The notes under the pieces were generated by a model. That model did no database searches. It was given only the letters and a program-made list of their open reading frames with translations, and had not been told where the DNA came from. From Prochlorococcus marinus str. MIT 9215 (lineage in GTDB: Bacteria; Cyanobacteriota; Cyanobacteriia; PCC-6307; Cyanobiaceae), in NCBI RefSeq assembly GCF_000018065.1, contig NC_009840.1, positions 372,001 to 436,000 on the forward strand: a stretch of 64,000 nt of DNA. The letters run 5' to 3'. Position numbers and translations under genes: made by a program. Below, piece after piece: positions 1 through 64,000 of the stretch (positions within the stretch are counted from its first letter, which is position 1; every line of letters starts with the position of its first letter).

Positions 1-63
1 CTTACAAGTGAAGTGGAACCAGATGTAACTATATTTTAAAAAATCCTGAATATTCATTTTCAT

Positions 64-3000
64 CTATTCATCATTTGTTTCTTCTTCAAACATAGAATCA
101 AAATCTATTGTTTCTACAATTTTCAATATCAAATTACTTTCAAGTCCAAGCCATTTCTCAAGAAATTTTTTATCTGACCACCAATCATCATCCTCTAATG
201 TGAATGGGTTTTTGCCACCAAATGATCTATGCAATATGTGAATTGCATTATTCGAGCTGCCTTGAAACTTACTAAGTTCTTCACAACAAACATATTCGCC
301 TATTTTTAAATCTCCGATATTATCTAGGCTAATTTGCATTTGGCCTTCTTTATCTAATTTATTTTCTTTATAACCTAATTCTTTTAATAAAAAAACAACA
401 TGATCATTTTTTCTGAGGCTAATAATATTCCTAAATCCATTATTAAATTTATCTTTAAATTTCTCATAATAATTATCCCAACTTTTTTTTGATTTATTTT
501 TTCCTTTTTGAACATTTATATATACTTTTTCAGGCGGTAAAAAACTTGGGATTGAATTTATGAATCCTTCTTCTACCTTATCAAGAGTAATCTCTTCAAC
601 TGAAATTATTTTTTCTTTGTTAATTTCAAATGATTCTTCAACAAATTCCTTACTAAAACAACAATTTTTATTTGGGATATGATAAAAATTTAAACAATCA
701 AAATCATTTTCTTTAATTTCATCTGATGCTTCCATAAAAATTGATGGGGTCTTAAAAAATTCGCCTATCTTTATTTCTTCAGAGAAATCTTTGTTTTCTA
801 CATACCCCAAATCCTGTAAATATTCCCTATTATCCTCATTGTCAATTAAACAAATAGAAATCACTTTTCCTTTCTGGGCTGCCAATAATAATCCTTTATT
901 TTGTTGGTAATAGTCTCTCCATGTATGGTTATTTGGCCAACCTGCATAATAAAAAAGGTTTTCTGATACATATTCCCAGTTAACATTTTTTTGGGTAATC
1001 TCCCATATTATTTTATTTACTCCATTTAAAATATATTTTTCATTATCATATGTTTTATACATTTTATTTCTAATATCATTTGCAACTGTCTCTATACTTT
1101 TATCTGCATCATCATCATATAAGTAATTAATTGAACTATAAATATTCTCTAACTTGTAAGCATCATCATAAATATCAGCATAATATTTACTTTCCCAAGA
1201 CTGATATTGAACATCACTATTATCTATTGGAATAAATATTGGCCAGAATTGAGGATTAGAATCTTCTATTGAAATATCTTTTGGAGGATATTTATCAAAT
1301 ATTTCTTTTTCAATAAGTTCCCAATTAAAGTCATCAAAATCTTTTAGGTAAAATTCAGAAGTGATTGAGTCTAGTTGGTCAATATCTAAATCTGTATCTT
1401 CTAAATTTTCAAAACTTTTAAGAATACTATCAGCTATAAAATCCCAATCAGCAATATCTTTAAACCTCTCTAGGAAATCTTCCAAATCTATTATTGGGGA
1501 TTTTTCTGGTAAATTTTCTAAAGAATGAGAATAAAAAACTTCCTTTAATTTCTCAGAGACATCCTTAATTTCAACTAAATAAAAATCATATTTTATTTTT
1601 TCCTTAATAACATATGCAAGAATAATATTTTTAAAAGTATTTTCATAAGCTTCTAATATTAACCAAGTGGCATATTTTGAATATTCTTCATTCTCATTAT
1701 AATTTGCAATTTTTTCAGCTTTATTCTGAATATCATTAATAATTAATTCTCTTTTAGATTCACTAAAATCAAATTCATTTTTATTTAGATAATCAGATAG
1801 GGCTATAAAAAAGGAACCTGGTAGAAATGTCTCTAACAAATAATTATTATCTGAATCATAAATTGGATGCTTTAAATCTTTTAGATATTTAGCTAATGAT
1901 CTTATACATTCTTCTTTCCCTTTGTAGTGATATTGAGAGCTAACATTAATGGCTAAAAATGCAGCAGCTTCATATTGCCAATTAGGCACCTTATTTGGAT
2001 TGAAACCTAAAATATGAAAAGATTCTGGGGAATCTAAGTGTAAATCCTTATATCTCTTGGCTAAGTTTATTATTAAATTTTGATCTTGGTTTTTTATCGT
2101 CTCTGCAGTATGTTTTTTCAATCTTTGTATATTATTTTCATATTCTTGAATTAAGTCTTCTTCATCATAGATTTTAAATTCTGGGTTATATTCTTCTTCT
2201 AAATCATATAAAACTTTAATAGTTAATTCTTTCTTGCTTAGTACATGAGTAGCATTTCTGTTGCCTAACTCTTCAGCTTTTAAAAAGTCTTTTTTAGCCT
2301 CTTTATTTTGCTTTAAATAAGTTTTTATAAAACCTCTTCTATAGAAATAATCACCATCATCCTTTTCAAAATCTATTGCTTTATTTATATCAATTAAAGC
2401 TTTTTCATATTCACCAATCATTATTTGCGATTCCGCACGGTTGAAATATGCGGTAAAAAGTTTGGGTTCTATGTTTAGGGCACTAGTAAAATCATCAATA
2501 GCTTTTTCGTGATTATTTAATTCTTGCCATAAAGTCCCTCTTGCCAAAAAACCTATTGGAATTAAAAAATCGCTCAAAGCTTTATTAAGGTCAACAATCG
2601 CTTCATAATTTTTATTTAACTCTCCTCTGCATATACCTCTAGCTAATAAAGCTATTTTGCATTCTGAATCTAACCTAATTGCTTTATTGGCTGCTATTAA
2701 AGATTCATGAACATGACCAAGTTGCCATTTAGCATAGGCAATGCATCCAATACTTTCAATATTATTGGGATCAATTTCTAATGATTTTTTTAAATCATCT
2801 AGAGCTTCATTAGATAAATTGAGATTTATTTTGCAGAAACCTCTTAATCTGTATGATTCGCTTTTTAAGCTATTATCTTTGAGTTCTATTGCTTTAGAAA
2901 AATAATCTATAGATTTCTTGTATTCTTGTAATTGAAAGTAGGCTCTACCAATATTATGAAAATTATGGGGCAGTAATGGCTCTACTTTAGTTCCCTCTAA

Positions 3001-3189
3001 ATAATCACTTAATGCTCCATTAAAATCACCTAAAGCCAGTTTTGAGTTTCCACGATTATTATAGGCACGTCCAAATTTAGGATTCTTGATAATTGCTTTT
3101 GTGTAATCCTCAATAGAAGTTTCATAATTTTTTACAGAGAAGTTTTTGTCTCCTCTTTCTTTTAACTGATCCGCACTTAAGTCATCCAT
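64..3189 (-). CDS. Large TPR-repeat protein with duplicated C-terminal domain
   Basis: Tetratricopeptide protein of unknown role. The open frame runs to a GTG at 3231, but those first 14 codons lie in a 103-bp repeat that recurs at 18575, so I prefer the ATG at 3189 (1041 aa). The N-terminal third is a run of about nine TPR units (A-Y-x-N-R-G, G-D-F-x-x-A-type cores, counting from the longer frame roughly residues 18-330). The rest is acidic and matches no family I recognise. Its last third seems to hold two related segments: LGYVENKDFSEEIKIGEFF near residue 800 and LGYKENKLDKE...DLKIGEYV near residue 975. There is no signal peptide or membrane segment, so it is probably cytoplasmic. It lies outside the inner tRNA-derived repeats, so it belongs to older or tandem island material. 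Confidence 0.8.
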   Translation of the reverse strand: MDDLSADQLKERGDKNFSVKNYETSIEDYTKAIIKNPKFGRAYNNRGNSKLALGDFNGALSDYLEGTKVEPLLPHNFHNIGRAYFQLQEYKKSIDYFSKAIELKDNSLKSESYRLRGFCKINLNLSNEALDDLKKSLEIDPNNIESIGCIAYAKWQLGHVHESLIAANKAIRLDSECKIALLARGICRGELNKNYEAIVDLNKALSDFLIPIGFLARGTLWQELNNHEKAIDDFTSALNIEPKLFTAYFNRAESQIMIGEYEKALIDINKAIDFEKDDGDYFYRRGFIKTYLKQNKEAKKDFLKAEELGNRNATHVLSKKELTIKVLYDLEEEYNPEFKIYDEEDLIQEYENNIQRLKKHTAETIKNQDQNLIINLAKRYKDLHLDSPESFHILGFNPNKVPNWQYEAAAFLAINVSSQYHYKGKEECIRSLAKYLKDLKHPIYDSDNNYLLETFLPGSFFIALSDYLNKNEFDFSESKRELIINDIQNKAEKIANYNENEEYSKYATWLILEAYENTFKNIILAYVIKEKIKYDFYLVEIKDVSEKLKEVFYSHSLENLPEKSPIIDLEDFLERFKDIADWDFIADSILKSFENLEDTDLDIDQLDSITSEFYLKDFDDFNWELIEKEIFDKYPPKDISIEDSNPQFWPIFIPIDNSDVQYQSWESKYYADIYDDAYKLENIYSSINYLYDDDADKSIETVANDIRNKMYKTYDNEKYILNGVNKIIWEITQKNVNWEYVSENLFYYAGWPNNHTWRDYYQQNKGLLLAAQKGKVISICLIDNEDNREYLQDLGYVENKDFSEEIKIGEFFKTPSIFMEASDEIKENDFDCLNFYHIPNKNCCFSKEFVEESFEINKEKIISVEEITLDKVEEGFINSIPSFLPPEKVYINVQKGKNKSKKSWDNYYEKFKDKFNNGFRNIISLRKNDHVVFLLKELGYKENKLDKEGQMQISLDNIGDLKIGEYVCCEELSKFQGSSNNAIHILHRSFGGKNPFTLEDDDWWSDKKFLEKWLGLESNLILKIVETIDFDSMFEEETNDE

Positions 3190-3202
3190 AGTATCAATTT
3201 CT

Positions 3203-3305
3203 AAATAACTTTTCTCATAATACAAAAACACTTCTTGCGGACATTTATTTCATTTGGCAATGTTAGTAACTGACTCCAAAATTGGCACATCTACACAAGA
3301 TGTTT
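3203..3305. repeat. Repeat A, copy 1 (103 bp)
   Basis: This is the first of two copies of a 103-bp sequence; the second is at 18575-18677. They align without gaps and differ at roughly a dozen positions. Each lies just upstream of a minus-strand gene (the TPR protein here, a 59-aa protein there). On the minus strand each holds an extended -10-like TGTATTAT and, near the far end, a small inverted repeat (catct...agatg here). It could be a duplicated promoter or leader, or an element-end sequence, since this copy abuts the tRNA-derived repeat at 3319. Confidence 0.75.
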
Positions 3306-3318
3306 ACCTTTGAAACAG

Positions 3319-3498
3319 AAAAGTGGATCCTAAAACTGACGTCTAATTCTGAATAATTTCTTTGTGCGATAGTGGTATTTCACTGATACCAGCCTATCCC
3401 GCGAGTGCCCTCGTCGGGACTTGAACCCGAGACCTCTCCCTTACCAAGGGAGTGCTCTAACGCTGAGCTAAAGGGCAATTTTAAAGTGGCCGGGTTGG
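3319..3498. repeat. Left tRNA-derived direct repeat (attachment-site side)
   Basis: Left copy of the boundary repeat. It matches 35006-35188 from AAAAGTGGA through the tRNA-Thr sequence and on to GCCGGGTTGG, which is the 3' end of tRNA-Tyr with one G missing. Beyond that point the two copies share nothing. The match is imperfect, with several substitutions and short indels, so this is an old or diverged copy and not a fresh duplication. The true crossover site is probably a shorter core within the tRNA. Confidence 0.8.
3406..3476 (-). pseudogene. tRNA-Thr(GGU) remnant
   Basis: This 71-nt copy of the tRNA-Thr at 35094-35165 keeps the anticodon arm (loop TTGGTAA, anticodon GGT), the T arm and the 3' acceptor strand. 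It has lost the seventh acceptor-stem base (GCCCTT-TAGCTC against GCCCTTGTAGCTC), and the D-loop GG pair has become GT. Both changes should harm folding. It is best read as the att-associated duplicate left by integration, with the functional gene at the right end. Confidence 0.8.
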
Positions 3499-3624
3499 CC
3501 CGTTCATTATTACCTGCAGCATAATGATTCTGAAGTGTGCAGAATAAATTTAGACGGCCCATCTGTGGCTGTCAAATTATTTCTAGGGAGTGCTGTAATT
3601 ATTCTTTAATCCACTTTTTAGTCT

Positions 3625-6600
3625 TTAGAAATTCCAATTTATCTGGAATTGATAGGAATCTGAATTTTTTGAATCTCCCTGTTCATTTTTGTAAGAAAGC
3701 ACAGCTCCGAATCTATTTTTCCTACTCATCTGCAATCCAATGGTGTTGCTGAGGAAATTATCCGATGAGTTCAAAATTGAAAATCTGTAGTTGGTGGTGC
3801 TGTCATCTACATAATGAAGATCCACAATTGAATCATCTGTGAAGTCGAAATTATATTCAATCTTTGCGAAAGGTTTTATTTTCCATTCCTTAATCTCAAA
3901 TTCGCTGAATAAATCTGATCCAAGGGCCAAAATTCTATGGTTGACTGTCTGTTCTTTGAAAGTCAAGGCAAGATGACTGCCTGATTCAGAAAATGGTTTT
4001 AATGATATATGAGAAGCTTCAATCCGTGCGTAGGGATTAAAAGTGATGTTTCCCTTGTAAATCGGGTCGGGTCTGAAAGAAAGAGATCCAAAGATAAGAT
4101 TGGCATCTCTCTGGCCTTTGTGGGCAATTGAGTCTTCAAATCTGGTTGTATAGAAATCCATTTTTCCAATTCCCAACTGAAAATCTGTGGGCAAAAAGCT
4201 TTTGAATTTCTGAGAGGAATAAATAGAAACACTGTAGTTATCTGAATTTAACTTGCTTCCTTGCGAGCCGATTTTTATATGATCGTTACCATAAGTAAAA
4301 GCGAAGCCAAGCAGAGAATTGTTTTTTAGTTTTTTGTCCGCACCAAAAGTTAAGTTAAGTGCATCTGATTTCTGATTTGATGACGTTGAATTTTTTTTAT
4401 AATCACCAACAACTATCTCTCCATCAGTCCATAAAAACCAGTTTCCAAATAATTTTCCACCTTTTGGATTTAAATCAGGATCAAATGTTTTTTCGCGTAA
4501 TTCTGCAAAAGCAATTTCTACTGAACTATTTCTGAGATCATCGATTATTTGGTCCGATTCATTTTTCAGCCTTTCATCATTCCAGTTTGCTCTGGCCCAA
4601 TTTTCAAAATCTTTACTTTCTATATCTTTAAATTTTTTCCCCGATCCATTAAAAACTTTCTCTAATGTTGGATTTGAGAAAGAAAAATTAATGCCTTGAA
4701 ATGATTTTTTATCAGATCTTTTATTTCTGGCAAGCCATTCTAGTCTTCTATTCACAGCATCTAAACCGGCCTTGCTGAATCGTATTGATGCGTCTGTCCA
4801 GGCTTCTGCCAGTCCCAGTACATCAGGTTTCAAAGTTGGATCACCCTTTGAATCTATAGGAATATGATTATTTATCACACCATTTGATGTGGTGGATGAA
4901 ACGCCTGTGAAAGTAAAGTTAAAATTCAAATGATAGGTTGTGAGTTCTCCGGAATCTGGAGCATCTTCCTGTATTTGAATGGTTTGTGCTCCACCGCCAA
5001 GATCGGGAGTGAAAATGCCATTTTCCGAGATAATCTTTGTGCTTTCAAAACCATATCCTTTGGGCGGATCCACAGTAATTGAGTAGTTACCACTTTGTGC
5101 GACATCTCCTTTCAGAACAAAATTATATTTGCCATCTGAACCCGTCTCATGGACATTGTTTCCACCACTGTCATCCAGCCAGTCGTTATTTACGAGACTT
5201 CCTTCATAAAGTAATTTAACTGTTACTCCGGATACCGGTTGTCTTGTAGAGGATTCGTATATCACTCCTGCAGGGTCAATTAAAAGGCCATCTATATCGC
5301 TAATTTCTTCACATGAAGAACTGATCTGGATATTTTTGATAAATCTTCCTGATGAAACTGGTCCATCGGTTAAATCAACTTTACCTTTACCTCTCTTCCC
5401 AGCTAATTTTATAAATTCAACTTTAAAGGTCCCAGCGCTGTTAGGGAAAAAATTATAGTTACCCACACTATTGGTTGTAGTAGTTGTGATTAGAGAATCA
5501 TCCTTATAAAGTTTTACAGTTGAACCGTTAACTGGATCACCATTTTTGTATCTGACAACTCCTGATATCGATCCGCAGGAAGCACTTTTGGTAGTGAAAT
5601 TATAAGTATTTTTTGAATCAATTCCAGCAAAAGAATTAGGAGAAGCCGCTTCATCCACTACTGCTCCTGTTGAAATTAAAATATAATATTGAGTACCATC
5701 ATTTATCAAAACTGATCCGTCAGAATCTCTTAATGAAATTGACATTTCATTCCCGGATACGGAGATATCAGTAGTGTTGCTCATATTGAATGATCTTATT
5801 AATGCATCAGTTGAATAGTTGTATAGAGAAATATTTCCTGAACCACGAACTACGTTTTCACTGAAAATTATTTCTACTGTTGGATCAGATGTAGAAACAT
5901 CAGTAGCATTATCCTCTGGAGATTGGGAAGTTATAACTGGAGCGACTGAGTCATTGCTGTAAGTTGAAAAATTCAGTTCAGTTTTATCTGTAATGCCTTT
6001 GTAGCTAATGCCATTTGAAGATTCAATTATTTTGGGTTCGATAAGAAGATAATAATCTGTGTTTGCAATAAGTTCTGCTGGTAAAGTAATAACTTTGCCT
6101 GAAATATTCAATGAATCATTGCTGTACTGCTTGACTAAAGTGTCGTCAGATTTATGCAGAGTAATATTTCCACTTGTTTCCGATGCTTTTATATCTTTGT
6201 CAAAGGTCAATGTGAGATTAAGACTTGTATTTACCCCAAAAGAATTATCTGATGGATTGGTGGAAGTTAAATTTGGACCACTTGGACATCCATTAAAACC
6301 CCAGCATGGTTGTTTATTGCTAGATAATATTGGAGCGAACAAAATTGGTGTCTGGGCATAGTGTTCAACATTCCATGAGGTTAGATTCTGATCGAAATCC
6401 TTGGCATTTTTAAAGGTCCTTGTAAAATTTGTGACCTCTGCCACATCCCAATTACTAATATCTTTATTAAATGCTCTCGCTCCATCAAAAGTTCTCCTCA
6501 ATGACCTTAAACTTTCAGTGTTCCAGCTTGAAATGTTTCCATTAAATGTCTTTGCTCCTGCGAATGTTCTGTGCATGCTCACAACTTTCGATACATCCCA

Positions 6601-7233
6601 GCTGTTTAAATCACTATTGAAATTAATAGCCTTTAAAAAAGTTCTGTCTAATCTAGTTACGTTACTTACATCCCAGCTATTTAGATTTTGATTAAATGCT
6701 GCTGCTCCCCTGAAGGTGCTGTTAAGCCTTGTAACTTTGGAAATATTCCAACTACTAATATCTTGATTAAATACCAAGCTATCCTGGAACATTCCATTGA
6801 TATTAGTGACATTATTTAATTCCCAGTTCGAAATATCCTGGTTAAAGCTGGATGCGTTCATAAACATCCTGCTCATGGTTGTAGCTCTACTTGTATTCCA
6901 ATAACCTATATCTGCATTAAAGTTGGTTTGATCCTTAAAGAGACTTGAAAAATTCTTAATTTGACCAGTGAAAATTTTATTGCCGGTGTCCCCAAAATTG
7001 TATGTAATCCCATTTTTAGTTATTTGAAAATCTGATCCAACAGCACCATTTGCTATGCCTTCATCAAGTAAATCTCTATCAACGATTAGCATATTTGCGC
7101 AAACTGTTCCGAATGCACCAACTGTGCCTACATATTGATTTGAGTAGCAATTTGAATCATCAGCTTTAGCTGAATTCAAGGGATAAAATAATGAAATTAA
7201 GAATAAATATTTATATAGATTTTGTTTCTTCAC
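3625..7233 (-). CDS. Autotransporter-like surface protein with DUF285 repeats
   Basis: A 1202-aa predicted outer-membrane or secreted protein. It has a clear signal peptide (residues 1-24, ending NSAKA). Residues about 95-300 are roughly eight 25-residue DUF285/BspA-type repeats of the form F-N-x-D-I-S-x-W-D-V-S-x-V-T. Two Big_5-like Ig modules follow (about 315-425 and 430-550), then two carboxypeptidase-regulatory/SdrD-B-like modules (about 555-620 and 660-760). The C-terminal 270 residues alternate like a beta-barrel and end in NWNF, a terminal aromatic typical of autotransporter barrels. The likely role is surface display in adhesion or grazer/phage interaction; that is inference. It sits immediately inside the left attachment repeat. 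Confidence 0.8.
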   Translation of the reverse strand: MKKQNLYKYLFLISLFYPLNSAKADDSNCYSNQYVGTVGAFGTVCANMLIVDRDLLDEGIANGAVGSDFQITKNGITYNFGDTGNKIFTGQIKNFSSLFKDQTNFNADIGYWNTSRATTMSRMFMNASSFNQDISNWELNNVTNINGMFQDSLVFNQDISSWNISKVTRLNSTFRGAAAFNQNLNSWDVSNVTRLDRTFLKAINFNSDLNSWDVSKVVSMHRTFAGAKTFNGNISSWNTESLRSLRRTFDGARAFNKDISNWDVAEVTNFTRTFKNAKDFDQNLTSWNVEHYAQTPILFAPILSSNKQPCWGFNGCPSGPNLTSTNPSDNSFGVNTSLNLTLTFDKDIKASETSGNITLHKSDDTLVKQYSNDSLNISGKVITLPAELIANTDYYLLIEPKIIESSNGISYKGITDKTELNFSTYSNDSVAPVITSQSPEDNATDVSTSDPTVEIIFSENVVRGSGNISLYNYSTDALIRSFNMSNTTDISVSGNEMSISLRDSDGSVLINDGTQYYILISTGAVVDEAASPNSFAGIDSKNTYNFTTKSASCGSISGVVRYKNGDPVNGSTVKLYKDDSLITTTTTNSVGNYNFFPNSAGTFKVEFIKLAGKRGKGKVDLTDGPVSSGRFIKNIQISSSCEEISDIDGLLIDPAGVIYESSTRQPVSGVTVKLLYEGSLVNNDWLDDSGGNNVHETGSDGKYNFVLKGDVAQSGNYSITVDPPKGYGFESTKIISENGIFTPDLGGGAQTIQIQEDAPDSGELTTYHLNFNFTFTGVSSTTSNGVINNHIPIDSKGDPTLKPDVLGLAEAWTDASIRFSKAGLDAVNRRLEWLARNKRSDKKSFQGINFSFSNPTLEKVFNGSGKKFKDIESKDFENWARANWNDERLKNESDQIIDDLRNSSVEIAFAELREKTFDPDLNPKGGKLFGNWFLWTDGEIVVGDYKKNSTSSNQKSDALNLTFGADKKLKNNSLLGFAFTYGNDHIKIGSQGSKLNSDNYSVSIYSSQKFKSFLPTDFQLGIGKMDFYTTRFEDSIAHKGQRDANLIFGSLSFRPDPIYKGNITFNPYARIEASHISLKPFSESGSHLALTFKEQTVNHRILALGSDLFSEFEIKEWKIKPFAKIEYNFDFTDDSIVDLHYVDDSTTNYRFSILNSSDNFLSNTIGLQMSRKNRFGAVLSYKNEQGDSKNSDSYQFQINWNF

Positions 7234-7407
7234 CTTTGTTTTGATTATTAATTAAATTTTTAGCTTCTGAAAATCTTTTTTATATTAACAACCAATTTTC
7301 TTAAATCCATGATTAATTTCTTTTTGCCCTCTTAAAGGTTGATTTTTTATTCATGATTAGTTTTCCCACTTTTGCAGATGATATTACTGCTATGGGATAA
7401 TTTTATT

Positions 7408-7422
7408 GATTGACAGTCGATC
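7408..7422. promoter_or_regulatory. 15-bp dyad, leader copy 1
   Basis: GATTGACAGTCGATC is a near-perfect inverted repeat (6 of 7 pairs about a central A) located 30 bp before the ATG at 7453. The same dyad precedes the next gene at 7711. It looks like a protein-binding operator. It contains TTGACA, but no good -10 lies 16-18 bp downstream. Confidence 0.45.
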
Positions 7423-7429
7423 TAAATTA

Positions 7430-7452
7430 AGAGGGATAAAACCCTCTTTTTT
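7430..7452 (+). terminator. Terminator-like hairpin ending at the start codon of the 84-aa gene
   Basis: AGAGGG (7430-7435) pairs with CCCTCT (7442-7447) across a six-base loop, and a T-run leads straight into the ATG at 7453. The shape is that of an intrinsic terminator placed directly before a start codon. It could attenuate transcription into the gene, or terminate a short upstream transcript. Confidence 0.55.
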
Positions 7453-7707
7453 ATGTCACCCAATAAAGGCCCAAAGGTCATCAAATACTGTGTAATTACA
7501 TCTACAACTGCGATAGTTCTAATTTTTATCTCCTTGATACCTATTTCAATAAAGGCATTTTATTGGAATCAATGCTTTAAGAAAACATTTAAATGGATTG
7601 ATAAATACGAGATGGAACTAAAAAATTGGGATAAAGCATCAAAAGAAAGTATTGCAGTAGCAGTTTGCAATGGTGCTGTGTACGAACCTGAACTTAAAAC
7701 AAAGTAA
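7453..7707 (+). CDS. Small membrane protein (84 aa)
   Basis: No family recognised. Residues about 10-36 form one hydrophobic segment (VITSTTAIVLIFISLIPISI), followed by a charged soluble tail with two cysteines, so it is likely a single-pass inner-membrane protein. Small proteins of this kind are common in Prochlorococcus islands. Its ATG abuts a hairpin and T-run, and the downstream DUF3764 gene has the same leader arrangement. Confidence 0.6.
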   Translation: MSPNKGPKVIKYCVITSTTAIVLIFISLIPISIKAFYWNQCFKKTFKWIDKYEMELKNWDKASKESIAVAVCNGAVYEPELKTK

Positions 7708-7710
7708 TTC

Positions 7711-7725
7711 GATTGACAGTCAATC
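7711..7725. promoter_or_regulatory. 15-bp perfect dyad, leader copy 2
   Basis: GATTGACAGTCAATC is a perfect 7-bp inverted repeat around one base. It starts 4 bp after the stop codon of the 84-aa gene and ends 29 bp before the DUF3764 ATG. It matches the dyad at 7408, and an 11-bp portion recurs at 11257-11267. Confidence 0.5.
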
Positions 7726-7732
7726 TACAATA

Positions 7733-7754
7733 AGGGGCAATTAGCTCCTTTTTT
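7733..7754 (+). terminator. Hairpin plus T-run between the 84-aa gene and DUF3764 gene
   Basis: AGGGGC (7733-7738) pairs with GCTCCT (7744-7749), with one G-T pair, and is followed by a T-run that ends at the ATG at 7755. It may end the upstream transcript and at the same time restrict read-through into the DUF3764 gene. Confidence 0.5.
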
Positions 7755-8039
7755 ATGTCAATTGAAACAACTGTTTTAGATTTCAAGTTAAGTAATACAT
7801 TTGAGGAATATGAGGCGTATATGAATGCACCTGAACAACAAGCCATGTTTAAAGAGATGGGAATAAAAACTTTTTATATTGGGAAATCATTAGAAAACCC
7901 CCAAAGAGCAACCGTTATGTTTCAAGGACCAGTAAATACTTGTTACGACATCTTTGTTAACCCGGAAACTAAACCAATAGTTGAAGCGTCCGGTCATATT
8001 TATGAAGGGACAATAATAAACCGCTGGATTTCTGATTAA
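7755..8039 (+). CDS. DUF3764 family protein
   Basis: A 94-aa protein that resembles the picocyanobacterial DUF3764 family: an opening beta strand (TTVLDFKLSNTFEEYEAY), a helix around EQQAMFKEMGIKTFYIGKS, then PQRATVMFQG. The layout suggests a small ferredoxin-like (dimeric alpha/beta barrel) fold; its function is unknown. There is no signal peptide. It heads a close run of small genes: the next frame starts 3 bp after its stop and the following two are joined by ATGA overlaps, so they are probably co-transcribed. Confidence 0.7.
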   Translation: MSIETTVLDFKLSNTFEEYEAYMNAPEQQAMFKEMGIKTFYIGKSLENPQRATVMFQGPVNTCYDIFVNPETKPIVEASGHIYEGTIINRWISD

Positions 8040-8041
8040 TT

Positions 8042-8359
8042 TTGAAACGCCTTCTACTTCCACTGCTGGTTGCATTGGCATTACCTAATGCTGTTAATTC
8101 CAATGAAAAAGTTTCATCTGAAATGAGTGATATTGAAACTAATAAAATATTGCTTGGTCAAGTTCTTTCTGTCTGCTATGCAGTAGATCGAAACCACATA
8201 ACCATGAAACAAAAAATAGATATGCTGGGATTTGCTCTAAACCTCCATGAACGAGCTCATGGAAATAAACAAACAATACAAGAAGATCAAATGAATGCTG
8301 TTGGGAAAGTCCTGGATATCTTTCCAGATTGCTTCCCTGAAGTAAAAAAAGATAAATGA
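8042..8359 (+). CDS. Small secreted protein (105 aa)
   Basis: Starts at TTG 8042, three bases after the DUF3764 stop. Residues 1-20 form a signal peptide (KRLLLPLLVALALPNAVNS). The mature part is helical with two cysteines (SVCYAV and PDCFPE), which could form a disulphide in the periplasm. I recognise no family. Its stop overlaps the next ATG (ATGA), which indicates translational coupling. Confidence 0.6.
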   Translation: MKRLLLPLLVALALPNAVNSNEKVSSEMSDIETNKILLGQVLSVCYAVDRNHITMKQKIDMLGFALNLHERAHGNKQTIQEDQMNAVGKVLDIFPDCFPEVKKDK

Positions 8360-8859
8360 AACGCTTATTTCTTGCCACAATATTATTTTTATTTCCTTTT
8401 AATGCTCAAGCAGGCTTCCCAGAAGGTGAGAATGGATATGATCTGAAAAAAATTGAAGAGTCTTTTAGATTACCCTGTGATGAAATTGGAAATGATGATT
8501 GTATTGCAAGAGCACTGGGTGTCGGCGCTTGTACCTGGATATTTGAGATAAATAAAGATAAAGAAACTGGCGAAGCTTTAAAAATTGCAGACACTGTTTT
8601 AATTGCACTTCTGAAAGGAAATAATCTCGATTTAAAATCAATGCTTGAAAAAGATGGATTAATTAAAAATAAGATAAAAAAAGAGGCCACTTATAGAATT
8701 AACTTCTGCAGAGAAGAGACAAAAAAAGCTATTCCAAAATTAATCAAGAAATTACCGGAAGGTGTTGTATTAGATGAAGAGAGAATAGAGGATTTAACTA
8801 GTGTATTTCCTCTTCAATATTTAAGTATGTTCGAGCAAATGAGTAAGTTTAAAAAATGA
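8356..8859 (+). CDS. Secreted cysteine-containing protein (167 aa)
   Basis: Starts in an ATGA overlap with the previous gene. A signal peptide covers residues 1-19 (KRLFLATILFLFPFNAQA). The mature protein has four cysteines (LPCDE, DDCIA, GACTW, NFCREE), so a disulphide-bonded periplasmic protein is likely. No family recognised. It is followed by another ATGA overlap with a broken gene. Confidence 0.6.
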   Translation: MKRLFLATILFLFPFNAQAGFPEGENGYDLKKIEESFRLPCDEIGNDDCIARALGVGACTWIFEINKDKETGEALKIADTVLIALLKGNNLDLKSMLEKDGLIKNKIKKEATYRINFCREETKKAIPKLIKKLPEGVVLDEERIEDLTSVFPLQYLSMFEQMSKFKK

Positions 8860-9281
8860 AACCCTTTGAAGAAAAAACTTATCAACTTACAGAAAAAGAC
8901 GCTTTGAGTATCTATGCGAGAATGCTTCACACTCTTGATTCATCTGAGTTTGAATCCTTTTTATAAGAAGACTTTTCATACTCCTCTCAAAAAGTCCTAA
9001 CCGATATGAACTCAAAAGATCAATTCATTGAATATATCAGACCAAAACTTGAAATAATAAAAAAAACTAATAGTTCTGTTTATGCAGAATTAGGCGTCTG
9101 CCCAGCATATGGACATACCGATTGCCTTATCATGGCTCAAAGAGACAAGTCTAATCTAATTGGAGTTGCTTATGCTTCTGTAGATGAGGGAAAAATATCT
9201 GACCTTTCTTTGTGCATTGTTCCAACTGCTGATTCGGCTATTCGGAGTGGAATTTATCCTGGACTGCAGTCGAATGAATAA
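8856..9281 (+). pseudogene. NTF2/SnoaL-like protein split by an in-frame TAA
   Basis: The frame opens at ATG 8856 in an ATGA overlap and reads KPFEEKTYQLTEKDALSI...SSEFESFL, then meets TAA at 8964-8966. It continues in the same frame as EDFSYSSQKVLTD and on through MNSKDQFIEYIRPKLEII to the stop at 9281. The join is seamless and the whole reads like a small NTF2/SnoaL-type protein of about 141 aa. A point change to a stop codon is the simplest explanation. Alternatives are stop read-through, or a separate 91-aa product from ATG 9006. Confidence 0.65.
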
Positions 9282-9316
9282 TATAAAAATAATTCTTGAT
9301 GACAATTAGCCTTTTT

Positions 9317-9694
9317 TTAATAGCAAAGCACGCTATCTGCTTTAATTGATTCTTCCACTAGAACATCTGGCATCACAAATTCTGCTGTGTATCCATCTAG
9401 AAGCTTCTCATCGTATCCCCTAGATTTAGCGGACTTTCCTGAGACATATATGGTAACTTTTGAATTCTTTAAATTTTGAAGATGTTCGTATAAATCTCCA
9501 GTCCCTTGACCAACTATTTCACCAGGTTTTTTGCAATTTAATATTTGTACTCCGTCTCCTGCGAGAAAAAGAGTCACTTTATGATCGTTTTTTTCTGCAG
9601 TGAGGGCAACTAATAAACCTAAAGTTACTTTGTTTTGGGATTCTAAACCGCTATAAATGTGAACAAGCACTGTGTTATCGGTAATGATAGACAT
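9317..9694 (-). CDS. DsrE-family protein
   Basis: 125 aa, with the DsrE/F-like alpha/beta pattern: an early strand (TVLVHIYSGLES), a helix (KVTLGLLVALTAEKNDHKVTLFLAGDGVQIL) and a later strand (KVTIYVSGKSAKSRGY). DsrE relatives handle sulfur relay or small-molecule binding. Here the cysteine positions (ILNCKK and the C-terminal CY) differ from those of true sulfur carriers, so I would not assign sulfur transfer. It lies alone between small accessory genes. Confidence 0.7.
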   Translation of the reverse strand: MSIITDNTVLVHIYSGLESQNKVTLGLLVALTAEKNDHKVTLFLAGDGVQILNCKKPGEIVGQGTGDLYEHLQNLKNSKVTIYVSGKSAKSRGYDEKLLDGYTAEFVMPDVLVEESIKADSVLCY

Positions 9695-9784
9695 TTAATT
9701 CTCCCTAAAATTCAATTATAGTTTTAATTAAATTTATTTTATTACCTAATGCTTTAAGCGAGGTTCAGTACATTTTTTAATATC

Positions 9785-10435
9785 CTAAATTAAATCTAAT
9801 TCCTTCAACTTGCTTTTATAATCTGTTCCAAGGTCGATGATTTTAAAAGTTTCTCGTGTTTGACAATCAACGTATAAAACTTTTACTAGTCCATTAGTCG
9901 AGTACATGCCGCCTTCTTCATCATATCCAAAATTATATGAATAATCTCCATCTAATCTTGTGTAATTTCCTGAATTTAATTTATATATATCCCCATATGT
10001 TTCTTCCCATGACTCTGGGAATTTAAACTCTAAATTTTTTGTTTTAACAAGTATTAAATTTTTATCATTTGATAAGATTTCTTTGATGAAAGCCTCATTA
10101 TCAGGGAAAATCCAATCAGAGTCGTCATATGAAATATATTTTTTTAATGCCTCTTTCTCGTCAGGGAGGTAAAAGTAACATCCTAATCCAATTTCTTGAG
10201 AATTTGAAAGAACAAATTCAGAATTATCCAAATCATCACCATCATAGTTTTCTAATGTTATTTCCTGAAGACCGTTGCAAAAACCTTCAAATAAAAAATA
10301 GATAATCTTATCCTTAGGTTTGAATGTTAATTCGGAATCCAATATTTCTTCATAACCATTATCTATTCCTTGTTCCAAAGCCTTTTGAAATTCTTGTTCG
10401 ATAGAGGGTCCAACTTTCTCAATATCATTTGTCAT
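9785..10435 (-). CDS. Acidic hypothetical protein (216 aa)
   Basis: No family recognised. It is strongly acidic throughout (ENYDGDDLDNSEF, SYDDSDWIFPDN), without signal peptide or membrane segment. Strand-rich segments alternate with short helices. It is one of three minus-strand acidic proteins in this part of the element (with 10571 and 12448). An immunity or mimic-type role is conceivable but unsupported. Confidence 0.55.
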   Translation of the reverse strand: MTNDIEKVGPSIEQEFQKALEQGIDNGYEEILDSELTFKPKDKIIYFLFEGFCNGLQEITLENYDGDDLDNSEFVLSNSQEIGLGCYFYLPDEKEALKKYISYDDSDWIFPDNEAFIKEILSNDKNLILVKTKNLEFKFPESWEETYGDIYKLNSGNYTRLDGDYSYNFGYDEEGGMYSTNGLVKVLYVDCQTRETFKIIDLGTDYKSKLKELDLI

Positions 10436-10570
10436 TTTTAAAAATCTGAGAATTCAATAAATATATTTAATTTTTGGCTCTTAAGTCAACAAAATTTCAG
10501 ACTTAAGAAATGATTTTCAAAACTTAAAATTATATAATTTTATAAATTAGAAATAGATATTTTAGTAATT

Positions 10571-11029
10571 TTATCCATCTTCATATTCAACGATTTCTAT
10601 AAAATCATCCTCATTTCCAGAGAGAAGAAAATCGCTTAAACTTTTAACTTCATGTGGCATTTCATCAAATGTATTTTCACTTTCATTGACCATGAATATC
10701 CCGTCAATATAAGGGAATATTTCATCTGAAAGTTCTTTGAGATCTCCAGTATCCTTTAATTTTTTAATTGTCAATTTTGATCTGCATTCATCGTCCCATA
10801 GCTCTTCAAGAAAATCAGGATCAATTTTTGACCCGAAACCCTTATTTGGACCGGGAGGATCTATAGTACCCCATTCTTCATAGTCAAGAATTAAATCACC
10901 AAAATCATCTCGGTCGTAATCAACCCCTGCCTTGGATAAAAATATTATGAAAGTTGAATTACAGTCATATTCATTCTGTTTTAATTCAAATGGTTCTGAA
11001 ATAAGATTAACTTTCCACTCGCTTCTCAT
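10571..11029 (-). CDS. Acidic hypothetical protein (152 aa)
   Basis: No family recognised. It is acidic, with clusters such as DYDRDDFGDLILDYEEW and ending VEYEDG. It appears soluble. The first ATG at 11029 is followed by a plausible amphipathic start. It is separated from the 216-aa acidic gene by 135 bp of AT-rich sequence in which I see no gene. Confidence 0.5.
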   Translation of the reverse strand: MRSEWKVNLISEPFELKQNEYDCNSTFIIFLSKAGVDYDRDDFGDLILDYEEWGTIDPPGPNKGFGSKIDPDFLEELWDDECRSKLTIKKLKDTGDLKELSDEIFPYIDGIFMVNESENTFDEMPHEVKSLSDFLLSGNEDDFIEIVEYEDG

Positions 11030-11256
11030 TTTTTTTAAATATCTTCTGATGACTATATAATTATTTTTTTTTGAAAAAGAATTTATATTAAATAATATGT
11101 TTTTAATTTTTTTAATTAAATGTTAGTTATGGAGAATATCTTAATCAGCATAATAATCATCTTATAAATTCATACTTGTATTGTGACAATCGAAAAAAAG
11201 AACAATACAAAAGGACACCTTCAAAATTTCCTTTATAGTAAAGTTAGGACAAAACC

Positions 11257-11267
11257 TGACTGTCAAT
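11257..11267. promoter_or_regulatory. Partial third copy of the leader dyad
   Basis: TGACTGTCAAT matches 11 of the 15 positions of the dyad at 7711 (as its reverse complement) and is followed by CCCTCT, also seen in the leader at 7430-7447. It lies 17 bp before an ATG at 11285. The significance is modest because the match is partial and the downstream frame is uncertain. Confidence 0.3.
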
Positions 11268-11284
11268 AAACCCTCTCATATCTT

Positions 11285-11536
11285 ATGAGAACAGGCGAAT
11301 ATAAATTTAATATTTCTAAAATTCATTATCTTTTTTCAAATTATTCAAGGTGTATTTTAATGCCTTTGGAATCCATCTATTTTGATGTTAATTTCCTTAA
11401 GGATAATTTTTCAGATAAATTTTACTCACTTTTAAATATTTTAAAATCATCATGGATAAGAAAAAAATCAGTTCCAATCCCCGCAGGTTTAAGTCAATAC
11501 GACAAAAGACCAGCTTTAGATTTCCGCATATCGTAA
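11285..11536 (+). CDS. Possible small protein (83 aa), doubtful
   Basis: An open frame from ATG 11285 preceded by the partial dyad leader. The translation has no recognisable motif, and its end overlaps the start of another frame at 11452. Reasonable length and a nearby leader argue for it; lack of any family feature argues against it. Confidence 0.25.
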   Translation: MRTGEYKFNISKIHYLFSNYSRCILMPLESIYFDVNFLKDNFSDKFYSLLNILKSSWIRKKSVPIPAGLSQYDKRPALDFRIS

Positions 11537-11547
11537 ATGAAGAAAAG

Positions 11548-11685
11548 ATGGAAGTCTGGGTTTATATTGCCTCAGGATTCCCAACTACATTAGCAGTTCC
11601 GCATTTAATGAAAATTCATTATCCGGGTTACAAAAGTTGCTTATGTAATAGAGAAACTTTTATTAGTATTGGCGGCAGATTGTAA
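11548..11685 (+). CDS. Small hypothetical protein (45 aa)
   Basis: I prefer the ATG at 11548, because from there the peptide is ordered and hydrophobic (MEVWVYIASGFPTTLAVPHL), while the 32 codons upstream to 11452 look random and overlap another frame. The segment HYPGYKSCLC holds two cysteines. It resembles the many tiny conserved proteins of Prochlorococcus islands. Function unknown. Confidence 0.4.
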   Translation: MEVWVYIASGFPTTLAVPHLMKIHYPGYKSCLCNRETFISIGGRL

Positions 11686-11738
11686 ATTTAGAGTTATTCA
11701 AAAACAAAAATTTCAAGCAAAAACTACTTTAAAAAACT

Positions 11739-11912
11739 ATGAAAACAGTAATTATTCAATGGCAGGATCAATTTGGAAATTGGCAGCACTACACCACGAT
11801 GCATCATCAACCATCTGCATATAAGACTGCTCAAAATAGAGCCTCTAAACAAAATAGGAGATATAGATTAGTGGATGATGGTGGACATTTATTAGATCTA
11901 ATTAACCCTTGA
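11739..11912 (+). CDS. Small basic protein (57 aa)
   Basis: A frame from ATG 11739 to TGA 11912. The peptide begins MKTVIIQWQDQFGNWQHYTT and continues through a basic stretch (KTAQNRASKQNRRYRLVDDG). The strand-then-helix layout and composition look like real coding sequence. It lies 4 bp before the next secreted-protein gene, so the two are probably translated from one message. No family assigned. Confidence 0.5.
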   Translation: MKTVIIQWQDQFGNWQHYTTMHHQPSAYKTAQNRASKQNRRYRLVDDGGHLLDLINP

Positions 11913-11916
11913 AATC

Positions 11917-12153
11917 ATGAAAGCTTTAATTTATTTCTTTATTTTTTTTAATATTTCCTCTGTAAATGCCCTTACATGGGCTGAGTTTTGGGAACCATTT
12001 GTTGAAAGTGCACAGAACTATTCAAGAATAAGAAACAGGACTGAAACCTGTTATAAAGTAGTCCGTTATGAGGAGTATGTTCCTGGAAATGAATGGTCTT
12101 CTGGATTTGTTAGGCATAAGACGGAAAAACACTCAATTCATTGTCCATATTAA
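11917..12153 (+). CDS. Small secreted protein (78 aa)
   Basis: The signal peptide covers residues 1-18 (KALIYFFIFFNISSVNA). The mature part is rich in aromatics (LTWAEFWEPFVESAQNY) with two cysteines (ETCYKV and the final HCPY) that could pair. It probably acts in the periplasm. No family recognised. It sits 4 bp after the 57-aa gene and 26 bp before another secreted protein. Confidence 0.55.
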   Translation: MKALIYFFIFFNISSVNALTWAEFWEPFVESAQNYSRIRNRTETCYKVVRYEEYVPGNEWSSGFVRHKTEKHSIHCPY

Positions 12154-12179
12154 ATATGATTCAAGCCATCTAAATTGAA

Positions 12180-12437
12180 ATGAGAAAAATACTATTAACT
12201 ATTTTTTCTGCAGCTTTTGTTTTTATTGGTCCTATAAATGCATGCCCATTAGAGGAGGAGGACAAGAATAAAATGCTTAATGAATTATGCACTATGGACG
12301 ATGGAGATTGGTCGAGCAACAGACTTAACGAGATGATTATTTTGTTTAAGTTTGGGAAATTACCTCCTGAGAAGAGTAATAAAGGTAATCAAATACTTGC
12401 AGGTTTAACTTGCAGTTTTAGAAATTATAAAAATTGA
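12180..12437 (+). CDS. Small secreted protein (85 aa)
   Basis: Has a signal peptide (residues 1-21, ending FIGPINA) and a mature domain with three cysteines (ACPLE, ELCTMD, LTCSF). It resembles in outline the secreted protein at 8042, which also has a short helical body after the signal. Function unknown. It converges with the acidic gene at 12448. Confidence 0.55.
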   Translation: MRKILLTIFSAAFVFIGPINACPLEEEDKNKMLNELCTMDDGDWSSNRLNEMIILFKFGKLPPEKSNKGNQILAGLTCSFRNYKN

Positions 12438-12447
12438 ATTATCTATT

Positions 12448-12987
12448 TTAATTAAAAGCTTTTTCAATTGATTCATGGTCTATGGAACAGGCATTACATC
12501 CAACGCCATCTAAATCATAACAAGCACCGCCAAAAAAATAACTGCAGCCATCTTGGAGTCCATCTCCTCCATTCTCATCAAGCCATTCCTCAAAAAGTTC
12601 CTCATTAAATTTATAAATATTATCTTCTTTATCCATCCAATCGCTTATTACCTCTTTTGGACCTTCCAGTATGAAACTTGCTTGAAAATATTTGAAAAGA
12701 GGTATCTTGATTCCATTAATTTCTTCAATATGTGGATTTAACACAGAGATATTTTTTACTTCTATAAATTCAAAACCCTCGTCCTCAAAAGAGGAAATGT
12801 TTTCAATAATAAATTCAGCGTCTAAATTCTGATTTACTAAATTTAATGCTTCTTTTTCATTTCCCTCTTCAATAAAACCTATTATTTCCTCATAGCAATC
12901 CAGCTCGGTTATTGTCTCAATATCATCTTCTTCGATAGGAAACCCACCTTCAAGATATCCATCAACTTGAAATTTGATTCTGTCCAT
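12448..12987 (-). CDS. Acidic protein with cysteine-rich C terminus (179 aa)
   Basis: No family recognised. Strongly acidic (PIEEDDIETITELDCYEE). Near the C terminus it carries a Gly/Cys cluster (DGCSYFFGGACYDLDGVGCN, then ACSID) that could bind metal or form disulphides, although there is no signal peptide. Third of the acidic minus-strand proteins here; 96 bp of AT-rich spacer separates it from the nuclease-helicase gene. Confidence 0.55.
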   Translation of the reverse strand: MDRIKFQVDGYLEGGFPIEEDDIETITELDCYEEIIGFIEEGNEKEALNLVNQNLDAEFIIENISSFEDEGFEFIEVKNISVLNPHIEEINGIKIPLFKYFQASFILEGPKEVISDWMDKEDNIYKFNEELFEEWLDENGGDGLQDGCSYFFGGACYDLDGVGCNACSIDHESIEKAFN

Positions 12988-13083
12988 TTTGAGTAAAATT
13001 TTTAAGATTATACATCGAAAATAATCTTTTTTATAACCTAGAGATAAATTAAAAATATTGTTAAAATATTTAAATTTATTTTT

Positions 13084-16000
13084 CTAATCGAACATCATCA
13101 GTCTGCAAAGTCTATTAACTTTCTCAGCTTCATTTACGGTATTAATTAATCCTGTCGCAAGGTTGGGGGATCCAACAATTATGGATAAACATTGAGCCCT
13201 GCTGATAGCAACATTTAGTCTGTTAGGCTCTAATAAAAAGTCAATGCCTCTCGGCGCATTATCTCCCGAACTTGCTGTTAATGAGTGTATAGCAATTGGA
13301 GCTTCCTGTCCTTGAAAGCGATCAACTGTTCCAACTCTGGCCTTGCCCTTTAATCTCTGTTCTAAAAGATTTACTTGAACGTTATATGGAGCAGTTACCA
13401 AGATATGTTTAGCTTTAATTTCACCAGTTATATTTTTATCAAATTGTGCATACTCAAAACTTCCACCTAAAAGAGAATCAATTATTTGCTCTATTAAGTT
13501 TATTTCTTCAAAACTTTTAACACTGCAGCCATAATGTTCAATTTTTTTAAAGATAATTCCTTTATTTGGATAAGAATCTTCAGACTTAGATGATAACGGT
13601 TTCCCCCATTTTATTGAGTTAATCTTGTTTGATTGACAGCCTATTAATTTTTGATCATAAAAAAGTTCAGAAACAATATTTGTTAATGAAGGTTCCATAC
13701 GCCAACTTGTATTTAAAAATATACCCTTATCTTTTGGCACAACATTTGCATCTTTAATTAAATATTCAAGACAGGATTTTCCTGACTCTCCAGGATGATC
13801 AGCTTTAGTTGGTTGTGAAAGTTGCTGTTGATCCCCTACTAAAATAATTGTTTTTGCACATTGAGCCATTACGAGAAGATTCGCAAGGGACATCTGTCCT
13901 GCTTCATCAATAATTAGAAAATCAAAAGCTTTTTTCATTTCCTCTCTCGAGAAAACCCAAGTAGTTCCGCCAACGACTCTTTCTTTAAGCGTTAAAGATT
14001 TTGGAGGTAAGAGCAAAATATCTTTTTCTGAAAGCTCTTGATCTTTTTTATTACTTGTTGCTTTTATGATCTCAATTTTGAGGTCTTGATCTTGGCAAAC
14101 AATTTTTGTCTTTATAAGTAAATTATTAATCGCCTGATTACTATTGGAGCTTATGGCTATGTTTTTATCAAGTTTTAGAAGTTCGGTTACTAATTTCGCC
14201 GTAACTGAAGACTTTCCAGTCCCTGGAGGCCCTTGTATCGCAAGTGTTATTCCTGATTCTTTTTCTAAAAATTCAGCTAAAGATTTTGGGATATCAGTCC
14301 TATTTTTATAGATTTTTTGATTTAAATCAACCAAACCTTTTACAGAATTGCATTCCAAAAAGTTACTTAATGCAGCTGGTAATTTTTTATTTCCATCGAT
14401 CCATGAATTAGCTTGCTTTTCAAGGCGATCTCGTAATGGTTTTGAAATATCTACGGGTCTTTTAATTAAAGTACAGGAAGATTTTGGAATCCCTTCTGAT
14501 TCTCCTTCCTCAATTCTTTTTTCTAGTTTATTCTTAGGATATTTAAGAGTTATTTCACCATTGTCATTATCAATCGCAACTGCATCAATTCTTAAATTGG
14601 TTGAGGCAATTTCCAATGTTAGCCTCGAATTATTATCACAGTAAAGTTTAAGTTGTTGTTCTGGATTGAATTTGAATGAATGATAGTAAGCACTAGTTCT
14701 TGCAGATTTTTTCTCCTCACATTTTTGCCAGATAGCATCTTCTATTACCTCGCTATCTTCTAGTAATTCATCAGAGTCAAGGCGCGCAATTTCTTTACGT
14801 TCAAAATAATTCCACCAATCTATTTTATTTTCCCTGTGATGAAAGGCTAAAAGATGACCTAATAAAAGTTGTGCCCGGAAACTTAATCCTCTTTTACCTG
14901 TTTTATTTTCCCAAAAAGTTTCATCATTTGATTCTTTTGATTTCAGTGTTTTATATTCTTCAGGTAACTCGTCCAATAACTTTTGCGATAAAGATTCCAG
15001 TGGCTTGATTTCTTGAGATAGTTCATCTTCTTTCTCCTCTTCATGAGATTCAAAAGTTAGACCTTCCGCTTTCTTAAGATTAATAAGCCAATTCTGGAGA
15101 CGTTCAGTAGATTCACAATCTTCTCTATTGTAGTCTTCAATTATCTGAAGCCTTGGACTGCCTGTAGGAGATTTGCCTGGAATTTCTGGTTCACCGGAGT
15201 TCGCCCATATCCTATATGCCACCACTGAATCGCCTGCCGTTTTGACATCTGCATCACGTTTATCCATATAAAGCTTCTCAACTTTTTTTATTGAATAACT
15301 ATCTTCTCCCAAAATAATTGTACTGGTGACAATAGGTAAAAGATCAACTAATAAATTTGAGCGGAGCCATTTATCTATTACCGCCTCTTTAGTTGAGTAT
15401 TGCTGAGCTATTCGTCTGATGGCACTTTTTTCATAACTACCGTAATGGTAAATTTTTAAATTTGGATATTTTTCTAACCTTTTTTCAACCCAATCAACCC
15501 AACCTTCAAAAGCTTTTTTTTCTTCTAGGGCATTATGAGCCCACCATGATTTATAAGTAGTTCGAAGACTATCTTTTTCTTTAAAACAAATCCCAATAAG
15601 ATATTCCAGTTGGGTTCCAAGAACAGGATCCTGAATACCCTCCAAATCAAACCATATGTCACCTTCATTAGGTTTAGTTAATAGCATCAATCCTTTATCT
15701 TTTTCGATTTTTTTTAGAAGATAATTTGGTCTTCCATCCGTACCCTTTGGAGAAACTTGTAATTGAGCTTGTTGTTTTAGATCATTCAATATTTCTGTTC
15801 TTAATCCTTTTACTTTTGAACTTTCTTTTAATAGTGCTAAATCATCAATGCTATTAATACCTGCTTCTTTAAGTTTCAGACGCTGAGTTTGGCGCATTTT
15901 TGCCACCATCATCAAATCTCGTGATTTGGCAAGTCTCTCATCAATAAATGCTGTCCAATCGCCATGATCTCCAGGAATGTCTATAGGTTCTTTGTCAGGA

Positions 16001-16596
16001 TCAAAATGATTTTGGAAATCTCTAAAACGTTCCCTTAAATGCAAATACCAATACCAAAATTTATCAGTTTGAAATTCCTTAAAATTTTTTCCTCCTAAAT
16101 AAAGTTTAAAATTGTTTGGCTTGCTCCCAAGAATTGGGGTTAGTAATTCGCAGTAACAACATGCTTGCACAAGGAATGTTGTTTTTGTCTTCGAGGAAAG
16201 TTTGCATTCAATTGGCTGATATGTCCAGTTACCAAAAGGTGAAGATCCTTTTATCTTTTCTAACAAATCTGCGGCTCCTCTCATCTCTTTATTATTTAGA
16301 GATGCTTGCCATATATAGTCGTAGCCTTCCGCCATAGCGTCTATTGATGATTGATAGTCAATTTCAGTTTGTTTACCTCCAAGTTCAGCAATTCTGTGAC
16401 CTTGTTTTTTGAGATTTGCTATCAGTAATTCTTCATGTCGTATACCATCTTTTAAAAGTTGATTTTCAAGATCATTTCTTTCCGGGAGTTTGTCTTTAAA
16501 AAGTCCTTGCACCCTTAATTCATTCCACCAAGCACCAACAACTGGACTCCTGCTGAAAAGTGAAAGTTGCGAAGGTGTTATTTTTTTTCTTTTCAT
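13084..16596 (-). CDS. RecB-like nuclease / RNase H-like / UPF1-type helicase fusion (TM0106 family)
   Basis: An 1170-aa DNA-processing enzyme. The N-terminal RecB-type nuclease shows D110 (GAAD), E130-x-K132 (PIECKLS) and a Q144-x-x-x-Y motif. The middle RNase H-like exonuclease region has FDLEG near 315, YHYGSYEKSAIRRI near 390 and YNREDCEST near 488. The C-terminal SF1 helicase has Walker A GPPGTGKSS near 790, Walker B IIDEAG, motif III VGDQQQLSQ, TVDRFQGQE and RLNVAISRAQ. This matches the TM0106-family nuclease-helicases related to Dna2/Cas4-helicase fusions. Every catalytic motif appears intact. Its neighbour upstream, 33 bp away on the same strand, is a Schlafen-domain protein, so the pair may form a defence or repair module. 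Confidence 0.85.
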   Translation of the reverse strand: MKRKKITPSQLSLFSRSPVVGAWWNELRVQGLFKDKLPERNDLENQLLKDGIRHEELLIANLKKQGHRIAELGGKQTEIDYQSSIDAMAEGYDYIWQASLNNKEMRGAADLLEKIKGSSPFGNWTYQPIECKLSSKTKTTFLVQACCYCELLTPILGSKPNNFKLYLGGKNFKEFQTDKFWYWYLHLRERFRDFQNHFDPDKEPIDIPGDHGDWTAFIDERLAKSRDLMMVAKMRQTQRLKLKEAGINSIDDLALLKESSKVKGLRTEILNDLKQQAQLQVSPKGTDGRPNYLLKKIEKDKGLMLLTKPNEGDIWFDLEGIQDPVLGTQLEYLIGICFKEKDSLRTTYKSWWAHNALEEKKAFEGWVDWVEKRLEKYPNLKIYHYGSYEKSAIRRIAQQYSTKEAVIDKWLRSNLLVDLLPIVTSTIILGEDSYSIKKVEKLYMDKRDADVKTAGDSVVAYRIWANSGEPEIPGKSPTGSPRLQIIEDYNREDCESTERLQNWLINLKKAEGLTFESHEEEKEDELSQEIKPLESLSQKLLDELPEEYKTLKSKESNDETFWENKTGKRGLSFRAQLLLGHLLAFHHRENKIDWWNYFERKEIARLDSDELLEDSEVIEDAIWQKCEEKKSARTSAYYHSFKFNPEQQLKLYCDNNSRLTLEIASTNLRIDAVAIDNDNGEITLKYPKNKLEKRIEEGESEGIPKSSCTLIKRPVDISKPLRDRLEKQANSWIDGNKKLPAALSNFLECNSVKGLVDLNQKIYKNRTDIPKSLAEFLEKESGITLAIQGPPGTGKSSVTAKLVTELLKLDKNIAISSNSNQAINNLLIKTKIVCQDQDLKIEIIKATSNKKDQELSEKDILLLPPKSLTLKERVVGGTTWVFSREEMKKAFDFLIIDEAGQMSLANLLVMAQCAKTIILVGDQQQLSQPTKADHPGESGKSCLEYLIKDANVVPKDKGIFLNTSWRMEPSLTNIVSELFYDQKLIGCQSNKINSIKWGKPLSSKSEDSYPNKGIIFKKIEHYGCSVKSFEEINLIEQIIDSLLGGSFEYAQFDKNITGEIKAKHILVTAPYNVQVNLLEQRLKGKARVGTVDRFQGQEAPIAIHSLTASSGDNAPRGIDFLLEPNRLNVAISRAQCLSIIVGSPNLATGLINTVNEAEKVNRLCRLMMFD

Positions 16597-16629
16597 TTTG
16601 TATATTGAAAAATTACTCCATAATTATTC

Positions 16630-18108
16630 TTAATTTTGCTCCAAGTAATTATGGTATTCTTCAGTGTTCAAATCATCAGTACGAGGCCCTTTTCTTATGT
16701 AAAATTTTCCATCTATGAAAACTGGTTTTTTTGAGGGAGAACAATTTATTACAAGTATACTTTTCTTAAAAACTTCAGGATTACTAACTTTAATCAAAGG
16801 ATTTCCCTTATCAAATTCTCTATTAATCAAATTCTCCAAATGAAGTCTCATTTTATCAATTGAAGATCCAAAAACTAATTGTTTTTCATTTCCAATACCA
16901 ACTATTTCATTATTTTTATCTCTTACACCTATAAAAAGAGTACCTCCTTCAGAATTTAGAAATCCGGCAATAGTTTTTAAAACGCTATGTTCTATTTTCT
17001 TTCTCTCTTTTTTTAAATTAAAGTCTTTCTTTTGAGATTCTCTAATATCAAGGCTTAGAGTTTCCTTAAATTCTACAGTGGTTGACTCGCCTTGTTTAAT
17101 TTTGTTCCATAGATCTCTTTGTGATTTAGTTCCAATATTTGCAAAATTAAAACACAAAACTGATAACTCATTAAGTGATTTATATAAATCTTGGTGATCA
17201 TGTTTTGCATAAAGAAAGTGATCAGAGCTCTTCTTGTCTATACCTTTCAATTCTTTGACCACCATTGAAGAACTTATATAATCCCTTTTATTTATCCAAC
17301 CTCTAATATAAGCAAGCGGAATTAAGAAAGAGTATCGCCCGGTATTGTGAAACAAAGTTAGGATAGATGCCTTTTCAAATTCAGTACACTCATTAAAGAT
17401 TTTAAGGATAATTTTTGGAACCTCTCCTTTCGAGAATTCTTTTTCGCTTATCCATGCTTTTTCTCCTTTTTTATAATTATCTCTGTTCCAGCCAATACCC
17501 ATTTCAGGTGGGACCATATTCTCGTAATCATCATCATCTATCCAGGTAGTCAATTCTTCCATTAAATCTGTATGTGAATAGTCCCCTTCATAAGTTGTTT
17601 TCTTTCTCAGTTCCTGATTATTAAATCCATATCCATAACCAATACCATCGGTATCATATATTTTTAAACCATTATAATAAGATCTATGTAGAGAATATAG
17701 AGTTAAGTTTCTATAGTTTTCTGACCCAATCTTATCTCGAATTATATTACGGACCTTAAATAATTCCTTTTGAATAAAGTCCCTACACTCTAAAAAAAGA
17801 AAGTCGCAAAGCAAATAATTTGAAATAAATTCATCGAAATTCCTACCTTCATAATAATCAGGTTTTATAAGATTCTTATCTGACGAAAAAAGATAATATG
17901 CACAAGGAGTAGTTTTGAAGTGTAGTCTTTGATTTTTTCTGAAATTTAACTCCCCGCACCTGTAAAGATCTTCTCTTATAAATTCTATTAATTCTTGATT
18001 CTCGTGTTCTACAAAATCTTCGGAACTATAACATCTAATTCTTTTATTCTTATATTTTAATTGATAAAGCTTACCTTTTTTTTTTATATCTAATTCGGTT
18101 GCCAGCAT
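16630..18108 (-). CDS. Schlafen AlbA_2 domain protein (492 aa)
   Basis: The C-terminal 150 residues form a Schlafen AlbA_2 (divergent AAA_4) domain: ESTTVEFKETLSL, then KTIAGFLNSEGGTLFIGVRD, IVGIGNE, and a final YIRKGPRTDDLN. This domain binds nucleic acid and occurs in many bacterial defence and regulatory proteins. The N-terminal 330 residues are unfamiliar; a histidine/tyrosine-rich part (SLHRSYYNGLKIYDTDGIGY) may form a separate domain. It lies 33 bp upstream of the nuclease-helicase on the same strand, probably in one operon. Confidence 0.75.
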   Translation of the reverse strand: MLATELDIKKKGKLYQLKYKNKRIRCYSSEDFVEHENQELIEFIREDLYRCGELNFRKNQRLHFKTTPCAYYLFSSDKNLIKPDYYEGRNFDEFISNYLLCDFLFLECRDFIQKELFKVRNIIRDKIGSENYRNLTLYSLHRSYYNGLKIYDTDGIGYGYGFNNQELRKKTTYEGDYSHTDLMEELTTWIDDDDYENMVPPEMGIGWNRDNYKKGEKAWISEKEFSKGEVPKIILKIFNECTEFEKASILTLFHNTGRYSFLIPLAYIRGWINKRDYISSSMVVKELKGIDKKSSDHFLYAKHDHQDLYKSLNELSVLCFNFANIGTKSQRDLWNKIKQGESTTVEFKETLSLDIRESQKKDFNLKKERKKIEHSVLKTIAGFLNSEGGTLFIGVRDKNNEIVGIGNEKQLVFGSSIDKMRLHLENLINREFDKGNPLIKVSNPEVFKKSILVINCSPSKKPVFIDGKFYIRKGPRTDDLNTEEYHNYLEQN

Positions 18109-18347
18109 TTATAATTGAAACCTCTTTAGATTTTACGACATTAAAAGATTTTATAAAAGTACTGATAGTTTCTTTTTAAGAAATCCAAAAACCTCTTTTA
18201 TTTATTATCTGATGGGTTTTATGTTAAAAAGTTCTATGTTTGAATTCTCCACAAATTCCTAATCATCGTCACTACAAAGTTCAATTTCTTCTATGGAAGA
18301 AAGTTAGATGCAGCAATCTATACCTTTGTTATATTATCTTTCTCGTA

Positions 18348-18527
18348 TCACATGAAATCGTTCAACATTCGATTCCAGTCAACGACCCCTCCATCTTTTT
18401 TGGTTTCTTGATCTAGCTTTCGTAATACTTTTCTTATATCTTGCATTTCTTTGGAATATTTATGATCATTCTTTGCGTAAGGATCATTTGTGTAGTTCCC
18501 AATAGTTTCTCTAGTAAATAATTCCAT
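18348..18527 (-). CDS. Small charged protein (59 aa)
   Basis: I choose the ATG at 18527 over a TTG at 18542. The peptide starts MELFTRETIGNYTNDPYAKN, then a helical charged part (EMQDIRKVLRKLDQETKKDG), ending DWNRMLNDFM. It resembles short soluble proteins common in Prochlorococcus. Repeat A copy 2 lies 48 bp upstream on the same strand, the same relation that copy 1 has to the TPR gene. Confidence 0.5.
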   Translation of the reverse strand: MELFTRETIGNYTNDPYAKNDHKYSKEMQDIRKVLRKLDQETKKDGGVVDWNRMLNDFM

Positions 18528-18574
18528 AGTTTTGCTGGTCAAGATTGTCTATTTTGAATGTTTTATTTAGTTAT

Positions 18575-18677
18575 AAATAACTTTTCTCATAATACAAATA
18601 TACTTCTTGCGAACAATTATTTCATTTGGCAATATAAGTAACCGACTCCAAAATTGGCACATCTAACTTAGATGTTT
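18575..18677. repeat. Repeat A, copy 2 (103 bp)
   Basis: Second copy of the sequence at 3203-3305. Here the small inverted repeat near the far end is perfect (CATCTAA-C-TTAGATG), whereas in copy 1 both arms have changed while five outer pairs still match. The tRNA-derived repeat found beside copy 1 is missing here. The copy marks the step from AT-rich genes on the left to the GC-richer SIMPL gene on the right. Confidence 0.75.
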
Positions 18678-18781
18678 CCATTAATGGCCAGATAGAAACG
18701 AAAGAATAAAAGTCAGGGATTTTCTAATAATTTTCTTTCGGTTCAGCTGTTAAAAAGCTCCTACACACATACTGATAGACA

Positions 18782-19567
18782 ATGAAAATTATTAAGAGAC
18801 TCAGGTCGCTGACGGGCGATTCTCTGGGTGTTATACGCCGCACTCCGCCACTTGTTTTTGCAATGGCTGTCTTATCTCTCGGAGGTTTTATAGGCGCCTC
18901 CACGGTTCTTGTGAGAGGGTTCAGAACGGTTGAGAATACTATCACTGTTACCGGTGCAAGTACTGAAAGTTTTGAGAGTGATATTGCAAAATGGTCAGTA
19001 CAGGTAAAGACCTCAGGTAAAACCCAGATTGACTCATTTACCAAGCATAAACAGTCCATTAATAAGACAATGGAATTCCTTAAAGCCAATGGAATTGAGG
19101 ATGGTGTAAAGCAGGATGTTTATCTTGGACCTGCGAGTATCAGTGAATATAAAACAAGGAATCCCAAGACTAATGAAATCATTAGAACTGAATGGATTAC
19201 TTATCAGAATATTGAGATTGAAAGTAGAGATGTTTATAAGATCCAGAAGACTCACAGTCAGATAACAGAATTGCTTGGGAAAGGGGTAAGGGTGAAACCA
19301 AGCCGTCCTGAATTCACCTATTCAAAGCTTGCTGATAAAAGAGTAGACATGCTTGCCAAGGCTGCAAAGGATGCCCGAATCAGGGCTGAAGCTATCGCTC
19401 TAGAGGCAGGATCTGAAGTAGGCGGTTTGAAGAGAGTTAATACTGGAGTTTTCCAGATAACTGTTCCGAATTCCACCAAGGTAAGCAGCTGGGGGTCTTA
19501 TGACACCACCACCATCAAGAAAGACATCACTGCGGTTATGGGAGTAACTTTTGCTGTTAAGAAGTAA
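18782..19567 (+). CDS. SIMPL-domain (DUF541) protein
   Basis: 261 aa. A cytoplasmic basic N terminus is followed by a membrane anchor (about 24-46, PPLVFAMAVLSLGGFIGAST) and a SIMPL/DUF541 domain starting at NTITVTGASTESF, with the strand IAKWSVQVKTSG, the helix KHKQSINKTMEFLKANGI and the later KAAKDARIRAEAIALEAG. The family (E. coli YggE is a member) forms periplasmic oligomers and is linked to oxidative stress in some species. Its visibly higher GC than neighbours suggests recent transfer. Confidence 0.8.
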   Translation: MKIIKRLRSLTGDSLGVIRRTPPLVFAMAVLSLGGFIGASTVLVRGFRTVENTITVTGASTESFESDIAKWSVQVKTSGKTQIDSFTKHKQSINKTMEFLKANGIEDGVKQDVYLGPASISEYKTRNPKTNEIIRTEWITYQNIEIESRDVYKIQKTHSQITELLGKGVRVKPSRPEFTYSKLADKRVDMLAKAAKDARIRAEAIALEAGSEVGGLKRVNTGVFQITVPNSTKVSSWGSYDTTTIKKDITAVMGVTFAVKK

Positions 19568-19663
19568 CTAGTGAGTCTTCTTTTTGCCTTTAAGAATCAT
19601 CAACAAAGGCAGACCAATAAGCATCAGACTCCCATCAATCAATAAAAAAGTATTGAGGTTCAT
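19568..19663 (-). CDS. 31-aa membrane peptide coupled to the upstream small gene
   Basis: The ATG overlaps the stop of the 63-aa gene (ATGA) and the frame ends at TAG 19568-19570, one base past the SIMPL stop on the other strand. The peptide is one hydrophobic helix (FLLIDGSLMLIGLPLLMIL) with a lysine-rich tail (KGKKKTH). The start overlap, the clean helix and the charged end argue for a real micro-protein. Function unknown. Confidence 0.5.
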   Translation of the reverse strand: MNLNTFLLIDGSLMLIGLPLLMILKGKKKTH

Positions 19664-19851
19664 TTATCCATTCTGTCTGGGGTATCCCAATTAAGGGGTA
19701 TCCCTTTTTTTACTGGTTCTTTTTTCATATCATCCATCTCTTTTCTGATTTTGTTGTAGTATGCCAACTCTTCTGGATCATCAGAACCAAGACCATAATT
19801 CATGGTCGCTGCAAGATAAATTCTGTGCATCCGGTATGACGATAGTGGCAT
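19660..19851 (-). CDS. Small protein (63 aa)
   Basis: I choose the ATG at 19851 over a TTG at 19863. The peptide begins MPLSSYRMHRIYLAATMNYG and continues with an acidic helix (DDPEELAYYNKIRKEMDDMK). Likely soluble. It is the first gene of a two-gene unit with the 31-aa membrane peptide. No family assigned. Confidence 0.5.
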   Translation of the reverse strand: MPLSSYRMHRIYLAATMNYGLGSDDPEELAYYNKIRKEMDDMKKEPVKKGIPLNWDTPDRMDK

Positions 19852-19991
19852 TACTGAAGACAATCTCTATTAAATATATCTGAATTTAAGGTAAAATGCT
19901 GACCTCTGAGATCCTAGTCATACCAGTCAATTGTGCAACCCCACCATAATACACGGGGGGAAGGGGTAAAAGACAAGAAATTGAGAGGGGA

Positions 19992-20029
19992 CTACTTACT
20001 GGATGTGTATACATCATCATTGTAAGTAG
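19992..20029. repeat. Nested inverted repeat (hairpin 1)
   Basis: The outer arms CTACTTAC (19992-19999) and GTAAGTAG (20022-20029) are perfect complements. The inner arms GATGT (20002-20006) and ACATC (20011-20015) close a GTAT loop. Stacked arms of this kind suggest a folded RNA or an extruded DNA structure. Confidence 0.6.
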
Positions 20030-20063
20030 GTGCAATAAAGCATAATCAACCACAACTAAAACA

Positions 20064-20119
20064 CCTATATAAGGTACGTGGGTATGTGTGTAAACACATA
20101 TGCACGTACTGTATATAGG
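20064..20119. repeat. 56-nt imperfect palindrome (hairpin 2)
   Basis: The 26-base arms (20064-20089 and 20094-20119) match at 22 of 26 positions about a GTAA loop; the paired blocks are CCTATATA, GTACGTG and TATGTGT. It ends 48 bp before the vsr start codon. No T-run follows, so it is not an intrinsic terminator. Confidence 0.75.
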
Positions 20120-20127
20120 TACCTATA
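20114..20127. promoter_or_regulatory. 14-bp perfect palindrome before vsr
   Basis: TATAGGTACCTATA is perfectly self-complementary. It shares its left half with the right arm of hairpin 2, so the two structures compete. Its position 40 bp before the vsr ATG suits an operator, for example for autoregulation of the restriction-modification genes. Confidence 0.5.
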
Positions 20128-20167
20128 GGGTGATGGTGAGTATATTGTTTAGAAACTTTTTAGGCTG

Positions 20168-20581
20168 ATGAGTAGTGAAGTAATGCATAAGGTTAGTGAG
20201 CAGAGATCAAGAAATATGTCTGCAATTAAATCGAAGAATACAAAGCCTGAAATTGCTGTAAGAAAACTTCTACATTCAATGGGATATAGATTCAGATTAC
20301 ATAGAAAAGATTTACCAGGTTCTCCTGATATTGTTCTGCCAAAATATAAAACAGTAATTTTTGTACATGGATGTTTCTGGCATAGACATGAAAATTGTAA
20401 GTATGCATCAATTCCAAAAACAAGAAAAGAATTCTGGGAAAGTAAATTTAAAGCAAACGTAAAAAGAGATAAGGAAATTCAGGAAAAAATAAAAAATATT
20501 GGATGGCAATCTGTTGTTATTTGGGAATGCCAGATAAAAGATGAGAAATTTCTGAATAAATTAATTTCAAATTTTTTATGA
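20168..20581 (+). CDS. vsr: Very short patch repair endonuclease (Vsr)
   Basis: 137 aa, the normal Vsr length. Family landmarks are present: RSRNMSAIKSKNTKPE, the catalytic aspartate D54 in PGSPDIVLP, the FVHGCFWHRHENC zinc/aromatic motif and the closing VVIWEC. Vsr nicks T:G mismatches that arise when 5-methylcytosine deaminates, protecting the host from the mutagenic side effect of a cytosine methyltransferase. It therefore pairs functionally with the methyltransferase at 28022. It leads the plus-strand operon, 66 bp before the Z1 gene. Confidence 0.92.
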   Translation: MSSEVMHKVSEQRSRNMSAIKSKNTKPEIAVRKLLHSMGYRFRLHRKDLPGSPDIVLPKYKTVIFVHGCFWHRHENCKYASIPKTRKEFWESKFKANVKRDKEIQEKIKNIGWQSVVIWECQIKDEKFLNKLISNFL

Positions 20582-20647
20582 TGAATTATTCCAATATTTA
20601 TTTATACTTATTCCAAGACTAATTAATTAAATATTTAAATTATTGAA

Positions 20648-23341
20648 ATGGAAAAGATTGAAGAATATAAATTTAATAACGATAAATATGAAAGTTTAAT
20701 AGAAGATTTAAAAGACTATAAAACCTTAAATAATGTTTCATTAAATGATGCTTATTTAAAGTATAAAAATGATTATGTAAAATTTTTTGATAGTAAATTT
20801 CTCATTGAGCTTAAAGCTGCTAAAAAATTTTTAGAGGAAGATGAAATCAAAGCACTTGATTATTCAAAAACACTTTCTTCAAGAAAACAAGAAAGTTGGT
20901 ATTTTGGACCAAAAGAAAATCATAAAAATTGGAATTCATATAAAAATTATCTTTTAAATGTCAAACATAGGCCAAAGGAAGTTGTTGAACTTTTAAATAA
21001 TGAGACGACAGAGGTAGTAAATCAAATTTTAAATCCATATGCTCCTTCAGGGAAAAAAATTATGGGATTAGTTTTGGGTTACGTTCAGTCTGGAAAAACT
21101 GCAAATATGGCCGGTGTAATAGCAAAGGCAGCAGACTCTGGTTACAAATTAATAATTGTGTTGGCAGGCTTAACAAAATCATTAAGAGCTCAAACTCAAG
21201 CCAGAATTCAAAATGATATTCTTCAGCATAATGATATTCTTTGGCACCCATTAACCGATAATGAAAATGATATTGAAGAGGGCCTAGATGCTATACCAAT
21301 ATTTACTAAGAAAACTACCATTTGTATTATCAAAAAAAATGTTCAAGTAATAGTAAAACTTATTTCCAAGATGAAAAGGATGCCTAAATTAGAAATGCAA
21401 TCATCAACATTGATTATTGATGATGAGTGTGATCAGGCAAGTCTTAATACAAAAGAATACAAGGATAAAGCTGATGAAATATCAAGTACAAATAAGTTAT
21501 TAAAAAAGCTATTAAATGATTTTAAAAATGTTACTTATGTTGGTTATACGGCAACTCCAAATGCGCCTTTTTTAACGCACCCAACATCGCCTGATGGTCT
21601 TCAAAGTCTTTATCCGCGAGATTTCATTACCCCATTGGAGGAACCAGCTGATTATTTTGGAGTAAATAAGTTATTTGCAAATAATATAATTAATGAAACT
21701 GATGAGGATATTAGTTTACCCTTTATTAAGAGAATACCTGATTCTGAACTTGAATTTTTAACTTGTAAAAGAAAGGATTTACCTACTTTTAAACCTTCTT
21801 TAACAAATAGTTTAAGAGATGCATGTGATTATTATTTGTTAGTTCTTTCTGCAAGATCATTGAGGAATCTTAAAGAAGATCATTGTTGCATGATGATTCA
21901 TGTCTCAAGAAGTGTAAGGATGCACGAATTATATAGGAATTTGATTTATGAAGAATGGTTTATACCAATCAAAAAAGGTCTTGAGAACAACGACAAAGAA
22001 ATAATTGATAGACTAAGGAATCTTTGGAATCTTGAATCAAATGCAATTAATTCATCTGTTAGATCAAATTTAAATTGTCCTCTCAAAATTGAGTCCTTCC
22101 AAAAATTAGAAAAGAATTTATTAAATGAATTAAATGATATTTCTATAAATGTTGAAAATTCAGATGATTCTAATTTAGATCAAAGATTAGAATTTAGAGA
22201 TAAAAAAGATAAAGACTATAAAACTATTCATTCAATTGTGATTGGAGGAGATGTTCTATCAAGGGGTTTAACTATAGATGGCTTAGTTAGTAGTTTTTTC
22301 CTAAGAGAGTCTAAGCAGGATGACACTCTTATGCAAATGGGAAGATGGTTTGGTTTCAGGCATGGTTTTGAAGATTTGCCAAGAATATGGATGACTTACG
22401 ACGTTGAGTTAGATTTTACAAATTTTGTTGAATCAGAGAATTTTTTTAGAGAACAAATTAATTTATTAAATAGTCAAAATCAGACACCTTTAGAGTTCCC
22501 TATATTAGTAAGGCAGTTTGAACAAAGGAATCCTACAAGTAAGGGTAAAATATCTAAAAAAGTAAAAAAATCAGCTAGTACTTTTTTTGGTAGAGAACTA
22601 TGGACGTTAAGGTTTAAATTAGATCAACAAATTCACAAAGATAATGAAAAAGCAATTATTAATCTAATCAATAATTGTGAAAGTACTACTAACTCCAATT
22701 TTATAAAAATGAGAAATGCCCACGTAATTAAAGATGTGGGATTTAAAGTTTTACTCAAATTCATGGATGATTTTAATTTTCAATTTCATGCAGATGTTTT
22801 CGACAATGTCAAAAGTTTTCTAAATTCAGATTTAGAAAGTATTGATTCAATTTTTAAAAATTGGAATATAGCCATAAAGGGTGGATCGAATATAAAAAGA
22901 GATATTGGATCGGTTAAAAATGTGAAAACAATGAATAGAACAAAAATCAAAAATGCAACTAGCGAAGATGATGAAAAGATGATAGATATAAAATCCATAA
23001 GTAGCCCAAATGATCTCCTTGTGGATATAGAACAAAAAGATATAGATGAATGGGAACAATCTGATGAGAAGAAAAAATTTGGCAAACAATTAAGATCTGC
23101 TGCTAAAAAATGCAGAGAAAAATATTTAGGATATCGACCTTTATTAATAATTTATCCAATCAGCAAAAATTCAAAACCTGAGCAAGATTCAGATACTAGA
23201 TTTAAACTTTTTTCTAGAACTCATAAAAAAGAAGATTTAAATTATGAACCTCATGATATTTTTGGAATAGTAATTGCTTTACCTACTCCTCCAAATTTAA
23301 TTACCAATAAAAATGATTTGGTACTTGATTTAATAAATTAG
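20648..23341 (+). CDS. Z1-domain helicase-like ATPase
   Basis: 897 aa. Walker A is GYVQSGKT (144-151), Walker B IIDDECDQ (256-263), followed by GYTATPNAPF (299-308, an SF2 motif III-like T-A-T). The Z1 core is at about 545-600: GGDVLSRGLT, DTLMQMGRWFGFR. Z1 proteins are divergent superfamily II ATPases found with GHKL (MutL/MORC-like) ATPases and nucleases in restriction-modification loci. The expected job is nucleic-acid translocation or target remodelling. It is the second gene of the plus-strand operon, with 3 bp to the next gene. Confidence 0.9.
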   Translation: MEKIEEYKFNNDKYESLIEDLKDYKTLNNVSLNDAYLKYKNDYVKFFDSKFLIELKAAKKFLEEDEIKALDYSKTLSSRKQESWYFGPKENHKNWNSYKNYLLNVKHRPKEVVELLNNETTEVVNQILNPYAPSGKKIMGLVLGYVQSGKTANMAGVIAKAADSGYKLIIVLAGLTKSLRAQTQARIQNDILQHNDILWHPLTDNENDIEEGLDAIPIFTKKTTICIIKKNVQVIVKLISKMKRMPKLEMQSSTLIIDDECDQASLNTKEYKDKADEISSTNKLLKKLLNDFKNVTYVGYTATPNAPFLTHPTSPDGLQSLYPRDFITPLEEPADYFGVNKLFANNIINETDEDISLPFIKRIPDSELEFLTCKRKDLPTFKPSLTNSLRDACDYYLLVLSARSLRNLKEDHCCMMIHVSRSVRMHELYRNLIYEEWFIPIKKGLENNDKEIIDRLRNLWNLESNAINSSVRSNLNCPLKIESFQKLEKNLLNELNDISINVENSDDSNLDQRLEFRDKKDKDYKTIHSIVIGGDVLSRGLTIDGLVSSFFLRESKQDDTLMQMGRWFGFRHGFEDLPRIWMTYDVELDFTNFVESENFFREQINLLNSQNQTPLEFPILVRQFEQRNPTSKGKISKKVKKSASTFFGRELWTLRFKLDQQIHKDNEKAIINLINNCESTTNSNFIKMRNAHVIKDVGFKVLLKFMDDFNFQFHADVFDNVKSFLNSDLESIDSIFKNWNIAIKGGSNIKRDIGSVKNVKTMNRTKIKNATSEDDEKMIDIKSISSPNDLLVDIEQKDIDEWEQSDEKKKFGKQLRSAAKKCREKYLGYRPLLIIYPISKNSKPEQDSDTRFKLFSRTHKKEDLNYEPHDIFGIVIALPTPPNLITNKNDLVLDLIN

Positions 23342-23344
23342 TTT

Positions 23345-24319
23345 ATGTCTGAAGAAAAATTAAAAAAAATTTGGAAAGATGTTGAGCTTGCAAGAGATAA
23401 ATTCTCAAAAGAGTTTGCTTATAAAAATTTTTATTCAGGTTCAAAAAAAGATCTGATTCTAATAGGTATAGATAAAGATTTATCTAAAGGAATAATGATT
23501 AGAGACGAGAGTGGTAGAAATGCTTTGCCTAAATTGAGTTCATCATTTCAAATTGAAAGATTTTTTATAGAAGAAAAGAAATCATCTTTCATAACTATTT
23601 TTTCCAAGGAAACTTCTTTAGATGAACCTTTTACATACCTTATAAGTTTGATTATTAAGAATATTGATTATGGTTTATCTCCAACCCTTGCAACAAAAGA
23701 GGCAATAGAGAAATTTCAAAAATTATTTCAGAGTTTAGGTAAATTACCTCCAGAAAATCAAATAGTTGGCCTCTTAGGTGAATTATTTTTTTTAGAACAA
23801 ATCATCAAAATAAAAAATGATTATTGGAAGGGCTGGATAAAACCTGAAAAAATTATAGATTATACATACTCTGAAATTGATGTTGAAATAAAATCTTCTT
23901 CCTATTCTGGAGAAGATAAAATAACAATTAATAATTTAAAGCAACTTCAATATATTAAAAATAGATCAAGATATTTATACTATTCTAGTTTTATTGTTAA
24001 TCCTGATGGTGAATTATCTGTTCCAAATTTAGTAGATAATATACTTTCTCAAATTGATGATAAAGATGGTTTTAGAGATAAGTTGTCTTTAACAAAATAT
24101 AAAATTCAAGATAAATCTTTATGGTTGGAAAAAAGATATTCTCATCTAGAAACAATTATTTTTAAAGTAGATGAAAATTTCCCTAGGATAAATTCTGATT
24201 CGTTCAAAGATAATAAAATTCCGGATGGAATATCTAAAATTACATACGATTTGGCATTAAATACTATTAATGATTTTAGATTAGAAAAAAATAAATTTTT
24301 TAATAATTTTGAAAAGTAA
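23345..24319 (+). CDS. PD-(D/E)XK nuclease, DUF4420 family
   Basis: 324 aa. GLLGELFFLE (142-151) supplies the helix glutamate, and SEIDVEIKSSS (176-186) carries the E181-x-K183 nuclease motif after D172/D179. This pattern is that of the DUF4420 PD-(D/E)XK motif proteins, which sit beside Z1 ATPases. It is the probable restriction nuclease of the locus. Its stop overlaps the next ATG by one base (TAATG), so translation is coupled to the GHKL ATPase. Confidence 0.85.
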   Translation: MSEEKLKKIWKDVELARDKFSKEFAYKNFYSGSKKDLILIGIDKDLSKGIMIRDESGRNALPKLSSSFQIERFFIEEKKSSFITIFSKETSLDEPFTYLISLIIKNIDYGLSPTLATKEAIEKFQKLFQSLGKLPPENQIVGLLGELFFLEQIIKIKNDYWKGWIKPEKIIDYTYSEIDVEIKSSSYSGEDKITINNLKQLQYIKNRSRYLYYSSFIVNPDGELSVPNLVDNILSQIDDKDGFRDKLSLTKYKIQDKSLWLEKRYSHLETIIFKVDENFPRINSDSFKDNKIPDGISKITYDLALNTINDFRLEKNKFFNNFEK

Positions 24320-26304
24320 TGAACAATATAGATTTTCATTCAAGTATATATAGTGAACCAAATTCAATTACAGGAGGGATCTCTGCAGATGGTGCAGGTA
24401 ATCTTATGGGAGCAACTTCCTTAAGTCCAATCGAGATTGTTTTGAGAGAAACTCTTCAAAATAGTTGGGATGCATCTTTAGGACAAAGCACGCAACCAGT
24501 ATTTAATATAAATGTGAGATCTTTAAGCGAAAGTGAAAAAAATTGTATTAATAATTTTTTAAGTGAACGCCCACCAGTAGGTACATTTGATAGAGAAAGA
24601 TTGGATAAATTTTTAGTAAAAGAAAATAAAGTTGTTTTAGAAATTTCTGACTTCGGTACCAAAGGTCTTGGAGGCCCATTGTCAGCTTCTGAGTCACATG
24701 AAGATGATAAAGATTATGATTTTGTCAATTTTGTTAAAAATTTTGGCAGCCATAAACATAAGGAAAATCAAGGGGGAGAATATGGATATGGAAAGTCATC
24801 TTTTTTCAACATTAGTAGCTGTAGAACAATAATTATTAATTCTTTAACTAGTTATGAAGGGAAACTGGAAAATCGTTTAATCGGATATTCTTTGGGTTCA
24901 GCTTTTAACTTTGAGAAACAAAGATATACAGGTAGACATTGGTGGGGGTCTATGAAGCATTCTGAGAATTTCAATTATGTTGATCCTTTTTTAGATGAAT
25001 ATGCTGAGAAACTTGCTGAAGATATGGGGATGCCAAAAAGAAATAACGACCTTGCAAAAGGCACAACTCTTATGATTTTAGATCCTGATTTAAGTGAGCT
25101 ATTTGATGGTATTGAATTTCAAAGTCAAGAAGATAAAAGTAATTATTTGAGTACTCGTATACAGGATTTAATACTTTGGCATGCTTGGCCAAAGTTCACA
25201 CCTAATAATAATGGTGAAACTCCAATGAAATGTAATGTTTCTGTTTTTGAAAAAGTAGATTCTATTCCCGATCCACATAATATTTATCCCTACAGTTTAT
25301 TAGCTGAGGCTCTTAAAGAAGCCAGAGATAAAAAGAATAATATTTATTCAAAAAAACATAAAATTATTTTGGGTTATTCTGGAAGTCAACAGTCAGGATT
25401 GCTAGGAAGAGAATCAAAATATAAAAATTTATTAGGCGAAAATTCTAAAATTCCTGATAAGCTTTCCCATTTTGCCTTGTTAAGACCAGCTGAATTAGTA
25501 GTTAAATATTTGAAACCTTTTAAAGAATTAGATGATCGACAGCCTCAGTGGGGAGCAGTTTTTATTTCTAGTGAAAAGAAATTAGTGGAGGAGGCTTTTA
25601 GAAAATCTGAACCTCCTGCTCATGATGATTGGAAACCGGAAGGATCTCCTTTTATTTCTGCTGATCAAAAAACCTTTGTGAAGACGGCTTTGAGAGAGAT
25701 AAAGTCAGAAATGAGAAAATTATCTGGAGATACCTCAGAATTAATATTTGATACTAAGAATAATGATCAAAGTTCTTTAGCATGGTTTGCAGGAGAGTTG
25801 GGTCAGTCAATGATTGGTAAAGGTTTTGGCGGCTCAGATGGAAGCAGAGATTCAACAAAGAAAAATACAGGTACTAAAAAAAGAAATAAGACCATATTAA
25901 GCAGACCTAATTACTGCGGAACAAAATTTATTGATGGGAAAGTAGTTGCAGATTTTTCTATGGAAATATCTAGTAGTAAAGGTAAAAATATCGAACTTGA
26001 ATTTTGTCCTTTGGTTATTTCTGATGGGAAAGAAAAATCAAGCAAAGCCCCTAATGGCAAAGAACTAAAAATTGTAAAATTCGAAGCAGAAAAACATTTT
26101 GTTTTAGATCAACTTAATTCTGAAAATGAAAACTTGACTTCAAAGTTAATGAAAAAATACGATAAAAATGATTTGTATAATGAAGAACTTACCAAGCCCC
26201 AACTAAAATTAAATTCAGATTCAGTAAAAATATTTGTTTCAGTTGAAGTGCCAGATAATGTAGCAGTTTCTCTTTCTGCTGAAATCAAAGATAAAGGGTT
26301 TTGA
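24319..26304 (+). CDS. GHKL ATPase, paraMORC/MutL-like (copy A)
   Basis: 661 aa. GHKL Bergerat-fold motifs: N box RETLQNSWD (43-51), G1 DFGTKGLGG (111-119), G2 GGEYGYGKSS (152-161). A later element, EPPAHDDWKPEG, has a close match in copy B (EPVTHDDWLPTT), which shows that the two are paralogues. Such ATPases dimerise on ATP binding and, by analogy with MutL and MORC, may clamp DNA and license the nuclease. Overlaps the next gene by 4 bp (ATGA-type). Confidence 0.88.
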   Translation: MNNIDFHSSIYSEPNSITGGISADGAGNLMGATSLSPIEIVLRETLQNSWDASLGQSTQPVFNINVRSLSESEKNCINNFLSERPPVGTFDRERLDKFLVKENKVVLEISDFGTKGLGGPLSASESHEDDKDYDFVNFVKNFGSHKHKENQGGEYGYGKSSFFNISSCRTIIINSLTSYEGKLENRLIGYSLGSAFNFEKQRYTGRHWWGSMKHSENFNYVDPFLDEYAEKLAEDMGMPKRNNDLAKGTTLMILDPDLSELFDGIEFQSQEDKSNYLSTRIQDLILWHAWPKFTPNNNGETPMKCNVSVFEKVDSIPDPHNIYPYSLLAEALKEARDKKNNIYSKKHKIILGYSGSQQSGLLGRESKYKNLLGENSKIPDKLSHFALLRPAELVVKYLKPFKELDDRQPQWGAVFISSEKKLVEEAFRKSEPPAHDDWKPEGSPFISADQKTFVKTALREIKSEMRKLSGDTSELIFDTKNNDQSSLAWFAGELGQSMIGKGFGGSDGSRDSTKKNTGTKKRNKTILSRPNYCGTKFIDGKVVADFSMEISSSKGKNIELEFCPLVISDGKEKSSKAPNGKELKIVKFEAEKHFVLDQLNSENENLTSKLMKKYDKNDLYNEELTKPQLKLNSDSVKIFVSVEVPDNVAVSLSAEIKDKGF

Positions 26305-27191
26305 TTTTGTCGAATATTGCTTATCCATATCCAAATTTGATGCCTTGGGTTAGAGGAAATTCATTATGGGAATACTCCCTAAATAAAGGAGACTTTTTTG
26401 ATTTTAAAAATGGAGTTGATAATTGGGACTATTATTCATCAATAGAAATTAAATGTAAATTGATTTGGGATATTAAGGAAGCTTTTAAAAATGCAAATCT
26501 ATATCCTATTTTAAATAATTCCAAAGTTGTATTTCTTTTGACAACAGGATCAGGACAATATGGTATCGCAAGAAAAAAAGTTTTTGAATATCAACTTAAT
26601 GAAGATATTGAATTGCTTAATACCTTCATATTTAATTTAAAATCGAATCAAATTTCAAATATAGTAAAGCTCAGGCTAATAATTTGTACTAATGAGGTTG
26701 AGATAAATGGTTTTCATTATAGAAATGGAAGTATACTTTATGATGAATCTGCAAACTTAGAATTAGAGGGTAATTTAGCAAGATTACCTGTTTCAAAAGA
26801 AGATTTAAGTCAAATAAATTTTAGATACAAAGATGCAATATGGTATGTATCTTTCAGGGCTGAGGATTTTTATGAAACTTTTACAAATACTTATCATCTA
26901 TATTTAAATTCTAAAAATTTAGATATTGATTTTCAATTAAAAAATAATAAATTCCTAGTACAATCGATCAAGGCTGATACTATAGCAACCATTATTAGAT
27001 CATCTTTATTAGATGATGATTTGAATTTTGATTATCAAGAAGATTATCCAGAGTTTTCATTAGGATTCGTACTAAAAAATTGGTTAAAAAACTTTATTGA
27101 AGGTCCAAGTGATTTGCAAAATTTGATAAAAAAGATCAAGTCAAGTCCTAATGATTTTAACTGTGAATGTCAAAGCATTTTTTGTGATTAG
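26301..27191 (+). CDS. Defence-locus middle protein A (296 aa)
   Basis: No named family recognised. It is beta-rich in the first half (VEINGFHYRNGSILYDESAN), then largely helical, ending CECQSIFCD. It occupies the same slot, between GHKL and DUF6339 genes, as the 343-aa protein at 30825 on the other strand. I see only weak similarity between the two, so correspondence rests mainly on position. Probably a structural or specificity partner of the GHKL ATPase. It overlaps the GHKL stop by 4 bp and abuts the next ATG. Confidence 0.7.
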   Translation: MILSNIAYPYPNLMPWVRGNSLWEYSLNKGDFFDFKNGVDNWDYYSSIEIKCKLIWDIKEAFKNANLYPILNNSKVVFLLTTGSGQYGIARKKVFEYQLNEDIELLNTFIFNLKSNQISNIVKLRLIICTNEVEINGFHYRNGSILYDESANLELEGNLARLPVSKEDLSQINFRYKDAIWYVSFRAEDFYETFTNTYHLYLNSKNLDIDFQLKNNKFLVQSIKADTIATIIRSSLLDDDLNFDYQEDYPEFSLGFVLKNWLKNFIEGPSDLQNLIKKIKSSPNDFNCECQSIFCD

Positions 27192-28004
27192 ATGATCTAT
27201 TTACTTCCTCAAATTCAAGATTTTACTGCAAATAAATTAATTGATTTATTTATAGAAAAAAGTTCAGTTGGAAAATTAAATCCTGAATATAAAGAAAGAT
27301 TTTATACTGCTACCGGTGGACAAAGAATCCCTATTGATTATTTGTTAGATTTGCGTCGATCTATTTTAAATTGCGCAAACAAATATAATTTTCCTAACAA
27401 GCAAAAGTCTTTTCTTGATTTCGAATATGAAGTGGCAGAAATTTTTTTTAATTGGCCGTATTTATGGATTGATCAAAATAATAAAAAGCCAAATGGTGAG
27501 GCATTAAGAAATAATTTTTGGTCTTATATAACTATAATTTTAATGCCCGATATCGCCGTTTGGAGGTGGCCTATACCTTCTGAAAATGCTTCTAAAAAAT
27601 CATGGGAGGTTAGGATGAAAGGTGGTGGTACAAGAAATACTTTTCAAAGGATTTTTAGAAGATTAATTAGTTTTGATAAAGGTAAAGAATATCAACTTCA
27701 TGAAAGATTAAATCTGATAAAAGGTTTAAATGAGGACGAGTTTCAAGCCATTATTGAGAGAACAAGTGTAAGCTCATGCTCTAAACTTTCCATCTTGTTG
27801 GCAGAGGAAATTATTTCTAGAAAAAAATTAAATATGCAGACTGATAATCTTAAACAAGATATTTATCGAAAGTCAATAATAGATTTAACTGCCTATGGCA
27901 AAGTTCAATCATTTGATTTATTGGAAGATATAGAATTGAAAGAATTAATTGCAAAAGTCTTTGAATTAAAAGAAAGTGAAATTTTAGAATTAAAAAATAT
28001 ATAG
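27192..28004 (+). CDS. DUF6339-type protein (copy A)
   Basis: 270 aa. It shares with the 237-aa protein at 30115 a core of W-x-W-P near residue 125 (AVWRWP here, WLRWRG there) followed by GGTRNTFQRIFRR (GHGRNTFSRLFFA there). I match both to the DUF6339 family that accompanies Z1/GHKL restriction loci; function unknown. Last gene of the plus-strand operon. Its stop lies 17 bp from the stop of the converging methyltransferase, with no clear terminator between. Confidence 0.75.
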   Translation: MIYLLPQIQDFTANKLIDLFIEKSSVGKLNPEYKERFYTATGGQRIPIDYLLDLRRSILNCANKYNFPNKQKSFLDFEYEVAEIFFNWPYLWIDQNNKKPNGEALRNNFWSYITIILMPDIAVWRWPIPSENASKKSWEVRMKGGGTRNTFQRIFRRLISFDKGKEYQLHERLNLIKGLNEDEFQAIIERTSVSSCSKLSILLAEEIISRKKLNMQTDNLKQDIYRKSIIDLTAYGKVQSFDLLEDIELKELIAKVFELKESEILELKNI

Positions 28005-28021
28005 ATTTTAAAATTTCTTAT

Positions 28022-30118
28022 TTATGAGACATCTCTAAATTCTTTTGAATAAACTTGAGATATTTTTTCAATATTATTTATTTCTAGATCTTCTGTATTT
28101 ATTTTCTCAATTATTTTTTCTTTATTATCTTTTTTTGATAAAGCTAAAAGAGCGCAATAGCCTATACCATCTTTATCCATTTCTAATAAATGACCTATAT
28201 GTATATCTCTATTCATATTGCTGAATTTTAAAATTTCATGATCAATATCCATGATCTGAGAAATAATTCTGCTAATAAATATTGATTGTTTTATCTCTGT
28301 GGTTAATCCAACAGTAGCTAATGCACCTCTTACCGAATTCCTGGAAAACAAATCATATTCTTTTCTTGCGATTTCACTCCAATCGATTTCATCTTTTATA
28401 AGTTCTTCAGCAAACAGTTCTAATGAAGGGATATATTTTTCAAGGCTAAAACTTTTTATTTTCATTTTTCTAGCTTTATCTTGCAGAAAAATCTCAGGGG
28501 TAGGCCAAAAGTTTTTTAATCTTTGATAGGTTTCTTTCTTCCTGTTTTCAAGATCTTTATCTCCTAAGATCGCAGGTTTATTTTTTTCTTTAGTATTTTT
28601 TTTGAAAGTCTCTGGAAGTAAATTCCCAAGACATGCATTCCATGCCCTTATATTGCTTGGAATTATTTTTCTACCTTCCCTTTTTTTTGTCCATATAAGT
28701 TCAACTTCTTTTTTATTTGATTCATACCAGTTAATAAGATTTTCTCTAAGTTTGGGAACTATATCAGGTTGGGTAAATTCTTTCTCATTTTTAATTGATT
28801 TCATTAAAGATTTACCGAGTTCAAAAGCAACAATCGGTGCAACGGCTTCTCCAATTTGGTGGAATCTATTTGAAGGCCCTCCATAAAAATTGAAACCATC
28901 GGGGAAAGACTGAACTCTTGCCGCTTCTCTAACTGATAGGGTCCTATTCTGGTGAGGGTGAATATACCAATAACCATCTTTTGACATATGGGCAGTTATT
29001 GTCAGACATGGTTCATTAGGTTTGAGGATATTGTATTTATCACCAAAACTCATTTTCTGATTTTGCTTTACTTTCTTACCTTCTCTGAAAGCTTTGCTCG
29101 TAACTGAATATCTTCTTTGCTCTTCTGATAATTGAGAATATTTGACCCCGGTTGATCGCATTAATTTAAATGTCTCAAGATCATCCTCTCTAACTTTTCT
29201 TATAAGGTGATCGTGAATCATCTCGTCACCAATATCCAACCAATCCCTCATTAATTTCTGATAATCGTTTGTTGGTCCTTCATAGCTAAATTTCTCATCC
29301 CACTTTTCATTCCATCCTCCTGTCAGTGGAGGGAGATCTGAAATCGCTTCGTCTAAGGTGACTGCCTCTTCGACAGAATCATATTTAGGCTTTGGCCATT
29401 TCATAGGAGCGCATTCATTTATTTTTGTTCCGGAAATAAATAATCTTGGCCTTAACTGAGGCACTCCATACTGCCATGCATAAATCAATTTAGGATTTAT
29501 GCGATAGCCAGCTTTCTCAGCTCTATTAATGATTGATCTATATATTTCCTGCTCACCTGTCTGCGCAATATCAGTAACATTCTCCATTAGAAAAGCTTTT
29601 GGTTTAACCTGCTCCACTATCGAAATAAATGATTCCCATAATTCTCTTCTATCTTCATTCAGTTCGTGATGTTGAGCAGAAACTTCTTCGTTATGTTTTC
29701 TCCATTTGATATTTCGGGAGAAAGGCTGACATGGTGGTCCACCTGCTATAAGTGATATTTCTCCACACTTATTAAGTTGTTCTGAAATTTCATTAATTAC
29801 TTTTCTTTTGCTTAAATCGCATTCATATGAACATCCACCAAAGTGATGCCTGTGAGTCATTATTGAATCGTTTCTGATATCGCAGGCCAGTATTACATCA
29901 AAATTTGCACGATGCAGTCCAAGACTTAAACCACCGGCACCTGAAAAAAGGTCAACAGCAAAATAAGGTTCTTTTTTTTTAGATCGAACTTTTGCTGCAT
30001 ATTCAGGAAGTTCATCAAAACTGCATGAATCTACATGTGCTTCAAGTTCTGATGCAGGCCCTCTTACAGGACTTAATCTATGTGGATCACATTTTCCTAC
30101 TGCATTTTTATGAATCAT
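28022..30118 (-). CDS. DNA (cytosine-5) methyltransferase with long C-terminal extension
   Basis: 698 aa. Motifs in order: I VDLFSGAGG (55-63), IV GGPPCQPFS with catalytic C130, VI MENVTD (178-183), VIII QYGVPQLRPRL (216-226), IX SVREAARVQSFPDG and X QIGEAVAP (421-428). The fold ends near residue 440; the remaining 250 residues are an extension starting around the REGRKIIPSNIRAWNACLGN segment that may bind DNA or partner proteins. It is expected to protect host DNA from the DUF4420 nuclease. The gene is GC-richer up to the end of the fold and AT-rich beyond. Its start overlaps the upstream DUF6339 stop by 4 bp. Confidence 0.92.
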   Translation of the reverse strand: MIHKNAVGKCDPHRLSPVRGPASELEAHVDSCSFDELPEYAAKVRSKKKEPYFAVDLFSGAGGLSLGLHRANFDVILACDIRNDSIMTHRHHFGGCSYECDLSKRKVINEISEQLNKCGEISLIAGGPPCQPFSRNIKWRKHNEEVSAQHHELNEDRRELWESFISIVEQVKPKAFLMENVTDIAQTGEQEIYRSIINRAEKAGYRINPKLIYAWQYGVPQLRPRLFISGTKINECAPMKWPKPKYDSVEEAVTLDEAISDLPPLTGGWNEKWDEKFSYEGPTNDYQKLMRDWLDIGDEMIHDHLIRKVREDDLETFKLMRSTGVKYSQLSEEQRRYSVTSKAFREGKKVKQNQKMSFGDKYNILKPNEPCLTITAHMSKDGYWYIHPHQNRTLSVREAARVQSFPDGFNFYGGPSNRFHQIGEAVAPIVAFELGKSLMKSIKNEKEFTQPDIVPKLRENLINWYESNKKEVELIWTKKREGRKIIPSNIRAWNACLGNLLPETFKKNTKEKNKPAILGDKDLENRKKETYQRLKNFWPTPEIFLQDKARKMKIKSFSLEKYIPSLELFAEELIKDEIDWSEIARKEYDLFSRNSVRGALATVGLTTEIKQSIFISRIISQIMDIDHEILKFSNMNRDIHIGHLLEMDKDGIGYCALLALSKKDNKEKIIEKINTEDLEINNIEKISQVYSKEFRDVS

Positions 30119-30828
30119 GCGACCTCTTCACTCTGAGTATCAATTAATTGCTGGAGTTGTTCTTCACTTAAAAGATCAAGACATATTGAACCTCCAAGGG
30201 AATTTAGTTTTCTTATCGCAATTCTTACTTTGCTGTCTGGTAATTCAACTAGCTTTTCAGTAAGTATTCTATTTATCTTTGGGATCAGGCCAAATTCTCG
30301 ATCACTCAAACCAAGATGAAGTTCCTGACTGGTAAATAATTTTTTGACCAGGGAATAGTCAGAATGATCATTCTCCATCATCCTGTCGGCGGCAAAAAAA
30401 AGTCTCGAGAAAGTATTTCTGCCATGTCCATTTATTGATGATGTCCCTAGAAATCTTAGTGATGGAACATGTTTCTTTCCTGTCCCAACAGTAAATCCAT
30501 CTTCCGGATCAATCGGAATATTACCTCTCCATCTAAGCCAGGGAATATTTGGATATCTTATTACGCATAGCCAGTGCCACATCCTCATATCAGTAAGAAT
30601 ATGAGAAGGCAGAGATTTGAATGTTGTATGAACGCACTCAACTAATCTTGCATCCAGACTCGCACCAGTAACTTTTTCAAGAATAAGTTGATCTATAAGT
30701 GTTGATAGATTTGTAAGGTCAACCTTGCATTTCACTTCCTCTATACTCACAATATCTGGATTCCTCAAAGCAGAAATAAGTCCATTACTGATTAGGGGTG
30801 CTTTTAATCTGAATAGTTTTTCGCTCAT
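30115..30828 (-). CDS. DUF6339-type protein (copy B)
   Basis: 237 aa. Shares the W-rich core and the RNTF-x-RLF motif (GHGRNTFSRLFFAADRMM) with the plus-strand copy at 27192, but the sequences are otherwise well diverged. It is coupled by 4-bp overlaps to genes on both sides (start with 30825, stop with the methyltransferase), so stoichiometric translation of the triad and methyltransferase is likely. Function unknown; probably a complex subunit. Confidence 0.75.
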   Translation of the reverse strand: MSEKLFRLKAPLISNGLISALRNPDIVSIEEVKCKVDLTNLSTLIDQLILEKVTGASLDARLVECVHTTFKSLPSHILTDMRMWHWLCVIRYPNIPWLRWRGNIPIDPEDGFTVGTGKKHVPSLRFLGTSSINGHGRNTFSRLFFAADRMMENDHSDYSLVKKLFTSQELHLGLSDREFGLIPKINRILTEKLVELPDSKVRIAIRKLNSLGGSICLDLLSEEQLQQLIDTQSEEVA

Positions 30829-31856
30829 GCAACCTCCTCTTTTTCAAGGTTAGTTGTAATCTCCGATTCAAAACTGCACCCTCTCGCCATTATTTCGGCC
30901 AATTCCAAAATCTTTGTTTCCTTTTGGATTATTGAACTCATTTTTAGAATAAACTTCTGAAAAGATTCGGGTGATCTAAGTTCATTGGCCAGAGCAACAA
31001 CTGCCTCATGTGGAGAAATATTTGTTTCAAGAAGATTCTTGGAAAATAGAGATAGAGTCTGAAGTTGTGATGGCGGCAATTGCTCAACAATTTCTTCACT
31101 GCTCAGGTCACTGTTTGTATTCAACATATTCTGGATGGAGTTCATCGAAACAGAAATAAGCATGGTCCAAACATTGGAACAAATTGAGGTGAAGATGATA
31201 TCTCTCTGAAGGGAATTGATATCTTTTCTCAAGGCCTTACTCATCAGAATTTTTTTCAATGATGAAGTCACATCTGCATTCATTTCAATTACTGGAGGTT
31301 CACTTGGGATTAATCTCCATAACTGATCTTTACTTTCAGGTGGAAAGGATTGCCACTTTATGTTGAAGATGGAGTCATTATTAGCTTCGGCGTTAGCAAA
31401 ACGAATGGTATGAATCAGACTTCTTCCAATTATCTGACCCATTTCTGTGGCATAGCCGCTCCTTGATTTTTCTCCGGCAAATTGTTCTGTTCTTACAAGA
31501 AGTGCTTCTGCCCTGACTTCTTCACCATTTAAAAAAGGTATATATGAAGTCTCGGAAAAAAAGAATCCACCACCACCATCCTCTAAATCAATTATTTCTC
31601 TTCTACCTGTTGATCTGCTTATAAGACGGCATATGAATTTAACAGGAGGATTTCCCCTCTCTGTGGGATGAAGAGTTTCTTCCCATTCAAATGGTGCAGT
31701 TAGCAGTATCTCAAGTTTTGTCTTTTCAAGTTTGCCATTGAATTTGAAAGTAATTCCATTGCTTACCTCCTGAATTACCTCTTCAGAAATGCTGTCTGGA
31801 GCTGTTATTCGAAATGCTCCATCAAGATCTATTGTTTTCCAGGGGACAAAATGCAT
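30825..31856 (-). CDS. Defence-locus middle protein B (343 aa)
   Basis: No named family recognised. It has a beta-rich N-terminal half with a striking glycine run (LEDGGGGFFFSETSYIPFL) and a helical C-terminal half (DINSLQRDIIFTSICSNVW). It occupies the slot equivalent to the 296-aa protein of the plus-strand operon. Two bases separate it from the GHKL gene upstream, and it overlaps the DUF6339 gene downstream, so it is plainly part of the same operon. Confidence 0.7.
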   Translation of the reverse strand: MHFVPWKTIDLDGAFRITAPDSISEEVIQEVSNGITFKFNGKLEKTKLEILLTAPFEWEETLHPTERGNPPVKFICRLISRSTGRREIIDLEDGGGGFFFSETSYIPFLNGEEVRAEALLVRTEQFAGEKSRSGYATEMGQIIGRSLIHTIRFANAEANNDSIFNIKWQSFPPESKDQLWRLIPSEPPVIEMNADVTSSLKKILMSKALRKDINSLQRDIIFTSICSNVWTMLISVSMNSIQNMLNTNSDLSSEEIVEQLPPSQLQTLSLFSKNLLETNISPHEAVVALANELRSPESFQKFILKMSSIIQKETKILELAEIMARGCSFESEITTNLEKEEVA

Positions 31857-31858
31857 AA

Positions 31859-33823
31859 TTAACCCACCTTCCTGAAGCCTGCAATTTCAGGGTTTACCCC
31901 TGATGGAGGTTTGACTATGCACTCAAAAGGAACTGATGAAAATTGGTTTTCAGCAGAGAATATAAATCTTCTTGCATCAGAGTCGTCATATGAAATATAT
32001 TGTTCACTTCCCATAAGTCGCATATCACTTATTCCCCACATTTCTCCCTGGCCACTGTCTGCAATGCTCTGGAAAGATAAATGTACTTTTGCAGTTCTGT
32101 TTGATTCACCTGATCGTACTAATTCGCCGGCTATTCTCCATCCATTGGCTTTTTTAATGAAGGAGCATTGAGCTCTATCTATAACAACTTCAAGTGCGGA
32201 ACTTTTTGTCTTGGCTAGACTTTTCTTTTCTTTACTTCCTCTGCCAAGATTAATCATTCTTTTAAGCATTTCTGGTCCTTCATCCGGAGGAGCAATAAAT
32301 GAAGTCAGTAAGTTCTGAATGAGGATCTGCCTTAGTTCATATCTGATCCCCCTCAATCTGTTGGCATGACCTCTCCATGTATAACTTTCTCTCAGTCTTC
32401 TTGTTGTAGGAAGCCAGTCATCATGAGTCACTGGCTCACCTGCACGGAAATATTCTTCAGCGAATGCGTTATTTTCCCTGCTCAACTCAGTCTTCTCGGA
32501 TTCAGCAATCTCGCTCAATGATGTGCCGACAAATGCAGCAGCACAGTAGGAACCTCCATCACTTAACTTTGAACCTTCGGCATAATCTATAACCATTCCG
32601 GAACCCCTTATGAGAGCAATTGTTGAACGGCACGGCAGACATTCCTCTTTTGAAGAGACTCTTGTAACGCCAAGCCTGACAATACTTTTGAACTCATCAT
32701 GAAGAAGTTCAGGATTGTCTGAGGGTTCCACTCTTCTAGGTATGGGAAACTCAACATCAATTGAGGAATTGTCGCCTGGGAATAATGATTTTGCACCTTC
32801 GAAAGGTTCGACTCTTCCGCACTCAACGAATGGAGACCATATTTCATCAGCACGCGCTTCAGATATATATTCAGCTAATTTCCCCTCTTCCCGAAATACC
32901 CTCGCTTTGAAATCAAGTCTTTCCCAGCTGATTGCAGGCCAGAACCATTTTGATGCAGCCTTTGTGAAATCTCTGCAGAGCTCCTCGGGATCTCTTATCC
33001 CTGATGAACCGGTATCATCGCGATCAGGTTCATGAAAAGTTGGGATGAGGATAGTTGTTCCGCACTCAGTTTCATTATCACGATTGAGAAGAATTTTTTC
33101 TGCATCTCTTTCTTTCATCCAAGTGGATTCTGCAATAGGAATTCCATCTTTTTCACTTTCAGATCCCATGTAGGCACCATCAAGCCATGATTTCCCGTCC
33201 ATTTCATGAGCGGGAATTTCGCTTCTTCCAAAAATTCTTAATTTCTTTCTGCCTTCAATTCTTGATGAGAAAAGAACAGTGAATATTCTTGAATGCATCC
33301 AGCTGACTGCCTTTCCCAGCCCAAAGCTTCCTCCTAATCCAGACTCTTTTCCGGTTGAAAAATTCTGCACACAGAGCTTACGGAAATTTCCTTTCTCGTC
33401 CCAGTCATCACCTGTCAGTCCATCAGTTCCGTAATCACTGATTTTCAGACAAACCAGATCAGATGATTTCATGGATTCAAGCCCGGCCTTCAGGGTGAGG
33501 GCAGTTCCACTTGAACCTTTCACTGATGAAAGATGAGGGATAAGAGTTTCACTGTTGATTGATTTAAGAAATTTCTCTTTTTTCTCTCCCTTGAGCACTA
33601 TCAGATCAAAAAATATTTTCACCTTTTTATCCTTTCTCTGATCGAGACTGTTCTGGCAGATTTCTCTGACAAGTGTTTCAAGCAGTGATCGTTTTCTCTG
33701 TGATCCACCTGCTTCAAAAATTTCACTTGCGGCATTACCACCACTGGATCTACCCTGTCCAAGCGATGGAGTACCAATCCATTTCAGTTGTGTCTTTGCT
33801 GTTTTCAAATCCCCTTCAGACAC
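31859..33823 (-). CDS. GHKL ATPase, paraMORC/MutL-like (copy B)
   Basis: 654 aa. N box REICQNSLD (53-61), G1 DYGTDGLTG (130-138), G2 GGSFGLGKA (164-172), and the shared HDDW-P element. It is paralogous to the copy at 24319 but strongly diverged, and its base composition is clearly richer in GC (by eye about 45 percent against about 27 percent). First gene of the minus-strand operon; the promoter should lie in the 164 bp between it and the recombinase gene. It probably acts with the middle and DUF6339 proteins encoded next. Confidence 0.88.
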   Translation of the reverse strand: MSEGDLKTAKTQLKWIGTPSLGQGRSSGGNAASEIFEAGGSQRKRSLLETLVREICQNSLDQRKDKKVKIFFDLIVLKGEKKEKFLKSINSETLIPHLSSVKGSSGTALTLKAGLESMKSSDLVCLKISDYGTDGLTGDDWDEKGNFRKLCVQNFSTGKESGLGGSFGLGKAVSWMHSRIFTVLFSSRIEGRKKLRIFGRSEIPAHEMDGKSWLDGAYMGSESEKDGIPIAESTWMKERDAEKILLNRDNETECGTTILIPTFHEPDRDDTGSSGIRDPEELCRDFTKAASKWFWPAISWERLDFKARVFREEGKLAEYISEARADEIWSPFVECGRVEPFEGAKSLFPGDNSSIDVEFPIPRRVEPSDNPELLHDEFKSIVRLGVTRVSSKEECLPCRSTIALIRGSGMVIDYAEGSKLSDGGSYCAAAFVGTSLSEIAESEKTELSRENNAFAEEYFRAGEPVTHDDWLPTTRRLRESYTWRGHANRLRGIRYELRQILIQNLLTSFIAPPDEGPEMLKRMINLGRGSKEKKSLAKTKSSALEVVIDRAQCSFIKKANGWRIAGELVRSGESNRTAKVHLSFQSIADSGQGEMWGISDMRLMGSEQYISYDDSDARRFIFSAENQFSSVPFECIVKPPSGVNPEIAGFRKVG

Positions 33824-33959
33824 TATATAAAGCGTTAATAAATGATAGATGCCACGATCAGATTGTCATCTCAAGGCCAGAGAATTGCAACATTTAGAAG
33901 CCATATTTTAAAAATTAATCATAAATTTCTTTTCAGGTTTTATACGCTCCATCACTTGC

Positions 33960-33985
33960 AATAACCCCCCTATGGGGGACTGCTG
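33960..33985 (-). terminator. Possible hairpin terminator after the recombinase
   Basis: CCCCC and GGGGG around a short CTAT loop lie just past the recombinase stop codon. On the minus strand only a weak T-rich stretch follows, so termination is uncertain. Confidence 0.35.
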
Positions 33986-33987
33986 AT

Positions 33988-34953
33988 TTATATGGAAAGT
34001 TGAAAGTGGCTGTAGCGCATCAGCATTTTTATATCTCTGTGACCGCTGCATGCACTTATCTCTAGTGCATTCATTCCGCATCTCCACATTCTGCTTATGG
34101 CTATATGTCTTAGATCATGAAATCTGAGAGTTTCAAGTCCGGCTTTTTTTCTTGCCTTATCAAATCCATGCCTCGCGCTACCTTTTGATAGTTCTATAAC
34201 TTTCCCATCTCTTCTCTGTAATTCCTCAAGAATCTTCTGCGCCTCTTCAGGGAGAGGAACAAGCCTGAGTGCAGATGAATTATCTGTGGCGGCACAATTC
34301 TTTCTATATATATAGAGTAATTTTTTTTTCAGATCTATATTTCTCCAGGTCAGGCTCAATAGTTCGGAGCGGGGGAAGCCAGTAGTGAGGGCAAGCTTTG
34401 TGAGTCTCAGATGATTTTTATTGGACAGCTGAGACAATTCATATAAAAGTTTTTTCTCATCTTGGTCAGTGAAAAATGGAGCTCTAGCATCTCCAGTTCC
34501 TCTCACTCTCAGATGCCTTGCTGGGTTGTTTTTGATTTCAGCTCCTCTTTCATCTCTTGCCCAGTCGATCAGTACTCTCAATATCCTCAGTTCCCTCATC
34601 ACTGTATTTGGTTTCACCTTCATTAATCGTTTGTCTCGCCAGACTGCGAAATGTTTTATCTGCAGATCATTCAGAGGAATATCTCCAAGCCAGCTTTCTG
34701 CCATCACCCTGAGAGGATATTTTTCATTCTCCGCACTGCGGTGCAGCAGAAGAGGACCATTTATATAGTCATTGATTGCCTCTCCCAGGGTGACAGGGAT
34801 GACATTTAAAACCTTTTTTGTTCTCTCTTCGACTGCATCTGCCCATGATTGGGCCAGATCTCTGGAAAGAAAAGTTCTGGACCTTGGGCCGACATAATTC
34901 TTCCTTCTGATAAGGACCTGCCAGCCGCTTCCGCTTCTTCTGATTGTTGCCAT
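33988..34953 (-). CDS. Tyrosine recombinase (integrase)
   Basis: I prefer the ATG at 34953 (321 aa) to the GTG at 34980 (330 aa). Counting from the GTG, the catalytic set is complete: R204 (GFPRSELLSL), H288-x-x-R291 (FHDLRH), H314 (SGHRD) and the nucleophile Y323 (MRYSHF). The N-terminal SAM-like core-binding domain covers about 62-150. It presumably catalyses site-specific insertion of the element at tRNA-Thr, whose gene lies 140 bp away. Its composition is GC-rich like the minus-strand defence genes, suggesting they arrived together. Confidence 0.92.
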   Translation of the reverse strand: MATIRRSGSGWQVLIRRKNYVGPRSRTFLSRDLAQSWADAVEERTKKVLNVIPVTLGEAINDYINGPLLLHRSAENEKYPLRVMAESWLGDIPLNDLQIKHFAVWRDKRLMKVKPNTVMRELRILRVLIDWARDERGAEIKNNPARHLRVRGTGDARAPFFTDQDEKKLLYELSQLSNKNHLRLTKLALTTGFPRSELLSLTWRNIDLKKKLLYIYRKNCAATDNSSALRLVPLPEEAQKILEELQRRDGKVIELSKGSARHGFDKARKKAGLETLRFHDLRHIAISRMWRCGMNALEISACSGHRDIKMLMRYSHFQLSI

Positions 34954-35005
34954 TTCGGTGTCATCGTTTGTGTGATGCACCTCCAGATATCTTCTTTAAA
35001 AACAC

Positions 35006-35175
<170 letters not shown>

Positions 35176-35188
<13 letters not shown>

Positions 35189-35257
35189 ATTTGAACCAAC
35201 GTAGGCAGAGCCAGCGGATTTACAGTCCGCCCCCTTTAACCACTCGGGCACCGACCC
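35176..35257 (-). tRNA. tRNA-Tyr (GUA)
   Basis: An 82-nt class II tRNA with a long variable arm: acceptor GGGTCGG/CCGGCCC, anticodon stem GCGGA/TCCGC around CTGTAAA (anticodon GTA), T stem GTTGG/CCAAC. Lies 10 bp upstream of tRNA-Thr on the same strand, so the two are probably processed from one transcript. Confidence 0.95.
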
Positions 35258-35356
35258 CCACTATTTGAACTTATCAGTTAATGGACACTTTGTGTGAAAT
35301 TGTTTTGGTTTTTTTGTTTCTTTATAGATAGCATTTATAAAGAAAAGACTTTACTG

Positions 35357-35800
35357 ATGATGAATATTTTATTGATAAATGGCCCAAATTTAAATTTATT
35401 GGGAACTAGAGAACCTGAAATATATGGTAATAAAACATTGATTGATATAGAAAAAGATCTAACAAAAGTTGCTAAAGAAAAAAGTATTAATATTGAATGT
35501 TTTCAAAGTAATCATGAAGGAGAAATAGTAGATAAAATTCATGATTCTGTAAAAAGTATCCAAGGTATTCTCATAAATGCTGGCGCTTTTACACATACCT
35601 CGATTTCCATTAGAGATGCTTTAATTGGATCAAAAATTCCATTCGTAGAGTTACATATTTCAAATATTTTTAGTAGAGAAGATTTTCGTAAAGAATCTTT
35701 TCTTACAGATAAAGCTATAGGAATTATTAGTGGATTCGGCATATCAAGTTATTTCTTAGCTCTTGAAGGAATCATTGGATATTTAAATGGTAAAAATTAA
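35357..35800 (+). CDS. aroQ: 3-dehydroquinate dehydratase, type II
   Basis: Converts 3-dehydroquinate to 3-dehydroshikimate in the shikimate pathway. Type II landmarks are [18 protein letters not shown] with the PEIYG tyrosine, [27 protein letters not shown] and [15 protein letters not shown]. The frame is open from 35294, but the tandem ATGs at 35357/35360 give the usual family length of about 147 aa. It opens a core plus-strand run and its stop abuts the miaE ATG. Confidence 0.95.
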
Positions 35801-36409
35801 ATGCTAGTTGATTTTAAAAGGCCTTCCTCTCATATTAAATATTTATCGTCATTTACCTCAGATGAGTGGATCAAGCTCGCATTATCTAATCCAATAGATA
35901 TTCTTATTGACCATGCTCATTGTGAAAGAAAAGCTGCAGGAGTAGCTATTCAATTGATGTTTAGATATCCATCAGAGCCAAATCTTGCAGAAGTTCTAAG
36001 TCCAATAGCGAGAGAAGAGTTAGAGCATTTTGAAAAAATACTTTATTTTTTAAAGGATCTTGGACACTCTCTTGAGTCTTTAAAACCGCCTCCATATGGA
36101 GCTGAATTATCCAAGAATATAAGAAAGGAAGAACCAAATAGAATGCTTGATAGTTTCTTAATAGCAGGACTTATTGAAGCAAGAAGTCATGAAAGATTAA
36201 GCTTGCTTGCGCTAAATTCTGAAGATAAATCATTTAAATCCCTTTATGAGTCTCTGCTTGAGAGTGAGGCAAGACATTTTGGAGTTTATTGGAAACTAGC
36301 GCAAACTAAATTTTCTAAAAATCAAACTTTCGAAAGGTTAGAGGAATTGTCTGAAATTGAGTCAGCAATACTGGCTGAAACTTGCATGATGCCAAGGGTA
36401 CATAGTTAA
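35801..36409 (+). CDS. miaE: tRNA 2-methylthio-N6-isopentenyladenosine hydroxylase
   Basis: 202 aa. A ferritin-like diiron enzyme that hydroxylates the modified A37 of tRNA. The iron-ligand helices are visible: DHAHCERKAAG, REELEHFEKIL, IEARSHERLS and ESEARHFGVYW. It begins directly after the aroQ stop and precedes cobI by 16 bp, so co-transcription is likely. Confidence 0.92.
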   Translation: MLVDFKRPSSHIKYLSSFTSDEWIKLALSNPIDILIDHAHCERKAAGVAIQLMFRYPSEPNLAEVLSPIAREELEHFEKILYFLKDLGHSLESLKPPPYGAELSKNIRKEEPNRMLDSFLIAGLIEARSHERLSLLALNSEDKSFKSLYESLLESEARHFGVYWKLAQTKFSKNQTFERLEELSEIESAILAETCMMPRVHS

Positions 36410-36425
36410 AGATAATAAAATAAAA

Positions 36426-37181
36426 ATGATAAAAAATAAGTTTTTAAGTTTACTTAATCGATATAAAACTGATTTACCAACATTAACCATCGTTGGTGTG
36501 GGCCCTGGAGATCCATCGCTTTTAACGATTGCTGCAGTAGATGCAATCAAAAAGGCGAACGTTATAGTTTTCCCAATTTCAGATGATAATAAAAGGAGTT
36601 TCGCTGCAGAAATAGTCAAGAAATACACCAAATTTAAAAAAAATATTCCTATTATCTTTCCAATGGCTAGGGAGGATTTTGATCCAGATGAAATATGGTC
36701 TAATGCTGTAGAAAAAATTGTGAGGTTTATACAAAATGGAGAATCAGTTGTTTTACTTTGTCTTGGTGATACTTCTCTATTTGCTAGTTCTTCAAATATC
36801 TTGAGGTTAATAAAAAATAATCATGCTGAAATTATTACCAAAACCATACCTGGTATTTCTTCTGTCTCAGCAGCAGCAGCTTTGAATGATTTTGATTTGG
36901 TAAAAAAAGGCGAGACTTTGATTATCAAAGAATGTCCTTCTTCAGAATCTGAATTAACAACCTTAATTAGGGAAAGTAAAGCAAATAAAACAGTATTGGC
37001 CATTATGAAAGTTGGCAAAAGATGGAATTTAGTCAGGGAAATTTTAAAAAAAGAGGATATCATCAATACATCATTAATAGCTTTAAGCGTTGGGATGCCT
37101 GATCAAATTATTCAATATGCATCACAATATAAAAAGGAATTTATGCATTATTTTTCTTTGATTTTGATAAGATTCAATTAA
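36426..37181 (+). CDS. cobI: Precorrin-2 C20-methyltransferase
   Basis: 251 aa. SAM-dependent methylation of precorrin-2 at C20 in cobalamin synthesis. It shows the tetrapyrrole methylase pattern: VGVGPGDPSLLTIAAVDAI, CLGDTSLFASSSNILR and TIPGISSVSAAAALNDF. Its stop overlaps the next start codon by one base. Confidence 0.9.
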   Translation: MIKNKFLSLLNRYKTDLPTLTIVGVGPGDPSLLTIAAVDAIKKANVIVFPISDDNKRSFAAEIVKKYTKFKKNIPIIFPMAREDFDPDEIWSNAVEKIVRFIQNGESVVLLCLGDTSLFASSSNILRLIKNNHAEIITKTIPGISSVSAAAALNDFDLVKKGETLIIKECPSSESELTTLIRESKANKTVLAIMKVGKRWNLVREILKKEDIINTSLIALSVGMPDQIIQYASQYKKEFMHYFSLILIRFN

Positions 37182-37666
37182 TGTGTAAAAAAGAAAAATT
37201 AGTTGATAATCAATTTACATGGCCAATATGCAAGGAACTATTATTTCTTGTTCTCGAAGATAAGGTTAGTGACGTATTTGTTTGTGAATTAGTTTGGGAA
37301 AGACTTTTTTATACTAGAGAAACACCCCTAGATAATTGGGTTCCTAGTGCATTAACTCCTAATTATTGGTCAGAAAAATTTGAAAAAGCTCCTCAGATCA
37401 TTTCAGAGCGATCAGCCTCAGTACACTTGACTCGATCAATTCCAAAAGACTATAAACAAGGATTGAAAAATTTTCTTAGTTTTAAAGGTTATAAGATTAG
37501 TGAACTCTATCCAAGAAAAACTAGAAGAGCGACGGCAGTAAATTGGTTGATTTATTGGGCGATTGAAAATGATTGTTTTTCAAAAGATAATGGATTAATT
37601 CCAAGTCCTAGTTCACCACCTTTTAATCCAGTTAAAGGACATTTTGGCGATCCAGAAATCAAATAA
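37181..37666 (+). CDS. DUF1823 family protein
   Basis: 161 aa, a protein conserved among cyanobacteria and plastid-bearing lineages. The recognisable core is FTWPICKELLFLVLEDKVSD, VWERLFYTR, APQIISERSASVHLTRSIPK and YPRKTRRATAVNWL. Function unknown. It starts on the last base of cobI and lies 74 bp before der. Confidence 0.8.
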   Translation: MCKKEKLVDNQFTWPICKELLFLVLEDKVSDVFVCELVWERLFYTRETPLDNWVPSALTPNYWSEKFEKAPQIISERSASVHLTRSIPKDYKQGLKNFLSFKGYKISELYPRKTRRATAVNWLIYWAIENDCFSKDNGLIPSPSSPPFNPVKGHFGDPEIK

Positions 37667-37740
37667 GTTTTTTTGAATAAGGTAAATGAATATATTAAAG
37701 GTATAGTTGTAATGGATACTACTTTCTTTGGAGAGAAGAA

Positions 37741-39114
37741 TTGATTCTTCCTACAATAGCAATTATCGGAAGACCTAACGTTGGGAAATCTACCTTGGTT
37801 AATCGTCTTTGCCAAAGTAATGATGCAATAGTATTTGATAAACCTGGCGTTACAAGAGATAGAACTTATCAAAATGCTTCATGGGGAGGTAAGGAATTTC
37901 AAATAGTTGATACTGGAGGTTTAGTTTTTGATGATGATAGTGAATTTCTCCCAGAGATAAGGACGCAAGTTTTCTTGGCTTTAGAAGAGGCTTCACTAGC
38001 GTTACTGGTGGTAGATGGGAATCAAGGGGTTACTGATGGTGATTTATCAATAGCAAAATGGTTAAGAAACTCAAGCTGTAAAACAATTGTTGCTGTAAAC
38101 AAATGCGAATCGACTACTCTAGGAATATCCTTGGCTTCAGAGTTTTGGAAATTAGGATTGGGGGAACCTAACCCTGTTTCGGCTATTCATGGTTCAGGTA
38201 CTGGAGATCTTTTAGATCTCGTTATTGGCGAACTTCCTGAAAATAATATCCGAGATGATGAAGAAAAGATAATGATGTCAATTATTGGTAGGCCTAATGT
38301 TGGTAAATCTAGTTTGTTAAATTCAATCTGTGGAGAAAAAAGAGCAATAGTTAGTGATATTAGTGGTACGACAACTGATTCAATAGATACGCTTATTAAA
38401 AAAGGTGATAATTATTGGAAGATTATTGATACTGCAGGGATTAGAAGAAAGAAAAATGTTAAATACGGTACTGAATTCTTTGGTATTAATAGAGCTTTTA
38501 AATCTATAGATAGAAGTGATGTTTGTGTGTTAGTTATAGATGCGGTTGACGGAGTAACAGATCAAGACCAAAAGCTGGCTGGGCGCATAGAAGAACAAGG
38601 CAGAGCTTGCATAATTGTTGTAAATAAATGGGATCTTGTGGAAAAAAATAGTTCAACAATTTATCAAGTAGAAAAAGAACTTAGATCTAAACTTTATTTT
38701 CTTCACTGGTCAAAAATGATTTTTATATCTGCCCTAACTGGTCAAAGAGTTGATAATATTTTTGAGCATGCTCTTAATGCTGTAAATCAACATAGAAGAA
38801 GAGTTACAACATCTGTAGTTAATGAAGTACTTAAAGAATCAATCAGTTGGAAAAGTCCTCCAACGAAGAGAAGCGGCAAGCAAGGTAGGCTTTATTACGG
38901 TACGCAAGTAAAGAATAAACCTCCCACTTTTACTCTTTTTGTAAATGACCCTAAATTATTTGGGATAACTTATAGACGGTATATTGAAAAACAAATAAGG
39001 TTGAATTTAGGTTTTGAAGGCACACCCCTCATTTTACTTTGGAGAGGAAAACAGCAAAGAGCTTTAAATAAAGAAGTCGAGAGAGAAAATATTGAGGTAA
39101 TTCAAAAGGATTAA
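37741..39114 (+). CDS. der: Ribosome biogenesis GTPase Der (EngA)
   Basis: 457 aa, with a TTG start. Two tandem GTPase domains: [15 protein letters not shown] and NKCE in the first; [19 protein letters not shown] and NKWD in the second; then a KH-like C-terminal domain ([20 protein letters not shown]). It acts in 50S subunit maturation. Its stop overlaps the ecfT ATG by one base (TAATG). Confidence 0.96.
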
Positions 39115-40028
39115 TGAATTTGCTAACCAAATTTTCTGTTGGTCAATACGTTCATGGTAATAGAAGTTGGCTAAGAATTATAGATAGTAGATTAAAAATA
39201 ATTATTGTAATGATATTTTTAATCACTCCAATTTGGGCAGGTCCAATATGGAGATTGAGTTTAGTTGGTTTTTTACTAATAATTACTTTTTTAAGTTTAT
39301 TGCCATCTAGAGTATGGTGGCGATCATTATTATTTCTCTCATGTTTGTCACTATTAATTGGATGTATATCAATACTTGCATCGTCTAATATTCAATCAAT
39401 TGATGGCTACTTAAGAAATCCCAATGAGTTGCAAGTAGTACTGGAAAGCCAAAAAGAATGGAATATTTTGCAAATTCCCTCGCAGAAGATATGGTTTATT
39501 AATTTTGGTCCCTATAACTTATCAAGAAAAGCTTTTGAACTAGGAATAAAAACCTCTACTTTGATATTTACCGTTATTCATAGTGTGAATTTGATGCTTT
39601 TAACCACATTACAGGAAGACATTGTATGGGGATTAAGTTGGTTTATGTATCCATTAAGAAAGATTGGATTGCCAATTAGTAAGTGGCTTTTTCAGTTGTT
39701 AATTGCTTTACGATTTATTCCTCTAGTGCAGGAAGAACTTCAAAATATCCTTAAATCAGTGACAGTTAGATCAATAAATTTTCGAAATTTAGGATTAAAG
39801 AAATCCTTTAGTGTTCTGTTAATTTTAGTGGAAAGGTTATTTCAAAATATATTTCTGAGAATAGATCATGGAGCAGAGTCATTACTCTCAAAGAAAAAAA
39901 TTCTTGTAAAGACCAATAGATTTAGAATTCTTCATCCTTCCAAATCTCTCAATGTAATTGTTAATACATTATCGATTTTTTTTATATGCATGGCAATTTT
40001 TCTTAGAAAACTGTATGGTGCATTATAA
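39114..40028 (+). CDS. ECF-type transporter transmembrane protein (CbiQ/EcfT-like)
   Basis: 304 aa with several hydrophobic helices (LKIIIVMIFLITPIWAG, LLFLSCLSLLIGCISILA, TLIFTVIHSVNLMLL and a C-terminal IVNTLSIFFICMAIFL). The LRFIPLVQEELQNIL segment corresponds to the coupling region of EcfT proteins. It likely forms the membrane component of an energy-coupling-factor importer for a vitamin or metal; its substrate is not evident, and no ATPase is adjacent. Confidence 0.8.
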   Translation: MNLLTKFSVGQYVHGNRSWLRIIDSRLKIIIVMIFLITPIWAGPIWRLSLVGFLLIITFLSLLPSRVWWRSLLFLSCLSLLIGCISILASSNIQSIDGYLRNPNELQVVLESQKEWNILQIPSQKIWFINFGPYNLSRKAFELGIKTSTLIFTVIHSVNLMLLTTLQEDIVWGLSWFMYPLRKIGLPISKWLFQLLIALRFIPLVQEELQNILKSVTVRSINFRNLGLKKSFSVLLILVERLFQNIFLRIDHGAESLLSKKKILVKTNRFRILHPSKSLNVIVNTLSIFFICMAIFLRKLYGAL

Positions 40029-40045
40029 ATAATAAAATATTAGGT

Positions 40046-40312
40046 TTGAGTTCTGAGCGTTATTTAAACCATCCAACATTTGGGATGTTGTATCAAGTTT
40101 CTCCTGGGAATAATGGGAGAGATATTTATGCGACTTTGTACGCTCAAAAAATGTTTTTTTTGGTGGAAGTTAGACAGAGAGAAATTTTTTTTGAAGTGAT
40201 ACCTTATTTAGACGCCCGTAATCAGGCCGAATTAAATCTTCAAAAAGCTAGAAGAAAGGGATCTGCAGATCTATCTAAATGGGACAATTTATTTAAGCAA
40301 ACTTTCTTATAA
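40046..40312 (+). CDS. pipX: PipX, PII-interacting NtcA coactivator
   Basis: 88 aa from a TTG start. It aligns well with PipX: SSERYLNHPTFGMLYQV, DIYATLYAQKMFFLV and FKQTFL at the C terminus. PipX shuttles between PII and the nitrogen regulator NtcA according to 2-oxoglutarate level. It lies 3 bp before the PipY gene, the standard cyanobacterial arrangement. Confidence 0.93.
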   Translation: MSSERYLNHPTFGMLYQVSPGNNGRDIYATLYAQKMFFLVEVRQREIFFEVIPYLDARNQAELNLQKARRKGSADLSKWDNLFKQTFL

Positions 40313-40315
40313 AAG

Positions 40316-40951
40316 GTGAATCCTGCAAATTATTTAAAAATAAAAAATAAAATCCCATCAAATGTAAATATTCTTGCGGTAAGTAAAGGATTTAAAAGTC
40401 AAGAAATCAAGACTATTCAAAATATAGGTCAGAATGATTTTGGTGAAAGTAAGTTTCAAGAGGCGTATGAAAAACAATTAATCTTAAAAGACCTTAAACA
40501 AATAAATTGGCACTTTATTGGAAGAATACAAAGTAATAAAATTAGAAAGATAGTACAAAATTTTAAATACATTCATTCAGTAGATTCATTTGAAAAGTTG
40601 CAAAAGATTTCAAATATTTCACGAGAAGAGGAGAAATATCCATCAATAATGTTGCAGGTTAAGTTTAGTGATGACCCTACTAAAGGAGGTTTTAATCCTG
40701 AATTTTTAATATTGAAATGGAGAGAAATTCAAGAATTGGAAAATATTTCATTAACTGGTTTGATGACTATCAATCCTAAAGGCCTGAGCTCGAAAGAAAA
40801 TTCAGGGTTGTTCAAAAAATGTCGTACTCTCGCTGATACACTTCAACTGCCAGATTGTTCTATGGGGATGTCAAGTGATTGGGAAGAAGCTATTGACGCT
40901 GGATCAACTTGGTTAAGATTAGGATCATTAATATTTGGAGGAAGATACTAA
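40316..40951 (+). CDS. pipY: PLP homeostasis protein (PipY/YggS family)
   Basis: 211 aa with a GTG start. A single-domain PLP-binding TIM barrel: the lysine site is NILAVSKGFK, then GQNDFGESKFQEAYEK, WHFIGRIQSNK, SLTGLMTINP, SMGMSSDWEEAI and TWLRLGSLIFGGR. It maintains vitamin B6 and amino-acid balance and works with PipX in cyanobacteria. Confidence 0.93.
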   Translation: MNPANYLKIKNKIPSNVNILAVSKGFKSQEIKTIQNIGQNDFGESKFQEAYEKQLILKDLKQINWHFIGRIQSNKIRKIVQNFKYIHSVDSFEKLQKISNISREEEKYPSIMLQVKFSDDPTKGGFNPEFLILKWREIQELENISLTGLMTINPKGLSSKENSGLFKKCRTLADTLQLPDCSMGMSSDWEEAIDAGSTWLRLGSLIFGGRY

Positions 40952-41030
40952 TTAGTTATTTTTTTATAAAAATCTTATCTTTAAACTTGCAGTAAAGTTC
41001 AACTAACGTTATCTAAGTATAGGTAGTTTA

Positions 41031-41073
41031 TTCATTTAAAAATGAATCTATTGCTTAAGGTTCTTAAACCTTA
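41031..41073 (+). promoter_or_regulatory. Two tandem hairpins in the sepF leader
   Basis: TTCATTT/AAATGAA (41031-41046) is followed by TAAGGTT/AACCTTA around CTTA (41056-41073), 28 bp before the sepF GTG. They could end the pipXY transcript or fold in the sepF leader. No T-run follows. Confidence 0.4.
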
Positions 41074-41100
41074 GTAATCAATTTCAAGAGGATTTAAAAG

Positions 41101-41676
41101 GTGTCACTTATTTCTAGATTAAAGGCAGTTGTTGCAGGTGATGAATATCTCGATGATGATTTTGATGAATTGGATTATGCGTCAGAGGATGAATTAAATG
41201 ACATTGATAATTTCAAAAATAGTCCAAGGAATAAAAATGCCCTTGCAAATGCAAATCCATTCGATTTTATGAATAACAACAGATCATCAAAAGTGGTTGG
41301 TATGCCTGGAATATCAAATTCATCTTCAGAGGTAAGCTTAATGGAACCAAGAAGTTTTGATGAGATGCCTCAAGCTATACAAGCATTAAGAGAGAGAAAA
41401 ACTGTAATTCTCAATTTAACTATGATGGATCCTGATCAAGCTCAAAGAGCGGTTGATTTTATCGCAGGGGGCACATATGCAATTGATGGACATCAAGAGA
41501 GAGTCGGTGAAAGTATTTTTCTTTTTGCTCCAAGTTGTGTAAATGTAACAAGTTCTTCCCCAGAAGAAGCCTCTCCCTCTTCTGTGCCTACAGAAAACAC
41601 GCCACAATATAGCTTAGGCAAAAATACTACTCCTGAACCAGCATGGGGTAATTCTAAATTAAGTGCTTATTCATGA
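41101..41676 (+). CDS. sepF: Cell division protein SepF
   Basis: 191 aa, GTG start preceded by AAGAGG. An acidic linker follows a short N-terminal membrane-targeting helix, then the SepF/YlmF domain ([63 protein letters not shown]). SepF tethers FtsZ to the membrane and shapes the Z ring. Seven bases separate it from proC. Confidence 0.94.
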
Positions 41677-41683
41677 TTAATCT

Positions 41684-42496
41684 GTGACTGATAAAATTGC
41701 GATTATTGGTTTTGGAAATATTGCAAGTGCTATAGTAACCCCTCTATTAGAGAACAAATTAATTCAGCCGGAACATGTTTTTTGTGTTGTAAATTCAGAA
41801 AAAAGTTTAGAGAATATAAAAAAAAATTATAAACATAATATAAACGTTTACAGATCAGGTTCTAAAGAGTCAAAAATAATTTGGGATTGTCAATATAAAC
41901 TTCTTTCGATAAAACCCCAACAATTTAATGATATAAGTGAGGCCCATTCTATAAAAAACAAGGATAATTTATTAGTTTCAATTCTTGCGGGGGTTTCAAT
42001 AAATAGACTTACTCAAAAGTTCCCGAATCACAAATGTGTGAGGGTGGTTACAAATGTTCCCATAACTATTGGAAAAGGTTTAACAGGGATTTCTTGGGGA
42101 GAAGAAATTACAGCAGATCAGAAAAAATTTACAAAAAATTTATTTCAAAATACTAGTAAAATTTATGAATTTACTGAAGATTATCTTGATATATTTTTAG
42201 CTTTAACTTCATCGGGACCTGCAATTATTGCTTTAATTATAGAAGCATTAAGTGATGGAGGATTAAGTGGGGGATTACCAAAAATAATTTCAGAGGAACT
42301 TGTTATGGAAATGATACTAGGGACTATTTGTCTAATAAAGGAAAATAAACTTACTACTTCTGAGCTTAAAAATTTAGTAACCTCTCCTGGCGGAACAACT
42401 ATTTCTGCTTTAAGGGTTTTAGAAAAAAAGAGTGTAAGGTCAGCATTAATTGAATCAATAGTTTCAGCTAGTAATAGAAGTAAAGAGTTTCGTTAG
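41684..42496 (+). CDS. proC: Pyrroline-5-carboxylate reductase
   Basis: 270 aa, GTG start. Last step of proline synthesis, reducing P5C with NAD(P)H. Rossmann start IAIIGFGNIASAIVTPL, then VSILAGVSI, the helical domain TSSGPAIIALIIEALSDGGL and the signature VTSPGGTTISALRVLE. It sits directly after sepF, as in many cyanobacteria. Confidence 0.93.
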   Translation: MTDKIAIIGFGNIASAIVTPLLENKLIQPEHVFCVVNSEKSLENIKKNYKHNINVYRSGSKESKIIWDCQYKLLSIKPQQFNDISEAHSIKNKDNLLVSILAGVSINRLTQKFPNHKCVRVVTNVPITIGKGLTGISWGEEITADQKKFTKNLFQNTSKIYEFTEDYLDIFLALTSSGPAIIALIIEALSDGGLSGGLPKIISEELVMEMILGTICLIKENKLTTSELKNLVTSPGGTTISALRVLEKKSVRSALIESIVSASNRSKEFR

Positions 42497-42505
42497 TTTT
42501 TGAAA

Positions 42506-43660
42506 CTACTTTTTAAAGTTCATATAAACTTTCTCAAGCGAGTTTATATTTTTAGTCATTGTATATCTCTCAAGTACTCTTTTTCTAGCTTTTTCTCCAA
42601 GATCTTTTGTAAATGAAGGATGTTCTACAAGAATTGAGATTATAGTTTTCAATTGTGCAGCCACATTATCAGTGGAAATCACTATCCCTGCTCCGTGATC
42701 TAAAACTTCACCATCAGCACCGGCATCTGTGGCTACACATGCAGTACCAGTAGACATTGCCTCTAAAAGTGATAATGATAACCCCTCCACTAAGCTTGGT
42801 AAGAAAAATACCTCTGCTATTTGCATTATCGCTACCCTAGTTTCTAAATCTAATTCGGCACCCCACCAAATTAATTTCTCATTACTAAGCTTAGAAAAAC
42901 TATTTTCAAGTGTTGGCTTTATTGGTCCATCTCCAACAATAACTAATTTGCAATTTTGAGTTTTTGTTTGGCGCCAAGAACGTAAAAGTGCCTCGATATT
43001 TTTCTCATTGGCAATTCTACCCATATATAAAAAGATTCTTTCATTTCCAAGTTTGTTTTTTACCTGATCATATTTTTTATTTTTTTCGCAAAAAGGTTTC
43101 CAAATGTTCTCATCAACACCGTTTGGAATAATTATTTGTTTTTCTTTAGGTACTCCTAATTTATAAAGAACATCTTTTTGAAGTTCGGAAAAAATGATTA
43201 TTTTATCGAACTTTGATAAAGAGGGAGCATAAAGTTGATATGTTAACTGTTGAGTGCTAGCAGTTAAATTTCTATTTTTTGCATCAAATGGTGGGTGAAA
43301 TGTTCCTATTAGTGGAAGATTAATTTCATCACAAATCTCTGGAAGTCTAAAGTCTAAAGGAGATAAAGTTAAGCTTGCATGTACTAAATCAGGCTTTAAT
43401 CTTTCCAATGATAGCCTTAGCTCTTTTTCTGCTCTTGGTGATGGTATTGTATAAACTTGGGACTTAATTAAATATGGAAGACTTACATCAGGATCATTTG
43501 CCAGAAATAATGGTTTTGATGAATTTGAACTAGAAGGATTGTCGAAATGAATGAAACTAATTTTATGACCTCTGGCCTTTAATTTCTCAGTAGTTGAATT
43601 ACCATAAGTTACATTTCCACAAAAAGGGGACTTCTTACCCAACCAGGCAACATGAACCAC
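42506..43660 (-). CDS. GT4-family glycosyltransferase
   Basis: 384 aa GT-B glycosyltransferase (group 1). The C-terminal donor domain shows IFLYMGRIANEKNIEALLRS and the E-x7-E motif in PSLVEGLSLSLLEAMSTGTA. The N-terminal acceptor domain starts HVAWLGKKSPFCGNVTYG. The acceptor is unknown; glycolipid or surface polysaccharide synthesis is plausible. It converges with proC. Confidence 0.85.
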   Translation of the reverse strand: MVHVAWLGKKSPFCGNVTYGNSTTEKLKARGHKISFIHFDNPSSSNSSKPLFLANDPDVSLPYLIKSQVYTIPSPRAEKELRLSLERLKPDLVHASLTLSPLDFRLPEICDEINLPLIGTFHPPFDAKNRNLTASTQQLTYQLYAPSLSKFDKIIIFSELQKDVLYKLGVPKEKQIIIPNGVDENIWKPFCEKNKKYDQVKNKLGNERIFLYMGRIANEKNIEALLRSWRQTKTQNCKLVIVGDGPIKPTLENSFSKLSNEKLIWWGAELDLETRVAIMQIAEVFFLPSLVEGLSLSLLEAMSTGTACVATDAGADGEVLDHGAGIVISTDNVAAQLKTIISILVEHPSFTKDLGEKARKRVLERYTMTKNINSLEKVYMNFKK

Positions 43661-43745
43661 ATTAATTGAATTAACTATTTATTAAATTAACAGTCAGAGC
43701 ACCCAAGTTCATAATTTTAAAATTTAATCATAGTTTATGAAAATG

Positions 43746-44531
43746 TTAACTATATATTTCTCTCAACATTTTTAGTGAAGATAGATCTTTCTCTAGTTGA
43801 GTTGAAATCCAAGTTTCAATGATAAATAATATTTTAAGCCAGACTTTTTTAGGTCCCAATAACTCTCCATTAGATTTTATTGGTAATTCGGGGAAAAGAA
43901 GTCTCTGTAATAGAGCAACTTCAGAGGCATTTATTTTAAGATTACTTTGAGGATCTTCCATGGACGAAAACCCTTCACTTGGCAAATAATGACAACTCCA
44001 TTCCCAATTTCCTAAAGGCGGAATAATAGGTTCTCCGGTTTTACAGCAATGATGAATTGGTAAATTTATACCTCCAATGGCTAATAGATGGATTAAAGAT
44101 TGAATACTCATTGAGAGTATTTTAATATCTTCTTCTTTAGAAATTTCATATAAATAAATCCTATCTAGATGTGCAAGAACACAAGATAAATAGTTTTGTT
44201 GCTTGTCATTATTTCCTACTAATAAAAAAGTTAATTCAGTTATTGCTTGCGCTGCTGCAAGACATTCAATATTTTTCCCTAGACCAGAATAGCTTTTTAA
44301 TATTTTAATTTGACGTACAGATTTAAGATTTCTTTTCCCAAAAATTTGCAGACTTAAATATGTTAATGGAGTAGCAGCGGCAAGACTACTTTTAGGACGT
44401 CTGGCACCAGGTACCGCTAATCGAACAATCCCTTGCTCATCAGTAAGAATAGTTATTAATCTATCATTCTCGCCTAATGGAGAAGTTTTAATGCAGAGAC
44501 CCTCTAGTCTGCACTCACCAGAACCAGACAT
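43746..44531 (-). CDS. recO: DNA repair protein RecO
   Basis: 261 aa. An N-terminal OB fold (LEGLCIKTSPLGENDRLITI, RLAVPGARRPKS), a helical middle and a zinc-like cysteine group (HHCCKTGEPI...WSCHY). RecO loads RecA with RecR during gap repair. Its start abuts the stop of the DeoC-like gene upstream on the same strand. Confidence 0.9.
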   Translation of the reverse strand: MSGSGECRLEGLCIKTSPLGENDRLITILTDEQGIVRLAVPGARRPKSSLAAATPLTYLSLQIFGKRNLKSVRQIKILKSYSGLGKNIECLAAAQAITELTFLLVGNNDKQQNYLSCVLAHLDRIYLYEISKEEDIKILSMSIQSLIHLLAIGGINLPIHHCCKTGEPIIPPLGNWEWSCHYLPSEGFSSMEDPQSNLKINASEVALLQRLLFPELPIKSNGELLGPKKVWLKILFIIETWISTQLEKDLSSLKMLREIYS

Positions 44532-45191
44532 TTAAATAACCTTTACTTCTTGAAAAATCTCACAAAAATTAGAAGTTCCAACGCAACTAATTCCATTATC
44601 AAACAAATCAATAACTTGTGTCAGTTTTTTTATACCACCCACAACTTTGATGTGATTTTGGGAGCCAGTTATTTTTAATATTTCCGCTACATCATTTAAT
44701 GTAATAGGAGGTCCAAACCCATCTCCGAGTTGAAATTTTTTTATTCCTAATTCCAAAGATATTTCTATCGCATTGTACCAAACTTCTTTTTGCAGTTTTG
44801 ATTTATTTATGATTATTGAAACTGGTAATCCAGATAACTTCACTTGCTCAATTTCAGCAGCAAAAGTGTCTAAGTCTTTTTTGAATAAATTGATAAAGTT
44901 TGGGATATATTCGATTCCGTTTGCACCTTGATCTTTTGCAAAATTAACTAATTCTTCAATAAATGCAACTGGTAAATCTGCTAAAGGGTAAGAAATGAGT
45001 GCGTTTATGTTTACATTGTAATTGCTTAAACGGTTTTTAAAATCATCTAAATAATTAAGTGAAGTAGAAATATTCTTGATATTATATTTTTTTATTAAAT
45101 CGCAATTCGCGCAGAAATCTTCCCAACTTAAATACGGGTTGATAATAATGGCATGAATTTTTTCGTTTAATTCATATTCAATATTTGGCAT
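44532..45191 (-). CDS. DeoC-like TIM-barrel protein lacking the Schiff-base lysine
   Basis: 219 aa, overall like deoxyribose-phosphate aldolase: ISYPLADLPVAFIEELVNFA, DQGANGIEYIPN, IKVVGGIKKLTQVIDL and GISCVGTSN. However, the usual F-I-K-T-S-T-G segment with the Schiff-base lysine reads FQLGDGFG (around Q154), and the catalytic aspartate position reads E94 or I93. The second active-site lysine (K182 in IKVVGG) remains. Classical aldolase activity is therefore doubtful. Transcribed with lrtA upstream (7 bp) and recO downstream. Confidence 0.75.
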   Translation of the reverse strand: MPNIEYELNEKIHAIIINPYLSWEDFCANCDLIKKYNIKNISTSLNYLDDFKNRLSNYNVNINALISYPLADLPVAFIEELVNFAKDQGANGIEYIPNFINLFKKDLDTFAAEIEQVKLSGLPVSIIINKSKLQKEVWYNAIEISLELGIKKFQLGDGFGPPITLNDVAEILKITGSQNHIKVVGGIKKLTQVIDLFDNGISCVGTSNFCEIFQEVKVI

Positions 45192-45198
45192 TTAAAAG

Positions 45199-45783
45199 TT
45201 ATTTGGATTGAATCAGTCCATAACCTCCATGATTCCTCTTGTATATAACTTGAAGTTCATTATTTTTGTTATTTCGAAAAACATAAAAATCATGATCAAT
45301 TAGATCTAATTGTTTTCTTGCTTCTTCTGATGAAATTGGATTCATTTCAAAGTATTTATTTTTGATAGATGGCTCAGGCAGACTCGCTTCTATTCCATCT
45401 TTAAGTAAAGCTTCATCTAAAAATCTTGATTCTGTATCTGCAATTAGGAAAGACTCTTTATTTTTAAATTGATTATTATGGAATATTTTATTGTTTCTTT
45501 CTTTGTATTTACGTAATTTTCTACAAAGTTTATTTGAAACTAAATCAATACTTGAGTATAGATTTTCAGTTTTTTCTTCCGCTCTAATTACGGTTCCATT
45601 TGCAAAAATAGTAACTTCAGCAGTCTGGAAGGAGACTCTTGGATTTTTTTCTATTGAAAGGTGTATGTCTGCTTCTTTAACGATATCCTTATAGTGATGT
45701 GTTGCTTTTTCTATCTTTGCCTCAGTATATTCTTTTAATGCTCCAGTGAGCTCAAGATTTTTCCCATGGATTAAAATTTTCAT
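45199..45783 (-). CDS. lrtA: Ribosome hibernation factor, long HPF / light-repressed protein
   Basis: 194 aa. N-terminal HPF/YfiA domain (MKILIHGKNLELTGALKEYT, ATHHYKDIVKEADIHLSIEK) and the C-terminal dimerisation domain (MNPISSEEARKQLDLIDHDF, YVFRNNKNNELQVIYKRN). It dimerises 70S ribosomes when growth slows; the cyanobacterial gene is dark-induced. Divergent from lipB, with 44 bp between the starts. Confidence 0.93.
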   Translation of the reverse strand: MKILIHGKNLELTGALKEYTEAKIEKATHHYKDIVKEADIHLSIEKNPRVSFQTAEVTIFANGTVIRAEEKTENLYSSIDLVSNKLCRKLRKYKERNNKIFHNNQFKNKESFLIADTESRFLDEALLKDGIEASLPEPSIKNKYFEMNPISSEEARKQLDLIDHDFYVFRNNKNNELQVIYKRNHGGYGLIQSK

Positions 45784-45827
45784 AACAAATCTAAAAATAT
45801 TTACTTACTTATTAAATCTACTTAAAT

Positions 45828-46478
45828 ATGGTTAATAGAACAGCAATAATTAAACAACCTGATAATATTTCTTTTTTCAATGATGTTTATAAATTACAAA
45901 AAGAATATCAGGAGTCATTGATTTTAGATAACTCTAACCCTGATTTTATTTGGATAGGTGAGCATCAACTCTGTTATACGTTGGGTAGGGGATCTAATTA
46001 CGATAATTTATTATTTTCTTTGAATGATGATAATTATGATGTTTTTAAGATTGATAGAGGTGGTGAGGTTACTTGTCATATGCCAGGACAATTAGTAACT
46101 TACTTGGTGTTAGATTTGAAAAATTTTAATAAAGATTTAAATTGGTATTTAAGAAAAATTGAAGAAATTATTATAAAAATTCTTGGAACTTTTAATATAG
46201 ATTGTCATTCAAGAGATGGTTTCACTGGTGTTTGGATAGGAAATAAGAAAATTGCTTCAATTGGAATTGGTTGTAAAAGATGGATTACAATAAATGGATT
46301 TTCAATCAATATTGACTGCGAATTAGAAAATTTTAATAAAATTGTTCCTTGCGGAATAGAGAATTGCCTTATGGCAAATATGATTGATTACAATAAGAAT
46401 TTAAATATCCAAGAAGTCAAGAGAATTGTTAAAAAAATCATTCAGGAAGAATTTAATTTTGATTTTGTATCAAAATAG
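45828..46478 (+). CDS. lipB: Octanoyltransferase
   Basis: 216 aa. Transfers octanoate from ACP to lipoyl domains. Motifs: [52 protein letters not shown] with the active lysine, and IVPCGIEN with the catalytic cysteine. It supplies lipoate for the pyruvate dehydrogenase E2 encoded 3 kb downstream. Confidence 0.94.
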
Positions 46479-46503
46479 AAATTAAAATTTCAAATAATTT
46501 AAT

Positions 46504-48447
46504 ATGCATGATTTAGCGTATTGGCCTTCAGCTAAACCTCTTTCTAAAAAAGATAAATTTGCTAAAAATAGAGATTTTATTGAGAACCTCAATCATATAG
46601 ATCAAATTTGGGAAAATTTAAAATTTAAATGTGGTGATACTCTGGCTGTTTGCGATTTAAGAGGAAAATACAAAGAAAAATTCTCTTATTCTGAACTGGC
46701 TGATTTGATAACAAAAGTCTCTTTTTCTTTTAAAAGTTATGGCTTAGTAAAAGGTGATGTAGTCACTGTAATATCTGAAAATTCCCCAAGATGGCTTATA
46801 GCAGATCAAGGCTTAATGCGTTTAGGAGCTATAAATGCAGTTAGAGGCATCAATTCTCCTTCTGTAGAATTAGAATATATAATTGAGCATTCTAATTCAG
46901 TAGGATTAATAGTTCAATCTAAGGATATTTGGCTAAGGTTAAACAACAAACAAGAATTAAAGAAAAGACTGAAATTTATAATTAACTTAGAAGATGAAGA
47001 ATTTGAAAATTTAATAAGTTGGAATCAATTTTTAAGTGCAGTAGAAAAAGAAAATTCACAAGATAATATCATTGAAAAATTTAATCCAAAAATTGATGAC
47101 GTAGCTACTATTCTCTATACTTCTGGGACAACAGGAAAACCTAAAGGTGTCCCCTTATCTCATGCAAATTTTTTACATCAAATAATAAACTTAGCATATA
47201 TAGCTGATCCAGAACCTGGGACCTCTGTATTAAGCGTGTTGCCTATCTGGCATTCTTATGAGAGAAGCGCTGAATATTTCTTTTTTTCATGTGGTTGTTC
47301 TCAATACTATACAATCCCAAAATTCCTGAAAGATGATATTACACAAATAAAACCTGTTGTCATGGCTACTGTACCAAGACTATGGGAGGCAATACATGAT
47401 GGTTTTTTTCAGGTATTGAAAAAAATGCCTTTCAAAAAGCAAAAACTTATTAAGTTTTTGATAGGTAATAGTTCAGTTTTCAAGAGCAGTCTAAGAAAGA
47501 TAAGAAATTTAGATATCAATCAAATAACTTTTAAATCAAAAATCCCTTTACTGGGTTCTGTTATTTGCCGATATCCTTTACATAAATTATCTAATATTTT
47601 TTTATGGCCGAATATTCTTAGACAACTATGCGGAGAAAAACTGAAATTTCCTATTAACGGTGGAGGTGCATTGCCAGAACATGTGGATCTTTTTTTTGAA
47701 TCTTTAGGTGTAGATGTTTTGGTGGGATATGGACTCACAGAAACTAGTCCAGTATTAACTTGTAGGAGAAGAGAATTAAATGTTAGAGGATCATCTGGTC
47801 AGCCTCTAGCATTTACTGAAATCAAAATAGTGAATGATGATAAAAAAAAGATTCTGAAGTTCAGAGAAGTCGGAAAAATTCTTGTTAGGGGGCCACAAGT
47901 AATGAAAGGTTATCTTAATAATGAAATAGCTACAAAAGATGTTTTATCCAAGGATGGTTGGTTTGATACTGGTGATTTAGGTTTTCTAATACCAAATGGT
48001 TCTCTCTTCATAACAGGAAGAGCCAAGGATACAATAGTACTTTCAAGTGGTGAAAATATAGAACCGAATCCGCTAGAGACTGAAATCCTTAGTTCTGAAT
48101 TTATCAATCAGATTCAATTAGTAGGACAAGATAAGAAATGTTTAACAGCCCTTGTAGTGCCTAATATCGAATTGGTTAAAAGCAAGTTTTTGGAAGAAGA
48201 CCTCTCAAAATTAAACCTGAATAAGAATATTGGAACATTTTTTAAATCACAAATTAATAATTTGCTTCAAAGTCGATTAGGAGCAAGATCAGAAGAACAA
48301 ATATTAGATTGTTATTTTGTTGATGCTTTTACTTTAGAAAATGGTTTGTTAACACAAACTCTTAAACAAAAAAGAAAAGAAATAGAAAAAAAGTATTCAT
48401 TACAAATAAAAAATATGTATGAAAACAAATTTAGTAAGAAAATTTGA
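46504..48447 (+). CDS. fadD: Long-chain acyl-CoA/acyl-ACP synthetase
   Basis: 647 aa. An adenylate-forming enzyme with ILYTSGTTGKPKGVPLSHAN, GYGLTETSPVL, GWFDTGDLGF and a lysine-rich C-terminal tail. In cyanobacteria this family (Aas) recycles free fatty acids by activating them to acyl-ACP. Lies 25 bp after lipB on the same strand. Confidence 0.92.
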   Translation: MHDLAYWPSAKPLSKKDKFAKNRDFIENLNHIDQIWENLKFKCGDTLAVCDLRGKYKEKFSYSELADLITKVSFSFKSYGLVKGDVVTVISENSPRWLIADQGLMRLGAINAVRGINSPSVELEYIIEHSNSVGLIVQSKDIWLRLNNKQELKKRLKFIINLEDEEFENLISWNQFLSAVEKENSQDNIIEKFNPKIDDVATILYTSGTTGKPKGVPLSHANFLHQIINLAYIADPEPGTSVLSVLPIWHSYERSAEYFFFSCGCSQYYTIPKFLKDDITQIKPVVMATVPRLWEAIHDGFFQVLKKMPFKKQKLIKFLIGNSSVFKSSLRKIRNLDINQITFKSKIPLLGSVICRYPLHKLSNIFLWPNILRQLCGEKLKFPINGGGALPEHVDLFFESLGVDVLVGYGLTETSPVLTCRRRELNVRGSSGQPLAFTEIKIVNDDKKKILKFREVGKILVRGPQVMKGYLNNEIATKDVLSKDGWFDTGDLGFLIPNGSLFITGRAKDTIVLSSGENIEPNPLETEILSSEFINQIQLVGQDKKCLTALVVPNIELVKSKFLEEDLSKLNLNKNIGTFFKSQINNLLQSRLGARSEEQILDCYFVDAFTLENGLLTQTLKQKRKEIEKKYSLQIKNMYENKFSKKI

Positions 48448-48485
48448 TTTGTTCTATCTATATTGAAAAGGTAATTTAATTTTTT

Positions 48486-48929
48486 ATGGAAACAAAAAAC
48501 TCAATATCTATTAAGCGCTCAATAGCTATTAAAGCTGTAGTTACGCCAACTTGGAAGGAAGATGCTGAAGGAGAATTAAGTAAAGCAATTTCAAATATTG
48601 ATCAGCAATTATCTCAACTTGAGCAGGAGGGGCAGCAAATAGTAAATAATATTAGATCCCAATCGGTTAATCCTCTAGATCCAAGGGTTCAAGAACAAGT
48701 TAGTCAGGTGCAACAACAAGTGGCAGCAAAACGAAATGAAATTGAAGAACAAAAAAGAAATCTACTTCAACAACAGAGTCAAGTTCGCGAATTAAAAATG
48801 GACGAAATTGTTGACCAAGGGCAAGTGGATAGTTTCTGTGATGTCGCTGTGGGCGACAATCTCATTGAAAAAATGCAAGTCTCAATTACTGTTAAAGATG
48901 GAGTTATTCAATCTATAGATAATAATTAA
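48486..48929 (+). CDS. YlqD-family protein
   Basis: 147 aa. The short N-terminal strand part (IAIKAVVTPTWKEDAEGEL) leads into a long coiled coil rich in glutamine (DQQLSQLEQEGQQIV, QVSQVQQQVAAKRNEIEEQK), then a C-terminal strand domain (VAVGDNLIEKMQVSITVKDG). Matches YlqD; function unknown. Followed immediately by a hairpin terminator. Confidence 0.82.
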   Translation: METKNSISIKRSIAIKAVVTPTWKEDAEGELSKAISNIDQQLSQLEQEGQQIVNNIRSQSVNPLDPRVQEQVSQVQQQVAAKRNEIEEQKRNLLQQQSQVRELKMDEIVDQGQVDSFCDVAVGDNLIEKMQVSITVKDGVIQSIDNN

Positions 48930-48934
48930 ATAAA

Positions 48935-48970
48935 AAGATTTAGTATTTTTGATAAAAATAAGTAAATCTT
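48935..48970 (+). terminator. AT-rich hairpin after the ylqD gene
   Basis: AAGATTTA (48935-48942) pairs with TAAATCTT (48963-48970), with inner TATTTTT/AAAAATA pairing, beginning 6 bp after the stop. The stem is long but AT-only in its inner part. Confidence 0.5.
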
Positions 48971-49030
48971 AATTGCGAAAAGTTTTAAATTCTAATCGAT
49001 CTAAATTATTACTTTCTTAAGTTTTAAGAG

Positions 49031-49059
49031 TTCCCACTGTGAACATGAGTTCGTATAAT
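49031..49059 (+). promoter_or_regulatory. Candidate pdhC promoter
   Basis: A perfect TATAAT at 49054-49059 follows a weak -35 (TTCCCA, 49031-49036) at 17-bp spacing, 90 bp before the pdhC ATG. GTTC...GAAC half-sites flank the -10. Confidence 0.5.
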
Positions 49060-49148
49060 TAGAACAAGAGTTAAAAGGGTTCTTAATCATAAAAACTTTT
49101 GAAAGTTTGGTAAAAATCCCTTAAAACTTATGCAATAACAATTTTCTT

Positions 49149-50516
49149 ATGTCTCACGAAATATTCATGCCTGCCTTGAGTTCTACTATGACGGAGGGCA
49201 AGATTGTGGAATGGTTAAAAAATCCGGGAGATAAGGTTGAAAGAGGCGAATCTGTCTTGGTTGTTGAATCTGACAAGGCAGATATGGATGTTGAATCTTT
49301 TCAAGATGGATATCTTGCAGCAGTTTTAATGCCTGCTGGCAGCACTGCTCCTGTTGGAGAAACTATTGGTCTCATTGTTGAAAACAAGGATGAGATAGCT
49401 TCAGTTCAAGAACAAAATAAAGGAAATCAACCCGAAGTCTCTACTTCAGACCAAGTTGAATTGGTAAGCAATAAAACTGAAGAAAAACCAGTAGTCCAGA
49501 CTGAAAATATTAATAAAGAAGTGGAAGAAGTCGCCTTAAAGAGTGAAAAGCTTGTTCCATCTTTTAACTCCGACCAAATTAATGCCGCTACAAGTAATGC
49601 TTCTTCGAGGATAATTGCATCTCCAAGAGCTAAAAAACTAGCCTCTCAAATGGGTGTTGATTTAGCAAAGGTTCATGGATCTGGCCCCCATGGAAGGATT
49701 CAAGCCGATGATATTTTAAAAGCTAATGGCCAACCTGTCTCTATACCATGGATAGGGGAAGGTGGTTCTCCTGCAAGTATTCCTGGTGCAAATTTGGGAG
49801 TTGAAAGTAAACCAGAAACGTCAGGAAATAGTTTTGGTAATCCTGGAGAAACAGTTAAATTTAATACTCTTCAAAAAGCGGTAAATAAAAATATGGAATC
49901 TAGTTTAGATGTTCCATGTTTTAGGGTTGGATACTCTATCAATACAGATAAATTAGATAATTTCTACAAAAAGGTAAAACAGAATGGAGTGACTATGACT
50001 GCTTTACTTGTAAAGGCAGTTGCAAAGACACTAAAGAAACATCCTCAAGTTAATTCAAGCTTTTCAGAAAATGGAATTTCTTATCCAGAAAATATAAATA
50101 TTGCGGTTGCTGTTGCGATGGAAGATGGGGGACTAATAACTCCAGTATTAAAAGAACCATGCAATACTGATTTATTCGAATTATCTAGGGAATGGAAAGA
50201 TCTCGTAAAAAGATCGAGATCAAAACAATTAGAACCAGATGAATACTCAACGGGAACATTTACCTTATCTAACCTTGGTATGTTTGGTGTTGATAGATTT
50301 GATGCAATACTACCCCCAGGGACAGGTGCGATCTTAGCGATAGCATCATCGAAACCAACTGTTGTAGGAAATATTGATGGTTCAATATCTGTTAAAAAAA
50401 TAATGCAAGTAAATCTTACAGCTGATCACAGAGTGATTTATGGAGCTGATGGTGCTTCATTCTTGAAAGACTTGGCTTACCTAATTGAAAATGAGCCAGA
50501 GACACTTGTATCTTAA
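49149..50516 (+). CDS. pdhC: Pyruvate dehydrogenase E2, dihydrolipoamide acetyltransferase
   Basis: 455 aa. The N-terminal lipoyl domain has the lipoylated lysine in VESDKADMDVESF; a flexible linker follows; the E3/E1-binding domain is SPRAKKLASQMGVDLAKVHG; the C-terminal catalytic domain has LGMFGVDRFDAILPPGTGAI and the active-site ADHRVIYGADGA. It makes acetyl-CoA in the PDH complex. Located 6 bp before queA. Confidence 0.95.
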   Translation: MSHEIFMPALSSTMTEGKIVEWLKNPGDKVERGESVLVVESDKADMDVESFQDGYLAAVLMPAGSTAPVGETIGLIVENKDEIASVQEQNKGNQPEVSTSDQVELVSNKTEEKPVVQTENINKEVEEVALKSEKLVPSFNSDQINAATSNASSRIIASPRAKKLASQMGVDLAKVHGSGPHGRIQADDILKANGQPVSIPWIGEGGSPASIPGANLGVESKPETSGNSFGNPGETVKFNTLQKAVNKNMESSLDVPCFRVGYSINTDKLDNFYKKVKQNGVTMTALLVKAVAKTLKKHPQVNSSFSENGISYPENINIAVAVAMEDGGLITPVLKEPCNTDLFELSREWKDLVKRSRSKQLEPDEYSTGTFTLSNLGMFGVDRFDAILPPGTGAILAIASSKPTVVGNIDGSISVKKIMQVNLTADHRVIYGADGASFLKDLAYLIENEPETLVS

Positions 50517-50522
50517 ATTTAA

Positions 50523-51647
50523 TTGATTTCACAAATTAATAATAAAGGAAGAGATAATAAGCTTGAAGCCTATGATTACTTTCTAGATCCTTCATTAATT
50601 GCTAGTAAACCTTGTGCAATAAGGCATGAATCGAGATTGATGATAGTTAGAAATAGTGTTTTAGAAGAGAATTGCTTAACTAATAAATTTACCAAGAATC
50701 TTTTAGATGAATTTAGAAAAGGCGATCTTTTGGTTGTAAATAACACTAAAGTAATGAAGGCAAGGTTAAAGGTTCAATTAGAAAATAGGACGTTAGTCGA
50801 ATTATTAGTCTTAGAAAGATCCCATGAATGTGTTTGGTTATGTTTGGCAAAGCCAGCGAAAAAGTTAAAAATAAATAGAAAAATAATATTAAAATCTCCT
50901 TATGCACAAGATATTAATTTGATGGTTGATGGGGTTGATGAAGAAACTGGAGGAAGATTTATTAAATTTCCTGAAAATATAACTGATCTGAATTCAATGA
51001 ATGACCTTCTTAATAAATACGGGGAAATCCCTCTTCCACCTTATATAAAAAATTCTGAAGAAGAATCTTTTCATGAGAAAAGTTATCAAACTGAGTATGC
51101 AACTAATCCGGGGGCAGTTGCTGCACCAACAGCTGGTTTACACTTAAGCAAAAGTCTTATTTCCAATCTAAAAAAAAAAGGAGTTATAATCTTACCGATA
51201 ACTTTGCATGTGGGTTATGGAACATTCAAACCAATTGATCAAGAAGATTTAAGTAACTTAAAACTTCATAAAGAATGGGTAAGTGTTAATGAGGAAGTAG
51301 TGGAGGAAATAAAAAGAATAAAGAAAACAGATAGAAAAATAATTGCTATTGGTACAACTAGCGTAAGAGCTCTTGAAAGTTGTTATTCTCATGAAATTAA
51401 TGACTATGTTCCCATTGCGAAGTACGTGGATTTAGTAATTAAGCCAGGTTATAAATTTAAGGTAGTTGATGGGTTATTAACTAATTTTCATCTTCCTAAA
51501 AGTTCATTATTACTTTTAGTAAGTGCAATGATTGGTAGAGAAAGATTATTAGATTTGTATAAAAAAGCCATAAAAGAAAAATTTAGATTTTTCTCTTATG
51601 GAGATGCGATGTATATTTCACCAGATTCATTACTGGAGAAAAAATAG
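50523..51647 (+). CDS. queA: tRNA preQ1(34) S-adenosylmethionine ribosyltransferase-isomerase
   Basis: 374 aa, TTG start 6 bp after pdhC. Catalyses the penultimate step of queuosine synthesis. Family segments: DYFLDPSLIASKP, GDLLVVNNTKVMKARL, TNPGAVAAPTAGLHLSKSLI, LHVGYGTFKPI, GTTSVRALES and TNFHLPKSSLLLLVSAMIGR. Converges with cysK. Confidence 0.94.
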   Translation: MISQINNKGRDNKLEAYDYFLDPSLIASKPCAIRHESRLMIVRNSVLEENCLTNKFTKNLLDEFRKGDLLVVNNTKVMKARLKVQLENRTLVELLVLERSHECVWLCLAKPAKKLKINRKIILKSPYAQDINLMVDGVDEETGGRFIKFPENITDLNSMNDLLNKYGEIPLPPYIKNSEEESFHEKSYQTEYATNPGAVAAPTAGLHLSKSLISNLKKKGVIILPITLHVGYGTFKPIDQEDLSNLKLHKEWVSVNEEVVEEIKRIKKTDRKIIAIGTTSVRALESCYSHEINDYVPIAKYVDLVIKPGYKFKVVDGLLTNFHLPKSSLLLLVSAMIGRERLLDLYKKAIKEKFRFFSYGDAMYISPDSLLEKK

Positions 51648-51649
51648 AT

Positions 51650-52636
51650 TTAGGCTTTGACTGGTTCTTGAATGATTCCGCTTGGAACTTCAGTAAACAT
51701 AATTGATGATAAATATCTCTCTGCTAAATCAGGTAGAACAACTACAATAGTTTTTCCCGCATATTCATCTTGTTCAGCTAATCTAACAGCAGCAGCGGCA
51801 GCAGCTCCACAAGATATTCCGACTAATAGACCTTCTTCTTTTGCTAATCTAAGAGCCATCTCGATTGACTCGTCATTTGTTACCTGTTCAACTTTATCGA
51901 CAATTGATAAGTCAAGGTTCTTGGGAATAAATCCTGCTCCAATTCCTTGAATTTTATGTGGTCCAGATTTAACCTCTTCTCCATTCATCGTTTGTGTAAT
52001 AACAGGACTATGTGAGGGTTCTACAGCTACAGAAGTAATATTTTTACCCTTTTCTTGCTTAATGTATCTTGAAACTCCTGTAATTGTACCGCCAGTTCCA
52101 ACCCCTGCGACTAAGACATCAATTTCACCATCGCAATCATCCCAGATTTCTGGTCCAGTAGTTTTGAAATGAATTTCAGGGTTTGCTGGATTATCAAATT
52201 GACCTGGCATGAAATATTGAGATGGATTACTTTCTGCAATTTCTTTAGCCTTAGCTATTGCTCCAGGCATACCTTTAGATGCCTCTGTTAAAACAATTTC
52301 AGCACCCAAAACTGCCATAACCCTTCTTCTTTCAATTGACATGGATTCTGGCATTGTAAGGATGAGTTTATAACCTCTTGCTGAAGCGGTAAAAGCTAGA
52401 GCAATTCCTGTATTTCCAGAAGTTGGCTCTACAATAGTTTTGTCTTTTGTAAGCTTCCCACTTTTCTCTGCATCCCAGATCATGTTCGCGCCAATCCTAC
52501 ATTTGACACTATAGGCGGGGTTTCTACCTTCAATTTTTGCAAGTACTGTAGCTTTCGCGTTTTTAGTAACTGATTTTAATTTTACTAATGGAGTGTTTCC
52601 AATAGCAAAACTGTTGTCCTCATAAATTTTTGCCAT
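51650..52636 (-). CDS. cysK: Cysteine synthase A
   Basis: 328 aa. PLP enzyme making cysteine from O-acetylserine and sulfide. The PLP lysine is in [11 protein letters not shown], the substrate loop [12 protein letters not shown], the phosphate cradle [11 protein letters not shown] and a late [10 protein letters not shown]. It follows an 84-bp spacer after the MetB-like gene and is preceded by an inverted repeat. Confidence 0.95.
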
Positions 52637-52651
52637 TTATATATTGAGAAA

Positions 52652-52692
52652 ATATACTCTAATACTAACTATTATTCAGAAAAAGAGTATAT
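52652..52692. promoter_or_regulatory. 9-bp inverted repeat upstream of cysK
   Basis: ATATACTCT (52652-52660) and AGAGTATAT (52684-52692) are perfect complements spaced by 23 bp. They lie 16-56 bp before the cysK ATG and could be operator half-sites for a sulfur regulator or arms of an AT-rich hairpin after the metB-like gene. Confidence 0.4.
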
Positions 52693-52720
52693 AAGTTTCT
52701 ATACGGTAAATACTAGGAAT

Positions 52721-54190
52721 TTAGAGATTATTTAGTGCTTCAGAAAAGCTTTTCCACAATTGATCTTGGTCTTCTAATCCAACTGATACTCTAATAAGGT
52801 GCGATGGTATACCAAAACTTTCAGCCCAATCCAACTCGTCATAATGAGCTAGTAAAACATAAGGACAAACTAGAGTAAATTTTGTACCTAAACTAGGTCC
52901 TTTAGATACTTGAAGAGAATCATAAAATTTTTTAGCTTTGTTCAATCCTCCATTTAATTCAAATGATAATAAGCAGCCGTACCCTCCATCTGAAGTAAGT
53001 AAAGAATTAAAATTTGGACAATTTTCAGGATGGAAAATGTTTTTAATCTCGCTATGGGTCTCTAATCTTTTTTTTAATTCTAAACATGCTTTATTTTGTT
53101 CAAAAACTCTTTGATTTACATCTCTACTAACTTTCTCTAGATAAACTGTATCTCCATCGGAAAGTGTTGGAAGATTAATGTCTTTTAATGCATTTCTAAA
53201 TTGATCAATCCATTTGCTTTTTGGATTTAGTATTAATGATCCCGCAAGAATATCACCACTACCTGAAAAAATTTTTGTAAGTGAAGTAAAAACTATATCT
53301 GCATGTTCTAGGGAATTTACATTTAAATTTGATCCAATCGTATCGTCAACAATTAATGGAATATTTAACTTTTTAGCTATTTTTGAAATTTTTTTAATGT
53401 TTACACATTTGAGCATTGGATTACTCGGTAGTTCAATAATTAATGCTGATGGATTTATGCTTTTGATTTCTAATTCAATATCCTCGCAATTTTCTTCTGT
53501 AATTAACTTGGCTCCATAAAAGATATTCATTGGTAATTTAAGTACATCTACATATGGGAAACCAATTTGTAGTGTTGGTTTAGCTGGAAATAATTTATAT
53601 ATGATTTCTAATGATGTATGCAATGCAGACATGCCAGATGAAGTTAAGTGAATATAATTAGAGTTAATTTTTGTAGATTTAGAAATTCTATTTTTTATTC
53701 TTTGAGAACATTCATTTACGTAAGATTTTGGAGGGCAATCTTCAAGACCTAGTTCTATAGCAGCAGCCCTTGAAGATATGCCAAGACCAGTATGTTGCCA
53801 AAAAGATTTTGCATAAATACTGCCTTCTTTTTCAGTTATTAAAAAAGCTAGATTATCTCTTCTTTCAATTAATGAGAATTGTTCAGAAGTATTTCTATCA
53901 ATGTATTTTTTAGCTTTAAAAGCTATGCTTTCATTCGGATATGGCCAGATACTTTTATTGTTGTAATAATTTTCCTTTTTTACTTTTTCACATAATCTTT
54001 TCACTATGGGGTTTAGCCCGAATCTTGGGTAAATGGACTTCAATAAATTCATGCATGCTTGATTTTTTTCCTCGTAATTTATTACATCATTCCAAGTTGG
54101 TAATGCTACAGAAACAGCATGAATACTATCAGGAATAGAATATCCCAACTCTAAATTTTTCCATATAGGGTTTTTAAGTAAATCTCTCAA
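52721..54190 (-). CDS. metB: Cystathionine gamma-synthase-like PLP enzyme
   Basis: 489 aa, longer than typical family members (about 390). The PLP site is visible: LIVDDTIGSNLNVNSLEHAD then SLTKIFSGSGDILAGS, and the Cys/Met-metabolism end LIRVSVGLEDQDQLW. The additional N-terminal 100 residues form a helical domain. It probably acts in methionine synthesis by transsulfuration together with the neighbouring paralogue 3 bp away. Confidence 0.8.
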   Translation of the reverse strand: MRDLLKNPIWKNLELGYSIPDSIHAVSVALPTWNDVINYEEKNQACMNLLKSIYPRFGLNPIVKRLCEKVKKENYYNNKSIWPYPNESIAFKAKKYIDRNTSEQFSLIERRDNLAFLITEKEGSIYAKSFWQHTGLGISSRAAAIELGLEDCPPKSYVNECSQRIKNRISKSTKINSNYIHLTSSGMSALHTSLEIIYKLFPAKPTLQIGFPYVDVLKLPMNIFYGAKLITEENCEDIELEIKSINPSALIIELPSNPMLKCVNIKKISKIAKKLNIPLIVDDTIGSNLNVNSLEHADIVFTSLTKIFSGSGDILAGSLILNPKSKWIDQFRNALKDINLPTLSDGDTVYLEKVSRDVNQRVFEQNKACLELKKRLETHSEIKNIFHPENCPNFNSLLTSDGGYGCLLSFELNGGLNKAKKFYDSLQVSKGPSLGTKFTLVCPYVLLAHYDELDWAESFGIPSHLIRVSVGLEDQDQLWKSFSEALNNL

Positions 54191-54193
54191 TTT

Positions 54194-55366
54194 TCAGAAT
54201 TTATTTAAAGCAAATAATATGTCTGAGATTAAATCGTTTGTTTCTTCACATCCAATAGATAATCTGACAAGAGCATCATTTATCCCTAAAAGATTTTTTG
54301 TTTCATCATCAACAGAAGCATGAGTCATTGTTGCGGGGTGACAAATTAAACTTTCAACTCCTCCAAGGCTTTCTGCTAGCGAGAAATATTTGAGAGATTT
54401 GCAAAATTTAAAAGTATCCTCTTTATTTAAATTTAATTTTATGGTGATCATCGAACCTCCAGATCGCATTTGCGATTTTGCTAAATTAAATTGCGGATGT
54501 TTGTGATTAAAAGGATAAATTACTTTACAAATTATTTTATGACTGTCTAATTCTTCAGAAATTAATTTTGCACTTTGCGTTTGTTGTTCGATTCTTAAAG
54601 GAAGAGTTTTTACTCCTCTCGTAATGAGCCAACTATCAAAAGGAGATGGTTGAAGCCCTAGAGCTTTTTGAGAGAAAAGCATCTTACTATTCCATACCTC
54701 ATTATTTGTAAGTACTGCTCCACCAAGTGCATCACTATGTCCATTAATGAATTTTGTTGTGCTTACGAGTGATAGTGTTGCACCAAGGTCCAATGGTTTT
54801 TGAATAAGTGCCGTTGAAAAGGTGTTATCTACTACTACTGGGATTTGTAGTTTATTCGCTTCATCACAAATCGCCTTAATATCAAGTACCTTCAAAAGTG
54901 GATTAGTTGGACTTTCTAGCCATATCAAGGTTGGCTCGAAGTATGAAATCTTTTTGATATTATTTTCGTTTGTAAAATCTGTGTATAAAACTTCTAGCCC
55001 AAATTTCTTGAAAACTTTTTCGAACATCCTCACTGTACAACCATAGAGATTTGACTCGCAGAGTATCTTGTCACCTGATTTTAGTGTTGATGAAATTGCA
55101 GTTACCGCGCTAATTCCAGATCCAAAAACTGTACAGTATTTAGAATCTTCTATTGATTTAAGGACGCTTTCTAAAATTCTAAAGTTAGGATTGCCTGATC
55201 TGGTGTAGTCGAAATTATCTTTATTACCATGTTTAAAAGTGGATGTAGAAAAAATAGGAGGCATAACGCATCCAGTTTCTTCTGCAAATGTTTCCCCATG
55301 GTGAATAGATAGGGTCTTAAAACCTGGCTTTTTGATATTATTTTCCTTATTTCCCATTATTTTCAA
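54194..55366 (-). CDS. metC: Cystathionine lyase/synthase-family PLP enzyme
   Basis: 390 aa, a standard Cys/Met-metabolism PLP enzyme: TRSGNPNFRILESVLKSIED, GSGISAVTAISSTL, VVVDNTFSTALIQKPLDLGA, PLP lysine in STTKFINGHSDALGG and VRLSIGCEETNDLI. Sequence alone does not separate beta-lyase from gamma-synthase/lyase activity. Co-transcribed with the longer paralogue and probably cysK, forming a sulfur amino-acid cluster. Confidence 0.8.
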   Translation of the reverse strand: MKIMGNKENNIKKPGFKTLSIHHGETFAEETGCVMPPIFSTSTFKHGNKDNFDYTRSGNPNFRILESVLKSIEDSKYCTVFGSGISAVTAISSTLKSGDKILCESNLYGCTVRMFEKVFKKFGLEVLYTDFTNENNIKKISYFEPTLIWLESPTNPLLKVLDIKAICDEANKLQIPVVVDNTFSTALIQKPLDLGATLSLVSTTKFINGHSDALGGAVLTNNEVWNSKMLFSQKALGLQPSPFDSWLITRGVKTLPLRIEQQTQSAKLISEELDSHKIICKVIYPFNHKHPQFNLAKSQMRSGGSMITIKLNLNKEDTFKFCKSLKYFSLAESLGGVESLICHPATMTHASVDDETKNLLGINDALVRLSIGCEETNDLISDILFALNKF

Positions 55367-55379
55367 AAATAAGAATTAA

Positions 55380-55415
55380 ATTAAATCTCTCATTTTTTTT
55401 ATTGAGAGATTTAAT
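55380..55415 (-). terminator. Hairpin terminator after rpsD
   Basis: Perfect 13-bp arms (55380-55392 and 55403-55415, core AAATCTCTCA/TGAGAGATTT) close a ten-base T-rich loop, 20 bp past the rpsD stop. Both strands are AT-rich beyond it. It separates rpsD from the metC-like gene. Confidence 0.65.
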
Positions 55416-55434
55416 AATCCAAAGAAAAGTAGTA

Positions 55435-56043
55435 TTAAACTTTTCTTGAATAATATTCAACAACTAGTAGTTCATTTATTTCAAGAGCCACCCACTCTCT
55501 ATCGCATTTCCCATTTATTTTCCCCGTTAATTTAGGTTTGTCTAAATCAAGATGAGGTGGAACATTTGCTAAGCCAGGGAATTCTATATTACCTTCAACA
55601 AGTTTTTTGCTTGCTTTGTTTTCTTTAATTCCGATCACATCGCCTGATTTGCATTGATAACCAGCAATATCAAGAACCTTTCCATTAACGGTTACATGGC
55701 CATGATTTACTAATTGTCTTGAGCCTGGAATGGTACCTCCAAAACCTAATCTAAAACAAACATTATCAAGTCTGTTTTCCAAAAGTCTTAGTAGGTTAGT
55801 TCCTGTAGATCCTTCTTGAGCTCTAGCTTTTTTTACATAACGAACTAGTTGTTTTTCAGAAACTCCATAATTAAACCTAAGTTTCTGCTTTTCTTCTAGA
55901 CGAATTGCATATTCTGATCGCTTGCGACGGGCTTGGCCGTGCTGACCTGGAGGATTAGACTTCTTTGAAGCTTTCCTGGTGAGACCTGGTAGTTCTCCCA
56001 AGCGACGCGTAACCCTTAATCTGGGGCCGCGGTATCTTGACAT
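55435..56043 (-). CDS. rpsD: 30S ribosomal protein S4
   Basis: 202 aa. Begins [20 protein letters not shown], with the S4 RNA-binding domain ([30 protein letters not shown]) and ends [10 protein letters not shown] primary 16S rRNA-binding protein that nucleates 30S assembly. Followed by a strong hairpin terminator. Confidence 0.97.
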
Positions 56044-56138
56044 AATTTTAAATTAAATAGAAATTTGCAATAAATTGGATAATTGATTAAATTCAATTAA
56101 ACTAATTACTACTGGAAATATTATTTTACATCATTAAA

Positions 56139-56375
56139 GTGTTCAAAACTATTAATAAAGCAATTACTTCAATACTTCTTTTTATGATTTCGTTTTATCA
56201 AAAGTGGTTTTCTCCTTTTTTTGGACCAAGATGCAGATTTATTCCAAGTTGCAGCTCTTATGGATATGAGGCAATTACTAGACATGGTCCTTGGAAGGGA
56301 GGGTGGTTAACTTTAAAAAGATTAAGCAGATGTCATCCTTTAACTCCCTGTGGATGTGACCCTGTGCCTGACTAA
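56139..56375 (+). CDS. yidD: Membrane protein insertion efficiency factor YidD
   Basis: 78 aa. Amphipathic/hydrophobic start ([20 protein letters not shown]), then the conserved [20 protein letters not shown] and [13 protein letters not shown]. It assists YidC-dependent insertion at the inner membrane. Located 4 bp before the glutaredoxin-like gene. Confidence 0.93.
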
Positions 56376-56379
56376 ATGA

Positions 56380-56682
56380 ATGAAAATATTTATTTTTGTT
56401 AGGCAGGGATGTTGCCTTTGTGATTCATTAAAAAACAAACTGGCAAAAATAAATCTTAATGAGTTATTCCCTAATCTAGAAGAGCTTAAAGAAATTGATA
56501 TTGATAGGGTCGATTTATATAAAGATAAATATAAAAAATATGATTATGAAGTACCTATTGTTGCTATTGAAAGAATTAGGTCTGAAGAGATCATAGAATT
56601 GCCTCGCATTTCTCCAAGATTAAAAGATGATCAATTAAAGAATTGGTTTAAAAAAAATATTAGTACCCTTCTGGAGAAATAA
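56380..56682 (+). CDS. Glutaredoxin-like protein (DUF836)
   Basis: 100 aa thioredoxin-fold protein: strand IFIFVRQGCCLCDSLKNKL with a C-L-C pair, and the cis-proline segment YEVPIVAIER. The C-x-C spacing differs from the classical C-x-x-C of glutaredoxins. Role in thiol chemistry unknown. It is coupled with yidD and precedes murE by 9 bp. Confidence 0.78.
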   Translation: MKIFIFVRQGCCLCDSLKNKLAKINLNELFPNLEELKEIDIDRVDLYKDKYKKYDYEVPIVAIERIRSEEIIELPRISPRLKDDQLKNWFKKNISTLLEK

Positions 56683-56691
56683 TTTTTTTAT

Positions 56692-58236
56692 ATGAGATCT
56701 ATAAAATTACATAAACTTTTAGATTTAGTAGGAATTATTCCTTCATTAGATTTAATCGATTATGAAATCAATAATATTTCTTTTAATTCTAAAGAAGTAC
56801 AAAAAGGAACTTTATTTTTAGGAATGCCTGGTTTAAATGTTGATGGAGGAAAATTTTGTATTGAGGCAATTGAAAATGGCGCGGAGGCTGCCATTATTGG
56901 GTCTGCTGCAAAAGAGAGAATTGGATCTATTGATCGTGAAAGGATTTTGGTTATTGAGGATAATTTAGATTATATTTTTGGTCAAATTGTTGCTGAGTTT
57001 TGGAATAGGCCTTCAAGAAAACTTAAACTTATTGGTGTTACTGGTACTAATGGGAAAACGACAATTACTTTCTTATTGGAATATCTTTTAAAAAAATTAG
57101 GGAAAAAGACTGCATTATTTGGGACCTTGTTTAATAGATGGCCTGGCTTCTCAGAAGTGGCTTCTCATACAACTGATTTCGCCGATAAACTTCAAAAGAA
57201 ATTAAATGCTGCTGTTGAGGCTGAATCTGAATTCGCGATATTAGAGGTAAGTTCTCATTCTATTGCTCAAAAAAGGATATCAGGATGCGAATTTGAGGCG
57301 GCTATTTTTACTAATTTAACTCAAGATCATCTTGATTATCACTCAGATATGGAATCTTATTTTCAAACAAAAAGAAAATTGTTTTTCCCACCTTATTTAA
57401 GAGAAAAGGATGGAATTTCTGTATTAAATCACGATGACCATTGGATATCTAAATTATCATCTGATCTTGAAAAAAGATCTTCATTAGTGTCTACAAAGAT
57501 TACTGAAAGTGAATTTGAAAATGATGATTTTTTTTTCGTAACAGATAAAAAATTTACTGAAAGTGGTTCCACTTGTATTTTTCATACACCTAGGGAAAAA
57601 ATTCAACTGTTTGTTCCACTTGTTGGTGAATTTAATTTAATGAATGCGATTCAAGCAATAACAATTTTGTATAAACTGAATTTTTCTTTAAAAGATTTAT
57701 CAAAGCTAATACAATCTTTCCCTGGTGCTCCTGGGAGAATGGAGAAAATACAGATTGATGATAGTGACGTTTCAAGATCTCTTCCAACAGTAATTGTTGA
57801 TTATGCCCACACTCCTGATGGATTAAAAAAAGTTTTGCAATCAATTAAAAAACTTTGTGAAGGGAAACTAATAACTGTTTTTGGCTGTGGCGGAGATCGT
57901 GATCGTAGTAAAAGGCCTTTGATGGGATCAATAGCTGAAGAGTTGTCTGATCAACTTTTTATAACTTCAGATAATCCAAGATCAGAAGAACCCCAAAAGA
58001 TAGTAAATGATATTTTGATGGGTATAAAAAAAAGAGAAAAAATAACAATTGAAATTGATAGATTTAAAGCAATAAATGAATCTATTAAATTTGCCAATAA
58101 AAAAGATATTATTTTAATTGCAGGAAAAGGACATGAAGACTACCAAATACTCAATGATAAAGTTATTAATTTTGATGATAGAAAAATAGCTTATAAATTA
58201 TTAAAAGAAAAAATAAATCTCAATAAAATTTCCTAA
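56692..58236 (+). CDS. murE: UDP-MurNAc-L-Ala-D-Glu:meso-diaminopimelate ligase
   Basis: 514 aa. ATP-dependent addition of meso-DAP to the peptidoglycan precursor. ATP loop GVTGTNGKTTITFLLE, central VSSHSIAQKRISGCEFEAAI, IVDYAHTPDGLKKVL, FGCGGDRDRSKRPLM and the meso-DAP selectivity motif DNPRSEEP. Confidence 0.95.
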   Translation: MRSIKLHKLLDLVGIIPSLDLIDYEINNISFNSKEVQKGTLFLGMPGLNVDGGKFCIEAIENGAEAAIIGSAAKERIGSIDRERILVIEDNLDYIFGQIVAEFWNRPSRKLKLIGVTGTNGKTTITFLLEYLLKKLGKKTALFGTLFNRWPGFSEVASHTTDFADKLQKKLNAAVEAESEFAILEVSSHSIAQKRISGCEFEAAIFTNLTQDHLDYHSDMESYFQTKRKLFFPPYLREKDGISVLNHDDHWISKLSSDLEKRSSLVSTKITESEFENDDFFFVTDKKFTESGSTCIFHTPREKIQLFVPLVGEFNLMNAIQAITILYKLNFSLKDLSKLIQSFPGAPGRMEKIQIDDSDVSRSLPTVIVDYAHTPDGLKKVLQSIKKLCEGKLITVFGCGGDRDRSKRPLMGSIAEELSDQLFITSDNPRSEEPQKIVNDILMGIKKREKITIEIDRFKAINESIKFANKKDIILIAGKGHEDYQILNDKVINFDDRKIAYKLLKEKINLNKIS

Positions 58237-58307
58237 TCAAATAAGAAAGATTTTTACGCAAATCACAAGAAAAGTTTCTTAGAATCAATGGAGTTATTTT
58301 TAATAAA

Positions 58308-59012
58308 ATGAAAGGCTTAGCCTTAGTTGTAGGCGCAGGTGGAATTGGAACACAACTAGCTAAAGATCTGAATGAAAGTGAAAAAGATTTAGATGTTGTT
58401 TTGTGTGGAAGAAAAAGTGAATTTAATCCTTTTTGGGAATTAGATATAGAGGATTCTCAATCCCTTTTGCAGTTGAAAAATAAAATATCAAATCATCCTT
58501 CAAAATTAAGGCTAGTTGTTAATGCTACAGGTAGACTTCATAGTGATTCTCTTCAACCGGAAAAAAGATTACAACATCTTGATAAAAAGAATATGATGGA
58601 AAGTTTTTCAATAAATGCCTTTTCTCCTATTTTATTAGCTAAAGCGATTGAAGAATTTATACCAAAAGATTGCGATTTTAATTTTGCAAGTATAAGTGCA
58701 AGAGTTGGTAGCATTGGAGATAATCAAACTGGAGGTTGGTATTCATATAGAGCTGCAAAATCTGCGCAAAATCAGTTTTTTAAATCTTTAAGTATTGAAT
58801 GGGCTAGACGTTTCCCAAAGGCTTCTATCACATTGCTTCATCCAGGAACAGTAGATACTGATTTATCTAGACCATTTCATAAATTTGTTCCAGAACATAA
58901 ATTATTTAGTAAAGAAAAATCCTCCCAATTCCTCATAAATATTATTAAAAATCAATCACCAGAATCTACAGGAAAATTTATTGCATGGGACAATTCGGAG
59001 ATACCTTGGTAG
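58308..59012 (+). CDS. Short-chain dehydrogenase/reductase
   Basis: 234 aa. Rossmann start LALVVGAGGIGTQLAKDL, the NATG-type NAG region (VVNATGRLHSDSLQP), a catalytic serine (FNFASISARVG) and Y-x-x-x-K in WYSYRAAKSAQNQF. Close to the CsgA-like/classical SDR group; substrate unknown. It follows murE by 71 bp. Confidence 0.85.
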   Translation: MKGLALVVGAGGIGTQLAKDLNESEKDLDVVLCGRKSEFNPFWELDIEDSQSLLQLKNKISNHPSKLRLVVNATGRLHSDSLQPEKRLQHLDKKNMMESFSINAFSPILLAKAIEEFIPKDCDFNFASISARVGSIGDNQTGGWYSYRAAKSAQNQFFKSLSIEWARRFPKASITLLHPGTVDTDLSRPFHKFVPEHKLFSKEKSSQFLINIIKNQSPESTGKFIAWDNSEIPW

Positions 59013-59040
59013 ACTAAATTTTTTTTATATCAATAGATCT

Positions 59041-60216
59041 TTAAGTCAATATTTTTTTTATTTCTCTAGCAAGTAAATCAATCTCAGCTTCTGTAGTCAT
59101 TTGATGTACGCATGCTCTAAACCATTTTGGATCTTCTAAAACTCTAATCCAAATTTTCTTTTCTCCAAGTTTCTTTACATATTTATCCTTATCTTTAATA
59201 TTTTCGATATTAAAACTAACAATCCCATTTAAATATTTTTTTTCTAAAACTAATTCAACACCCCTTGATTGATTTAATTCATCCCAAAGTTTTCCACTTA
59301 ATTTTTTGATATTTTTGTTTTTTTCTTTTTCATGGCAGTCTTTATCCAAAAGATCTAAAGAATTCCGAAGCCCAGCAAGTAAAGGAATACAAGAGGTAGC
59401 TATTTCAAATTTCCTTGCATCATCATGAAAAAGATTATCTGAAGGCTCATAAATACCTTGTTCTTTTTTTAATGATTTCCAACCAATTATTGTTGGATCT
59501 GTTTCATCAATAAATCTATCTGAGACATAAATGGCTCCAAGTCCTTCTGGTCCACATGCCCATTTATGAGAAGTTATTGAATATAAATCGGAATAAAAAA
59601 CTTCTTTTTCAATATTTATGTGACCAAAGGTTTGAGCACCATCAACAAGTAAATAAGAATCTTCTCGATTATTTTTTAATTCGATAGAAATTTTTTTTAA
59701 AGGGATTTTATATCCAAAGTTCCATAAGATATGAGAAATAATTAGGATCTTAGTCTTACTATTTAGATTTTTCAAAATCTCTAAAATTATATTTTCGTCA
59801 TTTAGATTTTTAATTTTTTGGATTGGCAAAATTTTGAATATTAATTTATTTCTCCTGCAAAATTCACGACTTGCAGCCACTACTCCAGGATGTTCACAGT
59901 CACTTATTAACAACTCTTCTCCCTCTTTAACTTTTATTCCCCAAAAGGGCAAAATCATACCAGAAGAGATGTTTTCGGTAAGAGCTATATTCTTTGAATT
60001 GACACCTAATTTTTGTGCAATGATTCTTTTTGTGGTCAATATTTCTTTATAAATAAAAGGCCACATATCATTAGTAAATGGTCCTAAATCTTGGATAATT
60101 TCCCAAGTTTTAACTATTGCTTCTAGAGAAGATTTTGGTAATGGTCCTTGACCACCATAGTTAAAATAATACTTATTTTTTAATGCGGGTATTTGATCTC
60201 TTAGATTATTTCTCAT
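59041..60216 (-). CDS. Class V aminotransferase (NifS/cysteine desulfurase-like)
   Basis: 391 aa. PLP lysine in SITSHKWACGPEGLGAIYVS, the aspartate in LLVDGAQTFGHI, and early FNYGGQGPLPKSSLEAIV. It resembles the isopenicillin-N epimerase/NifS-like branch; no cysteine in the usual desulfurase loop can be placed with confidence, so true desulfurase activity is uncertain. A minus-strand neighbour of the ArsM-like methyltransferase. Confidence 0.82.
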   Translation of the reverse strand: MRNNLRDQIPALKNKYYFNYGGQGPLPKSSLEAIVKTWEIIQDLGPFTNDMWPFIYKEILTTKRIIAQKLGVNSKNIALTENISSGMILPFWGIKVKEGEELLISDCEHPGVVAASREFCRRNKLIFKILPIQKIKNLNDENIILEILKNLNSKTKILIISHILWNFGYKIPLKKISIELKNNREDSYLLVDGAQTFGHINIEKEVFYSDLYSITSHKWACGPEGLGAIYVSDRFIDETDPTIIGWKSLKKEQGIYEPSDNLFHDDARKFEIATSCIPLLAGLRNSLDLLDKDCHEKEKNKNIKKLSGKLWDELNQSRGVELVLEKKYLNGIVSFNIENIKDKDKYVKKLGEKKIWIRVLEDPKWFRACVHQMTTEAEIDLLAREIKKILT

Positions 60217-60246
60217 GGAAATTTATATTTTAAACTCTTGAATTTT

Positions 60247-61041
60247 TTAAATATTGCCCACTAAAGTTACTGTTCTAAATTCAATATCCTCAATTACTTT
60301 CCAAGGTTCAGCACTTCTTTCTGCAAATTCTAAATTTTTAAATCCTAGTTCTTTAAAATCACTTATAAAGTCTGGTTCATACCATGCTCCACTAATACAT
60401 CCTGTCCATAGATCATGATCATTTTGCAATCTTAAAGGTACTTTTTTGTTAGAGACAATATCGCTAATTGCAATTCTTCCATTATCGTTTAAAACTCTTT
60501 TTATATTTCTTAGAAGGTTATTTCTAGATTCTGGACTTACCAAGTTTAAAACGCAATTACTTAAAATAATATCGACTGATTTGTCGGCGATTAATGGATT
60601 TAAATCTTCATCTAATTCATCAAGTTTTTCAATTGATCCTTCAAGAAATTCTGTATTGTTAAAACCTATATTTTTTGTAACTTCTTTAGAGGCTGATCTT
60701 GATAAACAAAGCATGTCAGGATTCTGATCAACTCCAATAACTTTCCCTTCTTTTCCAACAATTTGTGCACAAATAAAAGCATTTTTGCCGCTACCACTTC
60801 CAAGGTCTAAGACTATATCATTTTTTTGAACATATTTTGTTGGATCACCACATCCATAGTCTCTTTCTATAACCTCTTGAGGAATTGCTTCAAGTAAAAC
60901 GGGATTAAAACCAACTGGTGTACAAAGACAACTTTCTTTTTCAAGTGCGGCTGAACCATATCTTTCTTGAATCGCATCTTTATGATCGAATTGATTAGAT
61001 GCTTTATTCGATGTGTTTGTATTACAGCAACTTTCAGACAT
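60247..61041 (-). CDS. ArsM-like SAM methyltransferase
   Basis: I prefer the ATG at 61041 (MSESCCNTN...), with a frame open to 61074. SAM motif VLDLGSGSGKNAFICAQIVG, GVDQNPDML, and ILSNCVLNLV. Cysteines at CCN, CLC, YGCGDP, and SNCVL recall arsenite methyltransferases, with the GFNPVLLEAIPQEVIERDYG segment typical of that group. The substrate could be arsenite or another thiol-reactive compound. Confidence 0.8.
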   Translation of the reverse strand: MSESCCNTNTSNKASNQFDHKDAIQERYGSAALEKESCLCTPVGFNPVLLEAIPQEVIERDYGCGDPTKYVQKNDIVLDLGSGSGKNAFICAQIVGKEGKVIGVDQNPDMLCLSRSASKEVTKNIGFNNTEFLEGSIEKLDELDEDLNPLIADKSVDIILSNCVLNLVSPESRNNLLRNIKRVLNDNGRIAISDIVSNKKVPLRLQNDHDLWTGCISGAWYEPDFISDFKELGFKNLEFAERSAEPWKVIEDIEFRTVTLVGNI

Positions 61042-61080
61042 ATTTTTTAAAGGACTCTTGATAAATATAGCCAAAAAAAA

Positions 61081-61108
61081 AGCCCCTGAAAAAGGGGCTT
61101 TTTTTTTG
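61081..61108 (-). terminator. Strong terminator between the DUF4278 and ArsM-like genes
   Basis: AGCCCC and GGGGCT pair around TGAAAAA, with A-runs and T-runs on both sides, so it could stop transcription in both directions. It lies just past the DUF4278 stop. Confidence 0.85.
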
Positions 61109-61118
61109 TTTAATTAAA

Positions 61119-61292
61119 TTATTTAGTGTAATTAACACCTCTGTAATTTAATTCTGCTTTTTCATTACTTGAAGAAGCGTCATCCATTCTGTTGGTGTAT
61201 ACGTTTCTTCTGTAGGTAAGTTCAACAAGTTGCTTTTTAGCAGCTTCTTTTTTTTGAACGTAGTTTTTACCTCTGTAAGTTAAAGTAGTCAT
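61119..61292 (-). CDS. DUF4278 peptide (57 aa)
   Basis: The ATG at 61292 begins TTLTYRGKNYVQKKEAAK, and a second TYR/NYRG element follows (ELTYRRNVYT, LNYRGVNYTK): repeated Y-R-G cores typical of the small cyanobacterial DUF4278 proteins. The frame is open to an ATG at 61328, but that codon lies inside the riboswitch-like leader. Function unknown; the leader suggests control by glutamine. Confidence 0.8.
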   Translation of the reverse strand: MTTLTYRGKNYVQKKEAAKKQLVELTYRRNVYTNRMDDASSSNEKAELNYRGVNYTK

Positions 61293-61313
61293 GTTTCGAT
61301 TTGACAACACGGC

Positions 61314-61366
61314 CATCCCCCGTTCCATGGTATGACTCGAACTGCGCCCTCCAATGAGGGTGAACG
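61314..61366 (-). promoter_or_regulatory. Glutamine-II riboswitch-like leader (Downstream-peptide motif)
   Basis: On the minus strand CGTTC closes with GAACG; between them lies the hairpin CCCTC-ATTG-GAGGG, then GCGCAGTTCGAGTCATACCA. A G-rich GGGGGATGG follows, available for pseudoknotting near the translation start. This organisation matches the Downstream-peptide glutamine riboswitch known from picocyanobacteria, which precedes short peptides. The assignment is by memory of the motif; no covariance model was run. Confidence 0.7.
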
Positions 61367-61547
61367 AAAAAGTAGCGATTGCTACAGAATTATTATAAGC
61401 GTATTTTTAACTGCATGTCTAGCTTTTACAAATAGAAACGAAGATTTAATGTTTTTTTAATTATTATCTTAGGTAAATTTTTTTATAAATAGTCTCTAAA
61501 AAGGATTATGTTTATATTTGGTTTAATCTTCATGTAACTATTTATTT

Positions 61548-61805
61548 ATGACAGGTTTTTTATATTTCTTGGGAAATACTTTAAGGTGGCCAGTGTTAAA
61601 GCCAAAAGAATTTTTTTCACTACATGCTTATTTTTCAATTATTTATTTGATAACTTTTACTTTGAGTAAATATGATGTAAGCCAATCAAATTTAGTTTTT
61701 ACTTTAGGAATTCTTGCACCTCTTTTAATCGCTATTGGTCAAGGACTTCCAATTGATTGCCTTGATATGGAATCATCTTTGTTGAAGGAATTAAAAACTA
61801 AATAA
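61548..61805 (+). CDS. Small membrane protein (85 aa)
   Basis: Two hydrophobic segments (about 27-40 LHAYFSIIYLITFTL and 50-65 LVFTLGILAPLLIAIGQGLP) and a soluble start with GNTLRWPVLKPKEFF. Probably inner-membrane or thylakoid. No named family; the type is common in Prochlorococcus. Confidence 0.65.
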   Translation: MTGFLYFLGNTLRWPVLKPKEFFSLHAYFSIIYLITFTLSKYDVSQSNLVFTLGILAPLLIAIGQGLPIDCLDMESSLLKELKTK

Positions 61806-61826
61806 TATATTTCAGTTAAAAAATTT

Positions 61827-62072
61827 TTATAAAACCTGAACAACTTCGCTTATTTCAGGAATCATTTCTTTTAACTTTCTTTCAATACCCATTTTGAGTG
61901 TCATAGTGCTACTTGGGCAACTACCACATGCTCCTTGAAGTCTGACTTTGACAATTGGACCATCTATTTCTGCAATCTCTACATTACCTCCATCAGAAAT
62001 TAAAAAAGGTCTTAGCTCGTCAAGGACTTTTTCTACATTTTCGTTTGTCAGCGAGAGTGTTTCAGTACTCAT
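61827..62072 (-). CDS. NifU-like iron-sulfur scaffold
   Basis: 81 aa, corresponding to the C-terminal NifU domain alone (CnfU/NfuA core): [20 protein letters not shown] and the cluster-binding C-x-x-C in [18 protein letters not shown]. The scaffold for Fe-S cluster delivery, notably to photosystem I in cyanobacteria. Divergent from mqo, with 70 bp between the starts. Confidence 0.92.
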
Positions 62073-62142
62073 AATTTTGGATTAACTTTATAATAAGCCT
62101 AGAAAGAAATCTGATTAATTGCAAAAAAGATAATTTTCTGTT

Positions 62143-63639
62143 GTGACTTCATCCAAAAATCCCACTAATGACAATAGCTACTTTGATGCAGTCTTAGTAG
62201 GAGGAGGGATAATGAGTAGTACTTTAGCCCTCCTAATTTCAGAAGTTTTACCAGATATAAAATTTCTTATTATAGAAAAATTAAATGCTCCAGGAAGTGA
62301 AAGTACTGGCGCTTTTAATAATGCAGGTACAGGACATGCGGCTAATTGCGAATTAAACTATACCCCTTTAGATGAAAAAGGAAATCTAAAAATAGATAAA
62401 GCGCTCTCAATAAATCGTTCTTTTGAAACATCCATGTCTTTATGGGCCTCATTGTATGAAGCAGGGAAAATTGATATTAAGAAGTTTCTAAAATTTATTC
62501 CTCATATTAGCTTTGTGTCTGGTCAGGATAATATTTCTTTTTTAAAAAAAAGATTTCAGAAAATGACCGAAAATCCTGAATTTATCGATATGGAATTTTC
62601 TACATCTTTTGATGAAATTTCATCATGGGCTCCTCTAATAACAAAAGATAGAAATCCATCTACTCAAATTGCTGCTACCAGAATAGGCAGAGGAACTGAT
62701 ATTAATTTTGAGGCTTTAACTAAAGAGTATTTGTCATTAGTTTCCTTAAACAAAAATGTTGAAATTAGATACAAAACAGAATTAATTGATTTAATGAAAA
62801 TTGATAAAAAACAATGGGAACTAGAAATTAGTTCTGAAGGTAGAAAAACTTCAATTAGAACTGGCTATGTTTTTCTTGGTGCTGGTGGAAAAACAATTAA
62901 TTATTTGCAAAAATCAAAAATTCCAGAAGCAAAAAGTTATGGTGGATTTCCTGTTAGTGGGAAATGGCTTATTTGCGAGAAAAAAGATCTAACAGAAAAA
63001 CATAACTCAAAAGTTTATGGTAAAGCTGATATTGGATCCCCACCAATGTCTGTGCCTCATCTAGACACCAGATGGATTGATAATAAAAAACTTCTTTTAT
63101 ATGGACCTTTTGCTGGATTTACAACGAAATTTTTAAAACAAAGTTCATACTTTGACTTATTTAGTTCAATTAAAAAGAATAATATATTTTCTATGTTAGA
63201 CGTTGGTTTCAAGAACAATGATTTAATTAATTACCTAATATCACAATCATTAAAGAGCCATAACTCAAGAGTTGAGAATTTAAAGAATATGATGCCATCA
63301 GCTAATCCTTCTGATTGGTATTTAAAGAATGCTGGTCAAAGAGTCCAAATAATTAAAAAAACTGAAGGCGGTGGCTCTTTGAAATTTGGAACTGAGATTG
63401 TGAATTCATCTGATGGATCATTATCTGCTTTGTTAGGAGCATCTCCTGGAGCAAGTACTGCGGTCTCAATTATGGTTGAGGTTCTAGAAAAATCAGTCTT
63501 ATTTTTAAACGACAAGCATAATCTAAAGAAAAAAATAAATGACTTAATTTATCCAGAACGAACAGCCTCTCAAAAAAACAGTACCTTCATAAAAGAAATT
63601 AAAAAAAGAAATAATTCCATTTTTGGTTTCCATCCATAA
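62143..63639 (+). CDS. mqo: Malate:quinone oxidoreductase
   Basis: 498 aa, GTG start. FAD-dependent oxidation of malate with electrons to the quinone pool. FAD-binding start [20 protein letters not shown], then [20 protein letters not shown], a central [11 protein letters not shown] and [11 protein letters not shown] peripheral membrane enzyme. Confidence 0.93.
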
Positions 63640-63694
63640 TTCTAATTAGCTAATATTAATCAAGATGTAATAAGAGGAGAATTTTTCTTTCTAT

Positions 63695-64000
63695 ATGACT
63701 GATATATCGGTTTCAAAAATTAGAAATTTCTGCATAATCGCTCATATTGACCATGGTAAATCTACCCTTGCAGATAGGTTGCTTCAAGATACTGGTACTG
63801 TGCAGCAAAGGGATATGCAAGAACAATTTTTGGACAGTATGGATCTTGAAAGAGAGAGAGGAATTACTATCAAGTTACAGGCCGCTAGGATGAAATATAA
63901 AGCTGACGATTCCCAAGAATATGTTTTGAACTTAATAGATACTCCTGGGCATGTTGATTTCTCTTATGAGGTTAGTAGATCTCTTCAAGCTTGTGAAGGC
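63695..64000 (+). CDS. lepA: Elongation factor 4 (LepA), 5' part
   Basis: Partial, 102 codons to the window edge. GTPase start [20 protein letters not shown], switch region [16 protein letters not shown] and G3 [15 protein letters not shown]. The back-translocating GTPase on ribosomes. ATG at 63695 preceded by AAGAGGAGA. Confidence 0.95.

Follow-up and report, generated by a model that had tools for sequence, protein, structure and literature searches.

Background

Prochlorococcus outnumbers every other photosynthetic organism in the ocean. Most of the differences between its strains lie in genomic islands, where single small genes are swapped in and out. The closest described parallel for such exchange is the integron, which comprises an IntI integrase, an attI entry site with direct repeats, and attC sites with the core motifs GTTRRRY and RYYYAAC. 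Within the genus, tycheposons were reportedly described by Hackl and colleagues in 2023 as tRNA-flanked islands that carry divergent tyrosine recombinases and move larger cargo at tRNA genes. Coleman and colleagues are said to have described in 2006 a 48-bp repeat of Prochlorococcus islands, PRE1, reportedly without a cassette role. The att site of P-SS2 is tRNA-like and 53 bp long, and five 36-bp copies of it occur in an island of Prochlorococcus MIT9313; it is described as a phage attachment site linked to IS activity (PMC2784084). This site belongs to another strain, and its likeness to the element reported here is one of description.

The window analyzed here is a 64,000-nucleotide stretch (372001-436000) of the 1.74-Mb genome of Prochlorococcus marinus MIT 9215, in which two consecutive genes carry leaders of the same general form. 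We consider it likely, at roughly 70%, that these leaders belong to an integron-like system in which cassettes are joined, gained, and lost at a 16-bp core, probably with the help of recombinases.

Paired Leaders and a Genus-Wide Core

A sequence-only reading of the window had pointed to a dyad, a terminator-like hairpin, and a T-run extending to the ATG before both genes, and all of these are present at 7408 as well as at 7711 (Table 1). Both leaders have the form GATTGACAGTC(G/A)ATC, followed by a 7-bp hairpin and a T-run to the ATG. The first hairpin has a loop of 6 and a predicted energy of -9.8 kcal/mol (z -2.4), with T's reaching the ATG at 7453; the second has a loop of 5 and -9.1 kcal/mol (z -3.1), with T's reaching the ATG at 7755. 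A terminator scan of 7200-8100 returned three sites, two of them the leader hairpins, compared to 0.2 (sd 0.5) in shuffled sequence.

Table 1. Features of the paired leaders, their cassettes, and the surrounding island, with two related features elsewhere in the genome (positions are those of the window unless stated).
Feature	Position	Strand	Remarks
Left core ATTGACAGTCGATCTA, putative recombination junction of the 84-aa cassette	7409-7424	+	dyad of the sequence-only reading, GATTGACAGTCGATC, at 7408-7422 (pattern scan of the window)
TAnnnT box TAAATT, possible -10 element	7423-7428	+	T at +18 conserved
Terminator-like hairpin at the head of the 84-aa cassette, with T's up to the ATG	7429-7448	+
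84-aa ORF, cassette cargo	7453-7707	+	no Pfam match
Right core ATTGACAGTCAATCTA, before the DUF3764 cassette	7712-7727	+	one change; second dyad, GATTGACAGTCAATC, at 7711-7725 (same scan)
TAnnnT box TACAAT, possible -10 element	7726-7731	+
Terminator-like hairpin of the DUF3764 cassette head	7732-7750	+
DUF3764 protein, cargo of the next cassette	7755-8039	+	PF12594, 1.1e-31
Whole cassette of the 84-aa gene, 303 bp core to core	7410-7712	+	L087 and L259 have these flanks without the cassette
Integrated island with cassettes	3313-35188		31.9 kb; bounded by 189-bp repeats (3313-3498 and 35000-35188) that include tRNA-Thr, 92.6% identical
330-aa tyrosine recombinase beside tRNA-Thr	33988-34980	-	PF00589, 6.7e-21
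415-aa recombinase	own genome 1098751-1100013		stop abuts a core
tRNA-Asn with one-mismatch anticodon arm	L010 527-599; own genome near 130050

At up to three mismatches the 15-mer is not rare in the window (seven matches versus 3.2; 5 of 100 shuffles reach seven). Across the whole genome, at up to two mismatches, it occurs 14 times forward and nine times in reverse, versus two and none for a reversed control pattern. We took the two exact copies as the signal, rather than the loose window matches, and this genome-wide excess over the control agrees. A partial dyad that had also been noted at 11257 does exist, on the minus strand, and shares only the 10-bp ATTGACAGTC with the core; inspected by eye, it has neither the remaining core nor a hairpin, and we rejected it as a copy of the element. 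One further match relating to it was picked after the fact and carries no weight. At gathering score, Rfam assigned the element to no family in the window, where its only matches were three tRNAs and a Glutamine-II riboswitch.

Among 310 instances, numbered with 0 at the first T of TTGACAG, the core ATTGACAGTCGATCTA hardly varies between -1 and +14. Downstream of it come a T at +18 (95%), an arm rich in purines, one rich in pyrimidines, and T's. The 15-mer TTGACAGTCGATCTA, at up to one mismatch, was found in all 101 same-genus genomes, that of MIT 9215 included and many of them incomplete, at 1-21 copies each, while the reversed control matched twice in total across the same set. The cultured strains MIT 9201 (L276) and MIT 9302 (L188) are among those with cores. 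As a 16-mer, the core is present in 19 of 19 genomes of the genus versus 2 of 231 genomes elsewhere in the family, with one match in each of those two. The core is a genus-wide element, practically absent from sister genera. The exact 15-mer was also searched for in a named collection, where 113 of the 119 stretches listed are Prochlorococcus or Synechococcaceae records; the remaining six come from unrelated bacteria and presumably match by chance. The same pattern appeared at DUF3764 loci, of which we examined 30: at up to two mismatches, three of the four in the own genus carry the core, and none of the 26 in other genera do.

Contigs filed as viral held 34 exact core sites in 33 stretches. 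Four of these sites resemble real elements by eye (one each in L135 and L154, two in L151), and we rejected the others as elements since their flanks are unrelated. The cassette heads in these three IMG/VR contigs could represent host islands or phage-borne cassettes.

As to where the core came from, the reverse complement of a tRNA-Asn anticodon arm differs by one base from the 15-base GATTGACAGTCGATC. Tyrosine recombinases often use tRNA anticodon arms, and on this account we propose that the core may derive from such a site.

Exchange of Single Genes at the Core

In 253 pairs of instances that share their upstream but not their downstream sequence, identity held up to the core and fell to background right after +14. 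In 359 pairs of the opposite kind, identity stayed at background until the core and then rose, hairpin included; therefore, the hairpin travels with the downstream gene. Partners were also widely shuffled. Among 370 unique instances, 30 of the 32 upstream families with at least three members had at least two downstream partners, and all 34 downstream families of that size had at least two upstream partners. The 84-aa gene (family D7) occurs in eight instances with eight different upstream contexts, and DUF3764 (family D0) in 37 unique instances with 16. These are counts of places rather than of events, some instances coming from related strains.

Reading frames respect the same border. Of 352 cores, 51% are followed 15-70 nt later by the start of an ORF of at least 60 aa, versus 19% of random places, and 119 of these 179 ORFs begin at 42-44 nt. 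On the other side, 41% of cores have an ORF of this length ending in the 60 nt before them, versus 7% of random places, and in 71 of 141 upstream families TGA or TAA directly adjoins the core. Judged by these alignments, the conserved 16-bp core behaves as a DNA recombination junction. The crossover base cannot be placed within it, as the rare core variants are common to neither side.

Whole cassettes can be followed from genome to genome. The cassette of the 84-aa gene is present in seven genomes (the window, L101, L194, L209, L211, L213, and L272) at 302-306 bp, in seven left and five right contexts. L087 and L259 have a single core, and no 84-aa gene, between the flanks that surround it in the window. 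L087 is identical to the window over 93.8% of the left 400 bp and 94.2% of the right side, and L259 over 96.8% and 91.2% (right spans of 396-399 bp). Of 20 candidate filled loci, compared in 50 pairs, eight (16 pairs) had an empty counterpart that matched both flanks over 300 bp or more, right up to the core. Identities approach 99% for L220 and L281 against L232, L256, and L274, and for L267 against L215 and L246. At the other 12 loci, which had looked like matches because of family labels alone, the flank match was insufficient on at least one side, as it was in 34 of the 50 pairs. Where two cores are neighbors within 3 kb, they share a strand in 144 cases and differ in eight, or 133 versus eight once repeated places are removed. 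These comparisons show cassettes to be core-to-core units, exchanged at the core, and the twin leaders are best read as the two borders of one mobile, one-gene cassette.

Such a pattern could also arise without a dedicated enzyme. Slippage or homologous recombination between short direct repeats, here the 16-bp core and similar heads, could delete and shuffle genes; direct repeats stand at both cassette ends, and deletion between them would yield exactly the filled and empty pairs observed. We nonetheless consider this explanation unlikely. It accounts better for loss than for gain, and it sits poorly with a single 303-bp cassette in seven left contexts, with arrays that are unidirectional at 133:8, and with a hairpin that accompanies the downstream gene instead of being split at random.

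Signals in the Cassette Head

Taking one representative of each of 118 cassette-head families, we found the hairpin in 58%, versus 6% of simple shuffles. A TAnnnT box occupies +13 to +18, with the T at +18 present in 111 of the 118. In Prochlorococcus, the TANNNT box is the usual -10 element, and the box may be the -10 of the cassette, a view that we hold more weakly than that of recombinase action. If so, transcription would start inside the hairpin, and the mRNA of the gene itself would therefore lack the full hairpin.

This conservation could also be taken to mean that TTGACAG...TAnnnT is a shared, regulated promoter or operator spread by promoter capture, the shuffling of genes being incidental. 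The TAnnnT box is indeed conserved beyond the core, and ORFs start at a fixed distance from it. However, whole cassettes move with both of their borders, and the core is commonly where the upstream ORF terminates, something not required of a promoter. We therefore regard the promoter explanation as quite improbable.

The sequence-only reading had instead suggested a shared attenuator, that is, a terminator before the ATG that a dyad-binding factor would relieve. Much of what it described holds: the hairpins and T-runs are real, the starts of long ORFs are mostly fixed relative to the core, and the dyad-hairpin-ATG arrangement, which that reading would have abandoned had it not recurred elsewhere, is shared and recurs widely. 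Its regulatory claim fared worse. A relieved terminator can hardly be a general rule because only 58% of head families have the hairpin. The dyad marks a recombination junction, and the position of TAnnnT suggests a transcription start within the hairpin. An attenuator run by a dyad-binding factor is not supported by these results; we judge it very improbable as a shared device, though individual cassettes may be attenuated, and it is not needed to explain the leaders. As part of a mobile cassette, the hairpin may still act as a terminator, a role that would be common but not universal.

Tyrosine Recombinases Beside the Core

In the loci fetched by the core, a sampling that is biased by this choice, eleven tyrosine-recombinase ORFs end 4-15 bp before a core. 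We then used as query the 421-aa frame of a protein of the own genome, chosen since its gene ends at a core, and found relatives in 64 of 151 genomes of the genus. A core lies within 9 bp after the recombinase stop in 13 of 30 loci found in this way and overlaps the stop in one more, L322, which gives 14 of 30, or 13 of 29 without the locus of the query itself, L315; the remaining 16 have no core at the stop. For other long ORFs in these loci, a core stood at the stop in 1 of 19. Eight of the 13 core-abutting recombinases are of one 468-aa subfamily, and all eight loci have a tRNA-Pro gene. Since ORFs generally tend to end before cores (41% versus 7%), a recombinase gene at a core may also be cargo. 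The two recombinases that Pfam identified in the own genome have no adjoining core.

The candidates are divergent members of their superfamily. In an alignment of six, five of whose genes end at a core, R255, R361, H384, and Y393, the last being the catalytic Tyr, are kept, with Y358 standing where H is usual. PHROGs labeled three of five recombinases "integrase," while the own-genome type has no family match in Pfam, NCBIfam, or PHROGs. A profile of the six (A1) reached XerC-like, XerD, Tn1549 Int, and IntI4 chains, at 9.4e-07 for an archaeal XerC-like protein and 0.0087 for IntI4. The XerA/integron-integrase model of NCBIfam matched two of five recombinases, far under its cut-off. For a structural model of the own-genome type, of modest confidence (pLDDT 65), the best Foldseek matches were Tn1549 Int and Cre, at low TM-scores of about 0.3-0.4.

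Some cores are preceded by further repeats that are suggestive of recombinase binding. Direct repeats with a period of 11 bp precede 22 of 382 cores, while periods of 9, 10, 12, and 13 give four, one, one, and one. They comprise several unrelated sequences; two such sites have tRNA-Pro about 95 bp away (L120 and L272), and one, in L114, is close to where a recombinase gene begins. We infer that these repeats could be arm-type binding sites, which they resemble. By eye, 11-bp-period repeats together with apparent tRNA remains also precede recombinase genes without a core at the stop in L318, L340, and L341.

Another tyrosine recombinase, of 389 aa (L285, 1426-2595), has frames of near-equal length in most of 87 genomes of the genus, by a rough count. 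We considered it as the acting enzyme, but none of the five loci checked has an adjoining core. Beside it in L285 is what we take to be a cobalamin adenosyltransferase gene.

Lastly, a REP/MITE or IS200-IS605-like dispersed hairpin element would likewise be short, partly palindromic, dispersed, and often accompanied by a hairpin, but is extremely improbable given that the moving units take in entire genes between two cores, all in one orientation, and that the enzyme linked to them, in a search directed at recombinases, belongs to the tyrosine recombinases.

Comparison With Integrons and Tycheposons

Taken as an integron-like system, a cassette would read, in order, core, TAnnnT box, hairpin (in many), T-run, ATG, ORF, and stop, followed by the next core. 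Exchange would be catalyzed by the divergent tyrosine recombinases of the islands, several of them encoded right up to a core, and the cores preceded by 11-bp-period repeats are candidates for full recombinase binding sites. On a more tentative footing, the hairpin would terminate the preceding cassette in a read-through transcript, the TAnnnT box would serve as the start signal of the following one, and each cassette might then be an insulated expression unit. If true, an insulated, one-gene, plug-in cassette would work wherever it is inserted.

Several features are shared with integrons. Both have small one-gene cassettes in one orientation (here 133 versus 8) and exact gain or loss of single cassettes that leaves one site behind (here at 8 of 20 loci and in 16 of 50 pairs). 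Both also carry many small proteins without known function. Less clear-cut likenesses are the distant similarity of the recombinase to IntI4 and the direct repeats before some sites, which recall those of attI and would be candidates for an entry point. In contrast, the attC motif GTTRRRY is missing, and the ATTGACAGTCGATCTA consensus has no GTT on either strand. Site and hairpin together span about 48 bp and head the ORF rather than trailing it, the cassettes may each bring their own promoter, and there are several recombinase subfamilies versus one IntI. Because the defining attC motif is not there, we did not file this system as an integron. It is possible, though we would put it at somewhat worse than even odds, that Prochlorococcus has a cassette system of its own that evolved apart from integrons, with a core shaped like the tRNA-Asn arm, island recombinases, and a 48-bp head serving as site, promoter, and terminator. 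If so, the integron strategy might have arisen twice.

With tycheposons, the island in the window shares integration at a tRNA gene, flanking tRNA repeats, and an adjoining tyrosine recombinase. The two differ in that larger cargo is moved at tRNA genes there, whereas here a one-gene cassette is exchanged at a 16-bp core away from tRNA ends. The element is probably PRE1, which it fits in length, genus, and genome clustering, and the repeat as such may be known already. We found no mention of the element in passages of PMC2518516, PMC2784084, PMC7522525, and PMC12416821. The literature searched likewise gave no account of the cassette behavior, with Coleman 2006 and Hackl 2023 lying outside that search, and an earlier description may exist.

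An exact, enzyme-like junction in every sampled genome of the genus makes for a testable mechanism. The core also provides a handle for listing the mobile gene pool, with its many small families (DUF3764, DUF3804, DUF1330).

The Host Island

The island that holds the two cassettes looks like an integrated, tRNA-targeting element. Neither its 330-aa recombinase nor the relatives of this protein in 12 other loci have a core alongside. The island also encodes, on the minus strand (3625-7233), a protein of 1202 aa that combines DUF285 repeats with Big_5 and an autotransporter beta-domain. Elsewhere in the window, the Glutamine-II riboswitch lies at 61312-61369, also on the minus strand. In one upstream family, U0 (e.g., L117 and L218), cassettes end in the truncated start of a signal-peptide gene, ATGAAACGCTTACTACTTGCACCGCTATATTAA..., before the core; such ends occur in 38 unique instances with 29 downstream partners.
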